A stretch of 64,000 bases of DNA from Clytia hemisphaerica (lineage: Eukaryota; Cnidaria; Hydrozoa; Leptothecata; Clytiidae), in assembly GCA_902728285.1 (NCBI GenBank), contig CACVBU010000918.1:143086-207085 (forward strand). The letters are read 5' to 3'. A program made the translations under genes and the position numbers. Under the pieces are notes generated by a model. It was not told the origin of the DNA and did no database searches. It saw nothing but the letters and a program-made list of their open reading frames with translations. Positions 1-64,000 of this stretch are shown piece by piece. The first letter of the stretch is position 1; each line of letters begins with the position of its first letter.

Positions 1-460
1 TGTGCAGCTTCAAGTTGAACTCTCTTTTCTTTACTGTAACTTGATTTCTTATTCTGTTTATTTTTCTTAACAATTTCTTGTTTTTCGGACCATTTCCAGC
101 CTCAAGTTCCTTATAAACGACGTGGGAAAAATCGGGCGGCAAATGTAGTACCCCCCCCCCAGCCCTCATGGGAAACTGTATAATGTCTCAAGAAAATCGC
201 TTTTAATTAGTGTATACGTTCTTTTATTCGAAAATAGTGATGGGTTGACCAAGACCGGGAAAAAATGCCGATTTTGACGCCCCCTTCCCCGTAGACTCTC
301 GCTTATTCAAACTTATTTCATGCGAATCTTTCTACACTATTCATATTTTAGTTATATAAGTCCTACCATTTTTACAATAGGCTTTGGAAATTTTTCACAA
401 CTTTACATCATACGAGGTTTTCTTAATGCTTCTCATTTGAAGATCAGTGCTATAGAATCT

Positions 461-702
461 ATAGTTTTTTTTATAAGAACAAACTATATAAGAACATAAG
501 GCTTCGATGACCAAAATGTTAAGAACAAGTTAAGAACATTTTAAGGCTTCCCGGGCTTTAAAACACCCAATTTCTCAGGAAAATGGACAAAAACACTCAT
601 AAATGGCGAAAATAAGAACATGTTAAGAACATTTTTAGGCTTAAAATTTAAAAAGTTAAGAAAAGGTTCAAATTTTGGATGCTCTTATAAAAAAAACGTG
701 TA
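461..702 (+). mobile_element. MITE family A, copy 1
   Basis: Copy of about 240 bp. The right end reads CTCTTATAAAAAAAACGTGT, and the left end holds the inverted counterpart (TTTTTTATAAGAAC), slightly decayed. The interior has repeated TAAGAACA and AAGGCTT words. There is no coding capacity. The same family recurs at 1144, 2988, 3408, 6340, 9282 and 24804. Confidence 0.75.
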
Positions 703-1143
703 GAGTATATAGATTTTTTAATTTTTGCAGTCTACTTAAAAAAAAAGGGAATGGCACATATCAACTAAACTCTTCTAGTACTTTCCTACAGAAATTCCTG
801 ACGACATGCTTTCGTGTGATTAAATCTTTGAAAAAGATTATCAAAAATGCTTTCTAAAAGAGAGACAGATTGTTGTAGCAATTTTTATAATCTTTGAACT
901 GATTAAAGTTTGTCTTTTTTATGGTTATAAGAACAATTATAGGTAAAAAGTTTGTCGAAAGATTTTAGAAGAATGCAATCTTTTAGCTCTTAGGTTTTAA
1001 AATTTTGCAAAGAATTAGCTAAATTTGGTCCAAAACCAGATTTACTAGCGCTAAATTTTAAAAGGTATACTTGAGTTGTTATGGATTTTGGAATTATTTC
1101 ATTTTGATTTTAAGATAAACTTTCAGGTATTTTATTCCACGCT

Positions 1144-1380
1144 GCACGGTTTTTTTAAAAAGAACATCAAAAATTTTTAAAGCCTTCAGATATTCTTAAC
1201 GTTATGAGTTTTAAGCCTTAAAAATGTTTTTAACGTGTTCTTATTTTCACCAATTTGTGAGTATTTTTGTCCATTTTTATAAGAAATCAGGTGTTTCAGA
1301 GTCTACAAAATCTTGTTCTTAAAATTTTGGCCATCAAAGACTTATGTTCTTACATTGTTTGTTCTTATAAAAAACGTGTA
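1144..1380 (-). mobile_element. MITE family A, copy 2
   Basis: Same element as 461-702 in the opposite orientation. It begins CACGGTTTTTTTAAAAAGAAC and ends GTTCTTATAAAAAACGTGTA. The interior words (CTTAAAAATG, TTCTTATTTTCACCA, TGTCCATTTTTATAAG) match the reverse complement of copy 1. Confidence 0.75.
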
Positions 1381-2987
1381 AATTGTTCACATATTCTTCC
1401 ATGAAAAAATATTTGTGGCCCAGTTTATAGGAACATTGAAGCTGAAATTTGTCGAAAAATTAAGAACATCGTAAGAACATGGCCTCAGTTTGGAAAAAAA
1501 ATGACAAGAAACTACAATTTTTTCCTCTTTTCAAACAGTTTTAACCGAACTTAGGCAAATTTTAGATGTTCTAATAAAAAGAAAACCTGTACATGTTTTT
1601 ATGTTACATAAAAATCTGGACATGCAATATTTCTGATTCGTGCGTAGGCTATATAATATGAGAAATCTCTTCAAAAATATCACTTGAAATGGTTCTTCGT
1701 AGGATATTGATAAATAATTTAAAAATATTTTCTAACAACTTATTAAACTTAATAATAAATCATATTTTTATGAATATATTGGTTATTTTTGAAATAATCT
1801 TTTGGTTGGCTTGTTTGTTTCTACTTACTACTTGTCCAATCTCTGTTTTAAATTGCTTTAATTCTTTTTGCAGGTGATATTTTTTTTTGATAATTTTGGA
1901 GCTTGTTTCTTTTGATATTTTCTTATGTTTCAATCTATTCTTTTGGCAATTAATTTTTTCAAATGTTACCCCCTCTTTTCAGGTTAAGTGTTTTTTCATT
2001 ACTTTTTTTACAACTTTTTTTTATCACTTTGTCGATATCTATGTTGATGTTTTCATTTATTTCAAACTTTTCACAGTCTGATTGCTATATTTATGAGACT
2101 CGGACTTGTTTAAGTAGGGTATGTACATTATGCACGAAGTATTTTTTTCACTCAATATTACATAATCAGGAACCTTTAACATCTTAGAAGGGCGACTTTG
2201 AAAAAGTACGGCAAGATTGTACAAAAAGAAAGCCCTTAGGGGATTGATATAAGGATCGCAGCCAGGTTCTATTCTTTTCATATCAATTTTCTCATGAGAA
2301 TAGTGAATTTTAATGGACGTTTTCGAATCTCAAGATGACTTGAAAATTCTTTTTTGACGTCGTCATTAGGAAGAAGACGGTAAAGGAAGAGTACAATAGT
2401 TTTAAATGATACGAATCCCTAGAAAATCATAACGTCGTTTTGTACAAGATATCTTGACTAAACTCAAACTTGTGATATTAAATATATGTAAAATCGAATA
2501 AAATTTGCCATTTGATTTTAAGATTTACTTCCCTTCCTCATTCAAGTCACCGTCCTAGATGCTAAAGTTCCCTAATCAGGGACGGAGCTCGTGTATCTTC
2601 AGTCGCCATGCTGTCCTTGAATGTGCTTTACAAGAAATCGCTTTTGTAGAATAAATAAGATAGTTTATGTTGTTTAAAAGGCTTTAAATATAGAGGCAAA
2701 ATTTGATTAACATTTCTTCAAAATTCTGAGATATAACTTAAAAAATTGGTCGGTATTACTTTTGATGACCTGTGCAAGACTTAGCAGCACTTAAGGTTTT
2801 TGTCGAGTACATCTCTAAGTCGGGTCGGGTAACCTTTCTCACTATAATGTGAAATTCGAGTTACAATCAACGGAGCTTTTTGTTATATTTACGTTAGTCA
2901 TTAGTGTATGCCTAAGTTTTTCTAAAATGTCCCTCTAGTGAGAGTCCTGAGTTACAAAGTTAAGTAGAATTTTCAGGGTATGAAGTT

Positions 2988-3252
2988 GGTAAGAACATAA
3001 GGCTTCGAGTCCAACTACTACAGAATAATCTAAGAACAGTAATAAAACATATATAAGTTTCTTGGAACAGTAAAAGGCTTTGCGGGCTGTAAAACATGCG
3101 ATTTTCTTTGAGAATTACACTCAAATACTCACAAGATGCTGACAATAATAACGGCCAGTAACATCTTTAGAGCACTTTTGGGTTTGACACCCAAAACGCT
3201 AAGCACAGCCGAAGGCTTCAAAAAATGTTAACGTTCTTACAAAAAACGTGCA
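2988..3252 (+). mobile_element. MITE family A, copy 3 (decayed)
   Basis: It starts TAAGAACATAAGGCTTCGAG and ends GTTCTTACAAAAAACGTGCA. Internal GGGCTGTAAAACA and AATACTCACAA words match copy 1. More diverged than copies 1 and 2. Confidence 0.6.
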
Positions 3253-3407
3253 TTTCCGAGTAGAGACATCAACCTCTGACGGCTGTTAAAGTTCGATGGT
3301 AGATTTCAGATTTATGAGTTGAAGTAAGGCAAGAATCAATATCACTAGGAGAATTTCCAACCAAGTTAAACAAGATATGCCTTCTGATACAGGGACGTAT
3401 TTGAAAA

Positions 3408-3560
3408 GAAACTTTTAACATGTTCTTATTTTCAAAATTTTATAAGTGTTTTTGTCAAGAAAAGCCCACAAAGCCTTAACATGTTCTAATTTGTTCTTGA
3501 TATTTCGGCCATCGAAGCCTTATATTCTCATAAAGTATGTTCTTATAAAAAGCATGTACA
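3408..3560 (-). mobile_element. MITE family A, copy 4 (partial)
   Basis: Only the half ending GTTCTTATAAAAAGCATGTA remains, with TTCTTATTTTCAAAATTT, TTCGGCCATCGAAGCC and similar family words before it. The other end is missing. Confidence 0.6.
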
Positions 3561-3644
3561 GGAGTGGGGATATGGGGATTAAAAGTGTCTCTATCTATCT
3601 TATCCAGTTTAGCTTAAGATTTTAGTGTTTAGCGATCGGTTACT

Positions 3645-4028
3645 ACTTTAGGCGTACAAACTTTCGCGATGACGAAAAATCGCGAAATTCACGACATTTA
3701 CTTTCGCTAATTTAGCAGAAAAATATTTTTCGTGAGCATAAACTTTCGCGAATCAAGACGCAAAATTGAGAATTTTCACATGAAAAATAGCTTAGAGGAA
3801 CAAATACTTCTTGGATTGGCTTGAAACATTTGTCCTTTGACTTGTTAGTCTTTTAGCAGGCTAAAAAGTGCCATAAAAGTTACATTTTTTTCAAAGTTTG
3901 AAGTTTTACAGATTTTCTATTTTGTCAAGAATCTTTGCGAGCATAAACTTTCGCGAATGGCCCTTCCTAGAATGTAAAGACATTTACATTCGAAAGTTTC
4001 TGATCGCGAAAGTCTATACGCCTAAAGT
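3645..4028. mobile_element. Inverted-repeat element with ACTTTCGCGA ends
   Basis: About 384 bp. The left end reads ACTTTAGGCGTACAAACTTT and the right end reads AGTCTATACGCCTAAAGT, which are inverted. The word ACTTTCGCGA also recurs internally (for example GAGCATAAACTTTCGCGAAT). It has no ORF, so it is a non-autonomous DNA element. Confidence 0.7.
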
Positions 4029-4764
4029 TTAAAAAACTAGAGCTTTAGTTTTTATAATATCTTTAGAGATTGACGTCATTTTATCATGATGATTTGATAA
4101 TAAGTTCCTGCTTTCCTCCTCAGCTACTTAGCAATTAAATGTAGTCAGCTATTGAAAATATTCTATTAATCTCTTTCAATACCAACCTACCTCATGTGGG
4201 ATAAGTTTTATTCTATCTAACCGTCGATCAAAATTTTATCACGATAAAATCCTACGATCTTGTTTTTATGCACGCTATTTTCTTGTTATCAAACTGAGCA
4301 TATTATATTCAATAAAGTAAGATGATAAGATTTAATGCTTAACTTTTATAACATCACTTTTACTCATTTAACATATATTAAAGGAGATTGTATAACCGCA
4401 AAGTTTTTAGTTTTCACTCAAGCCTTTAATACACCTTTTCGACCGTAGCTGCCAATTGCCGCGCGGTCATTTTGTTGTCCGTTTTATCACCCTAAACCGC
4501 CCCAGTTTTTTTTTCGCACCTAAAAACAATAGAAAAAGTGTAAAAAATGGATTGGGTCGAGTTTAGGGTGGTAGATTAAATAAAAAAATCGCTCCTGACC
4601 GCACGATTACGGTATTATTGTTGTTGCATGGACGGGTTGTTTTTATTGAGTTTGAGATGTCAAAACTGAGATTGTAATTTGGAAATTTGACTGACAAATT
4701 GTGTATTTTTCTATTCTTCTTTTTTTTCGTAGAAGTTTTAAAAATGAGACTACATTGTTAAACT

Positions 4765-5476
4765 ATGTTTTTGACGACAATATTACTGTGTTTGGCTTTG
4801 ACCACCTTTATGGCAGCTGTCAATGCTGGTAAGTTATTACTTTAGCGACCATGCTGTTTTTTTTCTAAGTTTACTAAAAAAAATTTGAAAGGTCCAACAT
4901 TAAACAATTATTAAAGTATTGCAAGCTTGTTTACTTCCGTTACCTAGGGTTAAACCCCTGGCTGGGCCCTGCCAAAGAATTTTTACTTTGTACTTAGGGT
5001 AGATAGCTAAAGAAAGGTAGACGATGCTATAGTCCGTTAGAGGGATGTTAAACACGGGAAAATATATATGCGCGGAGTTTACAGCCGTAGAGCGTTTCAC
5101 GTAAAAAAGCGGTGGGAGTTTGGAATATACACTATAAATGCCTCCGCCACTGATTTCTTCACCTCGGGTTAACCTCTGTTTTTTGAATTCATCCCTTCTC
5201 ATAAATTATTCCCTTGTGTAGACGTTAGGATCGTCTAGAGAAAAGGGAGCCATTGGGTCACCCTCGACTGCGGCCCCTAATGATGTTAAAGAATATACGG
5301 TACATGATTTTTTTCTTGAATTAAAGATCAGGGCAAAGACAACAACGATCTAGCAGATCAAGTTTGCAAAGCACAATGCATTCATTTGAAGCAGAACTGT
5401 GGTCAATTGCTTGGATGTGGTGATGCCAAATTCGACGTTTCAAAACATTGCCCGGAAACTTGTGCTACTTCTTCAG
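4765..5476 (+). CDS. Receptor exons 1-2: signal peptide and six-cysteine module
   Basis: Exon 1 (4765-4828) encodes residues 1-21, a typical signal peptide: short N-region, Leu-rich core, and a VNA end suited to signal peptidase. Exon 2 (5327-5476) encodes residues 22-71 with six cysteines, ending CPETCA. The spacing and the final CPxTC resemble a ShKT-type module, but I cannot confirm the fold. Both exons end in phase 1. Confidence 0.8.
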
Positions 5477-8400
5477 GTAGAATTTTAATGATTTCACATT
5501 ACTTTATAATATCATATTCGTGCAGTGATCTCTAGCTTAGGTTTGGGCCTATTCACACTATGACAAGGTGTATGTCTGTCTGTCTGTCTGTCTGTCTTAC
5601 GATATTACTGTGTGATTATTAAATTTTTCTGAAATTCTTCGAATATCATCTCAGGGCAGTCAAGAAAATTCACCATTCTTTATACATGGTTTTTTAATAC
5701 TTTTGGTGAGGGTAAAATATTTTTAAGAATTTAACAAAATTTGGTTTTTTTTACAATTATTGAAAACTTTTATAATAAAATTATAAATTTACAGATAGTC
5801 CAACTCAGTTACCAGCCACAACTCTCTCTACACCGGCCAGTTGTACTCCACCGTGTCTCTATATCACTAACATCACAAGCGTACTACGTCTCCGGTTAAA
5901 CAGTACGACCGGTAAACGGTACAGCGAATCAGCACAAGCCGAAACGTTATTCCAATCCAGCGGACATATCCGTTCTCTAGAAATCGACTCGCATAACAAG
6001 AAAGTCTTTTGGGGTGATTTCCGTTATCATACTATCAATTGCAGTGATCTGGATGGTGGAAACCGTAAATCGGTATTGACATATGCTATCGGATACGCCC
6101 AAGGTATTTCGGCAGATTGGACTTCCAATAATGTTTATTGGACGGACAGTTTAATGCACTTGGTCGAAGTGGCGGACTATGAAGGCAAACATAGAAAAGT
6201 TTTATTCGCTTTGGACAAAGAATCAGAACCGCGTGGCATTCTGGCTAACCCGAAATCAAGGTATACTTTTAATCTTTTGCAGTATCCGTTGCTTCTTAAT
6301 TCTATAACTAATGTGAAATCTAATACTACAAGTCTACTAGATGTTTTTTATAAGAACAAACTATTTAAAAACTAGGCTTCGATGGCCAAATTATCAAGAA
6401 CAACTCAAGAACATTTTAAGGCTCCATCTGATTTTTTAGGGAATGGACATAAATACTCGTACAAAATGGCAAAAATAAGAACATGTTAGGAACATTCTTA
6501 AGGCTTAAAACTCAAAAATCAAAATGTTAAGAAAATCGAAAGACTTCAACAATTTTGGGTGCTCTTATAAAAAAACGTAAACATACTTGATTAAGTTGTC
6601 TCTGAATCTGAAACCTCTGAGTATATATTTATGCTTCGATTTATGGAGATTTAAATAACTTTTTTTGAAGATTCTCTCGATATGAAATTAATCAGTGGAA
6701 GTAGACAATCTTGTTTGTAGCTGATTATTTCAGCTAGACTAATAAACATTAAATATATTTCATAGATAAATTCATGGAATTGGGTAGTTGTTATTCGAGC
6801 TAGACAACTACATGGTAGAAACACGAAATTAAGGTTGCAAAATGATGTTTATTTGAGATCGGTTTGTCTCGATTATAGTAATCGATGATTTGTCTTTTCT
6901 CTTACAGACATCTTTTTTGGACTGATTGGGGTAAAGAGCCGAAAATTGAAAGAAGCACATTGCACGGTACCGATCGAGTTGCCATAGTTACCAAAAATCT
7001 AACATGGCCCAACGATCTGGCTATAGATCATACGTCAGAACGTCTCTACTGGGTAGATGCGAAATATGACTATTTGTACTCAGTTGATTATGATGGTAAA
7101 AACATGAAGCTTCACTATGAGCTCATGTTTAATCAAGGCATTGTACATCCTTATAGTCTCGCTTATTCAACAAAAAATCATGCGATTTATTTGTCTGATT
7201 GGCAAACTGATCGAGTTTACGTAGACACCCTTATGGATGGACATAATGTGACGTCAGTATTTCAGAATCGAGGCAAACAAAAGAATATTGGTCAAATCCG
7301 ATTACATGAGGATTACACTGACGCTGGAAGTATGAAGTTTTCTTATTTTAAAAATTTCTTCCCCAGGAAAATGACCTACAATATCAGCCCCACTCGGAAA
7401 TTGAATCTAGTTTTACCCCTATTTCAAATTCAATGGAAGATAATTTTACTCTAAAACCATCATTTTGAATTAGAAACATAATATTTATGCCCATTGGGAT
7501 TTCGATAGTAATTTTCATTCCCACTGTGGGATAGAGTCCCACCTGGGCTGTGAGACAGTGGTGTAGATGTCTGCTAAGAATGATATTTTCATTTCAGTAA
7601 CCAAACCATGTGCAACGAATCGATGCTCGCATATGTGTTTCAATGCTGGTCAAACATACAAATGTGGATGTCCTACTGGTCAGTATGAAAAAATGATCTG
7701 TTCTAATTATTTAAGAATTTTCAAACTGTTTTAACCCTTTTGCCAAAAGTGGTGTTTTCTACCACCAAAAAATTAAACCACGCCTGTATCAGTAACCCGG
7801 TCAGATCCGCCCGTTTAACCCAGTCAAAATTAATAGAAATTCTCTCAATTCTCATTTTTCAAAGTAAAAAAAAACCGTTGTGAATAGCACAAGTCAAGGG
7901 ATACATACTGTATTAGGATACTTCTTTAAGTCTAAATCCACTTGGTCATTTTAAGACATCTAAAATCAGTGACACACGGCTTTGAACCTAAACTATTCCA
8001 AACAGTGAAGAAATGTCTTATCACCGTGTCTCAATTTTTCTACTTTCCTTTTTATAGAACCATGTTTATATTTTTCTATGTCTCTCGTTTCGAGTTAACT
8101 AACTCGGTTTTTTCGTACATAAGTTTTCGAGTTAACTATTATTCAAACCCTCACTTATCATAAAATTTTCGTTAACTCGAAGTTGGACGCTCTTCCCTCA
8201 ATGTTTCTCTCTTCTTTAACAGGTTGGGAATTAAGCAGTGATGACGAAGTTTGTGTTGAATCGAAACGTTCTTACGAAATTTATTTTGCGGACAGTTTCG
8301 CTAACACGGTCAATCATTTGGTCAAATATGAAGGACAAGATGGATTCTCCATTAAACCTTTACCAAACATCACACACGAGGGATTGCAAAGTCCTCTTGC

Positions 8401-11400
8401 TTTGGATTTTGATTCGACACCTGATAGTCGATATGTTTATTGGGCTGATCATAAGAAAGAAAAAGTAAGAGAATTTCCTATCTATGTTTTTTTTTGTCAA
8501 GTAAAAAGCTCAGTACGTTAGTCGTTTTATTCATGATCGGGACGGCGACGGCGGCGGCGTATGCGACACTGAGTTTGCAGACTGGCTACCCCTCTGGACG
8601 GATGATTGAAATCGACTTGAGTCGTATCTAATTGACGTAAAAATTTCTAATTATGTCATTGTGGTTTGAGCGTAAGCTCATTATGTTTGATTACTATTTC
8701 TCATCTAATGCATTAAAAGTTACACGCTGCACATTAAAGAATCATTCATTCAAGATTTATTCTCAAGCTTAGATTCTAACTTTCACTTTCACTTCCACAG
8801 GTTTATCGTATGCACGAAAACGGGGGTAAATTCGAAACTTTGATCACCGGTCAAGTAACATACGGTTTAGCTATCGATAAAATCAATAAATTATTGTATT
8901 GGTTTAAAGATAATAAGGATTTGGTAGTTTCATCTGTTACTGGTGAAGACATCAAGACCATGTTTGCTGGTTTACATTCACCAAGAGATATTGCCTTATA
9001 TGAAGAAAAAGGTTAGACAATATTTTTTCGTCAGGATTCTTATGCTATCCCAGTTGACACACAACGTTGTTTCAACATTTATCTAACGTTCACAACGTCC
9101 ATATAACGTTCAACGTTGAAACAACGTTGTGTGCCAGCTGGGATATTATAGTCTTGGGATTGAAACAACACTAGTCTCTTACTTATCCAAGCTGGAACAG
9201 AAAACAGTTAGAAAGTGTTTGGTTCGATATATTGGAAGATTAAGCGGTGAGTTCGTATCGCATTTTGTCATGTCCTCGGTTTACACGCTTTTTTTTATAA
9301 GAGGATCCAAAAGCATTCCGATGTTCTTAACTTTTTGAGTTCCAAGCCTTAAAATGCTCTTAAATGTTCTTAATTCTACCATTTTGGAGTATATCAATTT
9401 ACTTACAATTCCCTATCAAATTGGGTATTTTCGAGTCAATATAGCCTAAAAATGTTTTTAACTTGTTCTTAATATTTTGGTCATCGAAGCCATGTTCTTA
9501 TATACTTTGTTCTTGTACAAAAAACGTGTAGTAGTCCACTGCTAGTTGGTTAGGGTCACCTTGTTGACAACACTATATGCTGATATGTAACCCAAAGAGA
9601 AATTCTTTTTTTCGTAGGACTCATATTTTTCAATGACCATTACGATGGACGTATATACCGTATCAATGCTGACGGTACCGGATTAAAATCATACAAATCA
9701 ACCCGGAAAACCGCCATTACCGGTATAGCTGTTGATAAAATCGAAAATCGATTATATTGGTGTGATAGTGAATCGTATAGCATCCAATCAATCGATATTA
9801 GTTTGGTATCGAGCACACGGAAATTGGTTGTGCAAAAAACGACTTATTTTTACGGACGTTTTTGGTTGGTCACTCAAGATAGTCACGTGGTTGAACCTTT
9901 CGATTTATCTATTTCCGGTGACCAGATGTTTTGGACGGATACCTATAAGAGAGCAATCTTTTCTGCCGATAAACGAAGTGGCGGGCGGATCGACTATGTG
10001 ACAGGTGGTTTGGATCATCCACGTGACTTGCACGTGGTCAAAGATATCGCTGTCAATGGTAAGCCTAACTAAATGAACTGCATTGAAAGTGCAAAAATTG
10101 AAAGTTTGCATCGTGCAGTATAGCACTACCCTACTGAAAATTTATTTTCTCGCATAGAGAATAAATATCAAAGTAAAGAAAATCTAGACTAGATGACTTT
10201 CTCTGTCATCTGTTATAGATTTTGCTGCTGTTTGTATTTTTTGTCAGTGTATTTAATAACAAATTAAAACTGACAGTGTTAGCTTAAAAGCAGTGAGCAT
10301 TCTTACCCTGACTATAAATATTTTCTTCACTTATCATTATAGAAAGTAAAATCATTTACAAAATCAGCCATTTAATGAACATTGGTTCATCGTCCAAAGC
10401 TCGCTGTTTCACTTCTTGCGCTGCTACGACTTTCTTCAAATCGTCCGTTAAGGAGCCTGAAAAATGCCCTGTTGGATATAAACAGACAAACTACGGCGTA
10501 AAATGCGCCGAAGCTACGGATTCATTTGGTGCTAACTTCAAATGCAAATGTAAAGATTGGATGTCATGTGCACAGCGCGGCTTTAGTGACGTTTATGGCT
10601 GCCCGCCACAATATCAGAATCCGGTGATGTTGTTCAAAGTACGAGAGTGCAAACAAAGTAAGTTTATTCGAACTTTTAGTATTCGAATTTTTCTATTTTA
10701 TTCGAATCTCTCTGTAACTCGACCAAATGAAATTTCCCGTTCAAATCAGCAAGAGTCGACTGTATTGCGATTATTACACTAAGTTTTTTCCCAAAGAAAC
10801 ACCGGAAAACAGAAAAGCAACACTGGCTTTTATCTATCATTAGGTCATAATATAATGTGTATACAATATAGCGTAGTCAAGAAAAACACATCATCTTTCT
10901 ATGAATATTTCGACCAACTGGCCTTTTTCAACATCAAAAAATAAAAGGCCAGTTGGCCGAAATATTCATAGAAAGACGATGTGTTTTTCTTGACTACGCT
11001 ATAATTACATTATATATCAAGAATAAACTTGAAAAAATAAATTTAAGGTGAATTTATTTTTTAAATCTATAAGATTCTATCTCCCTCGGACCTCAATCGA
11101 CCTACGGAATAAGCTTCACATATGGGCTTTACACCCCTAGCTAGGGCAAAAAAACGTCGCTTGCCGATTACACCCCTTTAGTTATCATTCAATTCTTTTA
11201 TTAAAATTCAAGTCTTCAAGTCTTTTTCGTAAATCCTCAGCTGTCAAACCAGGATATTGCCCATATGATGAGAAATGTGTCAAAATGCTAGCCTCGGCTG
11301 CATGCAAGAATGACGACGATTGTGCAGGAGAAAACAAATGTTGTTTGACCACGTGTGGAAGTCCAATTTGTCAAAAACCTCTTCAGAAAAGTGGTAAGTA

Positions 11401-14400
11401 GAAAAAACTATGGGAGGGAAGAGATCATGAAAGGTTTTAGGTGCAGATTGGTTAGATTATATTAGCCTAGAAATCTAAGCCAGATTGATTCAGTCACTCG
11501 GTAAAATCTGATGGTAATTTGTGACTGAGCATCAGTTTTTCAAGGCAAAATTCCGTACATCGTAAAAATCGTTAAAGCACCGATAACGCTATATTGCCGA
11601 CATCTGTATCTTGGCCTTGTAAAAACTGGCTTGGTTAATCAGGCTAAGATTATATCTAATTTATCTGTTTATCATTACATTGGTTCTCTATAAGGCCTGG
11701 GTCCTTATATTATAAAGATTCAAAGTGTTTCACGGGAATAACCCGTTAACAAACTTCCTACCAAGTTCGTTACCTATCAGTAGAGAACACTTTTGTATAC
11801 GATAAGAGATCAAGACTAGTAAACAACATCGTTGCTCACCACATATGTAATTGTTTATTCTAAACCATTCTCCACTGCCAGTTTATTTTTTTATAAGGAC
11901 GTGTTCGTGTTCTGTGCCCTAGAAAAAGGCGTCAATATAGAACTAGTCCTTGAATTTTTGGACCTACCCCGGTGGGGTTGAGGTCCTATAAATTAACCCA
12001 TGTTCGTTCGTTAGTTAGTGTGTTAGTTACCAGCTTTTCTCGAGATTGGCTCATTAGTTTTTTTTTAATTTTTGGCACAAAGGTGCATGACCATAAACCC
12101 TCGAATGTGACGGAGCCCGATTTTCGAAAAAAAAAATTGGGGGGCAAATTTGGGCCAAAAAACGGCTTAAAAACGGGTTTTTTGGACTTTGTGAAAAATT
12201 GGATCATTAATTTTTTCTGATTTTTAGCATGAAAGTAGGGTACAATCATAGTTAAAGGATGGCTCAGGAGATTTTAGGAAAAAAATTTTTTGGCTCAAAA
12301 ATCGCATTTTTATCTATAAGAACCACTTTTAATAAGAATACATCAATGTTCTTAGCCATATTATTATTATTATTATTATTATTAGTTTTTTCACGATGAA
12401 AATGTCACGGTGGAGGGTAATTATTTGAGTTTTCTGTAAACACTTATTATTTTTTTGGCTGAAAAACGAATCTTTATCTATAAGAATCACTATTTATGAG
12501 CATACAGTAGATCAATGTTATTAGCTAAATTGTTTTTTTATTATTATTTTTCTAACAGAAGAAAATATCACGGTAGAGTGCGACGGTTTGAGTTTTCTGG
12601 AAACCTTATTTATTAAGCTGTGCATTTTTCTGATAGTTGTTTTTATAAAGAAAAGCGCTTAATAGCTTTTTTATTTCTTTTTCAAAAATCTTTTTCAATA
12701 GTGTTGATAGTTTCTCTCAATAGATATGCTTTCATTTTCTTTATTTTTTTGTATTTTGACCAGTTATGTCTTATGTGTTTCATTGTTTCAATGTTCACTG
12801 ATTAGTTTGATAACCAGGTAGGTCCATAAAAGTATCGCTTGTTGTTTTTAAGAAACGATTTTTCAATTTTTCAGACCACGCATGTACAGTACGAAATGGA
12901 GGATGCAGCCATCATTGTGTAGTGGGACCTTCCAATGGACAACCTAAATGTTTGTGTCCGGACAAAATGTATTTGGAAGCGGACGGAAAAACATGTACAG
13001 ATGAGAGACCAGTAGAGTGTAAGTTGTTTGGTTCTCCTGTCCGCTCGTTCGCTTTCCTGTTCGTTTGCTTGCCTGTTCGTTTGCTTGCCCGCTCGTTCGC
13101 TTGCCCGTTCGTTTGCTTATCTGTTCGTTCGCTTGCCTGTCTGTTCGCTTGCCGTTTCTTTCGCCTGCCCGTTCGGTTGCGTGTTTTTTCGTTTGCTCGC
13201 CTGTTCTTTTGCTTATCTGTTCGATCGCTTGCCTGCTTGTTCGCTTGCCTGTTCTTTCGCCTGCCCGTTCGGTTGCATACCCGTTTGTTTGTTTGCCTGT
13301 TCGTTCGCCAGTCCTTTCTTACTCTTGTCCATTCCTTCGTTCGGAAATTCTTCTACTAAAGTTTTATGGAGCTAATACCTTTTCACAAATAACGGTGATA
13401 CCATGGTGATTGTGTCCCTTGAGACATTAAATGATTCTTTTATGAATAGGAAATAGTTTTAATAAAATCCGCTCGGAGTTAATCACCATGAAAATAATTT
13501 CGAAACGAGGCAAGTGATGTTCGTGACGTAATTTATGAAAAGGTCTATAAGTAAACATGAGATTGATGCGAGTTTGTACAGTAATACAAAAGGCCAGTTA
13601 TGTATGGGAGCTAACCACTTCATTGATTACTTACTTTTGGTTGTCCTTGATAGTCTGGGTTAACTCTTACAGGGTGAAGTAATACCAGGGGTTAAAGTTT
13701 TATCGTGATTGGTTAAGGTGTTTATCAAGTACATTCTTAAAAATTATTTACTGGAAATTTGTATTTTGTATACTTTTTCATTCAGATGTTTGTCCAGCCA
13801 ACAATGAAGTGGGTGCTTGCATATACGACCCGTTGAAGAACTGTCTGGACAACAAAGAATGCAATGATGGGAAAATGTGTTGCAGTCGTGGTTGTGGTAG
13901 CGAGTGTGTTCAATCAAGTAAGTTTTTTGTGATGGAAAAGAGGTTTTTCATGTTATGTAACTTATGTCATTAGGAAGCGAACGTTCGATTTGCGTAAGGT
14001 ATCGCCTTTACAGATTCGAACGTTTTTTGCTTCCATAATGGCGGAAATTACGTAACTTGACAAAACATGGAAAACTTCTATAGATTGATATATTAAGTAG
14101 ACTACCAAATAGTCTATTTTAAACGAGGAGAAGAGTTTTGGAAGGACAACTCTTTTGAGTCTTTTGGATTTTTCCCAAAGTGTTAGCTTTGGACTATTTT
14201 GTCGATTTTCCGACCGCTTATTGAGGTACGCTTTCCAGTTATCACCGAAATTCCAGAAACTTACCGGCTTTTCATCTTTTAGATTAGCGAACAATCTCAT
14301 TGACCAGTATTTCCCAGGCTTTCTTGAATGCCCCCTGTTGGCATAAAGTTTATCTAGAATAGCGCAATTTTATCACCATCGTATTGGAATATTGTTAAAA

Positions 14401-17400
14401 AAACCGAAATTCAAGGATTTATTTGACATAATTCATGCCAATGATCACCTTTCAAAATTTTATTTCAGTTCAAAAGTCGTGCAAATTGGAGAAAGACAGT
14501 GGCCCGTGTAGAGCAGCCATTACAAAATGGTATTTCAACAGTGCGTCACAACGTTGTGAAAAATTCACTTATGGAGGATGTAATGGCAACTTGAATCGAT
14601 TTGACACTGAATTAGAATGTAGAACATCTTGTACACCAGAAGGTAGGATAAATTTTAATGGCCTCACTATTACAGCTGCACACCTTGTGCCGAGGACCCG
14701 GGGGTACTAGGTTTGTGAGGTGACGGGTATGTGCCATAGTTAAAGCTCGAAAAAGACCCTTTAAAAGAATTTATTTTTGACGTTGACTATTTTGTAAGAA
14801 AGGAACCGGTATGGTTCGCACTCGTTGCCAATGAGTAATGATATCATAGGATATCTTAAGTGAAGGGAGAAACATCAAAATCTTTCGAAAAAGATTCGGA
14901 TTTTAGTAGTAGATTATGATTTTTTCAATCTGCATGAAAATATCTTTCAAACGAACAAAAAATTGACCATGTTTAGGCATTTTTGATTTGATATTTTAAC
15001 ATTTTACATGTCATTTTTTCAAAAACCCGTAACAATATTTCGCCAAGACTTCAAGAGCGCTAGTTTTTGGACCTACCTAAGGTAGTCCTTTAAATTAACC
15101 CTTGTCCGTTCGTTCGTCCGTTCGTTCGTCTGTTGCCAGCTTTTCTCGGGATTGGCTCATTAGTTTTTTCTAATTTTTTGCACAATGATGCAAAATGGCA
15201 ATGCCCAAAATGTGACGGAGCCCGATTTTTGAAAAAAAAATTTTTCCGGCCGAAAATGGCGGAAATATGCCGGAAAAACTGGTTTTTCGGCATTTTCTCG
15301 AGATTTCATCATTAGTTTTTTCTGATTTTTTGCTCAAAGATGCGTATTAACAATGCCCAAAACATGGCCTAGTCCGATTTTTGATAAAAAATTTTTTCCG
15401 GTCGAAAATGCCGGAAATATGCCGGAAATCGCCGTTTTTCTGGATTTTCATTGGACTTTTCCATATAATTGGTTGTTTTTTCATTCAAAAAGATTATTAA
15501 TAGCAATGCCCACCATCAAGCATGTTTCAATTTTCAATAAAATTGATTTTTGAAGCCGGAACTTTCTAAAAATCGCCGGAACAGCCGATTTTCGCCGGAA
15601 AAACGGTATTTCTTGAATTTCTTGAGCTGTACTTTATATTTTTTTCATGAAATTTTGCACACTGATGCAAAATGTCAATACCTAAATTGTGACGGAGCCC
15701 GATTTTCGAAAAAATTCATTTCCGGCCGAAAATGCCGGAAATGTGCCGGAAAAACTGGTTTTTTGGCATTTTCTCGAGATTTCATCATAAGTTTTTTCTG
15801 ATTTTTTGCTCAAAGATGCGTATTATAAATGCTCAAAACATGGCCTAGTCCGATTTTTGAGAAAAAAATTTTCCGGCCGAAAATGCCGGAAATATGCCGG
15901 AAATCGCCGTTTTTCTGTATTTTCATTGGACTTTTCCATATAATGGGTTGTTTTTTCATTCAAAACATTATCATAGCAATGCCACCATCAAGCATGTTTC
16001 AATTTTCAATAAAATTGATTTTTGAAGCCGGAACTATTTTAAAAGTCGCCGGAACAACCTATTTTCGCCGGAAAGACAGTATTTCTTGAATTTCTCGAGC
16101 TGTACTTTATATATTTTTATGAAATTTTGCACACTGATGCAATATGACAATACCTAAAATGTGACGGAGCCCGATTTTCGAAAAACATTTTTTTCCGGCC
16201 GAAAATTCTGGAAATATGTCGGAAAAACCGGTTTTTTGACTTTTTCTCGAATTTTCAATTTAAGTTTTTTCTGATTTTTTGCAGAAAGATGCATATTCGC
16301 AATGCTCAAAAGATGGCCGAGTTCGATTTTTGAGAAAAAAAAATTTTCCGGTTGCCGGAAATCGCCGTTTTTGCAGATTTTCATTGGATTTTTTCCTTGT
16401 ATTTCTATGTTGTTCACACAAAAACATTATTGATAACAATGCTCACCATCAAGCATGATTCAATTGTCAATAAAACTGATTTTTGCGACCAGAACTTCCT
16501 ATTTATTTTATCCCTACAACCCTTCTCTCTCCCCCCATCAACAATCAATGATGAATTTATTGTGTTGTGTATTTTCGCTAAATGCTATATTTTCTGACGG
16601 ATTTTTTTCATATTTCTTTTCGCATTGCTATCAATGCTAACTAACTTTCATCATCAGGTAGGTCCATTCAGCATGTTGCTTGTTTTTCTTTTTTTGACTC
16701 AAGGCGCCCATTAGAATTTCCATTTCGCCATTAGACTATTAGGGAGGTTACAGCAAGAGAACTTCAAGCCAAAATGCATATATCTAAGGGGCCTTGCTTG
16801 GCAAAGTCAATTACTAAAAACAGCATAACCTCTATAAATATTTATTCATCATTGGAAAGGAGTAGTTATGTAAGTCCGGAGAAAACTAGTCCGGGAATAA
16901 CCATAATCATCACTTGGCTAAACCTATGCCCTTGAATATTAACTTGACAAAGTTTCAGTCGCCAGCCCGAAGACTTAGTTGGGAGGACAACGAAAATGTC
17001 TTAAAAGTTAATCCGTATAGATATTCGTTCGAAGTATATAATAAAGTGGCTTTTCCGTCTCAAAATTTTCAAGAATATGTGCAAATTTGTGGAGTAAAAT
17101 CCATTTTGTCTCATACTTAAAACCTTCCTTTAATCTCTGAAGATGACAATTTCTTAACATTTTGCTTCACCATAACAGATAAACGGAACATTTGCTACAA
17201 ACCAAAGGACGCTGGACCATGTGAAGCGTTGCAGTCAAGTTACTATTTCAATAGTATAACCAACAGATGTGAGAAATTCAGTTATGGAGGTTGTAAAGGC
17301 AATGAGAACCGATTCACAACATTGGAGAAATGTCAAAAGACTTGCCATGGTAAGAATCTTTATAAAGATAAACTTCTAGAAAATCAAAGTTTACGTGCAC

Positions 17401-20400
17401 TTGCCATAAGATCTAAATTGAGAATAGCCAAGGTTTTGGGGAAATTGATCTTTTTTTCGGTTTTCTGTGACTTATAATTATAAATACTACGTACCTGCAT
17501 TTCTGCCAAAATCATTTAATTTTCAGATTCAATAATCTTCAGAGAGGTTTTATTCGAGCTAGCCTACATTTGGTAAAAATACTCTCGTCTCACAGTCTTT
17601 TCATTTGGAGTATTTTCATTTCATTCCAAAACTCATTAAATCGTGTTTTCGACTTAGAGCACAATTATATCGGATTCTACTTAGAGTTTAAAGGGATAAT
17701 CAGATGGTTTGAGATATTTGACCTGTAGTAACCTTCTACCGGTCCTGAGTAAAACCTCCAAGTATTTTGGTGTAACTATTTTCCAAAGTCGAGATATCAC
17801 AATTTGAAATTACTGAAAATGGATTCTTACACGGTTCTTTCGTTGTAATTCTTACTAAAAGCCATAAACTTGTAACTAATATATCTCGACTTAGGAAGAT
17901 AGTTATGCAAAAATATTTTGAGGTTTTGTTCTTAGAAATAGAGCGAACCACATGCCGAATACCTCAAACAATCCCTTTAAGAATCAATCCCGCAAAAAAC
18001 CGTTTGTCGATATTAAGTGGATTTAAATAAAAAAAACCTGTGCTTTTCAATTACCACACAGCCTTCTTTTATTCATCCCGTTCATTCATTCATCCCACAA
18101 TGTAAACTTTATATCTTTCTAATCATGCTGCACTATAATTCGTTCATTCACTCAATGTCCATACACACATGCACGCTATCTAAATATAATTAGTTTAACG
18201 ATAAAGGAAATATTCTAACTAATGAATTTGCAGCTAACTATTACCATTCAACCGAGTCGCCTGAATATACAACTACTAAAAGGGCGGAAATAAAGACAAC
18301 GCCCCACCACCATACAACAAGCATTAGTCGGAAGACTACAGAATTGCTCATCCCAGCTACAAACCCTACGACCACGATGAAAAGACAGGCCTCTACTACT
18401 CATAATCCGATGACAACAACCGTTTTCGTTAGACCGAAAACGACTCCAAACGTCATCCCGAAAACGACTCCAAACGTCATCCCGAAAACGACTCCAAACG
18501 TCATCCCGAAAACTACCAGAAGGAAACCACCGACTACCGAACATTTTGTCGTTTCAACAAAAACCCACGAACATACTACCGAAAATCCAAACGAGATTTC
18601 TGTGCCCTTGCTAACAACCCGCCACCAAACGCCTGTTGCGATAACAACTAAACCGCCCTTTATTAAAACCACTAAATCGCATCTCTCAACAGGAGGTAAA
18701 AGACCTGTTTAAAATTCATTAATCAAGCGACTAAACTTAACTAACCCTTTTTGCACATAATTATTAACATATTTTTTTATTTTTCTTGGTTATTCTCAAT
18801 TTTAAGTATTCATTAACACATAATTAAGCAAAATTCAAAAGGAGAAATCAGAGACAGAAATCAGGCATATTTTTGCAGAATACTGAAAATTAATTAGACT
18901 CGAATTCGTGTCTTTTGACTGAAATGTATCCTTTAAATTTAACTTAATTAACAAGCTCGCTTTTAATTGCAATTGAATTTTTTTCTAAACCATTTTATCG
19001 TACTCGGAAACTTCTCACCTCCTACAGGTATTGAATCCGGGATTCGAAAAACCCCGTAAAATTACTTTTAACGTATATCAATTAACTTGTTTTCGCTGTC
19101 TTTTGACCTCAGAAAATTTCATGCTTGAGAAAATATTAAAGTTTCTGATATTTAAAACTTCTGATATTTAAAATATACCAATATTGCTAACATATGACAA
19201 TCTCTGAAACTTTCAATCTAGTTGAAACATTTCAGAGTATTTTATCCATAAATAAGATTTTCAACAAGGTTTTATATTATAATCTTCATTAGCTATCAAG
19301 CCAAGAAAACTTTGCACAAGCAACCCGTGTAAAAATGGTGGTTCCTGTACAGAAAGTGACAGCCAAATTTGTAAATGTCCCAAATATTTCGCTGGAAAGT
19401 ATTGTGAAATTAACGCAGGTAAGTAAATGAATTATCTTCTGCCGAATGAGAACTAGTAATCTTCTAATCTTCTAAACTCTTATGGAGAGTTTGAGTTTCA
19501 AAAAGGCTTTCTTTTAACTCAAACTCTCCTTAAACCCAATATGAACTCGTAATTCTCTGAGCTACAGCGGAGTCTCCATGACTTGAACCTGCACAGGGAA
19601 ACACAATCTAGGCAAGTTACGGCCTGTGCAAAAATTAACGAATCAAATAATGCGTGACGGCCAGTTGTTCCACCCCCTTTTCGGGAAAATTTTTTGGTTT
19701 TTCTCACTCGTCATATTAATGCCTTTTCAAAAAGTCCTGGGCCAGCAAAAATTGTGTTTCAGCCATTTTGGTAAAATTAAGGAAAAACACTTTTTGCTGA
19801 CGTCAGCAAAAATTGAAACTGCTAATAACTATTGGAATATTTATCCAAATGAGCTCAAATTTGGTACGAAGCTAGGGTTTATAAATATCTCTCGTTTCAA
19901 AAAAAAAATATCTCAAAAAATTGATGACGTCAGCAAAAATCAGCAATGTTCTTTTTTCCTCAAAAAATGCTGACGTCATCAATTTATAGGAAAATTGTTT
20001 TTTGGAAATAAAAGATATTCATGAACCCTACCTATGTACAAAATTTGAGCTCATTTGGATAAAAATTTCAGGAATTATTGGCATTTTAAGTTTTTACGTC
20101 AAAAATATCCGTCATTTCCATGGCAACCAACACAAAAACCCAACAAATCATAACACTCGTGACGGCCAGTTGTTCCACCCCTTTTCTGGAAGAAATTTTT
20201 ACTGGGTTATGTTCATCATATTAATACCTTTCCAAAAAGTCCTGGGCCAAAAATTCTGTTTCAGCCATGTTGGGAAAATTCAGGAAAAACACTTTTTGCT
20301 GACGCCAGCAAAAATTTAAATTGCTAATAACTCCTAGAATATTTATCCAAATGAACTGAAATTTGGTACGAAGGTAGAGTTTATATATATCTTTTTTTTC

Positions 20401-23400
20401 CAAAAAAAATTTTCCAAAAAATTGATGACGTCAGCATTTTGTTAGAAAAAACGAAAATTGCTGATTAGTGCTGACGTCATCAATTTTTTGAATTTTTTTT
20501 TTTTTGGAAATTAAGGACATTTATCCACCCTGCCTTCGTACAAAATTTGGGCTCATTTCAATAAATAATCCAGGAGATATTAGTATTTCAAATCTTGGCT
20601 GACGTCAGCAAAAAGTGTTTTGCTTTAAATTTCCAAAAATGGCTGAAACAGAATTTTTGGCCCAGGACTTTTTGGAAATGTATTAATATGAAGAGTAAAA
20701 ATAACGAAAAATTTTCCCATAAAAAGGGGTGGAACAACTGGCCGTCACGGCCGTCACGACTTATCGAATTTTTTGCACAGGCCGTAACTTGCCTGTTTTC
20801 GAATTCAAATTAAGAAAATTTCGAGTTATGAAGTAAAGTTTAAAGAAAGGAATTGTTAACTGAAGAGGTTCGAGTTAAAGAGACTCCACTGTCTTATAGA
20901 GAGAACCTACTTTACTATTGTAGCATATCGTCTATCTTTGAAATCCATTTCGGAGACGCTTTAACCAATCTTACTTATTTTCTTTTTTTTTAGAATCCAA
21001 TATCGTGAAAATGGTTTTGGAAAGCTCTACACCGGTATGTTGAAGTTTTTGGGAACTGTTGGAATGCAATATGGCTTTTCATGCATTATATTGCTTCTAG
21101 AAATCTAATGATGGGCAAAAGTCAATTTCTCTAAGTCGGTAGTTCCAGTTTTAAAGCTCACTTGCTTTAAGTTGGCATTATTTTTTGCTTACTGTATGGA
21201 TACCATGTTATCGTAATAAGACTGTTTCCCTTAAGGTGGTATCCACATAGTACTTAGAGGGACATAACAGTACTTGCGAAATTTGTAAACAAACTGTATG
21301 CAGCGGATACAAAATCAAAACAAATGTCACATGTCAAAATAAAAAATCAAACCAAATATGCCTAATTTTGATTGTTCAATTGTCTTACAAGTTTGTTTTG
21401 GATTTTAATTGTTCTCTTTAATGACACGTGGTTCGCGCAATGTTTACATTTTACTACTTTTATGTCCCTTTAAAGCGAATGGATTTTGAACATCTAAGTT
21501 GAATGTGTTCACATTATAAAAGTAAGAATTGAGACTTCATGGTGTTAATATTGGCAATAACTGCATAGAAAAAGACGTTGATTCCACAAACCAGGAGTGG
21601 GGACTTGAAATAGACCAGGAGTTGAAATCCCCTTCCATTCTCTAGGTTATGATTTATTCATCCTTATTCAGCCTATTGACTTATGCACCCAGTTATGCTA
21701 GACCTCTCACTGTAAAGATGAGTTGACGATAATTTAATATCTAGTTATCATAGTTATGTTAAGTCGGCTAAATGTCTGTTGGGTAAATAACCGCTTGGTG
21801 AAAGGTCTGGGTACAGTCGGGGAAAGCTCCACTCGGGTAAATGTCCGTTCGGGAGACGGCCGTCAGTAAAATATCATTTCCATCTATAATATAATCTTTT
21901 ATTTAGGTGACGGTTGAAGAATTCAAAGAGACAATGAAAAAGACATTGATTGATTATTGTGAAGATTTCAAATGTGAATCGAAAAGTGATGTCAGCAAAA
22001 AGAGAAAGTAAGACCATTTACAATTCTTTTTTTTTTAAGATTTGCTAATTCAAGGAGTATTTTTGAGTTTCACTTTCTGAAACACAATCAAATTCTAATG
22101 TCGTACTCGTACGATAAACTTCCCACGTGTCTATCACATGATCAATGAAACAGTGTAACACAAAACCTTTAATAAAAAATATTTCTTATCTTCATAGGCG
22201 ACGTCGTTCTGTGCCGGTGTCCTACATCAAAGATATCGTCATTTTTGATTTCATTACCGATAACAAACGTCAAACGGTCACATTTGCCGTTTTATATGCC
22301 GACAAAACAGGTCAATTGACGACTTTAAGTAGCGCTCATATTAAAGAAGGTATTTCCACGGATGATGATGCGGACCATTTATTCAATGCACAGACTGGTA
22401 AAATTCAATTCTTGGATGTCTCGACACCACGCGGCCGCACGAGAAGTAATTCGCGTGTTAACCTTGCAGTAGGATTGATCATTGCTTGTATCATTTTGGT
22501 CATCCTGGTCATGGCGGCTTGGTACATTAAGAAAAAGTAAGCATTTTTGACTGGAGTTCACTGCCTTGGGCTTTTCCAGAAAAGAATTAAATATTCGGGT
22601 GGGGATGTAACAATTCTCTTGAAACTCACCCCCGAACATTGTGACTTCTGGTCCCCGGACAATAGGTCTAATTCCCCAGACAAGCATCAGTTGACATCCG
22701 GACATTCAAAGTTACCTCCCAACAGAGAAAATTCATCCCCTCCCGGCCCGGACAAGGCCGATGTTGTAGATTTACCACTACCCCTTGGCATCATATCATC
22801 ATATAATCATCAGCCCCTCCCCCCATGGACGAACATTTTGTGGAAGAGGCCCTTAAACTCTTATTCTTGAACAAGTATGTTTTCAATATGTCCAGAAAAG
22901 CAGATCAATTGTTTCAAATTTGATCCATGAGAATGAAAATCAGTAAAAATTTGTGAAAATCTCCTGTACTTAGATCTGTCCAAAATTATGAACATGACTG
23001 ATCAATATAAGTTACTTATCAACCGTTCATTTTACAGGCGATTATTTACAAAAGAAGCTCCTACAACATGTGGTGCTAACGAACTCGGTCCAGTCTCTTT
23101 CGAAAACCGTCTCTATGATGATCTCCATAGTGACAAAGTTCAATTACCGGAAAGCAATAACCGCCCAGCTGTCGAACAAAACCATTACACGACACCACAA
23201 GAAGCGGGCGTTTCAACTTCCCTTGGCGAATACGCCTCACCCATGCCACTTCCTGCTACCCTTGGAGATTATGCTGAAATAGCAGGCGCCAAGTTCCCGC
23301 CTGCTGAGGGCGCTACTGTAGGGGCGGTTTATGAAGAACCAGATATCAAAAAGGCACCACCACAACGAGATTGGGTCCAATTCACCGATGATGGCGATAA

Positions 23401-23725
23401 TATGAATAAACCGCCCATTACTGATTTCGTAACGCCCCAATACACTGATCCGTACGATTTAGGTAAATATGAACCTGGATCATTACCAAGCTACCCGCCC
23501 AGCTATCGAAGTTCACCACCGGAGACGCCCTCCCATAGTGTAAGTTTGGCGGATATGAAAAATGCGGATTACGAGCTTCCTGATATTGATGGTGATATCA
23601 ATAAGACAACACCTCGGTTGTCAAACTCACCCATCAAAAACCTAGATAACAATAATAAAATCACGTTAGAAAGCACACGACAATTCAGCGTTACAAGTAA
23701 CGATGGGGATCATACCGAAGCATAA
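4765..23725 (+). CDS. LRP-like transmembrane receptor: YWTD/EGF/WAP/Kunitz, 20 exons
   Basis: Predicted single-pass type I protein of 1,640 residues. Exons: 4765-4828, 5327-5476, 5795-6260, 6908-7329, 7598-7678, 8223-8464, 8801-9011, 9618-10058, 10343-10657, 11241-11393, 12875-13018, 13786-13917, 14469-14642, 17179-17349, 18234-18695, 19293-19418, 20994-21034, 21907-22007, 22198-22536, 23038-23725. All junctions are GT-AG and the total is 4,923 bases, divisible by three with no internal stop. Domain order: signal peptide, Cys-rich module, YWTD propeller, EGF, second YWTD propeller, Cys-rich module, WAP, EGF, WAP, two Kunitz, Thr/Pro stalk, EGF, SEA-like segment with furin-type site, TM, 229-residue tail. 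An upstream ATG at 4744 reaches a stop after five codons, so 4765 is the chosen start. LDL-receptor-related proteins share the propeller/EGF part. The WAP/Kunitz combination on the same chain is not one I recognise. Exon joins are my inference from phase and domain continuity. Confidence 0.88.
5573..5597. repeat. (GTCT)n microsatellite in receptor intron 2
   Basis: Six tandem GTCT units, directly visible. No other role apparent. Confidence 0.9.
5795..7329 (+). CDS. Receptor exons 3-4: first YWTD beta-propeller
   Basis: Exons 5795-6260 and 6908-7329, residues about 72-367. They carry LDL-receptor class B repeats: VFWGDF, VYWTDS, LFWTDW, LYWVDA and IYLSDW cores, each about 40-45 residues apart. 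PNDLAID and PYSLAY segments also mark the blades. A Thr-rich linker with two cysteines precedes the first blade. Extracellular ligand-binding propellers of this type occur in LDLR and LRP proteins. The exon 3/4 junction is in phase 2 and forms an Arg codon just before LFWTDW. Confidence 0.88.
6340..6579 (+). mobile_element. MITE family A, copy 5, in receptor intron 3
   Basis: ATGTTTTTTATAAGAACAAA at the left and GCTCTTATAAAAAAACGT at the right, with the family words AAGGCTT and GTTAAGAA inside. It starts about 80 bp after the donor at 6261. Confidence 0.75.
7598..8464 (+). CDS. Receptor exons 5-6: EGF-like module and start of second propeller
   Basis: Exon 5 (7598-7678) encodes KPCATNRCSHMCFNAG and onward, the short EGF module that follows YWTD propellers in LRP proteins. 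It is completed in exon 6 (8223-8464) by the last cysteine (DEVCVES). Exon 6 then opens the second propeller with IYFADS and VYWADH. The exon 5 donor is GTCAGT, a less usual but acceptable site. Confidence 0.85.
8801..10058 (+). CDS. Receptor exons 7-8: remainder of second YWTD propeller
   Basis: Exons 8801-9011 and 9618-10058, residues about 476-692. Blade cores: LLYWFKD, LIFFNDHYDGRIYRI, RLYWCDS and MFWTDT, each preceded by xGIAVD or xGLAID-like strands. With exon 6 this gives about six blades. It ends with HPRDLHVVKDIA, a typical closing blade. Confidence 0.85.
9049..9142. mobile_element. MITE family B copy 1, in receptor intron 7
   Basis: A 94-bp near-palindrome. The left end is CCCAGTTGACACACAACGTT and the right end is AACGTTGTGTGCCAGCTGGG. 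AACGTT recurs five times inside. The second copy is at 46778-46877. Confidence 0.85.
9282..9530 (-). mobile_element. MITE family A, copy 6, in receptor intron 7
   Basis: TACACGCTTTTTTTTATAAG at the left and TTCTTGTACAAAAAACGTGT at the right give the clearest terminal inverted repeats of the family. It is in the opposite orientation to copy 1. Confidence 0.78.
10343..10657 (+). CDS. Receptor exon 9: cysteine-rich module of unknown family
   Basis: Residues about 693-797, phase 1-1 exon. It holds ten cysteines, including CFTSC, KCPVGY, FKCKCKDWMSC and YGCPPQY. I do not recognise the family. It sits where LRP proteins carry an EGF module after a propeller, so it may be a degenerate EGF followed by a short Cys-rich insert. 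Confidence 0.75.
10867..11003. mobile_element. Hairpin element in receptor intron 9
   Basis: Two arms of about 60 bp, inverted with only two visible mismatches. They begin TATAGCGTAGTCAAGAAAAA and end TTTTTCTTGACTACGCTATA, around a loop of about 16 bases. The TATA on both sides is consistent with a TA target duplication. In the transcript this would fold into a long, nearly perfect stem. Confidence 0.88.
11241..11393 (+). CDS. Receptor exon 10: WAP four-disulfide-core domain 1
   Basis: Residues about 798-848, phase 1-1. The pattern GYCPYDEKC, ACKNDDDCAGENKCC and CGSPIC fits the WAP signature, with the CC pair in the middle and the closing CxxxC. WAP domains often inhibit serine proteases. 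Confidence 0.88.
11955..12831 (+). mobile_element. Element family C, copy 1, in receptor intron 10
   Basis: The ends are TTTTTGGACCTACC and GGTAGGTCCATAAAA, inverted. A GTTCGTTCGTT-type stretch follows the left end, then CCAGCTTTTCTCGAGATTGG and a GTGACGGAGCCCGATTTTCG module. No coding frame supports a transposase. A TTA trinucleotide run lies at 12360-12384. Other members: 15064-16667, 26711-32379 and 52326-52634. Confidence 0.75.
12875..13018 (+). CDS. Receptor exon 11: EGF-like domain
   Basis: Residues about 849-896, phase 1-1. ACTVRNGGCSHHCVVG, then KCLCPDKMYLEADGKTC, is the six-cysteine EGF pattern of the LRP type (NGGCSHxC, then GxxCxCPxG-like spacing). Confidence 0.88.
13032..13340. 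repeat. Minisatellite in receptor intron 11
   Basis: About 300 bp of imperfect tandem GCTTGCCTGTTCGTTC-like units of roughly 16 bp, starting just after the exon 11 donor. All three forward frames stay open because the unit lacks stops, which produces long Cys/Leu-rich spurious frames. Confidence 0.85.
13786..13917 (+). CDS. Receptor exon 12: WAP domain 2
   Basis: Residues about 897-940, phase 1-1. It shows VCPANNEVGAC, NCLDNKECNDGKMCC and GCGSEC, a complete WAP pattern with the paired cysteines. It is diverged from WAP 1. Confidence 0.86.
14469..14642 (+). CDS. Receptor exon 13: Kunitz domain 1
   Basis: Residues about 941-998, phase 1-1. It carries SCKLEKDSGPCRAAITKWYF, then RCEKFTYGGCNGNLNRF and the CRTSC close: all six Kunitz cysteines and the hallmark YGGCNGNxNRF. 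The reactive-site position after GPC is Arg, which in the family usually means trypsin-like protease inhibition. Confidence 0.93.
14643..15063. other. Receptor intron 13, 5' part
   Basis: Non-coding. It contains a CCCGGGGGTACTAGG...GGGTATGTGCC stretch at about 14695-14735 that matches one end of the inverted-repeat element at 54993-55290, so it is probably a fragment of that family. Nothing else recognised. Confidence 0.5.
15064..16667 (+). mobile_element. Element family C, copy 2, with three internal modules, in receptor intron 13
   Basis: The left end TTTTGGACCTACC and right end GGTAGGTCCA are inverted. After a GTTCGTTCGTCC stretch come three successive modules of about 475 bp, each opening near GCACANTGATGCAAAATG, then GACGGAGCCCGATTTT, a CCGGCCGAAAATGCCGGAAA block and a CATTGGACTTTTCC block. 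The module starts lie near 15180, 15657 and 16133. No coding capacity. Copy 1 has a shorter interior, so the family varies by module number. Confidence 0.78.
17179..17349 (+). CDS. Receptor exon 14: Kunitz domain 2
   Basis: Residues about 999-1055, phase 1-1. It has ICYKPKDAGPCEALQSSYYF, then YGGCKGNENRF and CQKTC. The six cysteines are kept. The residue after GPC is Glu rather than Arg or Lys, so trypsin inhibition by this domain is doubtful. Confidence 0.93.
17688..17980. mobile_element. Inverted-repeat element T, copy 1, in receptor intron 14
   Basis: It starts TTAAAGGGATAATCAGATGG and ends with the inverted CTCAAACAATCCCTTTAA. The interior is largely palindromic (CAAAACCTCCAAGTATTTT-like words against AAAATATTTTGAGGTTTTG). 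A second copy at 29292-30135 is split by another element. Confidence 0.75.
18234..18695 (+). CDS. Receptor exon 15: Thr/Pro-rich mucin-like stalk
   Basis: Residues about 1056-1209, phase 1-1. Dominated by Thr, Pro, Lys and Ser, with a perfect eight-residue repeat PKTTPNVI in three consecutive copies (DNA unit of 24 bp near 18437-18510). It lacks cysteine. It is probably an O-glycosylated spacer holding the inhibitor modules away from the membrane. The 24-bp unit is likely variable in copy number. Confidence 0.85.
19293..19418 (+). CDS. Receptor exon 16: EGF-like domain
   Basis: Residues about 1210-1251, phase 1-1. It has LCTSNPCKNGGSCTESDSQI, then CKCPKYFAGKYCE: the canonical EGF pattern (CxxxPCxNGGxC, CxCPxxFxGxxC). 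Confidence 0.93.
19610..20795. mobile_element. Inverted-repeat element N with repeated TGACGTCA sites, in receptor intron 16
   Basis: About 1.19 kb. The left end AGGCAAGTTACGGCCTGTGC matches the inverted right end GCACAGGCCGTAACTTGCCT. GTGACGGCCAGTTGTTCCAC follows inside each end and again at 20160. Six perfect TGACGTCA palindromes lie at 19798, 19925, 19971, 20426, 20472 and 20600. The interior has tandem blocks of about 500 bp. No ORF of note. Confidence 0.85.
20994..22536 (+). CDS. Receptor exons 17-19: SEA-like segment, furin-type site and transmembrane helix
   Basis: Exons 20994-21034, 21907-22007 and 22198-22536, residues about 1252-1411. A predicted amphipathic helix (TVEEFKETMKKTL) is followed by a polybasic run KKRKRRRSV (residues 1296-1304), which fits a furin-family cleavage site, then two strand-like stretches (DIVIFDF, TVTFAVLYAD). 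This helix-strand order next to the membrane resembles a SEA-type fold, but that is inference. The TM helix is about residues 1386-1409 (NLAVGLIIACIILVILVMAA), closed by a basic stop-transfer IKKK. Confidence 0.8.
21254..21473. mobile_element. Inverted-repeat element D, intact copy, in receptor intron 17
   Basis: 220 bp. It starts TTAGAGGGACATAACAGTAC and ends GTACTACTTTTATGTCCCTTTAA-like, in inverted orientation. It includes TGTAAACAAACTGTATGCAG and GACACGTGGTTCGCGCAATG. The second copy is split between 26615-26710 and 32380-32521. Confidence 0.8.
22568..22852. mobile_element. Element F, degenerate copy, in receptor intron 19
   Basis: It begins GGGCTTTTCCAGAAAAG and ends TTGTGGAAGAGGCCC, matching the ends of the better-preserved copy at 28304-28566. 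Inside are several CCCGGACA/CCCCAGACA words like the CCCTGGACA repeats of that copy. Older and more diverged. Confidence 0.65.
23038..23725 (+). CDS. Receptor exon 20: cytoplasmic tail with multiple tyrosine motifs
   Basis: Residues 1412-1640, ending at a TAA stop at 23723-23725. Visible motifs: FENRLY (1433-1438), an FxNPxY-like PTB/endocytosis motif with Arg in place of Pro; YTTP, YASP, YEEP, YTDP and YELP, five YxxP sites of the kind bound by Crk-type SH2 domains when phosphorylated; YAEI, close to the Src-family SH2 consensus; and PPSY, a PPxY WW-domain ligand. No catalytic domain. The tail is Pro/Asp-rich and probably disordered. Motif functions are inferred from short sequence matches. 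Confidence 0.85.
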
Positions 23726-24803
23726 GTTATTTTCCTATACGTCATTCGGAGATATTTCATTTGATATTTTTATCTTAAAAAAACGAAAGTTAAAGATTCA
23801 AACAACCTCGTCGCCTTGTATTCCAGGCTTACGTTACGTTTACCACGGCTTTTTCCTCCTCGATGCTGTGATAAAAAATCGCGTGTTGGGATAAAGATAG
23901 ATTAGGAACGAGATCAAGGTTCACACAAAAAGGAGCTGTAAAGCCTTATACAAATTGTGATAGGAGGAAGAACGCTGACATAACACTAATGAATTGTCTT
24001 GCCAACTGTTCAGAAAGTATCTGTTCAAAACTGTGACCATAGTCATTATAAAAAACCACGGTCTGGTAATGTATTGTTTTGGCTTTTTGTTCAATTTTCT
24101 TTTGTTATAAAATCTCCTCTTGGGATTGGTTTATTTTCGAATCACATGATCAAAAAGTTTTCAAAATAAATAGATTTTGGTACATAATCTCCATCTTTTA
24201 TCAAAAAAAAAAAGAGGCAAAAGCCTTCAAGACCAGTTTTTTTATAATGACTATGCTGTGACATACCTTTTCAAGGCATTTGAAAATAATAATTTATTTA
24301 AATTTTAATTATAAAAAGAGAGGTTCTCATTTATTTCTTTTTTTGAAAATAAAAATTTCAAAATTGTTATTTTATAAAAAAAGATAAAAATATTGCACCT
24401 TTAAATTATTTCATGTTGTAAATATTACAATTTTTTTAAGCACTGTGTTTTTCTTTGTCAATTCTTTTTTTATGAACTAATTTAATTGTTGCGAATTTGA
24501 TAAATTTACATCTCAGCACAAAATTTTTCCAACGAGTTAAAAAATATTCTCATCAATAATCTTTTCAATGTGCAAATAATTGTGAATAAACTTATCTTAT
24601 TATTATTGTATTAGTATATTTCTCTAACATTTTTTGTAATAATACACAATCGCCTACTTTAAAATTATAAAAAATAATTGTAAAATAATTTCAAATTTTG
24701 TTACTTCATCATGCTAACTTTAGTTTATGTTTCCAGAAAAGGGCTGAAAAGTACAACAGATGGCGATGAGATAAATCTTTCAAATAAAAATTAAACTTTA
24801 CTG

Positions 24804-24880
24804 ATGTACACGTTTTTTTATCATTAGAACATCTAATATTTTTGAAGCCTTCGGATGTTCTTGACTTTTTGAGTTGGCAA
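24804..24880 (-). mobile_element. MITE family A fragment
   Basis: One end only: TGTACACGTTTTTTTATCAT, then TTTTTGAAGCCTTCGGATGT and TTGACTTTTTGAGTT, matching the right-hand part of the family. Confidence 0.6.
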
Positions 24881-25474
24881 ATAAAACCAGCTTTAGTAGA
24901 CTGTTTCGACAAACTCTGGAGAAGCTTCAGTAGTATGCTCCCAGAACCATTTTTGTATCTTTTTCACCATCATTAACATCTCTCTTGGTACGTGAAGCCA
25001 TCAATTGTGGAATATCATCTTTGGAAGTTCACTGAATAACCACCAGTTTTCGGATCTTGTTGAAATTTGAAATTTTCTGTCGACAATCCAAACGGTTTCA
25101 AACACATGTTTCCAAGATCTTTCAATTTTCCTGTTCGAATAACGAAGAATAAGAAACCATGAATGAAAAGAATTAAGACAATTCTTTTTCACCTTTCAAG
25201 CATCTTGGAAGGGGGTGTATTTTACAGACCGGCCTAAAATTGCTCCTTTGACCCATTGAGTTTCAAGCCCGAAGTGCTAGATGCGAGACTCTTGGCTGTG
25301 AAATGAAACCACTTATTTTCCATCCAGAACGCCAGCACGTAGTTTTTACACAAACGCCGGATTGAAACTAAAATCTATCGCTAGATTTCAAAAAATATTT
25401 TGGAGGACAAACAAAGGAACCGCTAGATAAAGTCCGCCGTCATGATTAGACTGGAGTCATACCTAAGTCAGTAA

Positions 25475-25816
25475 CTAACTCGAGATATTGAGCTTACAAA
25501 AGGGCAAAAACTGGACAAAACAGCTGTTTCTGGCTGAAAAACACTGTTTTTAAGGGTTGATATCTCAAGTTAGGTACAGAAATCACCTATACTTTCATAT
25601 CTCTAATCTTAATTTTTTAAGAGCTTTCCAAAAATATACAACTGGTTTCCGTTTTCTCAAGCTAAAATTTTCATTAATTTTTCACCCTCTGATTTTTGCC
25701 TGAGACCGTCATATTTGTCCGAAAATCACATCAAAGTGTCCGAAAAAAATTGGCACCCAAGTTATTTTGATTCCCCTACCCCTTACCTTTCCAAAAATGT
25801 ATAACAAGTGCTTTGA
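25475..25816 (+). repeat. Dispersed repeat I, copy 1
   Basis: About 340 bp that recurs in inverted orientation at 47395-47717. Shared words include TGGACAAAACAGCTGTTTCT, CAAATTTGTCCG-type and GCTTTCCAAAAATATACAAC-like stretches. A segment of about 85 bp (25475-25562) is in the same orientation in both copies while the rest is opposite, so it was flipped in one of them. Confidence 0.75.
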
Positions 25817-26614
25817 CTAAAAAACGAACAAATTCCTCTCTACTGAATTAGAGAAAAAATTTCAAGTCAAAAGTACCAGCAATTCTTGAGTTCCGTTATG
25901 GAATCGACCTGTATTTTACAGACCGGTCTGTAAAGTACCAAATACTTGTGGGTTATTTGACAAACCAGGCTTCAGAAACAAATTCCAATCAAATCGTGGT
26001 TTTAGCCAAATTTACATTCAGGTCTGTATGTCAATCAGACAGGTGGCCGAACAAAAATTTTACAAATCATCTCCAATTACCCATATCTAGCACTGGTCAA
26101 AATTCAAGGTCGAAGCACTGCTAGTTAATCTTGAGCTTTTAAAGGGAGCGGCTTTAGAATAAATTGGATTTTTAAAATTGGAAAATATGCCATTCAAAGG
26201 TTCTATTTTCCTATTCATTTTACTTAGTAAAAAAATAGGAAAACACTAGAATGGTCAAAAGGGCAGGGGGGTCGGTACTAAGTTGTGTGGCCAGTGCCGG
26301 GTGGTGGTCAGAAAAGGTAAGTAAAAAACAACTTAGTACCATGTACAAGTGGTGGTCCTAATTGAAAAAAAATTTTTTGCAACTTTGTATCAGGGACTAA
26401 ATGGTGGTCTCAATACCAAACATGAGGCAAACATTGACCAAACAAGGATCTTGAGGCATCAAGTTAGTATCTGGTGCTCAAAATCCCGCAAAATCACAAA
26501 AAATGTTCTTTCACTTTCTCTTGACTTATCCAATTTTTAAGAAAATAGTGCTCTTTATTGGTACCACGTGGAAACCATGTCATCATAATTAGAAGTAATT
26601 AAATTTAAAAGTTT

Positions 26615-26710
26615 TAAAGGCAAATAAAAGTACTGACCAAATATGTAAACAAACCGTATGCAGCGGGATACAAAATCAAAACAAATGTCACATGTCAAAA
26701 TAAAAAATAA
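26615..26710. mobile_element. Element D, second copy, left half
   Basis: It starts TTAAAGGCAAATAAAAGTAC and includes TGTAAACAAACCGTATGCAG and ACAAATGTCACATGTCAAAA, matching the first half of 21254-21473. It stops abruptly at the start of the 5.7-kb family C unit. The right half resumes at 32380. Confidence 0.8.
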
Positions 26711-26789
26711 CCAGTGATGCTTTTATGAACCTACCTGGTTATGCATTTAACACATATATAATTGATATCTACGTGAGCATGAACGTTAA

Positions 26790-27398
26790 CCCTTTGAGTG
26801 CCAGGGTCTTTTTTTCTAAGTTTTTTTTTAAAAATCGCTAGTTCAAACTTTAAGGGCTTATATCTCCTGATCTAGAAAGAATTAGAAGCTCGTATATAGC
26901 TCGTTGGATAGCTTAGAGTCTCCTCTTTCTTTTAGGCGCCTTCGGCGCCGCCCGATTGAGGAAGGGCGTGGTGGGCGGCGGCCAAGGGGGGGGGGGGGTA
27001 GGTTAGGGGAATTAAAGCATTCACGCGGGCCTGACTGAACTGATGGAAAGGTGACAGTGGTAAAACTTCAAATCAATTCACTACAAGACAGAATAAAGTA
27101 AAACAGGGCCAAATTTGGAGGTTCTTGGATCACTCGTTGACCAAAAATAGTCAAAAAACGGTCAGAATCTCAAAAAAGTGAATTTTTGTCAATTTTTTGC
27201 ATTTTTTTGACTTTTTTGCTTAAAATCTCGCTGGAAAGACTCATTTTTGAAATTCTTTTTGCTTGACCATAAAGGACAATCTAATTCCTACGAGTTCGAC
27301 CAAAAATAACGATTTCTAACTCAAACTGGGCATTACAGGAGGGCTTCGCCCTCCTATATAGCCCATGTCGTATATATACGACATCGGCACTTAAAGGG
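26790..27398. mobile_element. piggyBac-like non-autonomous element
   Basis: Flanked by TTAA at 26786-26789 and 27399-27402. The ends are CCCTTTGAGTGCC and the inverted GGCACTTAAAGGG. TTAA target duplication with CCC-starting ends is the mark of the piggyBac superfamily. The interior contains a G-run near 26986-26997 and a GCGCCTTCGGCGCC palindrome. No ORF. Confidence 0.78.
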
Positions 27399-28303
27399 TT
27401 AAACAATCATTCAGAACACAAATAGTGACGATTTATTAAAATTAGTCGTTTGTTTCTTATAAAACAAGGCGCCCAAGGGCGTGAAGGCCCAGCTAAAAAA
27501 TCTGTAATAGAGACAAAATACAAGGATACTTGCTACAGGGTTAATTTGAAAAATAATCCGCAAAATTGATTTTTCTATAATTTCCGCTTTTGTTTTATCT
27601 TATGACTTACAGTAGATTGATTAAAACGAATTGATTGATTAATCTTAAAACGAATTTTTCAGTTATTCGAAAAATTCTTATCCCCCTTGGAGCTTCGAAT
27701 AACCGGGAGTCTACTGTTTTTTTTTCACATTGTAGGGATCGATGATCAAACAACTGGACGACCCAATTTGCATTCCCAAGGGGTTGTGTAAGAAGCAAGA
27801 GTTCCTGAATATGTAAATATCAATAGCAGTTTTTAACATGTAATATATCTAGACATTGTCACTTTTTAATGGTACTAAAAAAATCTCCCTTCACTATTTC
27901 ACCCCACCCCCCCTTTTTTTGAAGGGAAAATTGTACCCTTCGTTTGCAAAATTGATTGTCATCTTTGTAAAGATAGTAAAAAAATCTCCCGTCACTATTT
28001 CACAAGTTGTCTGATATGGAGAGTTCTACCATGACCACAGACAAAGAAAGTTTTGAAGTTTTGCTTGAAATAGAAGAGTCAACTCTACTAAATGACGATA
28101 AATTGAGCGGAGATCATATTGCCTTGTCCCGTAAAGTTGCCGATTGAACTACGGGATGCTTCGATTGATATCATGTTTTGAAAAGGGGAATGTAAAAAAA
28201 TGATAAATACGTCAGTTTCAAATATAATGTATATTTATTTTAATAGCCTATTGTTTTTTAACAAGTTAAAAAAGCTGTGCAAGTAAGTTGTAAACAATGA
28301 AAT

Positions 28304-28566
28304 GGGCTTTTCCAGAAAAAATCCGTTCATGGGGGGTGGAGGATATATTATTTTTTTCATGAATTACCCCTGGACATTTTGATTATTAACCCCATGGACA
28401 CGGGTTATACCCCTGGACAAACATCAAATCAACCCCGTGGACACAAAAAATTACCCCTGGACATTGGAATTTACCCCCTGGACATTGCAATTTTTTGGTA
28501 TTTCTTTAATACCTCTGGACAATTCATCCTCCACCCCCCATGAACGGATTTTTTCTGGAAGAGCCC
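28304..28566. mobile_element. Inverted-repeat element F
   Basis: The first 40 bp, beginning GGGCTTTTCCAGAAAAAATC, are repeated inverted at the end (GATTTTTTCTGGAAGAGCCC) with few differences. AAT flanks both sides. The interior carries five or so CCCTGGACA words. Non-coding. Confidence 0.88.
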
Positions 28567-28642
28567 AATGTAAAAAAAAAATCATAAATTCCGGGTTAGC
28601 CTCGGAAATCTGAGTTACCCAAATGAAACACAAGTTAATTGA

Positions 28643-28845
28643 ATCAAGTGAGCCGAGTACTATCAAGTTAGCTGAGTAGTGTCAAGTTAGCTGAGTAATA
28701 TCAAGTTAGCCGAGTAATATCAAGTTAGCTGAGTAATATCAAGTTAGCTGAGTAATATCAAGTTAGCTGAGTAGTATCAAGTGAGCCGAGTAATATCAAG
28801 TGAGCCGAGTAATATCAAGTGAGCCGAGTAGTATCAATTGAGCCA
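28643..28845. repeat. 19-bp tandem satellite
   Basis: About eleven consecutive units of TATCAAGTTAGCTGAGTAA with small variations (GTGAGCCGAG in the later units). The units are contiguous, with no unique spacers between them. Confidence 0.88.
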
Positions 28846-29291
28846 ACTGAGTAAAACAAAGTATTCCAAGTGTATTCTGGTGAGCCAAGTGAATCGGGGG
28901 GAATCCTTTAAATCTGAGTTAACTGTGTAAATCCAAGTATCTAATGTAAATCCAGATTGACCAGAGTAGCTATACACTAAATGATGTGGACTTGATGAAC
29001 CCTGAAAAATAAAAACAAAAACAAAATTACCCAAACAGTCGTGTTCAACTGGAGTATACTACCATGTTCATAAATCGTAAAGCTCAAGTGCAGCGTAAGC
29101 TTGTTCCAAGTTCTGGAAGACTTATCATAATTATGTCCACCTGTTAGGAAGATACTTGTTTTTGTTGAAAATTGAGGCGTGCAAGCATTTATAGGTCACA
29201 ATTTTTTCACACAACCTAAAGAACCCCAGATGAAATATGATCATGATGTTTTACAAATACAAGTGAAAATCTCATTTCCAGGGCAGCTACC

Positions 29292-30135
29292 TTAAAGGGA
29301 TACTCTCGGGTGCCTAAGAAACGTACAGACCAAAATAAACGTAAAGGGGAGAGAATAAAATTGGAATTAATAAACGTACAGGCTGAAATAAACGTACAGG
29401 CGAGAAATCAGAGCTAAAATAAATAAATGTACAGGCTGAAATAAACGTACAGGGAATAATCTACCAATTTTTCAAAAGTAGAACATCTAGATCGAAACGA
29501 CTGACTTAAGTACATGTATCTTATAGATCAATGACAAGTACGAAATAAGCAAAACGTTCGAATTAACTCGCGTAACACTCGAAATCTCCCACGATACGTT
29601 CGAATGTAATTTACTGCCTTTCAACATATCTTATTACTTGAACAAAAAATAATTAATTTTTGCAGTATGAATTGGGCGATATTGGGTGAAAATCAACGTA
29701 CAGGAGGGAATAAACGTACAGGCGGGAAAATTCTTCAGAATAAATAAACGTACAGTTCCTAATAAGGTGCGTACAGGCGGGAAATTTGATACGAAAAAAA
29801 TAAACGTACATGTACGTTTATTAGGCACCCGAGAGTAACCAGATAAAAAATAAAATTCAGCCCAAAGATTCCTTCCATAGTCCTTAGCAAAACCTCCAAA
29901 TTTTACAGGCTACTTGTTTTTCAAAGTCGAAATATTTAGGTTTGTAATTTTTAATTTCTGCTGGAAAACAATAGAATTTCAACATGAGGTACGTGTGAGG
30001 TATGAAAAACGAGTTTTCTAATTGTTATATCTTGAATCTGGAATGTTATTTCTCAAAAATATTTGGAGGGCTTACTAAGGACCGTGGAAAGAATCTTTTA
30101 GCCAATTTTCATATTTTATCTGGTTATCCCTTTAA
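29292..30135. mobile_element. Element T, second copy, split by element E
   Basis: It starts TTAAAGGGATA and resumes after 29835 with TAACCAGATAAAAAATAAAA. The right end, ATATTTTATCTGGTTATCCC followed by TTTAA, is its inverse. Internal words CAAAACCTCCAAATTTT and TTGGAGGGCTTACTAAGGAC match copy 1 at 17688-17980. Confidence 0.72.
29303..29835. mobile_element. Element E, TA target site, internal AAACGTACAG repeats
   Basis: 533 bp. The ends are CTCTCGGGTGCCTAAGAAAC and the inverted TTAGGCACCCGAGAG. TA lies on both sides (29301-29302 and 29836-29837), and removing E restores the end of element T. The word ATAAACGTACAGG recurs at least eight times in clusters near both ends. Non-coding. Confidence 0.82.
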
Positions 30136-30488
30136 AAGTTTCAAACAAAAAGGACAAAAAATTACGAATCAAAAACAGAAATCCTCCTCTAGACTATAAC
30201 CAACAATGAGCTTCTCTTTACCACGCTTCCCCCAACCTAACAAAGATTTTGCAGTAAATGGTAATACACAACTTGATTTTTCACTTAAGTCATTAGTTTA
30301 CCAAGCCTTGCGTTCGATCTGGTGTGATCATTGGTTCTGTTCGATTGAGATCGTCTGGTTTCGAGTATCGACCGACCGACCCTATTATTGGCAGACGGAA
30401 GTAATAGATAGATTAGCTGTTTTCAAAATCAAAGCAGACGCCAAAAAACCCAACAGTGACCTGCGCTGCACTTTTTGTATAAGTGGAA

Positions 30489-30889
30489 TACACCGTTTAG
30501 GAGTGTCGACTGCGCACGCGTCAATCCAATTTTCCATTGTTTTGATTTTAGCGATCACGGAAAATTCACTCTCCTCCGTAAAAAAACGGTAGGTAAACAT
30601 CTGGTTCTCATAAGGAAACATAGCAGAAAAACGGTAGGTAAAGAACTCCTTTTAATCATAACTTCTTTTCCTCTTGATGAATTTTTGTGAAATTTTCAGG
30701 AGACTTATAAAATTATCATTGATATCATGTTCAAATATCTAAATCATTCTCTTTAAAGGAGAGACAAAAATTCACAATGTTTACATTCCTCTAACCTTTC
30801 ACAGTACTAAAGTGCGCATTTTTACCTACCATTTTTACCGGGCCTCTGCAATGGAGTACCGTGAAATGGCGAGACTCCTAAACGGTGTA
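30489..30889. mobile_element. Inverted-repeat element R
   Basis: TACACCGTTTAGGAGTGTCG at the left and CGAGACTCCTAAACGGTGTA at the right. AACGGTAGGTAAA occurs twice inside, with an inverted TTTACCTACC partner near 30820. Flanking words CACTTTTTGTATAAGTGGAA (30470) recur at 30920. Confidence 0.7.
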
Positions 30890-32379
30890 TTGCCTGATTC
30901 TTACCCCTCCAAGCTGCACTTTTTGTATAAGTGGAATTGCCTGATTCTTACTCCTACCTAGCCCTTAATTTGAGAATTAACCTTGCAGATTTTTTGTATT
31001 TCGCAGAGTGTCTTGTTGCTGAAGGCCAATATTCTTATGATACTACTGGAGCACACACAATAGAGATTTACCTTTATGAATGGCAGCAACAGTCAGTGAC
31101 AGTGAAATCTTGAATTATCCTCTTTATTTCTTGAACTCTTTACTTCTCAGTCTTTGTTTTGTGACTTTGAGAGAAAAAGAGATCACGTTGAACACTCCAC
31201 GTTGAGTTGAAGATAGTCTATGTAGGTGGTAGACTATACGAAATACAGACAATAACAAGATACGGTCTTCAGCCATATATCAACATATGGCTTTGCTCGG
31301 CTTTGCTAGAGGATAGAAAATTGTATGCTAACCGACAGGCGATCCCTGTCGATCCCTCTACATTATAGCGCTGAGTTTAGCCTGGAAAATATATGTACTC
31401 TCGCGGAACACCGCCTAATTGCTTTGCGTAACTAACAAACGTACGGGCACTGTGCAGATGAAAGGCCCACTACGCTGCGCTGCTGGGCCAAAAAGACGTT
31501 TAGGAACCAAAATTTCATGCTCTTGAAATATTCTTTCATATTCAAGACTTCGTGAGCATAAAAAGACATCTATCTCATCAAAAAATTGAGTAATTTGGCT
31601 AAGAACATTGATGCATGCTTATTTAATACTGATTCTTATAGATAAAGATGCGTTTTTTGAGCTGAAAAGTTTTTTTACAAAAATCAGCTTGACTCATCTT
31701 TTACAAAGATCCAATATTTCACAAAGTCCAAAAAACTCTTTTTTAGCCGTTTTTTGGCCCAAATTGCCCAAATACATCTTTTTTCGAAAAATCGGGTTCA
31801 GTCACATTCGAGGGTTTATAGTTATGCATCTTTGTGCAAAAAATCACAAAGAATGAAAGAGCCAATCTCGAGAAAAGCTAATACCTAAGTAATTGATAAT
31901 GTGCTTATAAAGAATATTGAACTTGGCCAGTTTCTCTATAAAAACACGCCAAGCAACCAAAATTTCATGTCTAAACACACATATTCTTCAAAAATAAGCC
32001 CTCATGGGCAAAAAAAACTTCTATCTCATAAAGAAATTGAGTAATTTGACTAAGAACATTGATGTATGCTTATTGATAGTGATTCTTATAGATAAACATG
32101 CGTTTTTTAAGCCAAATAAATTTTTTTGCAAATTTAATGATCCAATTTTTCACAAAGTCTAAAAACCCGTTTTTTAGCCGTTTTTTGGCCCAAAATTTTT
32201 TTTTCGAAAATCGGGCTCCGTCACATTTTGGCCACCACCGTTTGGCACCTTTGTATCGAAAATCAAATGATTCCTATGATTCAATCTCGAGAAAAGCTGG
32301 TAACGAACAGACGGATGGCCGGACGAACGGACAGAGGTGAATTTATAGGAACTCCACCCCACCGGGGTAGGTCCAAAAA

Positions 32380-32521
32380 CAAATATGGATCATTTTAATT
32401 GTTGTTTCGATAGTTTTATAAGTTTGTTTTGGACACGTGATTTTAATTGTTCTCTTTTAATGACACGTGGTTCGCACAATATTTACACTTTACTACTTTT
32501 AATTCCTTTAAGGGACTGACC
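32380..32521. mobile_element. Element D, second copy, right half
   Basis: It resumes the match to 21254-21473 with AAATATGG...TTAATTGTTG, TAAGTTTGTTTTGGA, GACACGTGGTTCGCACAATA and the terminal TACTACTTTTAATTCCTTTA. The left half is at 26615-26710. Confidence 0.78.
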
Positions 32522-33083
32522 TTTGAATTCATAGCATATTTTCCAATTTTAAAAAGCCCATTTATTCTAAATTTTTCATTTTTGTTTTTCTTAAATTTCA
32601 ACACTCGAAATCGCCTTTCCAACAAGGTAATACTTTTTAATTACTATGATTCTATTTCATATTTAGGGGTCACACTCCACATAAAATCATAAAATATGAC
32701 ATTTGAGATCGAAGTTATGGCACTTAGTGGAAGTATGAACAAAGACAGCATGATGAGTTGTTTGCGTTGTTAATACTTCGAAAGCGGGTAAAAAAATATT
32801 AGTGGCGCATAGTGGCGTTGATATTTCCGCCCACTACTTAATGGAACCTCCTCTTGCCACTTGCACCTTCCTTTCCCAAACCAAACACACCCTTTCACAA
32901 GGAAAATTACCGGGGAAACAAGTATTGACAAAGAAATGTGAGGTAAATCTAATACAGAATAAAATTGGTAAATAAAGTAAAATTTAGTACAAAGTATTGT
33001 TGTTAATACCTCTTTATAAAGAGTATTTGTCAACTTGAAAAAATAATTTAGAAAACACGCGATTCACTTCATAAGATTCCTTC

Positions 33084-35177
33084 CTAACTTTGAAAAATCT
33101 TTTTCAAAGATAATGACATCGATCGAACGGCTTGAAAATTCAAAACTAAGTCCTTCGCAACATCCGATAAGATTGTACCAGGATTAATATACCACGGATT
33201 GTTTGTAGATAGTTTCCAACTGACTTTATCGCAACAGTACTTGTCTCTTAATTCCAAATTTAATCGCTTGGTAACTTTTTTTACAGTATCACTAGAAAAA
33301 CGAATCGTAACAAGCTCTTCCATGATTTCGGAGTTTCCACATTGTTTACAAGAAAAAAGTTTCACACAAATGTTTCGATCAACGTAAAGTTTAACAGTAT
33401 TTTGAAAGCCGATTTCTCTCTTCATTTGATAAAGATACGAATGATCTCCCGGTATCAGATATTCGACAGGACACTGTCTAAGGCGAACTGGAAAACAAAC
33501 TAATTCTGAAACAGCATTAGTCACCTCACTAATAGTCGATGATTCTTTCATTTCAATTCGGTCATCCAACAAATTATAACAATCTATTTCTCTGATTGAC
33601 CATACAGTCAAATTACGTGGTGGCTTTGATACTAAATTTAGAGTCAAGATTCCATCTTTTTTATCGTCAGCGTTGCTTTTGGTCCAAAAGATTTCTGACA
33701 ACATATCGTGGGGCTCAAGTTGATGTCCCTCGCAAAGATAGATTTGCAAATGGTGAGGGATTTTATACTCTTTGTCCACAAAGTTTTCTATGGACGATAA
33801 AGTATTGTGTTCACGAATATCCAAAGTTTTCGTTTTTGTAAGCGATTTCAAAACAAACATTTTCAACCCAACAATCTTGAAAAAATAATTTTCAAGAGGA
33901 TTTATAAGTTCATATTTTCCTGGTACAGGCTGAGGCGTCACTATTTGAATACAGATATTTTCTTGTGGACCAGCCTGACTAAAAAACAAACTATAAAGTT
34001 GTTTCTCTGAATTTACAATCATGCCAGATAGAGATTCAAGATGATATAGGTGATGGGGCAAATTAAATTCTTTTGTGATCTGTGACCTTAGCTCAGTAAA
34101 CCAATCTTGGTTTTGGGTTAAAGGTGGGGTTATATTCTCTAGCGAGATGATCTGATATTTCTCATCTTGAATTTGGATTGAACATATCTGTTTTAAACCA
34201 AGTTCTTTAATTTTTGAACTTAATTCATTAGATTGCGATTGGTTGATCTTGCACATAAGATGTATTACTACCGGACAATCTTTGTCGTTTTTCAAAAGAA
34301 TCTTCAAAATCGATCTCCTATCGCTGACATATTCAGCATCGTGGTAAAGCACCTGATTTTCAACAGGAATTCCGGTTTCTTTTTCAATAAATTCTTTCAA
34401 ACCAACAACAGTACAATCATTAGTCTTTGGATACCATAGAGCTATTTCACGATATTGACTTCCATCATTTTCTCCTTTACAAGTCTTCAATACTCGAACA
34501 TAAGGCAATCGCCGACATAAACTAACTCTCGCATCATAATGAATATTTATTCTTTCAGATTCTGGTTGACTCAACAAACCGACATAAACAACAAAATCTT
34601 TATCAAATAGTCCTGCAATCGACATATGGTATAGCCATGTCTTGGTACTTTCAATAATAACTTCATTGGTGTAGGGTTTACAGTAAAAGAAGACTCTACC
34701 AAATGGAAATCCACTCAAATATTGTCCATCGTTCTTGAAATTGGTGAACGAACACAGCCAAGGTCTTACGTAGTTCCCTTGGTACGTAACAATAGGCTTT
34801 TCATCGTTAACACATACACGAATCCGGGGTAAGTTTATAACATACTTCTTACTCGAACAAGAGTATGAATTGCTCTGAAAATTCGTCTTTTCCCCATTTG
34901 CGTTATAATTGATTCGAAATAATGCACAATAAACAGTACTGGTTGAACTCGAATCCACTGTCCTCCGCTCACTTATTAGATTCTCTTCGTCAAGTAGAAC
35001 TTCAAAGTCGTCACCAGATCTTAAGTAAATGACTGCCTCTACATTTTTGCTTGTTTTTCTTAGGAGTTTTCTTTTTACCTCTTTTACTGTTGTCGGACCA
35101 ACATATGGAATATGCGCTATAGTCTGTTCTGACTTCACATCAATAATTTCCATAGAATTATTTTCACGAAACGCCAT
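33084..35177 (-). CDS. Poly-ubiquitin-like-domain protein, copy 1 (intact)
   Basis: 697 residues in a single coding exon, ATG at 35177. I recognise no named family. Ubiquitin-like beta-grasp units can be read by pattern at about residues 16-90, 242-309 (VGLKEFIEKETGIPVENQVL, then LYHDAEYVSDRRS: close to the helix and second half of ubiquitin), 331-416, 431-518, 523-602 and 605-686. Residues 93-225 are unassigned. The last unit has CKQCG and CC, a possible metal site. No C-terminal Gly-Gly, so it is unlikely to be conjugated as a ubiquitin-like modifier. No signal peptide or TM. A CAG acceptor at 35233-35235 suggests a 5'-UTR intron. It is the only one of four tandem copies that is fully open, so it is the likely working gene. 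Confidence 0.85.
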   Translation of the reverse strand: MAFRENNSMEIIDVKSEQTIAHIPYVGPTTVKEVKRKLLRKTSKNVEAVIYLRSGDDFEVLLDEENLISERRTVDSSSTSTVYCALFRINYNANGEKTNFQSNSYSCSSKKYVINLPRIRVCVNDEKPIVTYQGNYVRPWLCSFTNFKNDGQYLSGFPFGRVFFYCKPYTNEVIIESTKTWLYHMSIAGLFDKDFVVYVGLLSQPESERINIHYDARVSLCRRLPYVRVLKTCKGENDGSQYREIALWYPKTNDCTVVGLKEFIEKETGIPVENQVLYHDAEYVSDRRSILKILLKNDKDCPVVIHLMCKINQSQSNELSSKIKELGLKQICSIQIQDEKYQIISLENITPPLTQNQDWFTELRSQITKEFNLPHHLYHLESLSGMIVNSEKQLYSLFFSQAGPQENICIQIVTPQPVPGKYELINPLENYFFKIVGLKMFVLKSLTKTKTLDIREHNTLSSIENFVDKEYKIPHHLQIYLCEGHQLEPHDMLSEIFWTKSNADDKKDGILTLNLVSKPPRNLTVWSIREIDCYNLLDDRIEMKESSTISEVTNAVSELVCFPVRLRQCPVEYLIPGDHSYLYQMKREIGFQNTVKLYVDRNICVKLFSCKQCGNSEIMEELVTIRFSSDTVKKVTKRLNLELRDKYCCDKVSWKLSTNNPWYINPGTILSDVAKDLVLNFQAVRSMSLSLKKIFQS

Positions 35178-35235
35178 CTTCCCAATTGAGAAAAATTTTA
35201 AAACACTACTTGTGAGCTCTGTTAAGGCTCGCCTG
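35178..35235 (-). promoter_or_regulatory. 5'-UTR exon and splice acceptor of poly-UBL copy 1
   Basis: On the minus strand a run of pyrimidines ending CATTACAG is followed by GCGAGCC and 55 bases of leader up to the ATG. The same acceptor stands before copies 2 (exon from 38180) and 3 (exon from 41132) but is not kept before copy 4. The upstream non-coding exon was not located. Confidence 0.5.
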
Positions 35236-36030
35236 TAATGATTGAAGAAAAAAAAGAAGCAAAATTTAGCTTCCTACTCCACACCTAATTAGTTTCGTTG
35301 TAATTAAAACAAATCAAGCTGCATTTTAAATTAAATCTTCAAAAATAGACTAATGACTACTACCCCATTAACAATAACGATGACTTTTTGATATGTAGGA
35401 GTTTAACTGGATTCTCTTTAAAAGTCCCTTGATTAATCTCCCGATCAGAATTTTTGTAAATTATGTCATTAAAATGGTTATCGAAAGCAAAGGCTCGATT
35501 TTAAGGAAGGAAATGAGATAACCTGTGTTAAATTTGCCTGTAGCTGTACGAGAAAAACAAGTAAATTTAAGAGCGTATTGGAGTCGATGGTCCGTCGTTA
35601 TTATCTGTGCTACTTTGAGACTTTCTAAGTATTCAGAGATACAATCACTCCCGTCAGCCCCCCCTTGAAAAAGCCTTTTAAACAGCAGGTCAACAATTTC
35701 ACAACACAGCCAATGCCCAAAGAGTGTAAACGCTTTTTATTTCTAAGAACAATTAAAAAAAAACACAATTTTAAAAGTAATTTGATAAGAAACACAAGCC
35801 TCAGATATGGGTCCTCAGAACAAAAGCTCTTTTGTTTGAAACAGTAGAAATTTAAGACCAATTTACAGGATCAACTGAAATTAACTTGTTCTTATAAAAA
35901 CAAACATGTGATAATGCGAGTTGTTTTCGTGCTATCTGATAATATTCTGACACTTTCAAAAGGATAAGAATCAACCTCAAAAGAAATACTATATATACAA
36001 AATACGCAATTCACTTCATAAAATTCCTTC

Positions 36031-38125
36031 TTAACTTTGAAAAATCTTTTTCAAAGATAATGACATCGATCGAACGGCTTGAAAATTCAAAACTAAGTCC
36101 TTCGCAATATCCGATAAGATTGTACCAGGATTAATATGCCGAGGATTGTTTGCAGATAGTTTCCACTCAACTTTACGACAACAGTATCCGTGTCTTAATT
36201 CATTGTTACACTCCTTCAGGGATTCTTTTATCTTTTTACCGTCAGTATCAACGGGGAGAGATTTTTTCTACAATGGACGAGTTTTCCACAGCGTGTACAA
36301 GAGAAAAACTTGACACGGATGCTTCGATATACAAATAATTCAACATGAGGACCAAAAAGCAGATTGTCTTACGATTTGGAAAAGATAACATTCATCATTT
36401 AACATGATGGAAGGTAAGTTTTTCTCGGCTCCTATATGTAAAGGTCGGATTGAATATGAAGCCAGTTTCTGGTATGGAATTTTTGCACGTCAGTAAGGGT
36501 TGAAGTTTCTTTCACTTCGATCGTTTCTGGTAACTCACTTTTGGTATATAAAGGCCCATTTAATTGTACAGTTAAAGTTTTTGGTGATTTTTATATCAGA
36601 TTTAAAATTAAGATTCAATCTTTCTTATCCTGGGCACAACTATTGTTGCAAAATATTTCTAACAGCATGTCATACTTTTCAAGTTGTTTTCCTTTGGATA
36701 AAAAGATTTGCAAATAATCTGGGATTTTATACTCTTTTTCCACAAAGTTTTTAATAGAAGATAAAGTCTTGTATTTACGAAAATCTAAGCTATAAGTCTT
36801 TGTCAGCGATTTCAAAACTATAGTTTTCAACCCAAAAGTCTTGAAATAATAACTCTCGACAATGTTTTCGACTTCTCTTGAAAGAGGTTGAATTGTCACT
36901 AGTCGAAGTCGTATATTTTCTTTGAATGCATCCAGCTTACAAAACATACTATAAAGTTGTTTTTCTGAAATTACCATAAAGCCACTTGTAGATTCTAAAT
37001 GATAAAGATGGGAGGGTAAACTGATGCACAATCTTAGTTTAGTCAACCAATTTTCATTATGGGCCAATTTTGAAATGAAATCTTCAAAAAGTGTCAAGTG
37101 ATGTTTTGCATCTTCGACTGTGATCGAAGATATTGCTTGAATACCAAGTTCCTTTGCTTTGGGACTTATAAATTCATTAGATTGTGATTGGTTGATCTTG
37201 CACATAAGATGTATTACTACCGGACAATCTTTGTCGTTTCTCAAAAGAATCTTCAAAATCGATCTTCCATCACTGATATATTCAGCATCGTGGTAAAGCA
37301 TCTGATTTTCAACAACATTCCGGTTTCTTTTTTTAATAATTCTTTCAAACCAACAACAGTACAATCATTAGTCTTTGGATACCATCGAGCTATTTCACGA
37401 TATTGACTTCCATCATTTTCTCCTTTATAAGTATTCAATACTCGAACGTAAGGCAAGCGCCGACAGAAACTCACCCTCCCATCATAATGAATATTTATTC
37501 TTTCAGATTCTGGTTGACTCAACAGTCCGATATAAACAACAAAATCTTTATCAAATTGTCCTGCAATCGACATATGGTATAGCCATGTTTTGGTATTTTC
37601 GATAATAACTTCATTGGTGTAAGGTTTACAGTAAAAGTAAACTCTACCCAATGGAAATCCACTCAAATATTGTCCATCGTTCTTGAAATTGGTGAACGAA
37701 CACAACCAAGGTCTTAAGTAGTTCCCTTGGTACGTAACAATAGGCTTTTCATCGTTAACACATACACGAATCCGGGGTAAGTTTATAACATAATTCTTAC
37801 TCGAACAAGAGTATGAATTGCTCTGAAAATTCGTCTTTTCCCCATTTGTGTTATAATTGATTCGAAATAATGCACAATACACAGTACTGGTTGAACTCGA
37901 ATCCACTGTCCTCCGCTCACTTATTAGATTCTCTTCGTCAAGTAGAACTTCAAAGTCGTCACCAGATCTTAAGTAAAAGACTGCCTCTACATTTTTGGTT
38001 GTATTTTTCAGCAGTTCTCGTTTTACTTCTTTTACTGTTGTCGGACCAACATATGGAATATGCGCTATAGTCTGTTCTGACTTCACATCAATAATTTCCA
38101 TAGAATTATTTTCACGAAACGCCAT
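36031..38125 (-). pseudogene. Poly-UBL copy 2 (frameshifted, nonsense)
   Basis: Same gene as copy 1 over its whole length. The N-terminal part is open from 38125 to about 37320, where the frame breaks in the second UBL. The reading resumes in another frame to a TGA at 36615-36617, where copy 4 has a Gly codon. The C-terminal part (36031-36614) has several one-base gains in homopolymer runs compared with copy 3. A possible AATAAA on the minus strand lies near 35737. Either a pseudogene or a good copy damaged by consensus errors, but the TGA is not a homopolymer error. Confidence 0.75.
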
Positions 38126-38990
38126 CTTCCCAATTGAGAAAAATTTTAAAACACTACTTGTGAGCTCTGTTAAGGCTCGCCTGTAATGATTGAGAAAAAA
38201 AAAGAAGCAAATTTAGCTTCCTACTCCACACACTAATTAGTTTCGTTGTAATTAAAACAAATCAAGCTGCATTTTAAATTAAATCTTCAAAATAGACTAA
38301 TGACTAATGACTACCTACCCCATTAAACAATAACGATGACTTTTTGATATGTAGGAAGTTTAACTGGATTCTCTTTAAAAGTCCCTTGATTAATCTCCCG
38401 ATCAGAATTTTTGTAAATTATGTCATTAAAAATGGTTATCGAAAGCAAAGGCTCGATTTTAAGGAAGGAATGAGATAACCTGTGTTAAATTTGCCTGTAG
38501 CTGTACGAGAAAAACAAGTAAATTTAAGAGCGTATTGGAGTCGATGGTCCGTCGTTATTATCTGTGCTACTTTGAGACTTTTCTAAGTATTTCAGAGATA
38601 CAATCACTCCCGTCAGCCACCCCTTGAAAAAGCCTTTTAACAGCATGTCAACAATTTCACAAACATCAGACAATGCCCAAAGAGTGTAAACGCTTTTTAT
38701 TTCTAAGAACAATTAAAAAAAAACAATTTTATAAAAGTAATTTGATAAGAACACAAGCCTCAGATATGGGTCCTCAGAACAAAAGCTCTTTTGTTTGAAA
38801 CAGTAGAAATTTAAGACCAATTACAGGATCAACTGAAATTAACTTGTTCTTATAAAAAACAAACATGTGATAATGCGAGTTGTTTTCGTGCTATCTGATA
38901 ATATTCTGACACTTTCAAAAGGATAAGAATCAACCTCAAAAGAAATACTATATATACAAAATACGCAAATTCACTTCATAAAATTCCTTC

Positions 38991-41077
38991 TTAACTTTGA
39001 AAAATCTTTTTCAAAGATAATGACATCGATCGAACGGCTTGAAAATTCAAAACTAAGTCCTTCGCAATATCCGATAAGATTGTACCAGGATTAATATGCC
39101 GAGGATTGTTTGCAGATAGTTTCCACTCAACTTTACGACAACAGTATCCGTGTCTTAATTCATTGTTACACTCCTTCAGGGATTCTTTTATCTTTTTACC
39201 GTCAGTATCAACGGGGAGAGATTTTTCTACAATGGACGAGTTTCCACAGCGTGTACAAGAGAAAAACTTGACACGGATGCTTCGATATACAAATAATTCA
39301 ACATGAGGACCAAAAGCAGATTGTCTTACGATTTGGAAAAGATAACATTCATCATTTAACATGATGGAAGGTAAGTTTTTCTCGGCTCCTATATGTAAAG
39401 GTCGGATTGAATATGAAGCCAGTTCTGGTATGGAATTTTGCACGTCAGTAAGGGTTGAAGTTTCTTTCACTTCGATCGTTTCTGGTAACTCACTTTTGGT
39501 ATATAAAGGCCCATTTAATTGTACAGTTAAAGTTTTTGGTGATTTTTATATCAGATTTAAAATTAAGATTCAATCTTTCTTATCCTGGGCACAACTATTG
39601 TTGCAAAATATTTCTAACAGCATGTCATACTTTTCAAGTTGTTTTCCTTTGGATAAAAAGATTTGCAAATAATCTGGGATTTTATACTCTTTTTCCACAA
39701 AGTTTTTAATAGAAGATAAAGTCTTGTATTTACGAAAATCTAAGCTATAAGTCTTTGTCAGCGATTTCAAAACTATAGTTTTCAACCCAAAAGTCTTGAA
39801 ATAAAATAACTCTCGACAATGTTTTCGACTTCTCTTGAAAGAGGTTGAATTGTCACTAGTCGAAGTCGTATATTTTCTTTGAATGCATCCAGCTTACAAA
39901 ACATACTATAAAGTTGTTTTTCTGAAATTACCATAAAGCCACTTGTAGATTCTAAATGATAAAGATGGGAGGGTAAACTGATGCACAATCTTAGTTTAGT
40001 CAACCAATTTTCATTATGGGCCAATTTTGAAATGAAATCTTCAAAAAGTGTCAAGTGATGTTTTGCATCTTCGACTGTGATCGAAGATATTGCTTGAATA
40101 CCAAGTTCCTTTGCTTTGGGACTTATAAATTCATTAGATTGTGATTGGTTGATCTTGCACATAAGATGTATTACTACCGGACAATCTTTGTCGTTTCTCA
40201 AAAGAATCTTCAAAATCGATCTTCCATCACTGATATATTCAGCATCGTGGTAAAGCATCTGATTTTCAACATTCCGGTTTCTTTTTTAATAAATTCTTTC
40301 AAACCAACAACAGTACAATCATTAGTCTTTGGATACCATCGAGCTATTTCACGATATTGACTTCCATCATTTTCTCCTTTATAAGTATTCAATACTCGAA
40401 CGTAAGGCAAGCGCCGACAGAAACTCACCCTCCCATCATAATGAATATTTATTCTTTCAGATTCTGGTTGACTCAACAGTCCGATATAAACAACAAAATC
40501 TTTATCAAATTGTCCTGCAATCGACATATGGTATAGCCATGTTTTGGTATTTTCGATAATAACTTCATTGGTGTAAGGTTTACAGTAAAAGTAAACTCTA
40601 CCCAATGGAAATCCACTCAAATATTGTCCATCGTTCTTGAAATTGGTGAACGAACACAACCAAGGTCTTAAGTAGTTCCCTTGGTACGTAACAATAGGCT
40701 TTTCATCGTTAACACATACACGAATCCGGGGTAAGTTTATAACATAATTCTTACTCGAACAAGAGTATGAATTGCTCTGAAAATTCGTCTTTTCCCCATT
40801 TGTGTTATAATTGATTCGAAATAATGCACAATACACAGTACTGGTTGCTCGAATCCACTGTCCTCCGCTCACTTATTAGATTCTCTTCGTCAAGTAGAAC
40901 TTCAAAGTCGTCACCAGATCTTAAGTAAAAGACTGCCTCTACATTTTTGGTTGTATTTTTCAGCAGTTCTCGTTTTACTTCTTTTACTGTTGTCGGACCA
41001 ACATATGGAATATGCGCTATAGTCTGTTCTGACTTCACATCAATAATTTCCATAGAATTATTTTCACGAAACGCCAT
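38991..41077 (-). pseudogene. Poly-UBL copy 3 (frameshifted, nonsense)
   Basis: Nearly identical to copy 2. It shares the TGA (39570-39572). The frame also breaks near 40845 (two bases fewer than copy 2), near 40268 and near 39802 (two extra bases). The C-terminal 159 residues (38991-39470) are open and keep the CTRCG and CC cysteines. The 5' leader and splice acceptor are as in copies 1 and 2. Confidence 0.75.
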
Positions 41078-41934
41078 CTTCCCAATTGAGAAAAATTTTA
41101 AAACACTACTTGTGAGCTCTGTTAAGGCTCGCCTGTAATGATTGAGAAAAAAAAAGAAGCAAATTTAGCTTCCTACTCCACACACTAATTAGTTTCGTTG
41201 TAATTAAAACAAATCAAGCTGCATTTTAAATTAAATCTTCAAAAATAGACTAATGACTACTACCCCATTAACAATAACGATGACTTTTTGATATGTAGGA
41301 AGTTTAACTGGATTCTCTTTAAAAGTCCCTTGATTAATCTCCCGATCAGAATTTTTGTAAATTATGTCATTAAAAATGGTTATCGAAAGCAAAGGCTCGA
41401 TTTTAAGGAAGGAATGAGATAACCTGTGTTAAATTTGCCTGTAGCTGTACGAGAAAAACAAGTAAATTTAAGAGCGTATTGGAGTCGATGGTCCGTCGTT
41501 ATTATCTGTGCTACTTTGAGACTTTTCTAAGTATTTCAGAGATACAATTACTCCCGTCAGCCACCCCTTGAAAAAGCATTTTAACAACATGTCAACAATT
41601 TCACAAACATCAGACAACACCCAAAGAGTGTAAACGTTTTTTATTTCTAAGAACAATTTCAAAAAAACAATTTTATAAAAGTAATTTGATAAGAACACAA
41701 GCCTCAGATATGGGTCCTCAGAACAAAAGCTCTTTTGTTTGAAACAGTAGAAATTTAAGACCAATTACAGGATCAACTGAAATTAACTTGCTCTTATAAA
41801 AAACAAACATGTGATAATGCGAGTTGTTTTCGTGCTATCTGATAATATTCTGACACTTTCAAAAGGATAAGAATCAACCTCAAAAGAAATACTATATATA
41901 CAAAATACGTAAATTCACTTCATAAAATTCCTTC

Positions 41935-44178
41935 TTATCTTTGAAAAATCTTTTTCAAAGATAATGACATCGATCGAACGGCTTGAAAATTCAATACTAA
42001 GTCCTTCGCAATATCCGATAAGATTGTACCAGGATTAATATGCCGAGGATTGTTTGCAGATAGTTTCCACTCAACTTTATCGCAACAGTATCCGTGTCTT
42101 AATTCATTGTTACACTCCTTCAGGGATTCTTTTATCTTTTTACCGTCAGTATCAACGGGGAGAGATTTTTCTACAATGGACGAGTTTCCACAGCGTGTAC
42201 AAGAGAAAAACTTGACACGGATGCTTCGATATACAAATAATTCAACACGAGAACCGAAAGCAGATTGTCTTGCGATTTGGAAAAGATAACATTCATCATT
42301 CGACATGTAAGGTGTGTTTTTCTCGGCTCCTATATGTAAAGGTCGGATTGAATATGAAGCAAGTTCTGGTATGGAATTTTGCACGTCAGTAAGGGTTGAA
42401 GTTTCTTTTACTTCAATCGTTTCTGGTAACTCACTTTTAGTATATAAAGGCCCATTTATTAGTACAGTAAAAGTATTTGGTGATTTTGATATCAGATTTA
42501 AAGTTAAGATTCCATCTTTCTTATCCTCAGCACTACTATTGTTGCAAAATATTTCTGACAGCCTGTCATTCTTTTCAAGTTGTTTTCCTTTGGATAAAAA
42601 GATTTGCAAATAATCCGGGATTTTATACTCTTTTTCCACAAAGTTTTTAATAGAAGATAAAGTCTTGTATTTACGAAAATCTAAGCTATTAGTCTTTGTC
42701 AGCGATTTCAAAACTATCGTTTTCAACCCAAAAGTCTTGAAATAATAACTCTCGACAATGCTTTCGACTTCTCTTGAAAGAGGTTGAATTGTCACTAGTC
42801 GAAGTCGTATATTTTCTTTGAATGCATCCAGCTTACAAAACAAACTATAAAGTTGTTTTTCTGAAATTACCATAAAGCCACTTGTAGATTCTAAATGATA
42901 AAGATGGGAGGGTAAACTGATGCACAATCTTAGTTTAGTCAACCAATCTTCATTATGGGCCAATTTTGAAATGAAATCTTCAAAAAGTGTTAAGTGATGT
43001 TTTGCATCTTCGACTGTGATCGAAAATATTGCTTGTATACCAAGTTCCTTTGCTTTGGAAGTTATAAATTCATTACATTGTGATTGGTTGGATTTACACA
43101 TAAGATGTATTACTACCGGACAATCTTTGTCGTTTCTCAAAAGAGTCTTCAAAATCGATCTTCCATCACTAATATATTCAGCATCGTGGTAAAGCACCTG
43201 ATTTTCAACAGGAATTCCGGTTTCTTTTTCAATAAATTCTTTCAAACCAATAACAGTACAATCATTAGTCCTTGGATACCATTGAGTTATTTCACGATAT
43301 TGACTTCCATCATTTTCTCCTTTATAGGTATTCAATACTTGAACGTAAGGCAAGCGCCGACAGAAACTCACCCTCCCATCATAATGAATATTCATTACTT
43401 CAGATTCTGGTTGACTCAACAGGCCGACATAAACAACAAAATCTTTATCAAATAGACGATATCGGCTTAACGAATTCTCCCCGAATGATTACCCATGATG
43501 CATTGCGCAAAAAAATTCAGTAAGTCAATATAGTCCGTGAATTTTTTTGCGCAATGCATCATGGGTAATCATTCGGGGAGAATTTCGTTAAGCCGATATC
43601 GTCTATTGTCCTGCAATCGACATATGGTATAGCCATGTTTTGGTACTTTCAATAATAACTTCATTGGTGTAAGGTTTACAGTAAAAGTAAACTCTACCCA
43701 ATGGAAATCCACTCAAATATTGTCCATCGTTCTTGAAATTGGTGAACGAACACAGCCAAGGTCTTACACAGTTCCTTTGGTACGTAACAATAGGCTTCTG
43801 CTCATCGTTAACAAGCACACGAATTCGGGGTAAGTTTATAACATACTTCTTACTCGAACAAGAGTATGAATTGCTCTGAAAATTCGTCTTTTCCCCATTT
43901 GCGTTATAATTGATTCGAAATAATGCACAATACACAGTACTGGTTGAACTCGAATCCACTGTCCTCCGCTCACTTATTATATTCTCTTCGTCAAGTAGAA
44001 CTTCAAAGTCGTCACCAGATCTTAAGTAAAAGACTGCCTCTACATTTTTGGTTGTATTTTTCAGCAGTTCTCGTTTTATTTCTTTTACTGTTGTCGGACC
44101 AACATATGAAATATGCGATATAGTCTGTTCTGACTTTACATCAATAATTTCCAAAGAATATTTTTCACGAAACGCCAT
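41935..44178 (-). pseudogene. Poly-UBL copy 4, interrupted by a hairpin transposon
   Basis: Open from the ATG at 44178 for 191 codons to a TAG created by the insertion at 43454-43604, then open for 494 residues from 43419 to the stop at 41935. Without the inserted element the frame would be continuous, so this copy was broken recently. It keeps all six ubiquitin-like units and the CTRCG/CC cysteines. Its middle domains are the best template for the type shared by copies 2-4, which differs from copy 1. The upstream flank has diverged from the other three copies and has no obvious splice acceptor. Confidence 0.85.
43454..43604. mobile_element. 151-bp hairpin element inside poly-UBL copy 4
   Basis: Two arms of about 67 bp, beginning AGACGATATCGGCTTAACGA and ending in its inverse, differing by one base, around a loop of about 17 bases. 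The other copies read CAAATTGTCC at this place, so the insertion is exact, with a one- or two-base duplication (T or AT). The near-perfect arms imply a recent insertion. Confidence 0.93.
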
Positions 44179-44215
44179 CTTCCCAATTGAGAAAAATTTG
44201 GAAAGCTCTACCTAC

Positions 44216-45138
44216 GAGCTCTGTTAAAGTTCATTGAAAATGGTATACATTCCCTTCTCGTCAAACTTGCTTGTATTCCATGAAAACTAAACTTCCTACT
44301 AAAAAAAACACTAATTGATTTCCTTTTGTAATTATAAATTGCATTGTAATCACATCTTTAAAATTATACTCCCTTTATGTTGTACACTCTTTTTTATAAG
44401 AATAATATGCATTTGCTGAGGGTAAAAGTTTTCTAATTGAAAGGCCTATTACTTTTACCCTGAAAGCCCTTAAATCGATATTACTATGAAGTCATTCTTG
44501 TTAAAAAAAACATGTACACTATGGTACGTGTAAAAACGTCAACATCATCTTTGTCAACACATTGCTGATTTTGTAGGTTCTCTTTAAATATCCCTCCAAA
44601 AGAATAACATTTTTTGCTGAGAAAATCTGTTATGTTTTCTTCCCAATTCAAGGTAATATCAAATTCTTTCAGTAAATAAAACGAGATACATCACCGCTAT
44701 AACCGCAAGCTTTTTATGTTACATACAACTTTGAGTAAATGATGGCAATCTTCAGTGAAAGTGAAAGTGAAAGTGGTTTTCGCTTACACAAAGCATATAC
44801 TTATAGAACTACTAGACAAATCTTACCATGGCTGCATCGAGTGCAATTTTGTTCGTTCGATCGTATGATAATACTTCATTATAATCTAATAAACAAATAC
44901 AACCATTATGAACATACTGTATAAACAAATTGCTTCATTAAAAATGCCATTAAAAGGTAAATCTTACTAAAATGAAACATTAAAAAAACATTCACTGCTG
45001 TTCTAAACAATACTGGTTTTCAGGTTTAAGAAAGAATTGTGCCTTGAGATGATAATAAATCCTTATGGATATAAGTTCTCGAGTGGCTTGACTGATTTTT
45101 TGACTTGAATGATTAATAGAAGGAGAAAAAGAGTGAAC
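44216..45138. other. Spacer between the poly-UBL cluster and TTC1
   Basis: No supported gene. The first 150 bases are a diverged relative of the 5' flanks of poly-UBL copies 1-3. If TTC1 has further 3' exons they should be here, on the minus strand, but I could not find the conserved C-terminal part (the usual LxxLGNxxLxPFG motif). Confidence 0.5.
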
Positions 45139-48100
45139 CTTTGAGTGCTTCATCCAGTTTATCGGTAGTTTCATATATTTGAGCTCTTCTGATTCTGGCT
45201 TTCGTATAGTGCTCATCACACGTCAATGCTATAAAGGAAATATAAAAAAATCAAATTTTTACAAACATTAATTAACATGTTCACTGACGAGCCCTTTTTA
45301 GAAATAGAAAATTTTCAACTCTACTACAAATATATTCGTTGTCGGCAGCGTTAATAAAAGTAGCCGGCGAGGCGACCTTTTTTTCCGATGTGTTCTGAGA
45401 TCATATTTCAGCTAGACATTTTGATCTGTTCTGATCAGATCTTCGAAAATTAATCAGCTAGAAATGATGACGTGTTCTGACGAGCCAGGGGTATAATAAA
45501 GGTCATCTAACGTGTTCTTGTTGTCTAGGTAACCCTAGAAAGCTTCAGAACACATCTCTAAAGGAGACAGGGGTATAATCAAGAGAAAATTGATTCAATC
45601 TTGTTGCCTGGTAACCCTAGAAATTTTCAAACACATCTTTCGTGGAGAAAAACAAAAATCTTACAAGTTTATCTTGGCAAACTGTTTTTCCTAGATTTTA
45701 GAGCAATCAAATCATAAAGTAGTGATAAAGTTTAGGAAGACAAAATAGTGCGATAAAGGTTTCCTAGAAATCAGAACACATCATTTGTATAAAAAATTGA
45801 AAGGTCATAATATTTGGTCTCCTAGAAAATAAGAACACATATTTCTAAAAAATCTCTTCGCCGGCTGCTTCTGGCGTTAACGAGGCCTCGTGATATTATT
45901 TACAAAATCAGGCATTGAATAAGGAGGATACAACTGTATGCTAAAATAAAATTACAACGCCTGTTGGGAAGATAATTTCGAAGAACCTATTCAAAATTAA
46001 AATACCTTGGGTACAATCTTCTATTCCTTTTTCGCTTTCATCCTAACAAAAGAAAATATCTTTATAATCCGATCACTTTCATTCTATATAACACCGATTT
46101 GGAAGGCTTGACAGTTAGCAGTTAGAGCTTGTATTCGATAAATTTACATACCGTATCGGCCCTTTTTACGCCGGCCCTAATTTAACACCGGTTCCTTTTA
46201 CACCAGTCCTAATTCCGCCACAGCCTAGGTTTGGGCTTACGCCAATTAGGGCCGTAAATAATGCCAAAACTTGTAAAAATCGCTATTCAGGCTTCAAATC
46301 AGTGATTATTAACTAAATTTTGGCCCTTTTTACGCCGGCCCTTTTAACACCGGCCCTTATTACGCCAGGAGCCCAAAAATAACGCCAATAAGGGCCGGCG
46401 TAAAAAGGGCCGATAAGGTAATTGTTTTACCATTTGCTAATAATTAAATCAGTCCCAATTGGAGAACTTGGTGCAACCTTGGTGCAACGTGTAAAAAAGC
46501 AGGAAAACCAAAATATCAGAAAGATCCACTACATCTTTTATTTGAGAGAAATAAATAAAAAAAAATTCAAGACTTTATGAGGATTTTAGAGCTAATTTCT
46601 TTGAATAAGTAACTCTTGAATCTCTTACCGTTTTCATATGGCAGGCAGCACGATTCGAATACAAAATAGCCAATGTTTTTGAAAAACATTTTGGACAAGT
46701 TTGCAAGCCTTGAGTGTACAGACCAACTGCTTTTTCGTATTCTGAAATAAACAAAACATAGGACGATTGGAAATAACCCAGCTGGCACACAACGTTGTTT
46801 CGATGTCCATCTGACATCCTTAACGCCCAAGATATAACGTTTGATTAACGTTAAAACAACGTTGTGTGCCAGCTGGGAAAAGCGATCTCAAAGTTATATT
46901 AAAAATGCTTCAAATCTCTTATTTTACAGCCCACAGTCTTTTTCAGAGTAAGTATTTTGAATGTAAATTTTCTCTCAAATCTCCCCCTATTGACCTTGTT
47001 TGTTAATAATTATTTGACACTAACTTAAGCCAGAGTAACCTCAGTTAGGGTATCAAGATTATACCTGCATTTTTGAAAAGGACATTTCCTTCGTCTTTTA
47101 AAGTGATCGCTTCCTTGTGTTTTTGCTGCAAGATAACGAAAATTTGTTGACAATAAATAATGAATGAATTCTTAATTTCACAATAACCAAAAACATGCTC
47201 TGAATGTACATAGTAATTAATGAGATTTTGAAGCAAACTAAAAATGTTGTTCCACCATTTAATGAGAATCCAAGGCTAATTTTATTCAGTTAAAAAAAGG
47301 ACTAATAAAAGAAAAGCAATCTTAAATTCTTTATAGTAGTAGGGGGGAATTTGTTCGATTTTCTGAGGTCGCTCTATTGTTTTGGTCAAAGCACTTGTTA
47401 TACATTTTTGGAAAGCTAAGGGGTAGGGGAATCAAAAGAACTTAGTTCCAATTTTTTTTCGGACACTTTGGTGTGATTTTCGGACAAATGTGACGGTCTC
47501 AGGCAAAAATCATAGGATCAAAAATTAATGAAAATTTTAGCTTGAGAAAACGGAGACCTGTTGTATATTTTTGGAAAGCTCTCAAAAAATTAAGATTAGA
47601 GATATATTGCGAGTATAGGTGATTTCGGTACCTAACTCGAGATATTGAGCTTCAACAAGCGCAAAATCTGGACAAAACAGCTGTTTCTGGCTGAAAAACA
47701 CTTTTTTTAAGGGTTAAACCAAAACAATCGGGCAATTTTACAAAATGCCCTCTACTATAATTTGAAGGTTTTGTTGAATCAGCGGCGGATCTGAGGGGGT
47801 TCAAATGGTTCAGCTGAACCACCCCAACCCTTTTAGTAAATAAAAAAACAAAGACCCTTTCTTCAAGTGAAGTCTAGTTTTCTGATCGGAACTGATTTTT
47901 CTTTTTGGTCATATCTTGATATTATTTTACCAGGGGATGTGGCGTGCGTTTCCGTGGTGCACGCGACAAACTTAGCTTTTTCCGCGCTAAAAAATCTTTA
48001 GGTTATGTGTGTACGGCGTAGCTAGCTTTCCCGCGCTGTAAAAAATCTTTGTTATGACTTTTTTTTTGCGGGATTAATATCTAGCTGTGTTCTGTGCTAG

Positions 48101-51100
48101 GAAAATCTTTGATTTTGAACCTGGTTCAGAGAATGCATCCAGTGAAATGGCAAATTTGAGGTGGTTCAAGGAAATTTCTCGAAAATACGAGACCGACTGT
48201 TTTGAGCGTAAAAGATTTTCCTACAAAAATAACTTTCAGTCGCATATCGTTGCCGGCAAAATATTGAATGATTTGAAGGGTAGCTATTCGTACGGCAAAC
48301 GACCTCACTTCTTTGCAAGCGTTCAATGCAGTGTTTTAAAGAAAGGAATTGAAGTCCTGAAAAGTGGTAATAATCAGGCAATTACTTATCTTTTTGAGGA
48401 CATTTTTGGTTCAATTTAATCAGTAAATTTGAGAATCACACAACAATATCAATCAATGTATGATGATTTTGACAAAGACTCTGTGTGATGGAATTTTCAT
48501 CTGCTTTTGTTTGATGTGGTGAAGAGTGATAAAAGAAAAAGACTTTCATTCCGAGGAAACATTTTTGTTTTGGTTTATCTTTAGAGGAAAAGCATTCATA
48601 CCAGCAAAAACAAAACTTAAATCAATTTTGCTTGATAAATGAAGTTTGGAATTTATTTATGGGAAAGGACTTATTTGTGAATATTTGGTGGAAGTTTATT
48701 GTGTCTTGAATATAATCACGAATTTACGTTTGGCTCTTCTCCCATCATCGGGCATCAGGAATATCACGGGGAAAAATCTACCTAGCTACATATGGATACG
48801 TTTCGAGAGGTTCTTCTCCCATCATTGGACATTGATGAATTTCACATTGGCATTGCTACGTTTCGAGAGATTCTTCTCCCATCATTGTACATTGATGAAT
48901 TTCACGTATGGAAAAAAAAGCTAGCTAGCTTTATTTTTGAAAACTATTATAGAAAAACAAAACAAAATTTGTTTTATAACAGAGACTGGAAGAAAGGTTA
49001 GGGAACAATATTTTAGTAATTTGATTGAATTTGGTTGAAGAATGAAATTTCTGGAAAGGTGAACCTTCATGCATGCTTCAAGATAATGTGATGCGAGGAA
49101 ATATTTTTGGTTTCGTCATGTCATAAGAAGAGAGTTCATACCACTTTATACTTGCAAAACAAAACTAAGATTACTTTTACGTGATCATATGAAAATGTGG
49201 TGTACTTTTATACAAAAAGAGACATTGGTGACCTCTGAAAAATTACCCTCTTGTGCTTAATTGTAGATGGACATTTTGCAATTTTTTGGAAAAAATCACC
49301 CAATTAGCATTTTGTAATGACCTCCAATTTATAAAATTTTCCTGATAAAGTGCCAAACCTTTATTTTCCTTGGGGTTTTTGGGAAAATCACCCCAAAATC
49401 AGTTAATAATGATCTCCCCCCCATTTTATGGATTTTCTCTGAGAGTACTGCCCCTGCATCTTCCACCCCCTACAAGTAAGCATAAAAGAGTACGGTTGAA
49501 TGCAGAATTTATGAAATGATATATAACAACAATCTCTACCAAAAGAATTATAAACAACACTCCATACAATTGTGAAAGTTGAAAAAGTGCTTTCCTACAG
49601 ATTGTTGATGATTACTGTTAGTACCTTTAATAATGCTAAAGAACATCAAACTTTTAACTTTTTACTTTGAATGTAAAAAGTACTTTTTTATGAGATTATT
49701 CATCTAATTTGAGAGCTAGAATTTCTTGAGTCTATTTGCACATAAAACACATTATATCAGTACTCATGGTGTACTCCACTTTTTGGCAATCTTTTATTTT
49801 TCCATCTTAAGAATATTGTATTCCCTATGTATGTATATATTATATAAATAATCTCCTTTATTTTTTAACTTGATCACTGTTTTCAAAATATTATCCATTT
49901 CTGGTTTTATAATGTAAACATACTCAACATGAAAAGTTTTTGCTTGATTGTCAGCCAATTAATTCGCTACAAAGAAATTCCATAAAAAAATGGTTATAAG
50001 AATAAATTATCGAACTTTTTTACAATGTTTTAAATATTCACGAAATGAAACTGAAGAGTGTAAAGTATTTAATATTATAAATTGGCTTATTTTTTCTTCA
50101 AACTTTTCTTCAAAACCAATTATTTGCTCTTTTATCCATGGCTTTCTCAAAAACATTTTCTGCAAGAACCATGAATATATAAAAGAATATACACCAAACA
50201 AGCAGTTCTGAGCATGCTCTGGGTGTCTGTTTTATCAAAATAAAAGGTCAAACCAAAGAAATATAAGAAATATAATACTAACTATATTTCTGTTTTATGA
50301 ACGTTTTGCGTGATAAAGATTGAAAAGAAGAAACTAGATGTGCGCAGTTGCAGTTAGGGAATTTCCCAATGTATATATAAATATCACCACAAACGATTAT
50401 TACACGTTCAGCCTCTGGCTGTTCAAGCCGGGACAAAGAAAAAAGGCCTACCACCCTCCTTTCAACGCATGGGACCATTCAAAAAGTACGTACGCTCGAG
50501 AGGGGGGTAATCCCAAAAGCGTACGAGGGGGAGGGGGGTCCTTGAGGAGAAGTACGTACGCTCGTAATTTTTCCTAAACTTTTTTTTTGAGAGAAAAACG
50601 CAATATTTTCACATCAAAGAATGGTTTTTGCGATTGTTATTTTCATTTCTCCTTTGGTATTTTTGTTCATCTTAAAGATTCTTTTAATTTCTTGAGACTT
50701 TGTTATAAATACGATTGGATACCTACAATCAAGGTCATAATATATTGAGAATTTTGGCTATTTTAACGTTTTTCAAGATTTAAAGTTCTGGCGAGAAAGT
50801 CGATTTTTGGCTATCTTTTTAATTTAATCGAATATTTCAATTTGGGAGGGGTTGGCAGACTTCCAGGCTATATTCTGAGTCTTATTGGACTATTTTTGAA
50901 CTTTTGGATCCTCAGAGTCTTAAGTCTCATGTTAAAACTCAGAGTTAAAACTCTACCCTTCCAACCTACTTTATATCACTTACAAATCGATTGTGGTTCA
51001 AAAACTTCCCGGTGGATTTCCCTTTTTCTCAAATATTATGACCTTGATTGTACATATTCTACTGTTACAAGAGTTACAAGTTTCGACTTTGGTTAGGGGG

Positions 51101-52174
51101 TGTACTAAAAAGCGTACGTACGTTGAAGGGGAGGGGGTACACATAAAGCGTACAAGGGGGAGGGGGAGTCAAAAATTTGCCTTTTTCGAGCGTACATACT
51201 TTTTGAATGGTCCCCCGCTGAGGCCTATGTTTGGAGTTCATAGGTAATGGGAACTGCAGACGTGCAGGCGCTCATCAACGTCCCCCATGTTGAATGGAAA
51301 AAATGTGACACCGCCCAAACAGGGCGGGTGCAAAATTTACGCCCAAAACGTTTGTTCCGAAAAAAAATTTTTGAAAAGAGATTTTTGAACCCCCTCAAAA
51401 AAATCCCAGATCCGCCTCTGCTGAATGGTACGATGATGCTGAATCGTCAATATATCACAAGCGCTCACGCATTGGCACTAGCCTGACATTAGTATGCGCA
51501 TGCATAAGTAAAAACAAGTGTGACAAGATTAGAAAAAGTTCTTGAATTCAATTATTTAATAAAAACACATTTCTCATACAAAGGAGCCTTCAATGATATT
51601 CTTTCGAATGTTTTTTTATGCATGTAATAAATAGAACGTTTTAGATCAAAACATTCGATTGTAAATTTGTTTGAAATCGACTTTGCTATTTTTTGTTTAC
51701 AAAAACAACAGAATGTGAGGTCACATACGAGGTCACATCTCGAAACAACTTTCGATCTTTCATTTTGCTTGGAGGTGATCGTTGCGTAAAAATGTAGCTT
51801 TTATCTATCTGACTCATCATTGAGGTGCCACCCTTTCTATCACTTCCTTTTACCCCCCAAATGTTATCTTTAAAGAACATTATTCTCTTATTTTGATCTT
51901 ATAATCAACCCTTCAAATATACCTCTTTGACTTCTTCGGAGAGAATTTCTTCAATTTCTTCTTCCTTTGATTCCGCAACCTCTGTATTTTGTTCTCCATT
52001 TTGTTCAATCTTTAGAGAAGGATCGTCGCTTGGATTTACTGGTGTGTTTAGTTCAATCGGTTCATCAGTTATATGTGTCGATTGTAAATCTTCAGTGACT
52101 TGATCAAAGGGTTTTTCATTTGGAATTTCTATTTCCTCCATTGTTGTGTTTGTATTTGAAAAATATTTTTAATG
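45139..52174 (-). CDS. TTC1: TTC1, tetratricopeptide repeat protein 1 (3' end unresolved)
   Basis: Exons on the minus strand: 51923-52174 (ATG at 52141, acidic N-terminus rich in Glu), 47065-47125, 46629-46741, 46006-46042 and 45139-45228, all in consistent phase. The TPR part reads EAITLKDEGNVLFKNAEYEK across the exon 2/3 joint, then CPKCFSKTLAILYSNRAACH, DESEKGIEDCTQ and ARIRRAQIYETTDKLDEALK, which follows TTC1 of other animals closely. TTC1 is a small cytosolic co-chaperone-like protein; human TTC1 is about 290 residues, and only about 173 are accounted for here. The donor after the last exon is GTTCAC, which is poor; reading through it meets a stop within ten codons. Intron 1 is 4.8 kb, and an exon could have been missed in it. 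A CAG at 52175-52177 suggests a 5'-UTR intron. Confidence 0.82.
45350..45880. mobile_element. Inverted-repeat element K in a TTC1 intron
   Basis: The ends GTTAATAAAAGTAGCCGGCG and CGCCGGCTGCTTCTGGCGTT followed by AA are imperfect inverted repeats. The interior repeats AGAACACATC or its inverse GATGTGTTCT about eight times, and GGTAACCCTAGAAA twice. Non-coding. Confidence 0.65.
46149..46420. mobile_element. Inverted-repeat element G in a TTC1 intron
   Basis: TATCGGCCCTTTTTACGCCG at the left and CGGCGTAAAAAGGGCCGATA at the right, exactly inverse. ACGCCGGCCCT and CGCCAATTAGGGCC words recur inside. TA at both outer edges fits a TA target. Non-coding. Confidence 0.85.
46778..46877. mobile_element. 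MITE family B, copy 2, in a TTC1 intron
   Basis: A 100-bp near-palindrome, CCCAGCTGGCACACAACGTT to AACGTTGTGTGCCAGCTGGG, same family as 9049-9142. Confidence 0.88.
47395..47717 (-). repeat. Dispersed repeat I, copy 2, in TTC1 intron 1
   Basis: Reverse-orientation copy of 25475-25816: GTCAAAGCACTTGTTATACA, TTTCGGACACTTTGGTGTGA, CAAATGTGACGGTCTCAGGC. The AACTCGAGATATTGAGCTT block of about 85 bp at its end is not inverted relative to copy 1. Confidence 0.75.
48797..48911. repeat. Tandem duplication of about 60 bp
   Basis: TACGTTTCGAGAGGTTCTTC to the AATTTCAC at 48837-48846, repeated directly from 48857 with few changes (GAGATT for GAGGTT, GTAC for GGAC). Confidence 0.8.
50471..51213. mobile_element. 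Inverted-repeat element J, GTACGTACG ends
   Basis: GGGACCATTCAAAAAGTACG at the left and GTACATACTTTTTGAATGGT followed by CCC at the right. Each end also has internal copies of AAGCGTACG and GGGGGAGGGG words. 743 bp, non-coding, nested within element S. Confidence 0.85.
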
Positions 52175-52325
52175 CTGAAATAAACAAGATGAATACCATC
52201 AGAGAACCAAATTCTTTCAAACTGGGTATCTGTTGCTAGCATGCCCCAAAACTAGTTACATTCAACATTTATATGAGAAAAGAATCTCATCCAGCTGGGT
52301 TTTAAAAATAGTAAATGAATCATTT

Positions 52326-52634
52326 CCGTCATTTTTGGCCTGAAAGAAATATTCCTCGAAAATCGGACTTGGTCATATTTCAGGCATTGCTAATTTACAT
52401 CTTTGTGCAAAAATTCAGAAAAAACTAATAATGAAATCTTGAGATAATGCCAAAATACTGGTTTTTCCGAAAATTAGTCTCCGTCACATTTTGGGCATTA
52501 CTTTTTTGCACCTTTTGTGCCAAAAATCAGATAAAAATAATGAGCCAACATCGAGAAAAGCTGGTAACAGAGAAATGAACGGACAAACGTACGGACATAG
52601 GTTAATTTATAGGACCTCCAAGTAGGTCCAAAAG
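52326..52634 (-). mobile_element. Element family C fragment
   Basis: Only the family's left end, in inverted orientation: TCCGTCACATTTTGGGCATT, CGAGAAAAGCTGGTAAC, a GAACGGACAAACGTACGGAC stretch and the terminal AGTAGGTCCAAAA. Confidence 0.72.
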
Positions 52635-54992
52635 AATTTTAAAATCAGAAGGCAGCCTGCAAAGTACACATTTGCAAACTCAAATAACGCCCGGATATAA
52701 AATAATTTATCGGGTCTGGATTAATAAACAACTAGGAAGACCAAGCTGTAAAAGCATCAAAACTAACTATATTAAAAGGGCCCAATACACGGGGCAATAT
52801 TACGCTATTATGTGAAAAATAATCGACACAAGGTTATTTAATATCACCTTGTCGTGTAAGTGATTCAACAATAGATAAAACGTTTATTCGAGATGAAAAT
52901 GTGACGTCTGTCGTTTATTGTTTGAATATATTTGGCTAGAAAGATTCAGCTACGATGATAACAAAAGACCTATTGTTTCAACAAAATGTAAGCAAAGCAT
53001 CATTCAACAAGTGTGCAATTTTTCTCCTGCTATCATTGTCGAGTAATCAGTTTTCCATTATCGTAATGTCTATCAACGCTTACTTAAAGATAATATTAAA
53101 ACATAAAAATTCTAAAATTAAGCATTAAAGTCAGCCGTATAAATGAGTATTATTTTTAGCATTATCTTATCATCTTATTGCTCTGTGTAATGGGACCTTA
53201 ACAACTTGGGCTGTCTGTAAATAATTGTTTGGTGTCTATCCCCGACAGACCCTGATTTATAATGAAAAAGCCCTAGTTTGCCAAATGGATTGGAAATCCA
53301 GTAAATCATTTTTTTCCTAATTTTAAGGTCGAATTTTCATTTGGGAGTAAAGGGAGGAAAAAAGACAAATTAGCTGAAGCAAGTGAACCAGATAAAATGC
53401 AACCAATCAATTGATACTTAAATCCCAGATTGAATCGAATTGCAAACTTCTACAGTATACTTGATCGGTTCAGTCGTAATTGAACTGCATTCAGTTGTTC
53501 CTCACTACATGTTCAATCAAAATAGAACCTTTGTATTAAAAAAGTTACACTTTTTTTGAAAGAACAACCACTTTTGTCCACTCTTTCATTAACGTATGGC
53601 TCTAAACCTTTAGACAAAATACACAGAAAATAATAGACTTTGTATATAATGCACTTTTGAGTTTACCTAATGTTAAATAAATAATAAGAAGGTCAAAAAA
53701 CAGCTTTTTGAAATTTGCAAGAAATTCAGTAAACATACTTTTCAAATTTAGTATTTATATCAAGCAACCACTGGAAACCATCATATACAACTTTTTTATT
53801 TTTCCATCTTTCTAGAAAATGTTCATGAAATAAAAATCTACTGTTTTTTCCACCTGCAATACTTTTGTCAAAATGGGGCACCATAACGAATATTTATGAG
53901 GCACGCTTTACCCCTTTTCAGCATTGGGAGATAAAGGGTTCTTCAATAAGTGATATCTGTTTTGAAATTTTGCTGCTTTGGTTGGTCAGGTATTTGATGG
54001 CAATGCAAGTTTCCCTCCCCACTGACAGCTTGAAAAATACTGTCGTGTGTTTTGCTTTTGATACAAAAAAGCTCTCAGTCTCACATTCTTTTTACGCCCC
54101 CTGACAGTTGACAATTAGGCTAGGCTAGACTTACTTCTTTTCTCTTTTCTATTCCAACAATAAAATTGTGGACACATAATACACATTGACAGAAGTATTC
54201 CCCAAGCAACTTTTGTATGGAAATCTGCAATAAAAACGAAAGTGGTCTCTTCTTCTCAGTTGCTTCAGTAATTTGCTCCATCAGAAAATTTCAAGCAGTG
54301 AGATTGCCGTGTGTGATGAAAGTTAATGACTAGCCCTACTTTTCCGCACTAATTGCTTTTTAGCACCTTGGATAACAAGTAGTCATTTAACTTTATTGGT
54401 TTCAATCGTTGATTCTAAGGGATGAATTTTTTCTTATCTTAATAAAAGGATCAATATCACAATGATTGGATAATAAAACATTTGGCACTTATTTGCGATT
54501 GAACAAAATAAAACAATCTAAATATTTTCCCGGCAGTTAGTAGAAGTACTTTGATATGTGAAGCGTCTTTACGTCACATAGAACAAAAGAAAATAGCAAA
54601 AGAACAAAGGAATTGCCTATAGCCACCATTTTGCAACCATGGGGAGTCGCGATTTTATGGAAATGGGAATCCTCCTACCGAATAGAGCATCTTCTGAAAA
54701 TTTCATTCTTCCCCAAATACGAAAATGAAAAAGGAAGAAGTGTTTGTTTTCATGATCGTCTTTTTAATCTGCCATAAAGTGTTATAAAATTCCTTAGAAA
54801 GACACATTCTCCTGTACGAGCATGAATCTGGTAATGTCACCCAAATAGGTGAAAAAATTCGAAAAAATAAAGCTTTGAATTTCACTTTTATTCCTGGATA
54901 ATCTTTTTATTAATAACGACTTCAATTTTCAGAAAACATAAATATCAGGGCTTAATCAAACTGGCTTGGCTCAGAAATTTGACCTAGAGTAG

Positions 54993-55290
54993 TTATAATC
55001 CTGGGGGGGATGATGATGGATGATGGGTATGTGCGGACGGTAAGGGTCGGTTTTTTCACCTTTCAAAGTCTCTCTAAGGGTTGGAAAAATCAGAAAGTTT
55101 TAAATTAGTCTCTCTAAGGGTCGGAAAATTCAGGATTTTTAGGAAATTTTTTGATTTCCAAAATTCAAAAAGTCTCTCTAAGGGTCACCTATTCAGCAAA
55201 AATCAGTCTCTTTAAGGGTTGGTTTTCGGAGGTCCCGTCTGCACATACCCCTCATTCGCAAACCCTAGTACCCCCCCCCCAGGTTATAAT
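54993..55290. mobile_element. Inverted-repeat element P
   Basis: TTATAATCCTGGGGGG at the left, CCCCCCCCCCAGGTTATAAT at the right; just inside, GGGTATGTGCGGACGG and the inverted CCGTCTGCACATACCCC. The interior has four GTCTCTCTAAGGGT (or GTCTCTTTAAGGGT) repeats. A fragment of the family is at about 14695-14735. Confidence 0.78.
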
Positions 55291-57313
55291 CAGACAAATT
55301 CGGCAAAAAACTCTTTGTACTGTAGTTTACACTTCATTTGAGATAAAATATACATAATCTAATACCAGGGATTTTTCCAAGCACCAAGCAATGCCTCCGT
55401 TTGTACTTTCAAATTGAGTTTTTAACAAAGGCGTAAGCCACGATATCAGAGGCTGGGAGCGCCTTGAGCCCCCCTGTGGGTCCAGGGCTAGCCCTGGTGG
55501 GGGGTTCAGAGAGCTGAGCATATTTTTGTCTTAACTAGCACTTTAAAACGGGTAAAATTGAATGAATTTATAGAATTTATCAATGAACTCAATTTGAATT
55601 GAGTTTAATGCCACCGTCTAACGGGGGCATTTGGGTGCTTGGAAAAAACACTGAATACTTGTCTTAGATTTCAGTCCATGGCTAATATATTAAGCTGCAT
55701 TGAAAAGCAATTTTTATCGTCCAGTATGACATTCAAATTCTGACACTTTTTCCAGAAGAAAATCTGAAATACTAAAAAAAATATTCCCATAAAATTTGAC
55801 TTCATGAAAAAAACAACTGGCTATGATCAGTTTAAAACTTCATTCTAGATTTGAAGGACTCATTATAATATAAGCTTTCAAAAAAACCAAAAGTTTGCTA
55901 TGTTTCGGTTGATCAAAAAAAAAATTTGAAAATGAAACCTTGTTGGTTGCGGACATAACTTTTTGTCGAATTTACTTTAAAATCAGCAATAAACATTTAA
56001 CTGAGTAATTCTTTGGCTTTTAATACTTTGCTGTATATACTTGAACCAAAACTTTCAAAATCATTGAAATTTGTTGTCTTGAAAGGTCTTTGTAACTATG
56101 ATTTCCTAAAAATTGAAGATTTATCTGTAAAAGAGAATCCGGAATCATATGGCAGCAATAAAAAATATGTTCCATTCGGGTCCTAAAACATCTTCAAATC
56201 GGTTGGTCGGTCAGTGGTAAATTTTGTCGGATTTTTAAGATCTAGTAAAATCCCGATGAATCAAGTTGGCAATCAACAGAATCTTATGCTACCATCTTTA
56301 ATTTGCCAAACTAAATGTGCGCGCGCATGTGTTAACCTTTAAAGCGGCCCTTATTTTCGGCCCCCAGGGTATTGGCCCTACCGCGTTGCTGACTTTTGAC
56401 ATGAAAATTTCAATAAGGGTACATGAAAAAACTTGAACGGGACTCAATATGGGTTAAGTCACAAGTGTTTCAACCGGTATTCCAACGAAGCCATATTTTG
56501 GTTTGTACAGAAATTTTGCCCGCTCAAATCTAAACAACAAAATGATCAATCTCACTAAAGCAAAACATTGCAGCCACGGCATTTCCCTGGATAGAAATTC
56601 TGGTCACGTGACCATCCGTGATTTTAGACCAATGAAAACGTTTCTCTTCCCCGGATTAAAGTTGTGTCTACACTAACACGCGGGAATTAGCTAGAAAAAG
56701 AGAGAAAAAAACTGGGGGTCATATTAAATGTTTCTCCTTTCTTGCGGCAAACATAAAAGACTTTAAGAGGCCATTTATTTAAGAAAGGGGTGTTATATAA
56801 TAAATAAATTATGTGAGTATGAGATTTAAGGTAAGAAGTTCATTAACAATTTTATTTTGAAGTTTGTTTTTAAAAACAAAACCCCAGTGCTAGATGATAA
56901 TCTCATTTTCTTAACTTATGGACCCATTTGGAAGTCTTTGTAATACAGATCATTTGGCAGTGTAGTTGTAGCCTATACAAGAATTTGAATCTAAAGTCTG
57001 AAGTCGTAACTCCTTGCCAGTGACCCCGCAGAGAAATTTTTAGTTGGCAGACACTGACTTTAGGTTGGTTTGCTTGGAAATCATTTTATTTTGAAATGTA
57101 ATCTTCACTTTAGATGAATACTTTATTTATTTGGATTCATGAAAGGTTCAAGGTTTGTTTACTTTTTATTTCAAATTATTTCATTGATTTATTGAGCTGC
57201 AATAGCTGATTGAAATACGTAGATTTTTGATAGTTATCAGCGTGGGCTTGGCCGCCATTTTGAATTTCGATTTTTTCTCTCCTGTACTCGGCAATTTAGA
57301 GGTATAGTCATCT

Positions 57314-57772
57314 GGGGTAATAACGGGACACTTAAAATGACGGGGTAAAAACGGGACACCCAAAATAAAGAACAAAGACTTAAAAGGATGAACTCAAATT
57401 TATGCCCCTTAAAAGATCATTTATAAGGCTGTAAAAAAAATCCATACTTTGATCAGCTTCATTCCTCTACATCAGAATACACCACGATGTTTCTTGGTGG
57501 TTGAAAACGTCGATTTTTCATTTCTAGAACGCTTTTTTCTCGACTTAGAATAAACGCCGTACTAAATGCAGGCGCTACATGTTTGGGTCATCGAGACTAG
57601 TAAACAACCCTATTTTGACCTGCCCAAAGTCGCAAGTTTGTACAGGGCGCCGTTTTTGAAAAAAAGGTGTCCCGTATTTACCCCGTGAAGATTTTTCTAT
57701 GTTGGGGTAATAACGGGACGCGTCCCGTATTTACCCCAGTCTATATTTGGCGCGCTGGGGTAATCACGGGAC
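57314..57772. repeat. Left subterminal array of six 16-bp motifs
   Basis: GGGGTAANNACGGGAC at 57314-57329, 57342-57357, 57704-57719 and 57757-57772 (forward), and at 57669-57684 and 57722-57737 (reverse). These are probably transposase binding sites; the outermost is part of the terminal repeat. Confidence 0.93.
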
Positions 57773-57980
57773 GCCGTTTCACGCATGTCTAAGCCTCGTT
57801 TTGGTAGAGAGCATGTGTGTGGTCTGAAAATACGATGTCTGTCATTTCTTTCAGAAGATTGTGGTTGAAGAAGAGGGGGAACTTTGTGTGTCAAAAAGTT
57901 GAAATAATTGCTTATCTAAACCTTCTCTCTTTTTCCTAGCAATAAAAAGTAATACAAAAAGTAAAAGTACATAGATACAA

Positions 57981-60677
57981 ATGCCGCGGAATCCAAAACC
58001 TCGCCCGAATCGCCACGAGAAGGCATTGGAAGATGCTATTGCCGAGAGGAAGACACTTGGCACATCTTATCGGGATTTGGCCAATAAGTATAATGTGCCG
58101 AAATCAACGATCGAAAGGCACATTAATAGTAATATTGGAAATCGAGGAAGGAAACCTGTAAGTCAATTTTTTTTTTTAACTGATTCACTACATACCTTAA
58201 GTTAATACCTACCTCGGCCTTTTTGGTGATTAATTTTTATGATTGCTAGTCGTGACAAGCTGTGTTTTTATCTCGATTCTCAGGTTTTTGATGTAAAAGA
58301 AACAGCGGACTTGGTCGAAACAATTGTTACCTTTGCCGACATTGGCTTCGGAATGACCTCCAAAGACATTGGCGAGCTAGTATGTTCTTACGTGGATTAC
58401 AACGACCACGTAAGAGGGAAAAAGGCATTTAACTTCAAAGGACGGAAAGGCTACCCTGGCCCCGATTGGCTCGAAAATTTTGTGAAAGCAAATAACCTCT
58501 CGGCGAAGCAAGCCACAACATTGAGCACAGCACGCTACAATGCGACAAAAAATCCGTTTGTGATCAACCATTTTTATGACTTATTGGAAGACACCATAAA
58601 AAAGCTTAAGATCGAGGACAAGCCTCACTTGATCTGGAACTGTGATGAATCCGGTCTCCCCCATGAGCCAAGCAAATTGAAAATCATCTCAAGAAAAGGT
58701 CAAAAGACATTACTGGTGAGAGGTTCTCTTATTTCAAACATATACATATTTCAATACAAAATTAAAACTCTATATAATTTTTAAGATATGTAATGCTTGA
58801 AAACACATGAATCTTTTGTTCGGCCTCGAGAATTTCGACGTCTTTTCGTGTGCGACGCTGCTCCTGCTTCTGCTTCTGGTTCTCTGAAAAGGAAATAAAA
58901 ACAAAAATTTAATAAAAAAATATTTCTTTATAGGTGAATCCTGGAGCTGACCGTGAAAACACAACCGTAATGGCTGCAGTTTCAGCGACTGGACAAAAAC
59001 TGCCCCCGATGATCGTGTTTGAAGGTGTCCACGTTCAAACTACTTGGCGACCGAATCTTCCCAAGGATCATGAAAATTATCCTTGGCTCTACGCCAACAA
59101 ATCAGGCTGGATGGACTCGAGTACGTTCTATCGCTGGTTTGAGGAATGGGAATCGAAAACCCGCACTTATGATGAAGATGGTAATTTGGAGCCACGTTTG
59201 CTAATATATGATGGCCACCTATCTCACATCTGGTACGGAACGATCGAGTTGGCGCGTAAACAAAAATGTTTCGATTATCAAACTACCAGCCCATACAACC
59301 GACTTGCTTCAACCACTTGACGTGTCAGTTTTCAAGTCCCTGAAGAACCACTGGGCCGACATGCTGTTCAGTCGACTTAAAACCACAAGAAATCGCTTAT
59401 CCAAAGCCGAGTTCTCAAATGCCCTTTGTGATTTGGATTGTTGGAGCAAAGCATTTTCAAAGTCGAATATCACAAACGGCTTTCGAGGATGTGGTATCTT
59501 CCCTCCTAACCGAGAGCAGTACCCAACCAATCGCTTTCACCCTCACCTGAAATCTCGATACGATCTGTGGGTTGCGGAAGGTAAACCTGAATTATCAGCG
59601 GAAGAACTGGATGCACTACTAAATGTCGCAAAGAAAGACGACGAAATGAAAGAACAAGAAGAAAACGAATCAACGCCAAACACACCAACGGCACTAGCAG
59701 AACTCAATCGTAATGGCGTCAAAGGAAAAATCATTTCGTTCTTTGTTCCTGACGAAGACCCAACAGCCATGGAGCGTATCGACACCCCACCTTCATCGTC
59801 TCAAACGAACACACCCGACTCTAACAAGAAATCGTTCAAAGAAGTTGCGTTAAAGGGGGTAGAAGCTATGCAAAACAACACGCCGAAGTCTTCCAAAGCT
59901 CCCGAAACCGTAAAACGTAAGCGAGTCAACCCGATGAGTGAGTTAGTAACTAGCGATGAAAAGTTCCAAAAAATCATTGATGAAGAGAATGCAAAAGAGG
60001 CAAAAAAGAACGCTAAAGAGGCGAAGAAGAAGGAAAAGGAGGAAAAGAAGATCGAAGCTAACAAAGAAAACGCAAAGACGAAGAAAAGAAGTGCAGCCAA
60101 ACGTAAATTAAGTTCGAGCGAGTCAGAAGGTGAGTGGATTGACCAAGACACCGACGACGAGAGTGATTCTGAAAACCGACCCGAGCACAATGATCAATGC
60201 CTTTTCCCACCATCAAACGATCTCGATGGATATCGTTATTTGAAGGATGTATGGGAAGATTTTAATCCTCCTAACGAGGAAAAGGAGCTTCTCGGGAAAG
60301 TGGTCGCCTTTATCTTCTACGATATCAAACAGAAACCGCATCTGTTTGTAGGAAAGATCATTCGACGTTTTATGGTAGATGATAAAGGTCCAGTGAATCA
60401 CATTGAAATTGTTAGTTTTAAGAAAGCCGCTACATCTACGTCCACGATCCTGGAGGAAACCCCTGACCACCTTCAAAAAGATCAGGAACTATGTAAGATA
60501 CATAACATTATCTCTGCCCCTCTAGAGGCTAAAATCATGTCTGGACCGACCGGGCGCGGATCAGGGAAATGGAATATACCAACTTATCCATTAGTTGTAA
60601 AAACCTTCCAAATGGTCAAAGATTTAAAACGACAGGAGGAATATGAACGATTGTTTCCAATTACCACCTCTAAATAA
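57981..60677 (+). CDS. pogo/Tigger-like transposase, three exons, one frameshift
   Basis: Exons 57981-58157, 58284-58715 and 58934-60677, GT-AG, all phase 0. It has an N-terminal psq-type helix-turn-helix (residues 1-51; SYRDLANKYNVPKSTIERHI), then a CENP-B/Tc5-type DNA-binding part (GYPGPDWLENFVKANNLS), then a DDE_1 catalytic core with Asp in CDESGL (about 180), YDGHLSH (about 296) and LLQPLDVSVFK (about 332), a DD35D spacing. The frame slips by one base in the A-run at 59262-59266, between the second and third Asp; with one A fewer the protein would be about 783 residues. The C-terminal third is unusual for the family: a Lys/Glu-rich coil, an acidic Ser-rich patch and a final domain from about 60285. 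It lies fully inside the inverted repeats at 57305 and 61326. Confidence 0.9.
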
Positions 60678-61039
60678 TAAGATGACTGACTACTTGTTCT
60701 TTTTGAGCTTCTATTGCACGAGATGAAATAGTTACTTACCAAGAAACTTTGATGTATATATCGATAGCTCATAAACTTTCTTTATCTTTTTTCCTGAAGC
60801 AAAAAAAACAAAAAAAAACAAATTAGCATTAATGATATACTGGTGGTCTTTTAATATCTTCCCGATCCCGATCCCGATCTTAAGTCAAATGCCTGATTCC
60901 GCCTAAACTGCTTAAGAATTCTCTTTTCTAGGCGATCCTTATATCTAATATATGCATTAAAGACCCTCATTTGTGACATTAAGAAAGTGTTAAGACGTAT
61001 TTTAGATACCTATCAGCATTTAATCAAAGTTTAGTTCAT

Positions 61040-61317
61040 GTCCCGTTTTTACCCCACTGGGCAGAAAACAACGAGGGGTAAATACGGGACGCGTCCCGTT
61101 TTTACCCCGGGGGTGTCCCGTTTTTACCCCAAAATCCGGGGTAATTACGGGACGCATATCCGTGAATATTTTGCGAAAACTAAAAGTCATAATTTTAAAC
61201 CATTAAGAGGGTTGATAGATGACCATTAGAGGGAGTTGCTGGCCAAAAATCATGATTGTAGCTTTTGAAGTTCCTGAGATATGGAAAGGTTCGTCGATTT
61301 CGTCCCGTTTTTACCCC
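61040..61317. repeat. Right subterminal array of six 16-bp motifs
   Basis: GGGGTAANNACGGGAC at 61075-61090 and 61138-61153 (forward), and at 61040-61055, 61093-61108, 61115-61130 and 61302-61317 (reverse). Mirrors the left array in number. Confidence 0.93.
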
Positions 61318-61326
61318 AGATGACGA

Positions 61327-64000
61327 TAGTTCGTAATACGCGATTTGGCTTACGCTTGTGAAGTAAACAAAAAATAATGATTCAAAGATAGGGTGGTCAG
61401 GCCAAAATTTTCCCCTCAAATTTTGAAAACCAAACTAATTTTATTTGAAAGTCCTTACCTTTGTGAGAAAAATAAGGGGTCATTTGTTAAAATTGGTTAA
61501 GTAGTTCCAAAGTTATTCCATTTTCAAACCACAAAAAACCACCTTTTCAAAGAATCGCCTCCTTACACCACGCCAGCAAGAAATAATTTTCGGAAGCACC
61601 AAAATCGCGCCAAAAATGGCGGATGAAATCTAGTCTTCCGTGTGGCGGGGCGTGAGGAGTTTTGCTGGCGCGGTCTGAAAATCGGCCCGATGACTGTTAA
61701 ACTTTAGCCTATCGCTAATGAGCTGGAAATGATAGCTAAAAACAAATTTTACCAATGAAAAGCTGAAACCCTTAGCTTTCCAACCATATATGGTAGCCCT
61801 GATAAAAATTTCAGGAAAGTGTCGAAAAATCGAAATTTCTTCTTTTTTCTCGATTTAAAGACGGCCCGTAGATTATCGAAAAGGCTACCACGTGACAAAC
61901 TAAGGTACTATCTTTCCCCCGTTTTATAAAAAAAACCGCGAGTCTATAACTAATCCAGCTCATTAGCGATAGCCATTTGAAAAATGGTGGTCAAGGTAGA
62001 CGGTGGTGCCACGAATTCCGAGTCGCCATTTTTTCACCTTGATGTCTAATAAATGGTATATCTTTTTATTGAAGGTAGGTAATGGGATGGGGTTTTTTTC
62101 TTTGTTTTCTCTGATAAATTCTGAGTATTAAAAAAAAAGAATGAACAAGTTTGGAGTTGTTAAGGATAAGTTATGATGGATGGAATGTTCTAATTTTAAT
62201 TTTCGACTTTTTCCACGCAAAAAATCCCGACGAGTGCGCACCCTATCAAAGACATACCTCGTTCGCCCGTGCCCGCCATTATGGGAAAGATCCGAACCTG
62301 CGAACAGCGCCCAAAAAATCCTGACGATTTTACCGACTTTCCGAATCGGGTTTTCTTGTAAATAAACAGTCGGTTGGACGACCCCAACGCAACATATTTT
62401 TGATTGAGCGGTCATCGAAAAAATGCTCTGTTCGCATCGCAACAGACGTGTTAAAAATTTTAGCGGGCGGACGGGCGGTTGGGCTGGTGGTAACGCAAGC
62501 AAAACAATTTTTCGATGGTCGTCAGAAAATCAGCGGAAAATTTGATGCGGGTGGGTGACGCGAATAGAACAATTTTTCGATGACCGTGCCGCCTATATCA
62601 TTTTTTGTCATAATCTAATTTTAAAAGTTAAATTTTGAGCTTGATGTTATAAAGTGATAGTTGATTTTTTCTCAAAAGATTTCTAGTTCTTGAGTTATGA
62701 CAGAATAATCGAACATGTCCATTTTGTCAAAAAATGTTGTGTGGGGACAGCGTGGATATAAAAAAGCAGCGTGGCCTGGTGGTGGAAAAGTGAAAGGTTA
62801 AACAAAGTGTTAGAAGTGTTAAGGTGGTAGTCTACCGCCAGATTTCAAAAGTCAAAAAATCACATTTTTTGCAATAACTCAAGAACTTCTTTACATTTCG
62901 TAATGAAATTTTCAGGAAATGTATATCAACTATTAGCATTTCTAAAAATAAAAAAAAATTCTAAAAATAACCAAAGACGGGGGTAAAATCAGCCAGGGGG
63001 TAAAATACTTTATTTTGCTTGTGTCAGGTTTTCTGAATAGTCGGCTTGACCTATGAAGTTAGTTTTTTTTTTAAATGACTAATATTTAGAAAAGGTCTAG
63101 AATGAGTGAAAAAAAAAATTGAAATTTTTTTCCAGGGGGTAAGAAACTGAAAAAAACGCTTTTTTGAGATTAAAAATCAGGAAACCAATTTTAAAACTTT
63201 TTAATCCATTCATTCAATACACAATCATGTAAGGAAACTTCCCTGAAAATTTCAAGTCTGTAGCTACTCTCAATCCTAAGATATTTCTGACAAGGTGAAT
63301 GCAAACCCCCGGAAACGCGTTTTGAGAAAATCAAAGAAAAAGGCAAAAGTCTGCAAAAATGGGTATTATTTTAAGTTGGAAAGCTCTTTTCAAAAAATTT
63401 CTTCACTGAATACTCATCCAACCAGTCAGGTTTCGAAAGTTAAAGTAAAACATTTCACAAAAATTGATAAAATATCCAAAAATTAACAAAAACATGTTGC
63501 GCTAAAGTCATGTATACATAGCAAAGTTTGCGGTAATCTTGCGATAACATCAAATTTGGGTGAAAACAGCCACATAAGTGTGTCAAAATGTTCATTGAAA
63601 GTCCAGCATAACTCTCTGTAGGCATGAAAACTTTTTGTGTGCATATTTTTATTCACATAGACTAGATGACAATGAGCAATGAGCTGGCTTCTTGACCGAA
63701 GGAAGGCTGTTATGAGTGGCGGGTGTCAGATGAGAATGTGCGTCTCCAGAAGTTAGGTCCAGTTCATTATAATGCACATTTCCATCTCTGTTACATCATG
63801 TTGTGCTTGGAAATATTTCAGTTACATTTAAATCCACTACAAAACATTATGTGAGCCACCAAAAAGCACACACCGCCTCTCACCGCCTATATGCTCCTCA
63901 AAACAAAATGGCGGCAACTTAAATGTTTTTCGTAGAAATCCAGCAACATAACCAATGTACAGCAACTTTATGGCTTCTGTAGAGTCTATTCTTCATTTAA
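61327..64000. other. Intergenic region to the window end
   Basis: No gene supported. It holds an inverted-repeat element at 61710-61971 and a GGTCATCGAAAAA/TTTTTCGATGACC pair around 62409-62587. The rest has A-rich runs (62940-63130) and short open frames without domains. Confidence 0.55.
61710..61971. mobile_element. Inverted-repeat element Q
   Basis: CTATCGCTAATGAGCTGGA at the left and the inverse TCCAGCTCATTAGCGATAG at the right, 262 bp apart end to end. Non-coding interior. Confidence 0.75.

Follow-up and report, generated by a model that had tools for sequence, protein, structure and literature searches.

P0001, a protein encoded by the genome of Clytia hemisphaerica, is almost certainly a tandem array of about seven diverged beta-grasp units. 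Its gene, referred to as copy A, lies on the minus strand at positions 33084..35177 of the window (the whole stretch of 64,000 nucleotides analysed, C635:143086-207085). It consists of a single exon of 697 codons plus a stop, intact in the assembly and the single open frame found there, in agreement with the intronless 697-residue frame reported in the initial annotation. A mitochondrial contig of the assembly has cob and cox1 as neighbours on a single strand, with TGA coding for Trp (table 4) and cox1 reaching the end of the contig, an arrangement of hydroidolinan hydrozoans.

The AlphaFold2 model of P0001, built on 21 alignment rows from its own genome (mean pLDDT 76.8, pTM 0.60), contains the beta-grasp units for which structure prediction had been suggested as a check. 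Its secondary structure resolves into seven bb-a-b(b) units whose starts are 79-111 residues apart, and each unit was predicted to adopt the beta-grasp fold. From the N-terminus, and all on the minus strand, these are U1 (residues 8-86, 34920..35156), U2 (119-202, 34572..34823), U3 (222-310, 34248..34514), U4 (333-413, 33939..34181, after a linker helix at 317-326), U5 (440-517, 33627..33860), U6 (522-600, 33378..33614) and U7 (601-685, 33123..33377). U2 is the weakest, a beta-grasp-like order b-b-a-b-b-a-b seen in the AlphaFold2 secondary structure. A separate model of U7 also supported its beta-grasp fold, and neither U2 nor U4 had a structural match of its own among the matches listed. The best solved-structure match of P0001 was linear tetra-ubiquitin (7yui, Foldseek E 8.4e-18), with the UBL array of USP7 (2ylm, E 4.1e-12, 556 columns, TM by query 0.17, rmsd 20.8 Å), ISG15 and OASL also among the fold matches. 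Over the whole array no superposition was tight (TM by query no higher than 0.17, rmsd 13-21 Å), so the P0001 units appear to be placed relative to one another differently from those of polyubiquitin and USP7. Viral matches in BFVD, comprising BVDV polyprotein fragments and ubiquitins of Pandoravirus and other giant viruses, were rejected as signs of kinship and read as the general ubiquitin fold; VIA gave no family beyond ubiquitin folds among the matches listed.

At the sequence level, the Pfam ubiquitin model PF00240 passed marginally against the whole of P0001 (25.7 bits, cut-off 25.4, E 1e-5) and scored higher elsewhere in the family, with 39.7 bits in part of the tandem copy D and 37.6 bits in the paralogue C517. 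No other domain of P0001 reached its Pfam cut-off, no Pfam model covers the array as a whole, and a scan of the entire frame with E values up to 10 returned neither a peptidase nor an OAS domain. Against PDB sequences, phmmer matched polyubiquitin at residues 437-496, and ubiquitin variants together with FAT10 (a weak match, at 256-325) around 252-325; a family profile found the same matches. The Pfam, PDB-sequence and contig libraries searched thus held no strong full-length match to a named, characterised family, in keeping with the initial view of P0001 as uncharacterised.

Comparison of the unit profiles with hhalign linked U1 with U3 (79%), U3 with U5 (72%) and U4 with U5 (49%), and likewise U5 (59%) and U3 (47%) with ubiquitin itself; a U6-U7 score was discarded as an artefact of overlapping segments. 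As a control for chance, each unit profile was compared with human ubiquitin and with 60 shuffles of it. The unit score was reached by no shuffle for U3, U5 and U6, by one for U1, two for U4, nine for U7 and 55 for U2. By sequence alone, U3, U5 and U6 are accordingly firmly ubiquitin-like and U1 and U4 more weakly so, while U2, without sequence support, is placed by its order of strands and helices. The earlier estimate of about six units was thus right to slightly low: the predicted structure gives seven, and the sequence three firm units and two weaker ones, with U2 unsupported.

The recurring helix T-x3-L-K-x2-I-x5-I-P-x3-Q that had led to this estimate is exact in U3 (256-275) and near-exact in U5 (459-478, with I for L, E for K and V for I), and looser elsewhere. 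U3 is the clearest ubiquitin-like unit by this motif and coincides with the clearest unit of the initial annotation (242-309). U5, to which the PDB-sequence match, AlphaFold2, the family alignment and the shuffles all point, is the most conserved unit of the family, with a mean pairwise identity of 0.41 and conserved KSLTK and IPxHLQ.

The end of the array departs from that of ubiquitin. As the initial annotation had observed, Gly-Gly is missing; it occurs nowhere in P0001 and terminates not one of 44 ORFs from the family's collected loci (each of at least 200 codons, contained fragments removed). In U7, the family alignment conserves Cys610 and Cys613 in 18 of 18 rows, Cys648 in 17 of 17 and Cys649 in 16 of 17 (33231..33350, minus strand), and these four residues probably form a zinc site. 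In the position of the Gly-Gly tail lies a basic, partly amphipathic helix (residues 687-697, 33087..33119, minus strand) terminating in KKIFQS, which is not a CaaX box; the P0001 tail is short, and the C-terminal end has low pLDDT. Among the 17 tails of the P0001 group surveyed after the last strand (four of the 21 rows, in which that end is missing, were left out), net charge ranges from +2 to +6. Taking for each tail the highest hydrophobic moment among its few 11-residue windows, a choice that flatters the measure, 15 of the 17 rank within the top 5.4% of windows in their protein, the exceptions being L019 and L029. Such a basic amphipathic tail may bring P0001 into contact with a membrane. 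A secreted or membrane-spanning protein was considered and rejected, no hydrophobic segment of P0001 being strong enough for secretion or for spanning a membrane, for which the customary threshold is about 1.6.

A different ending was found in a sister group. L031, a distant relative of 738 codons from stop to stop, returned 44 matches when used as a query in its own genome, mostly long single frames. Fourteen of the 44 family ORFs end in C-x-[IVL]-M (CLIM, CNVM, CRLM, CLLM, CSIM, CIVM, CQVM, CFLM), the box sitting right after the last unit, where ubiquitin has Gly-Gly. In a tree of the 32 ORFs that have U5-U7 (the C517 row being cut from U4 instead of U5), a branch with support 89/82, present in 91% of 200 bootstrap trees, has all 14 CaaM ORFs to one side, and the 16 P0001-side rows form a group at 100/100; the tree carries a warning of long branches meeting. 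L031 and L042 are without a CaaX end, yet fall on the CaaM side. CaaX boxes ending in Met favour farnesylation, and the CaaM ends would be expected to be prenylated. On the L031/CaaM side, each of ten scanned proteins scores above the Pfam threshold for ubiquitin (37.4-79.6 bits), against three of ten in the other set (L031, L033 and C517), in which L019 and L027 match nothing. Several sister-side members among L031/L042 and L046-L058 open, within their first 90 residues, with two or three CxxC pairs (two in several CaaM members), which probably form a zinc ribbon preceding the ubiquitin-like units.

P0001 belongs to a tandem array and to a large family. Three further copies follow on the minus strand: B (36034..38125) and C (38994..41077), nearly identical to each other and both with frameshifts and stops (in-frame in B), and D (41935..44178), interrupted by an insertion. 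The four copies are spaced 2.94-3.1 kb apart and B, C and D look broken; assembly errors may underlie the defects in B and C. The insertion in D is a near-perfect, MITE-like palindrome of about 151 nt (43454..43604, ends read by eye). An intron was rejected here, as the ends are not GT-AG and the sequence is palindromic; it was taken as a MITE-like insertion. In the genome searched (417,433,876 bases, 951 contigs), the family occupies at least 60 places on 37 contigs, a lower bound obtained by merging within 1200 bases the 41, 44 and 38 listed matches of three queries, with the four C635 copies counted as one. Some contigs in this count may be alleles (the C273 and C394 proteins are 97% identical), and ubiquitin-like genes of other kinds may account for the weakest matches. 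Scans of viral_contigs and of the prokaryotic genome_contigs, which start from exact matches to short P0001 peptides and therefore reach close relatives only, gave 3 and 25 pattern matches, none confirmed by tblastn.

A drop in identity and a contrast in dS show the copies to be mosaic, the break falling on a unit boundary. In DNA, A and C517 agree with B, C and D at about 83-100% across approximately the first 320 codons, the lowest values lying at the upstream end and in a single short window; identity is then 53-79% as far as about codon 660 and 95-96% thereafter. A/D protein identity falls at residues 311-340, the U3/U4 linker, and dS rises from 0.117 before the break to 0.599 beyond it. 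Whole units are also gained: C517, of 780 codons, carries an 88-residue tandem duplication of U3 (254/264 nt identical). Two paralogues, L035 and L036 (C308:2.535-2.551 Mb), have GT-AG introns at matching places, as judged by eye; the family's single-exon genes therefore probably arose secondarily, through retroposition or the loss of introns.

Elsewhere in the window, LDL-receptor class B repeats (PF00058, 69 bits) at 6885-7454 are followed by plus-strand ORFs up to 23725, with a transmembrane-like stretch in 22145-22540, which suggests a multi-exon LRP/VLDLR-type receptor gene extending towards 24 kb. An ORF at 12922-13359 with many Leu-Phe-Val-Cys-Leu stretches adjoins a calcium-binding-EGF-like piece and is probably simple-repeat DNA rather than a gene. 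A 19-base tandem repeat array occupies 28605-28889 (consensus like ATCAAGTTAGCTGAGTAAT, about 11 register positions). At 57704-61108 lies a transposon bounded by imperfect inverted repeats (57704-57772 and 61040-61108, 69 nt, 80%), with DDE_1 transposase pieces (PF03184, 38.2 bits, in 59208-60677) and a coding frame split over several ORFs.

Selection was assessed from codon comparisons. dN/dS was below 1 in all 14 computable pairs, two further pairs being saturated; it lay at 0.28-0.44 in 12 of them and was higher in C419 (0.71) and C432/C105 (0.65). In counting tests, purifying selection is apparent in three of five pairs, namely A/C517 (p 4.3e-5), C308a/C16a (p 1.1e-11) and C273/C394 (p 0.0033), and was not significant in C419 (p 0.29) and C432/C105 (p 0.077). 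Taken together, these values argue that copy A is probably a working gene under moderate constraint.

Fold and mechanism taken jointly, the description of P0001 as a cytosolic, non-conjugatable, membrane-held, polyvalent ubiquitin-like array has a little less than an even chance of being right. The mechanism itself, the likeliest of those considered, is put forward more tentatively and by analogy: P0001 may act as a membrane-tethered mimic of a ubiquitin chain that gathers ubiquitin-binding proteins or E2s in the manner of MUB/UBL3, but polyvalently. Briefly, about seven diverged beta-grasp units fused head to tail would reside in the cytosol; the missing Gly-Gly rules out conjugation or polyubiquitin-like maturation. 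Single units would bind readers of the ubiquitin fold, such as ubiquitin receptors, E2 backsides, or kinases and adaptors reading linear ubiquitin. The C-terminal end would hold the array at the membrane, through the basic amphipathic tail in P0001 and a CaaX lipid in the sister group, for which prenylated MUB/UBL3 could serve as a single-unit precedent. A scaffold or decoy role, as suggested initially, is conjectural. In usual ubiquitin signalling, chains are built by enzymes and cut by others; if the mechanism holds, an array that is encoded in the genome, cannot be cleaved and is anchored to a membrane would be a constitutive chain mimic, and paralogues varying in unit number and tail would form a natural series showing which units bind which ubiquitin readers. 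A wider reading, doubtful as it stands, sees a multigene family, perhaps hydrozoan-specific, of membrane-tethered non-conjugatable pseudo-polyubiquitins with four to eight diverged folds. Their conjugation tail would have turned into a CaaM lipid box or a basic helix, their diversity would have arisen by tandem duplication, unit-boundary exchange and whole-unit gain, and they would act as chain mimics in membrane signalling or defence.

Other explanations were weighed against this chain-mimic reading. The units might instead bind pathogen or signalling proteins, as innate-immune effectors in the style of ISG15, OASL and FAT10 diversified by birth and death. Tandem arrays, broken copies, mosaic copies that switch at the U3/U4 linker, the fresh duplication of one unit in C517 and the roughly 60 places fit such a history, as do the ISG15 and OASL fold matches and a weak Pfam match to TBK1_ULD (E 2.4e-4, below cut-off). 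However, fast turnover has other causes, and dN/dS below 1 in 14/14 pairs indicates no whole-gene positive selection, which leaves an immune role unlikely. A stripped-down relative of the regulatory UBL array of USP7, binding a separate deubiquitinase or its substrates rather than mimicking chains, appears less likely again: the frame lacks a peptidase domain, the sequence likeness is to ubiquitin and polyubiquitin rather than to USP7, and the structural superposition is loose.

That the family consists mostly of non-functional retrocopies or passengers of mobile DNA, its single-exon genes being decaying processed copies, is very improbable. The matching GT-AG introns of L035/L036 do imply intron loss in the ancestry of the single-exon copies, and three of the four tandem copies are broken, but members as distant as 25-30% identity still keep open frames of 400-780 codons, three of five pairs show purifying selection, the Cys4 set and the CaaM ends are conserved, and the Pfam scan of the P0001 frame revealed no mobile-element domain. 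The head-to-tail ubiquitin-like units and the best match to linear polyubiquitin speak for a conjugatable or processed modifier precursor, but with Gly-Gly absent from P0001 and from the ends of the 44 family ORFs, a conjugatable modifier was rejected, and we regard this reading as extremely improbable.

Linear (Met1) polyubiquitin, the best match in both structure and sequence, shares ubiquitin folds joined head to tail, but the units of P0001 have diverged to the edge of recognition and lack Gly-Gly at their junctions and end. ISG15, FAT10 and the UBL pair of OASL are likewise diverged tandem UBLs, the first and last matching in fold and FAT10 weakly in sequence; each has two units against about seven in P0001. 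ISG15 and FAT10 conjugate through Gly-Gly, and OASL bears an OAS domain, a nucleotidyltransferase not found in P0001. The initial annotation's limit of two diverged units for known multi-UBL proteins does not hold, since the USP7 array (HUBL), with its 556-column match to P0001, comprises five; other USPs with multiple UBLs exist. HUBL resembles P0001 as a tandem of diverged, non-conjugatable units, but USP7 carries a peptidase domain, the units of P0001 appear more loosely arranged, and the sequence of P0001 is nearer to ubiquitin than to USP7.

The exchange of the ubiquitin tail for a membrane anchor is, to our knowledge, otherwise known only from single-domain MUB/UBL3, and the family would illustrate a route for it, by way of CaaM or a basic helix. 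As reported in PMC4996978, MUB has no Gly-Gly, is prenylated at a CaaX box and keeps group VI/Ube2D E2s at the plasma membrane by binding their backside. MUB/UBL3 and P0001 have in common the ubiquitin fold without Gly-Gly, and the sister group of P0001 shares the CaaX-type box after the last unit; the differences are one unit against about seven, and a basic helix rather than a CaaX box at the end of P0001. Tandem non-conjugatable UBL arrays (USP7) and prenylated single UBLs (MUB/UBL3) are thus known already. Searches of the open-licence PMC literature listed no multi-UBL family of the P0001 kind; by those searches and Pfam, what is apparently new is a stand-alone array of about seven units, amplified to loci numbering in the dozens, whose last unit carries the Cys4 set in one group and whose ends are CaaM boxes in another.
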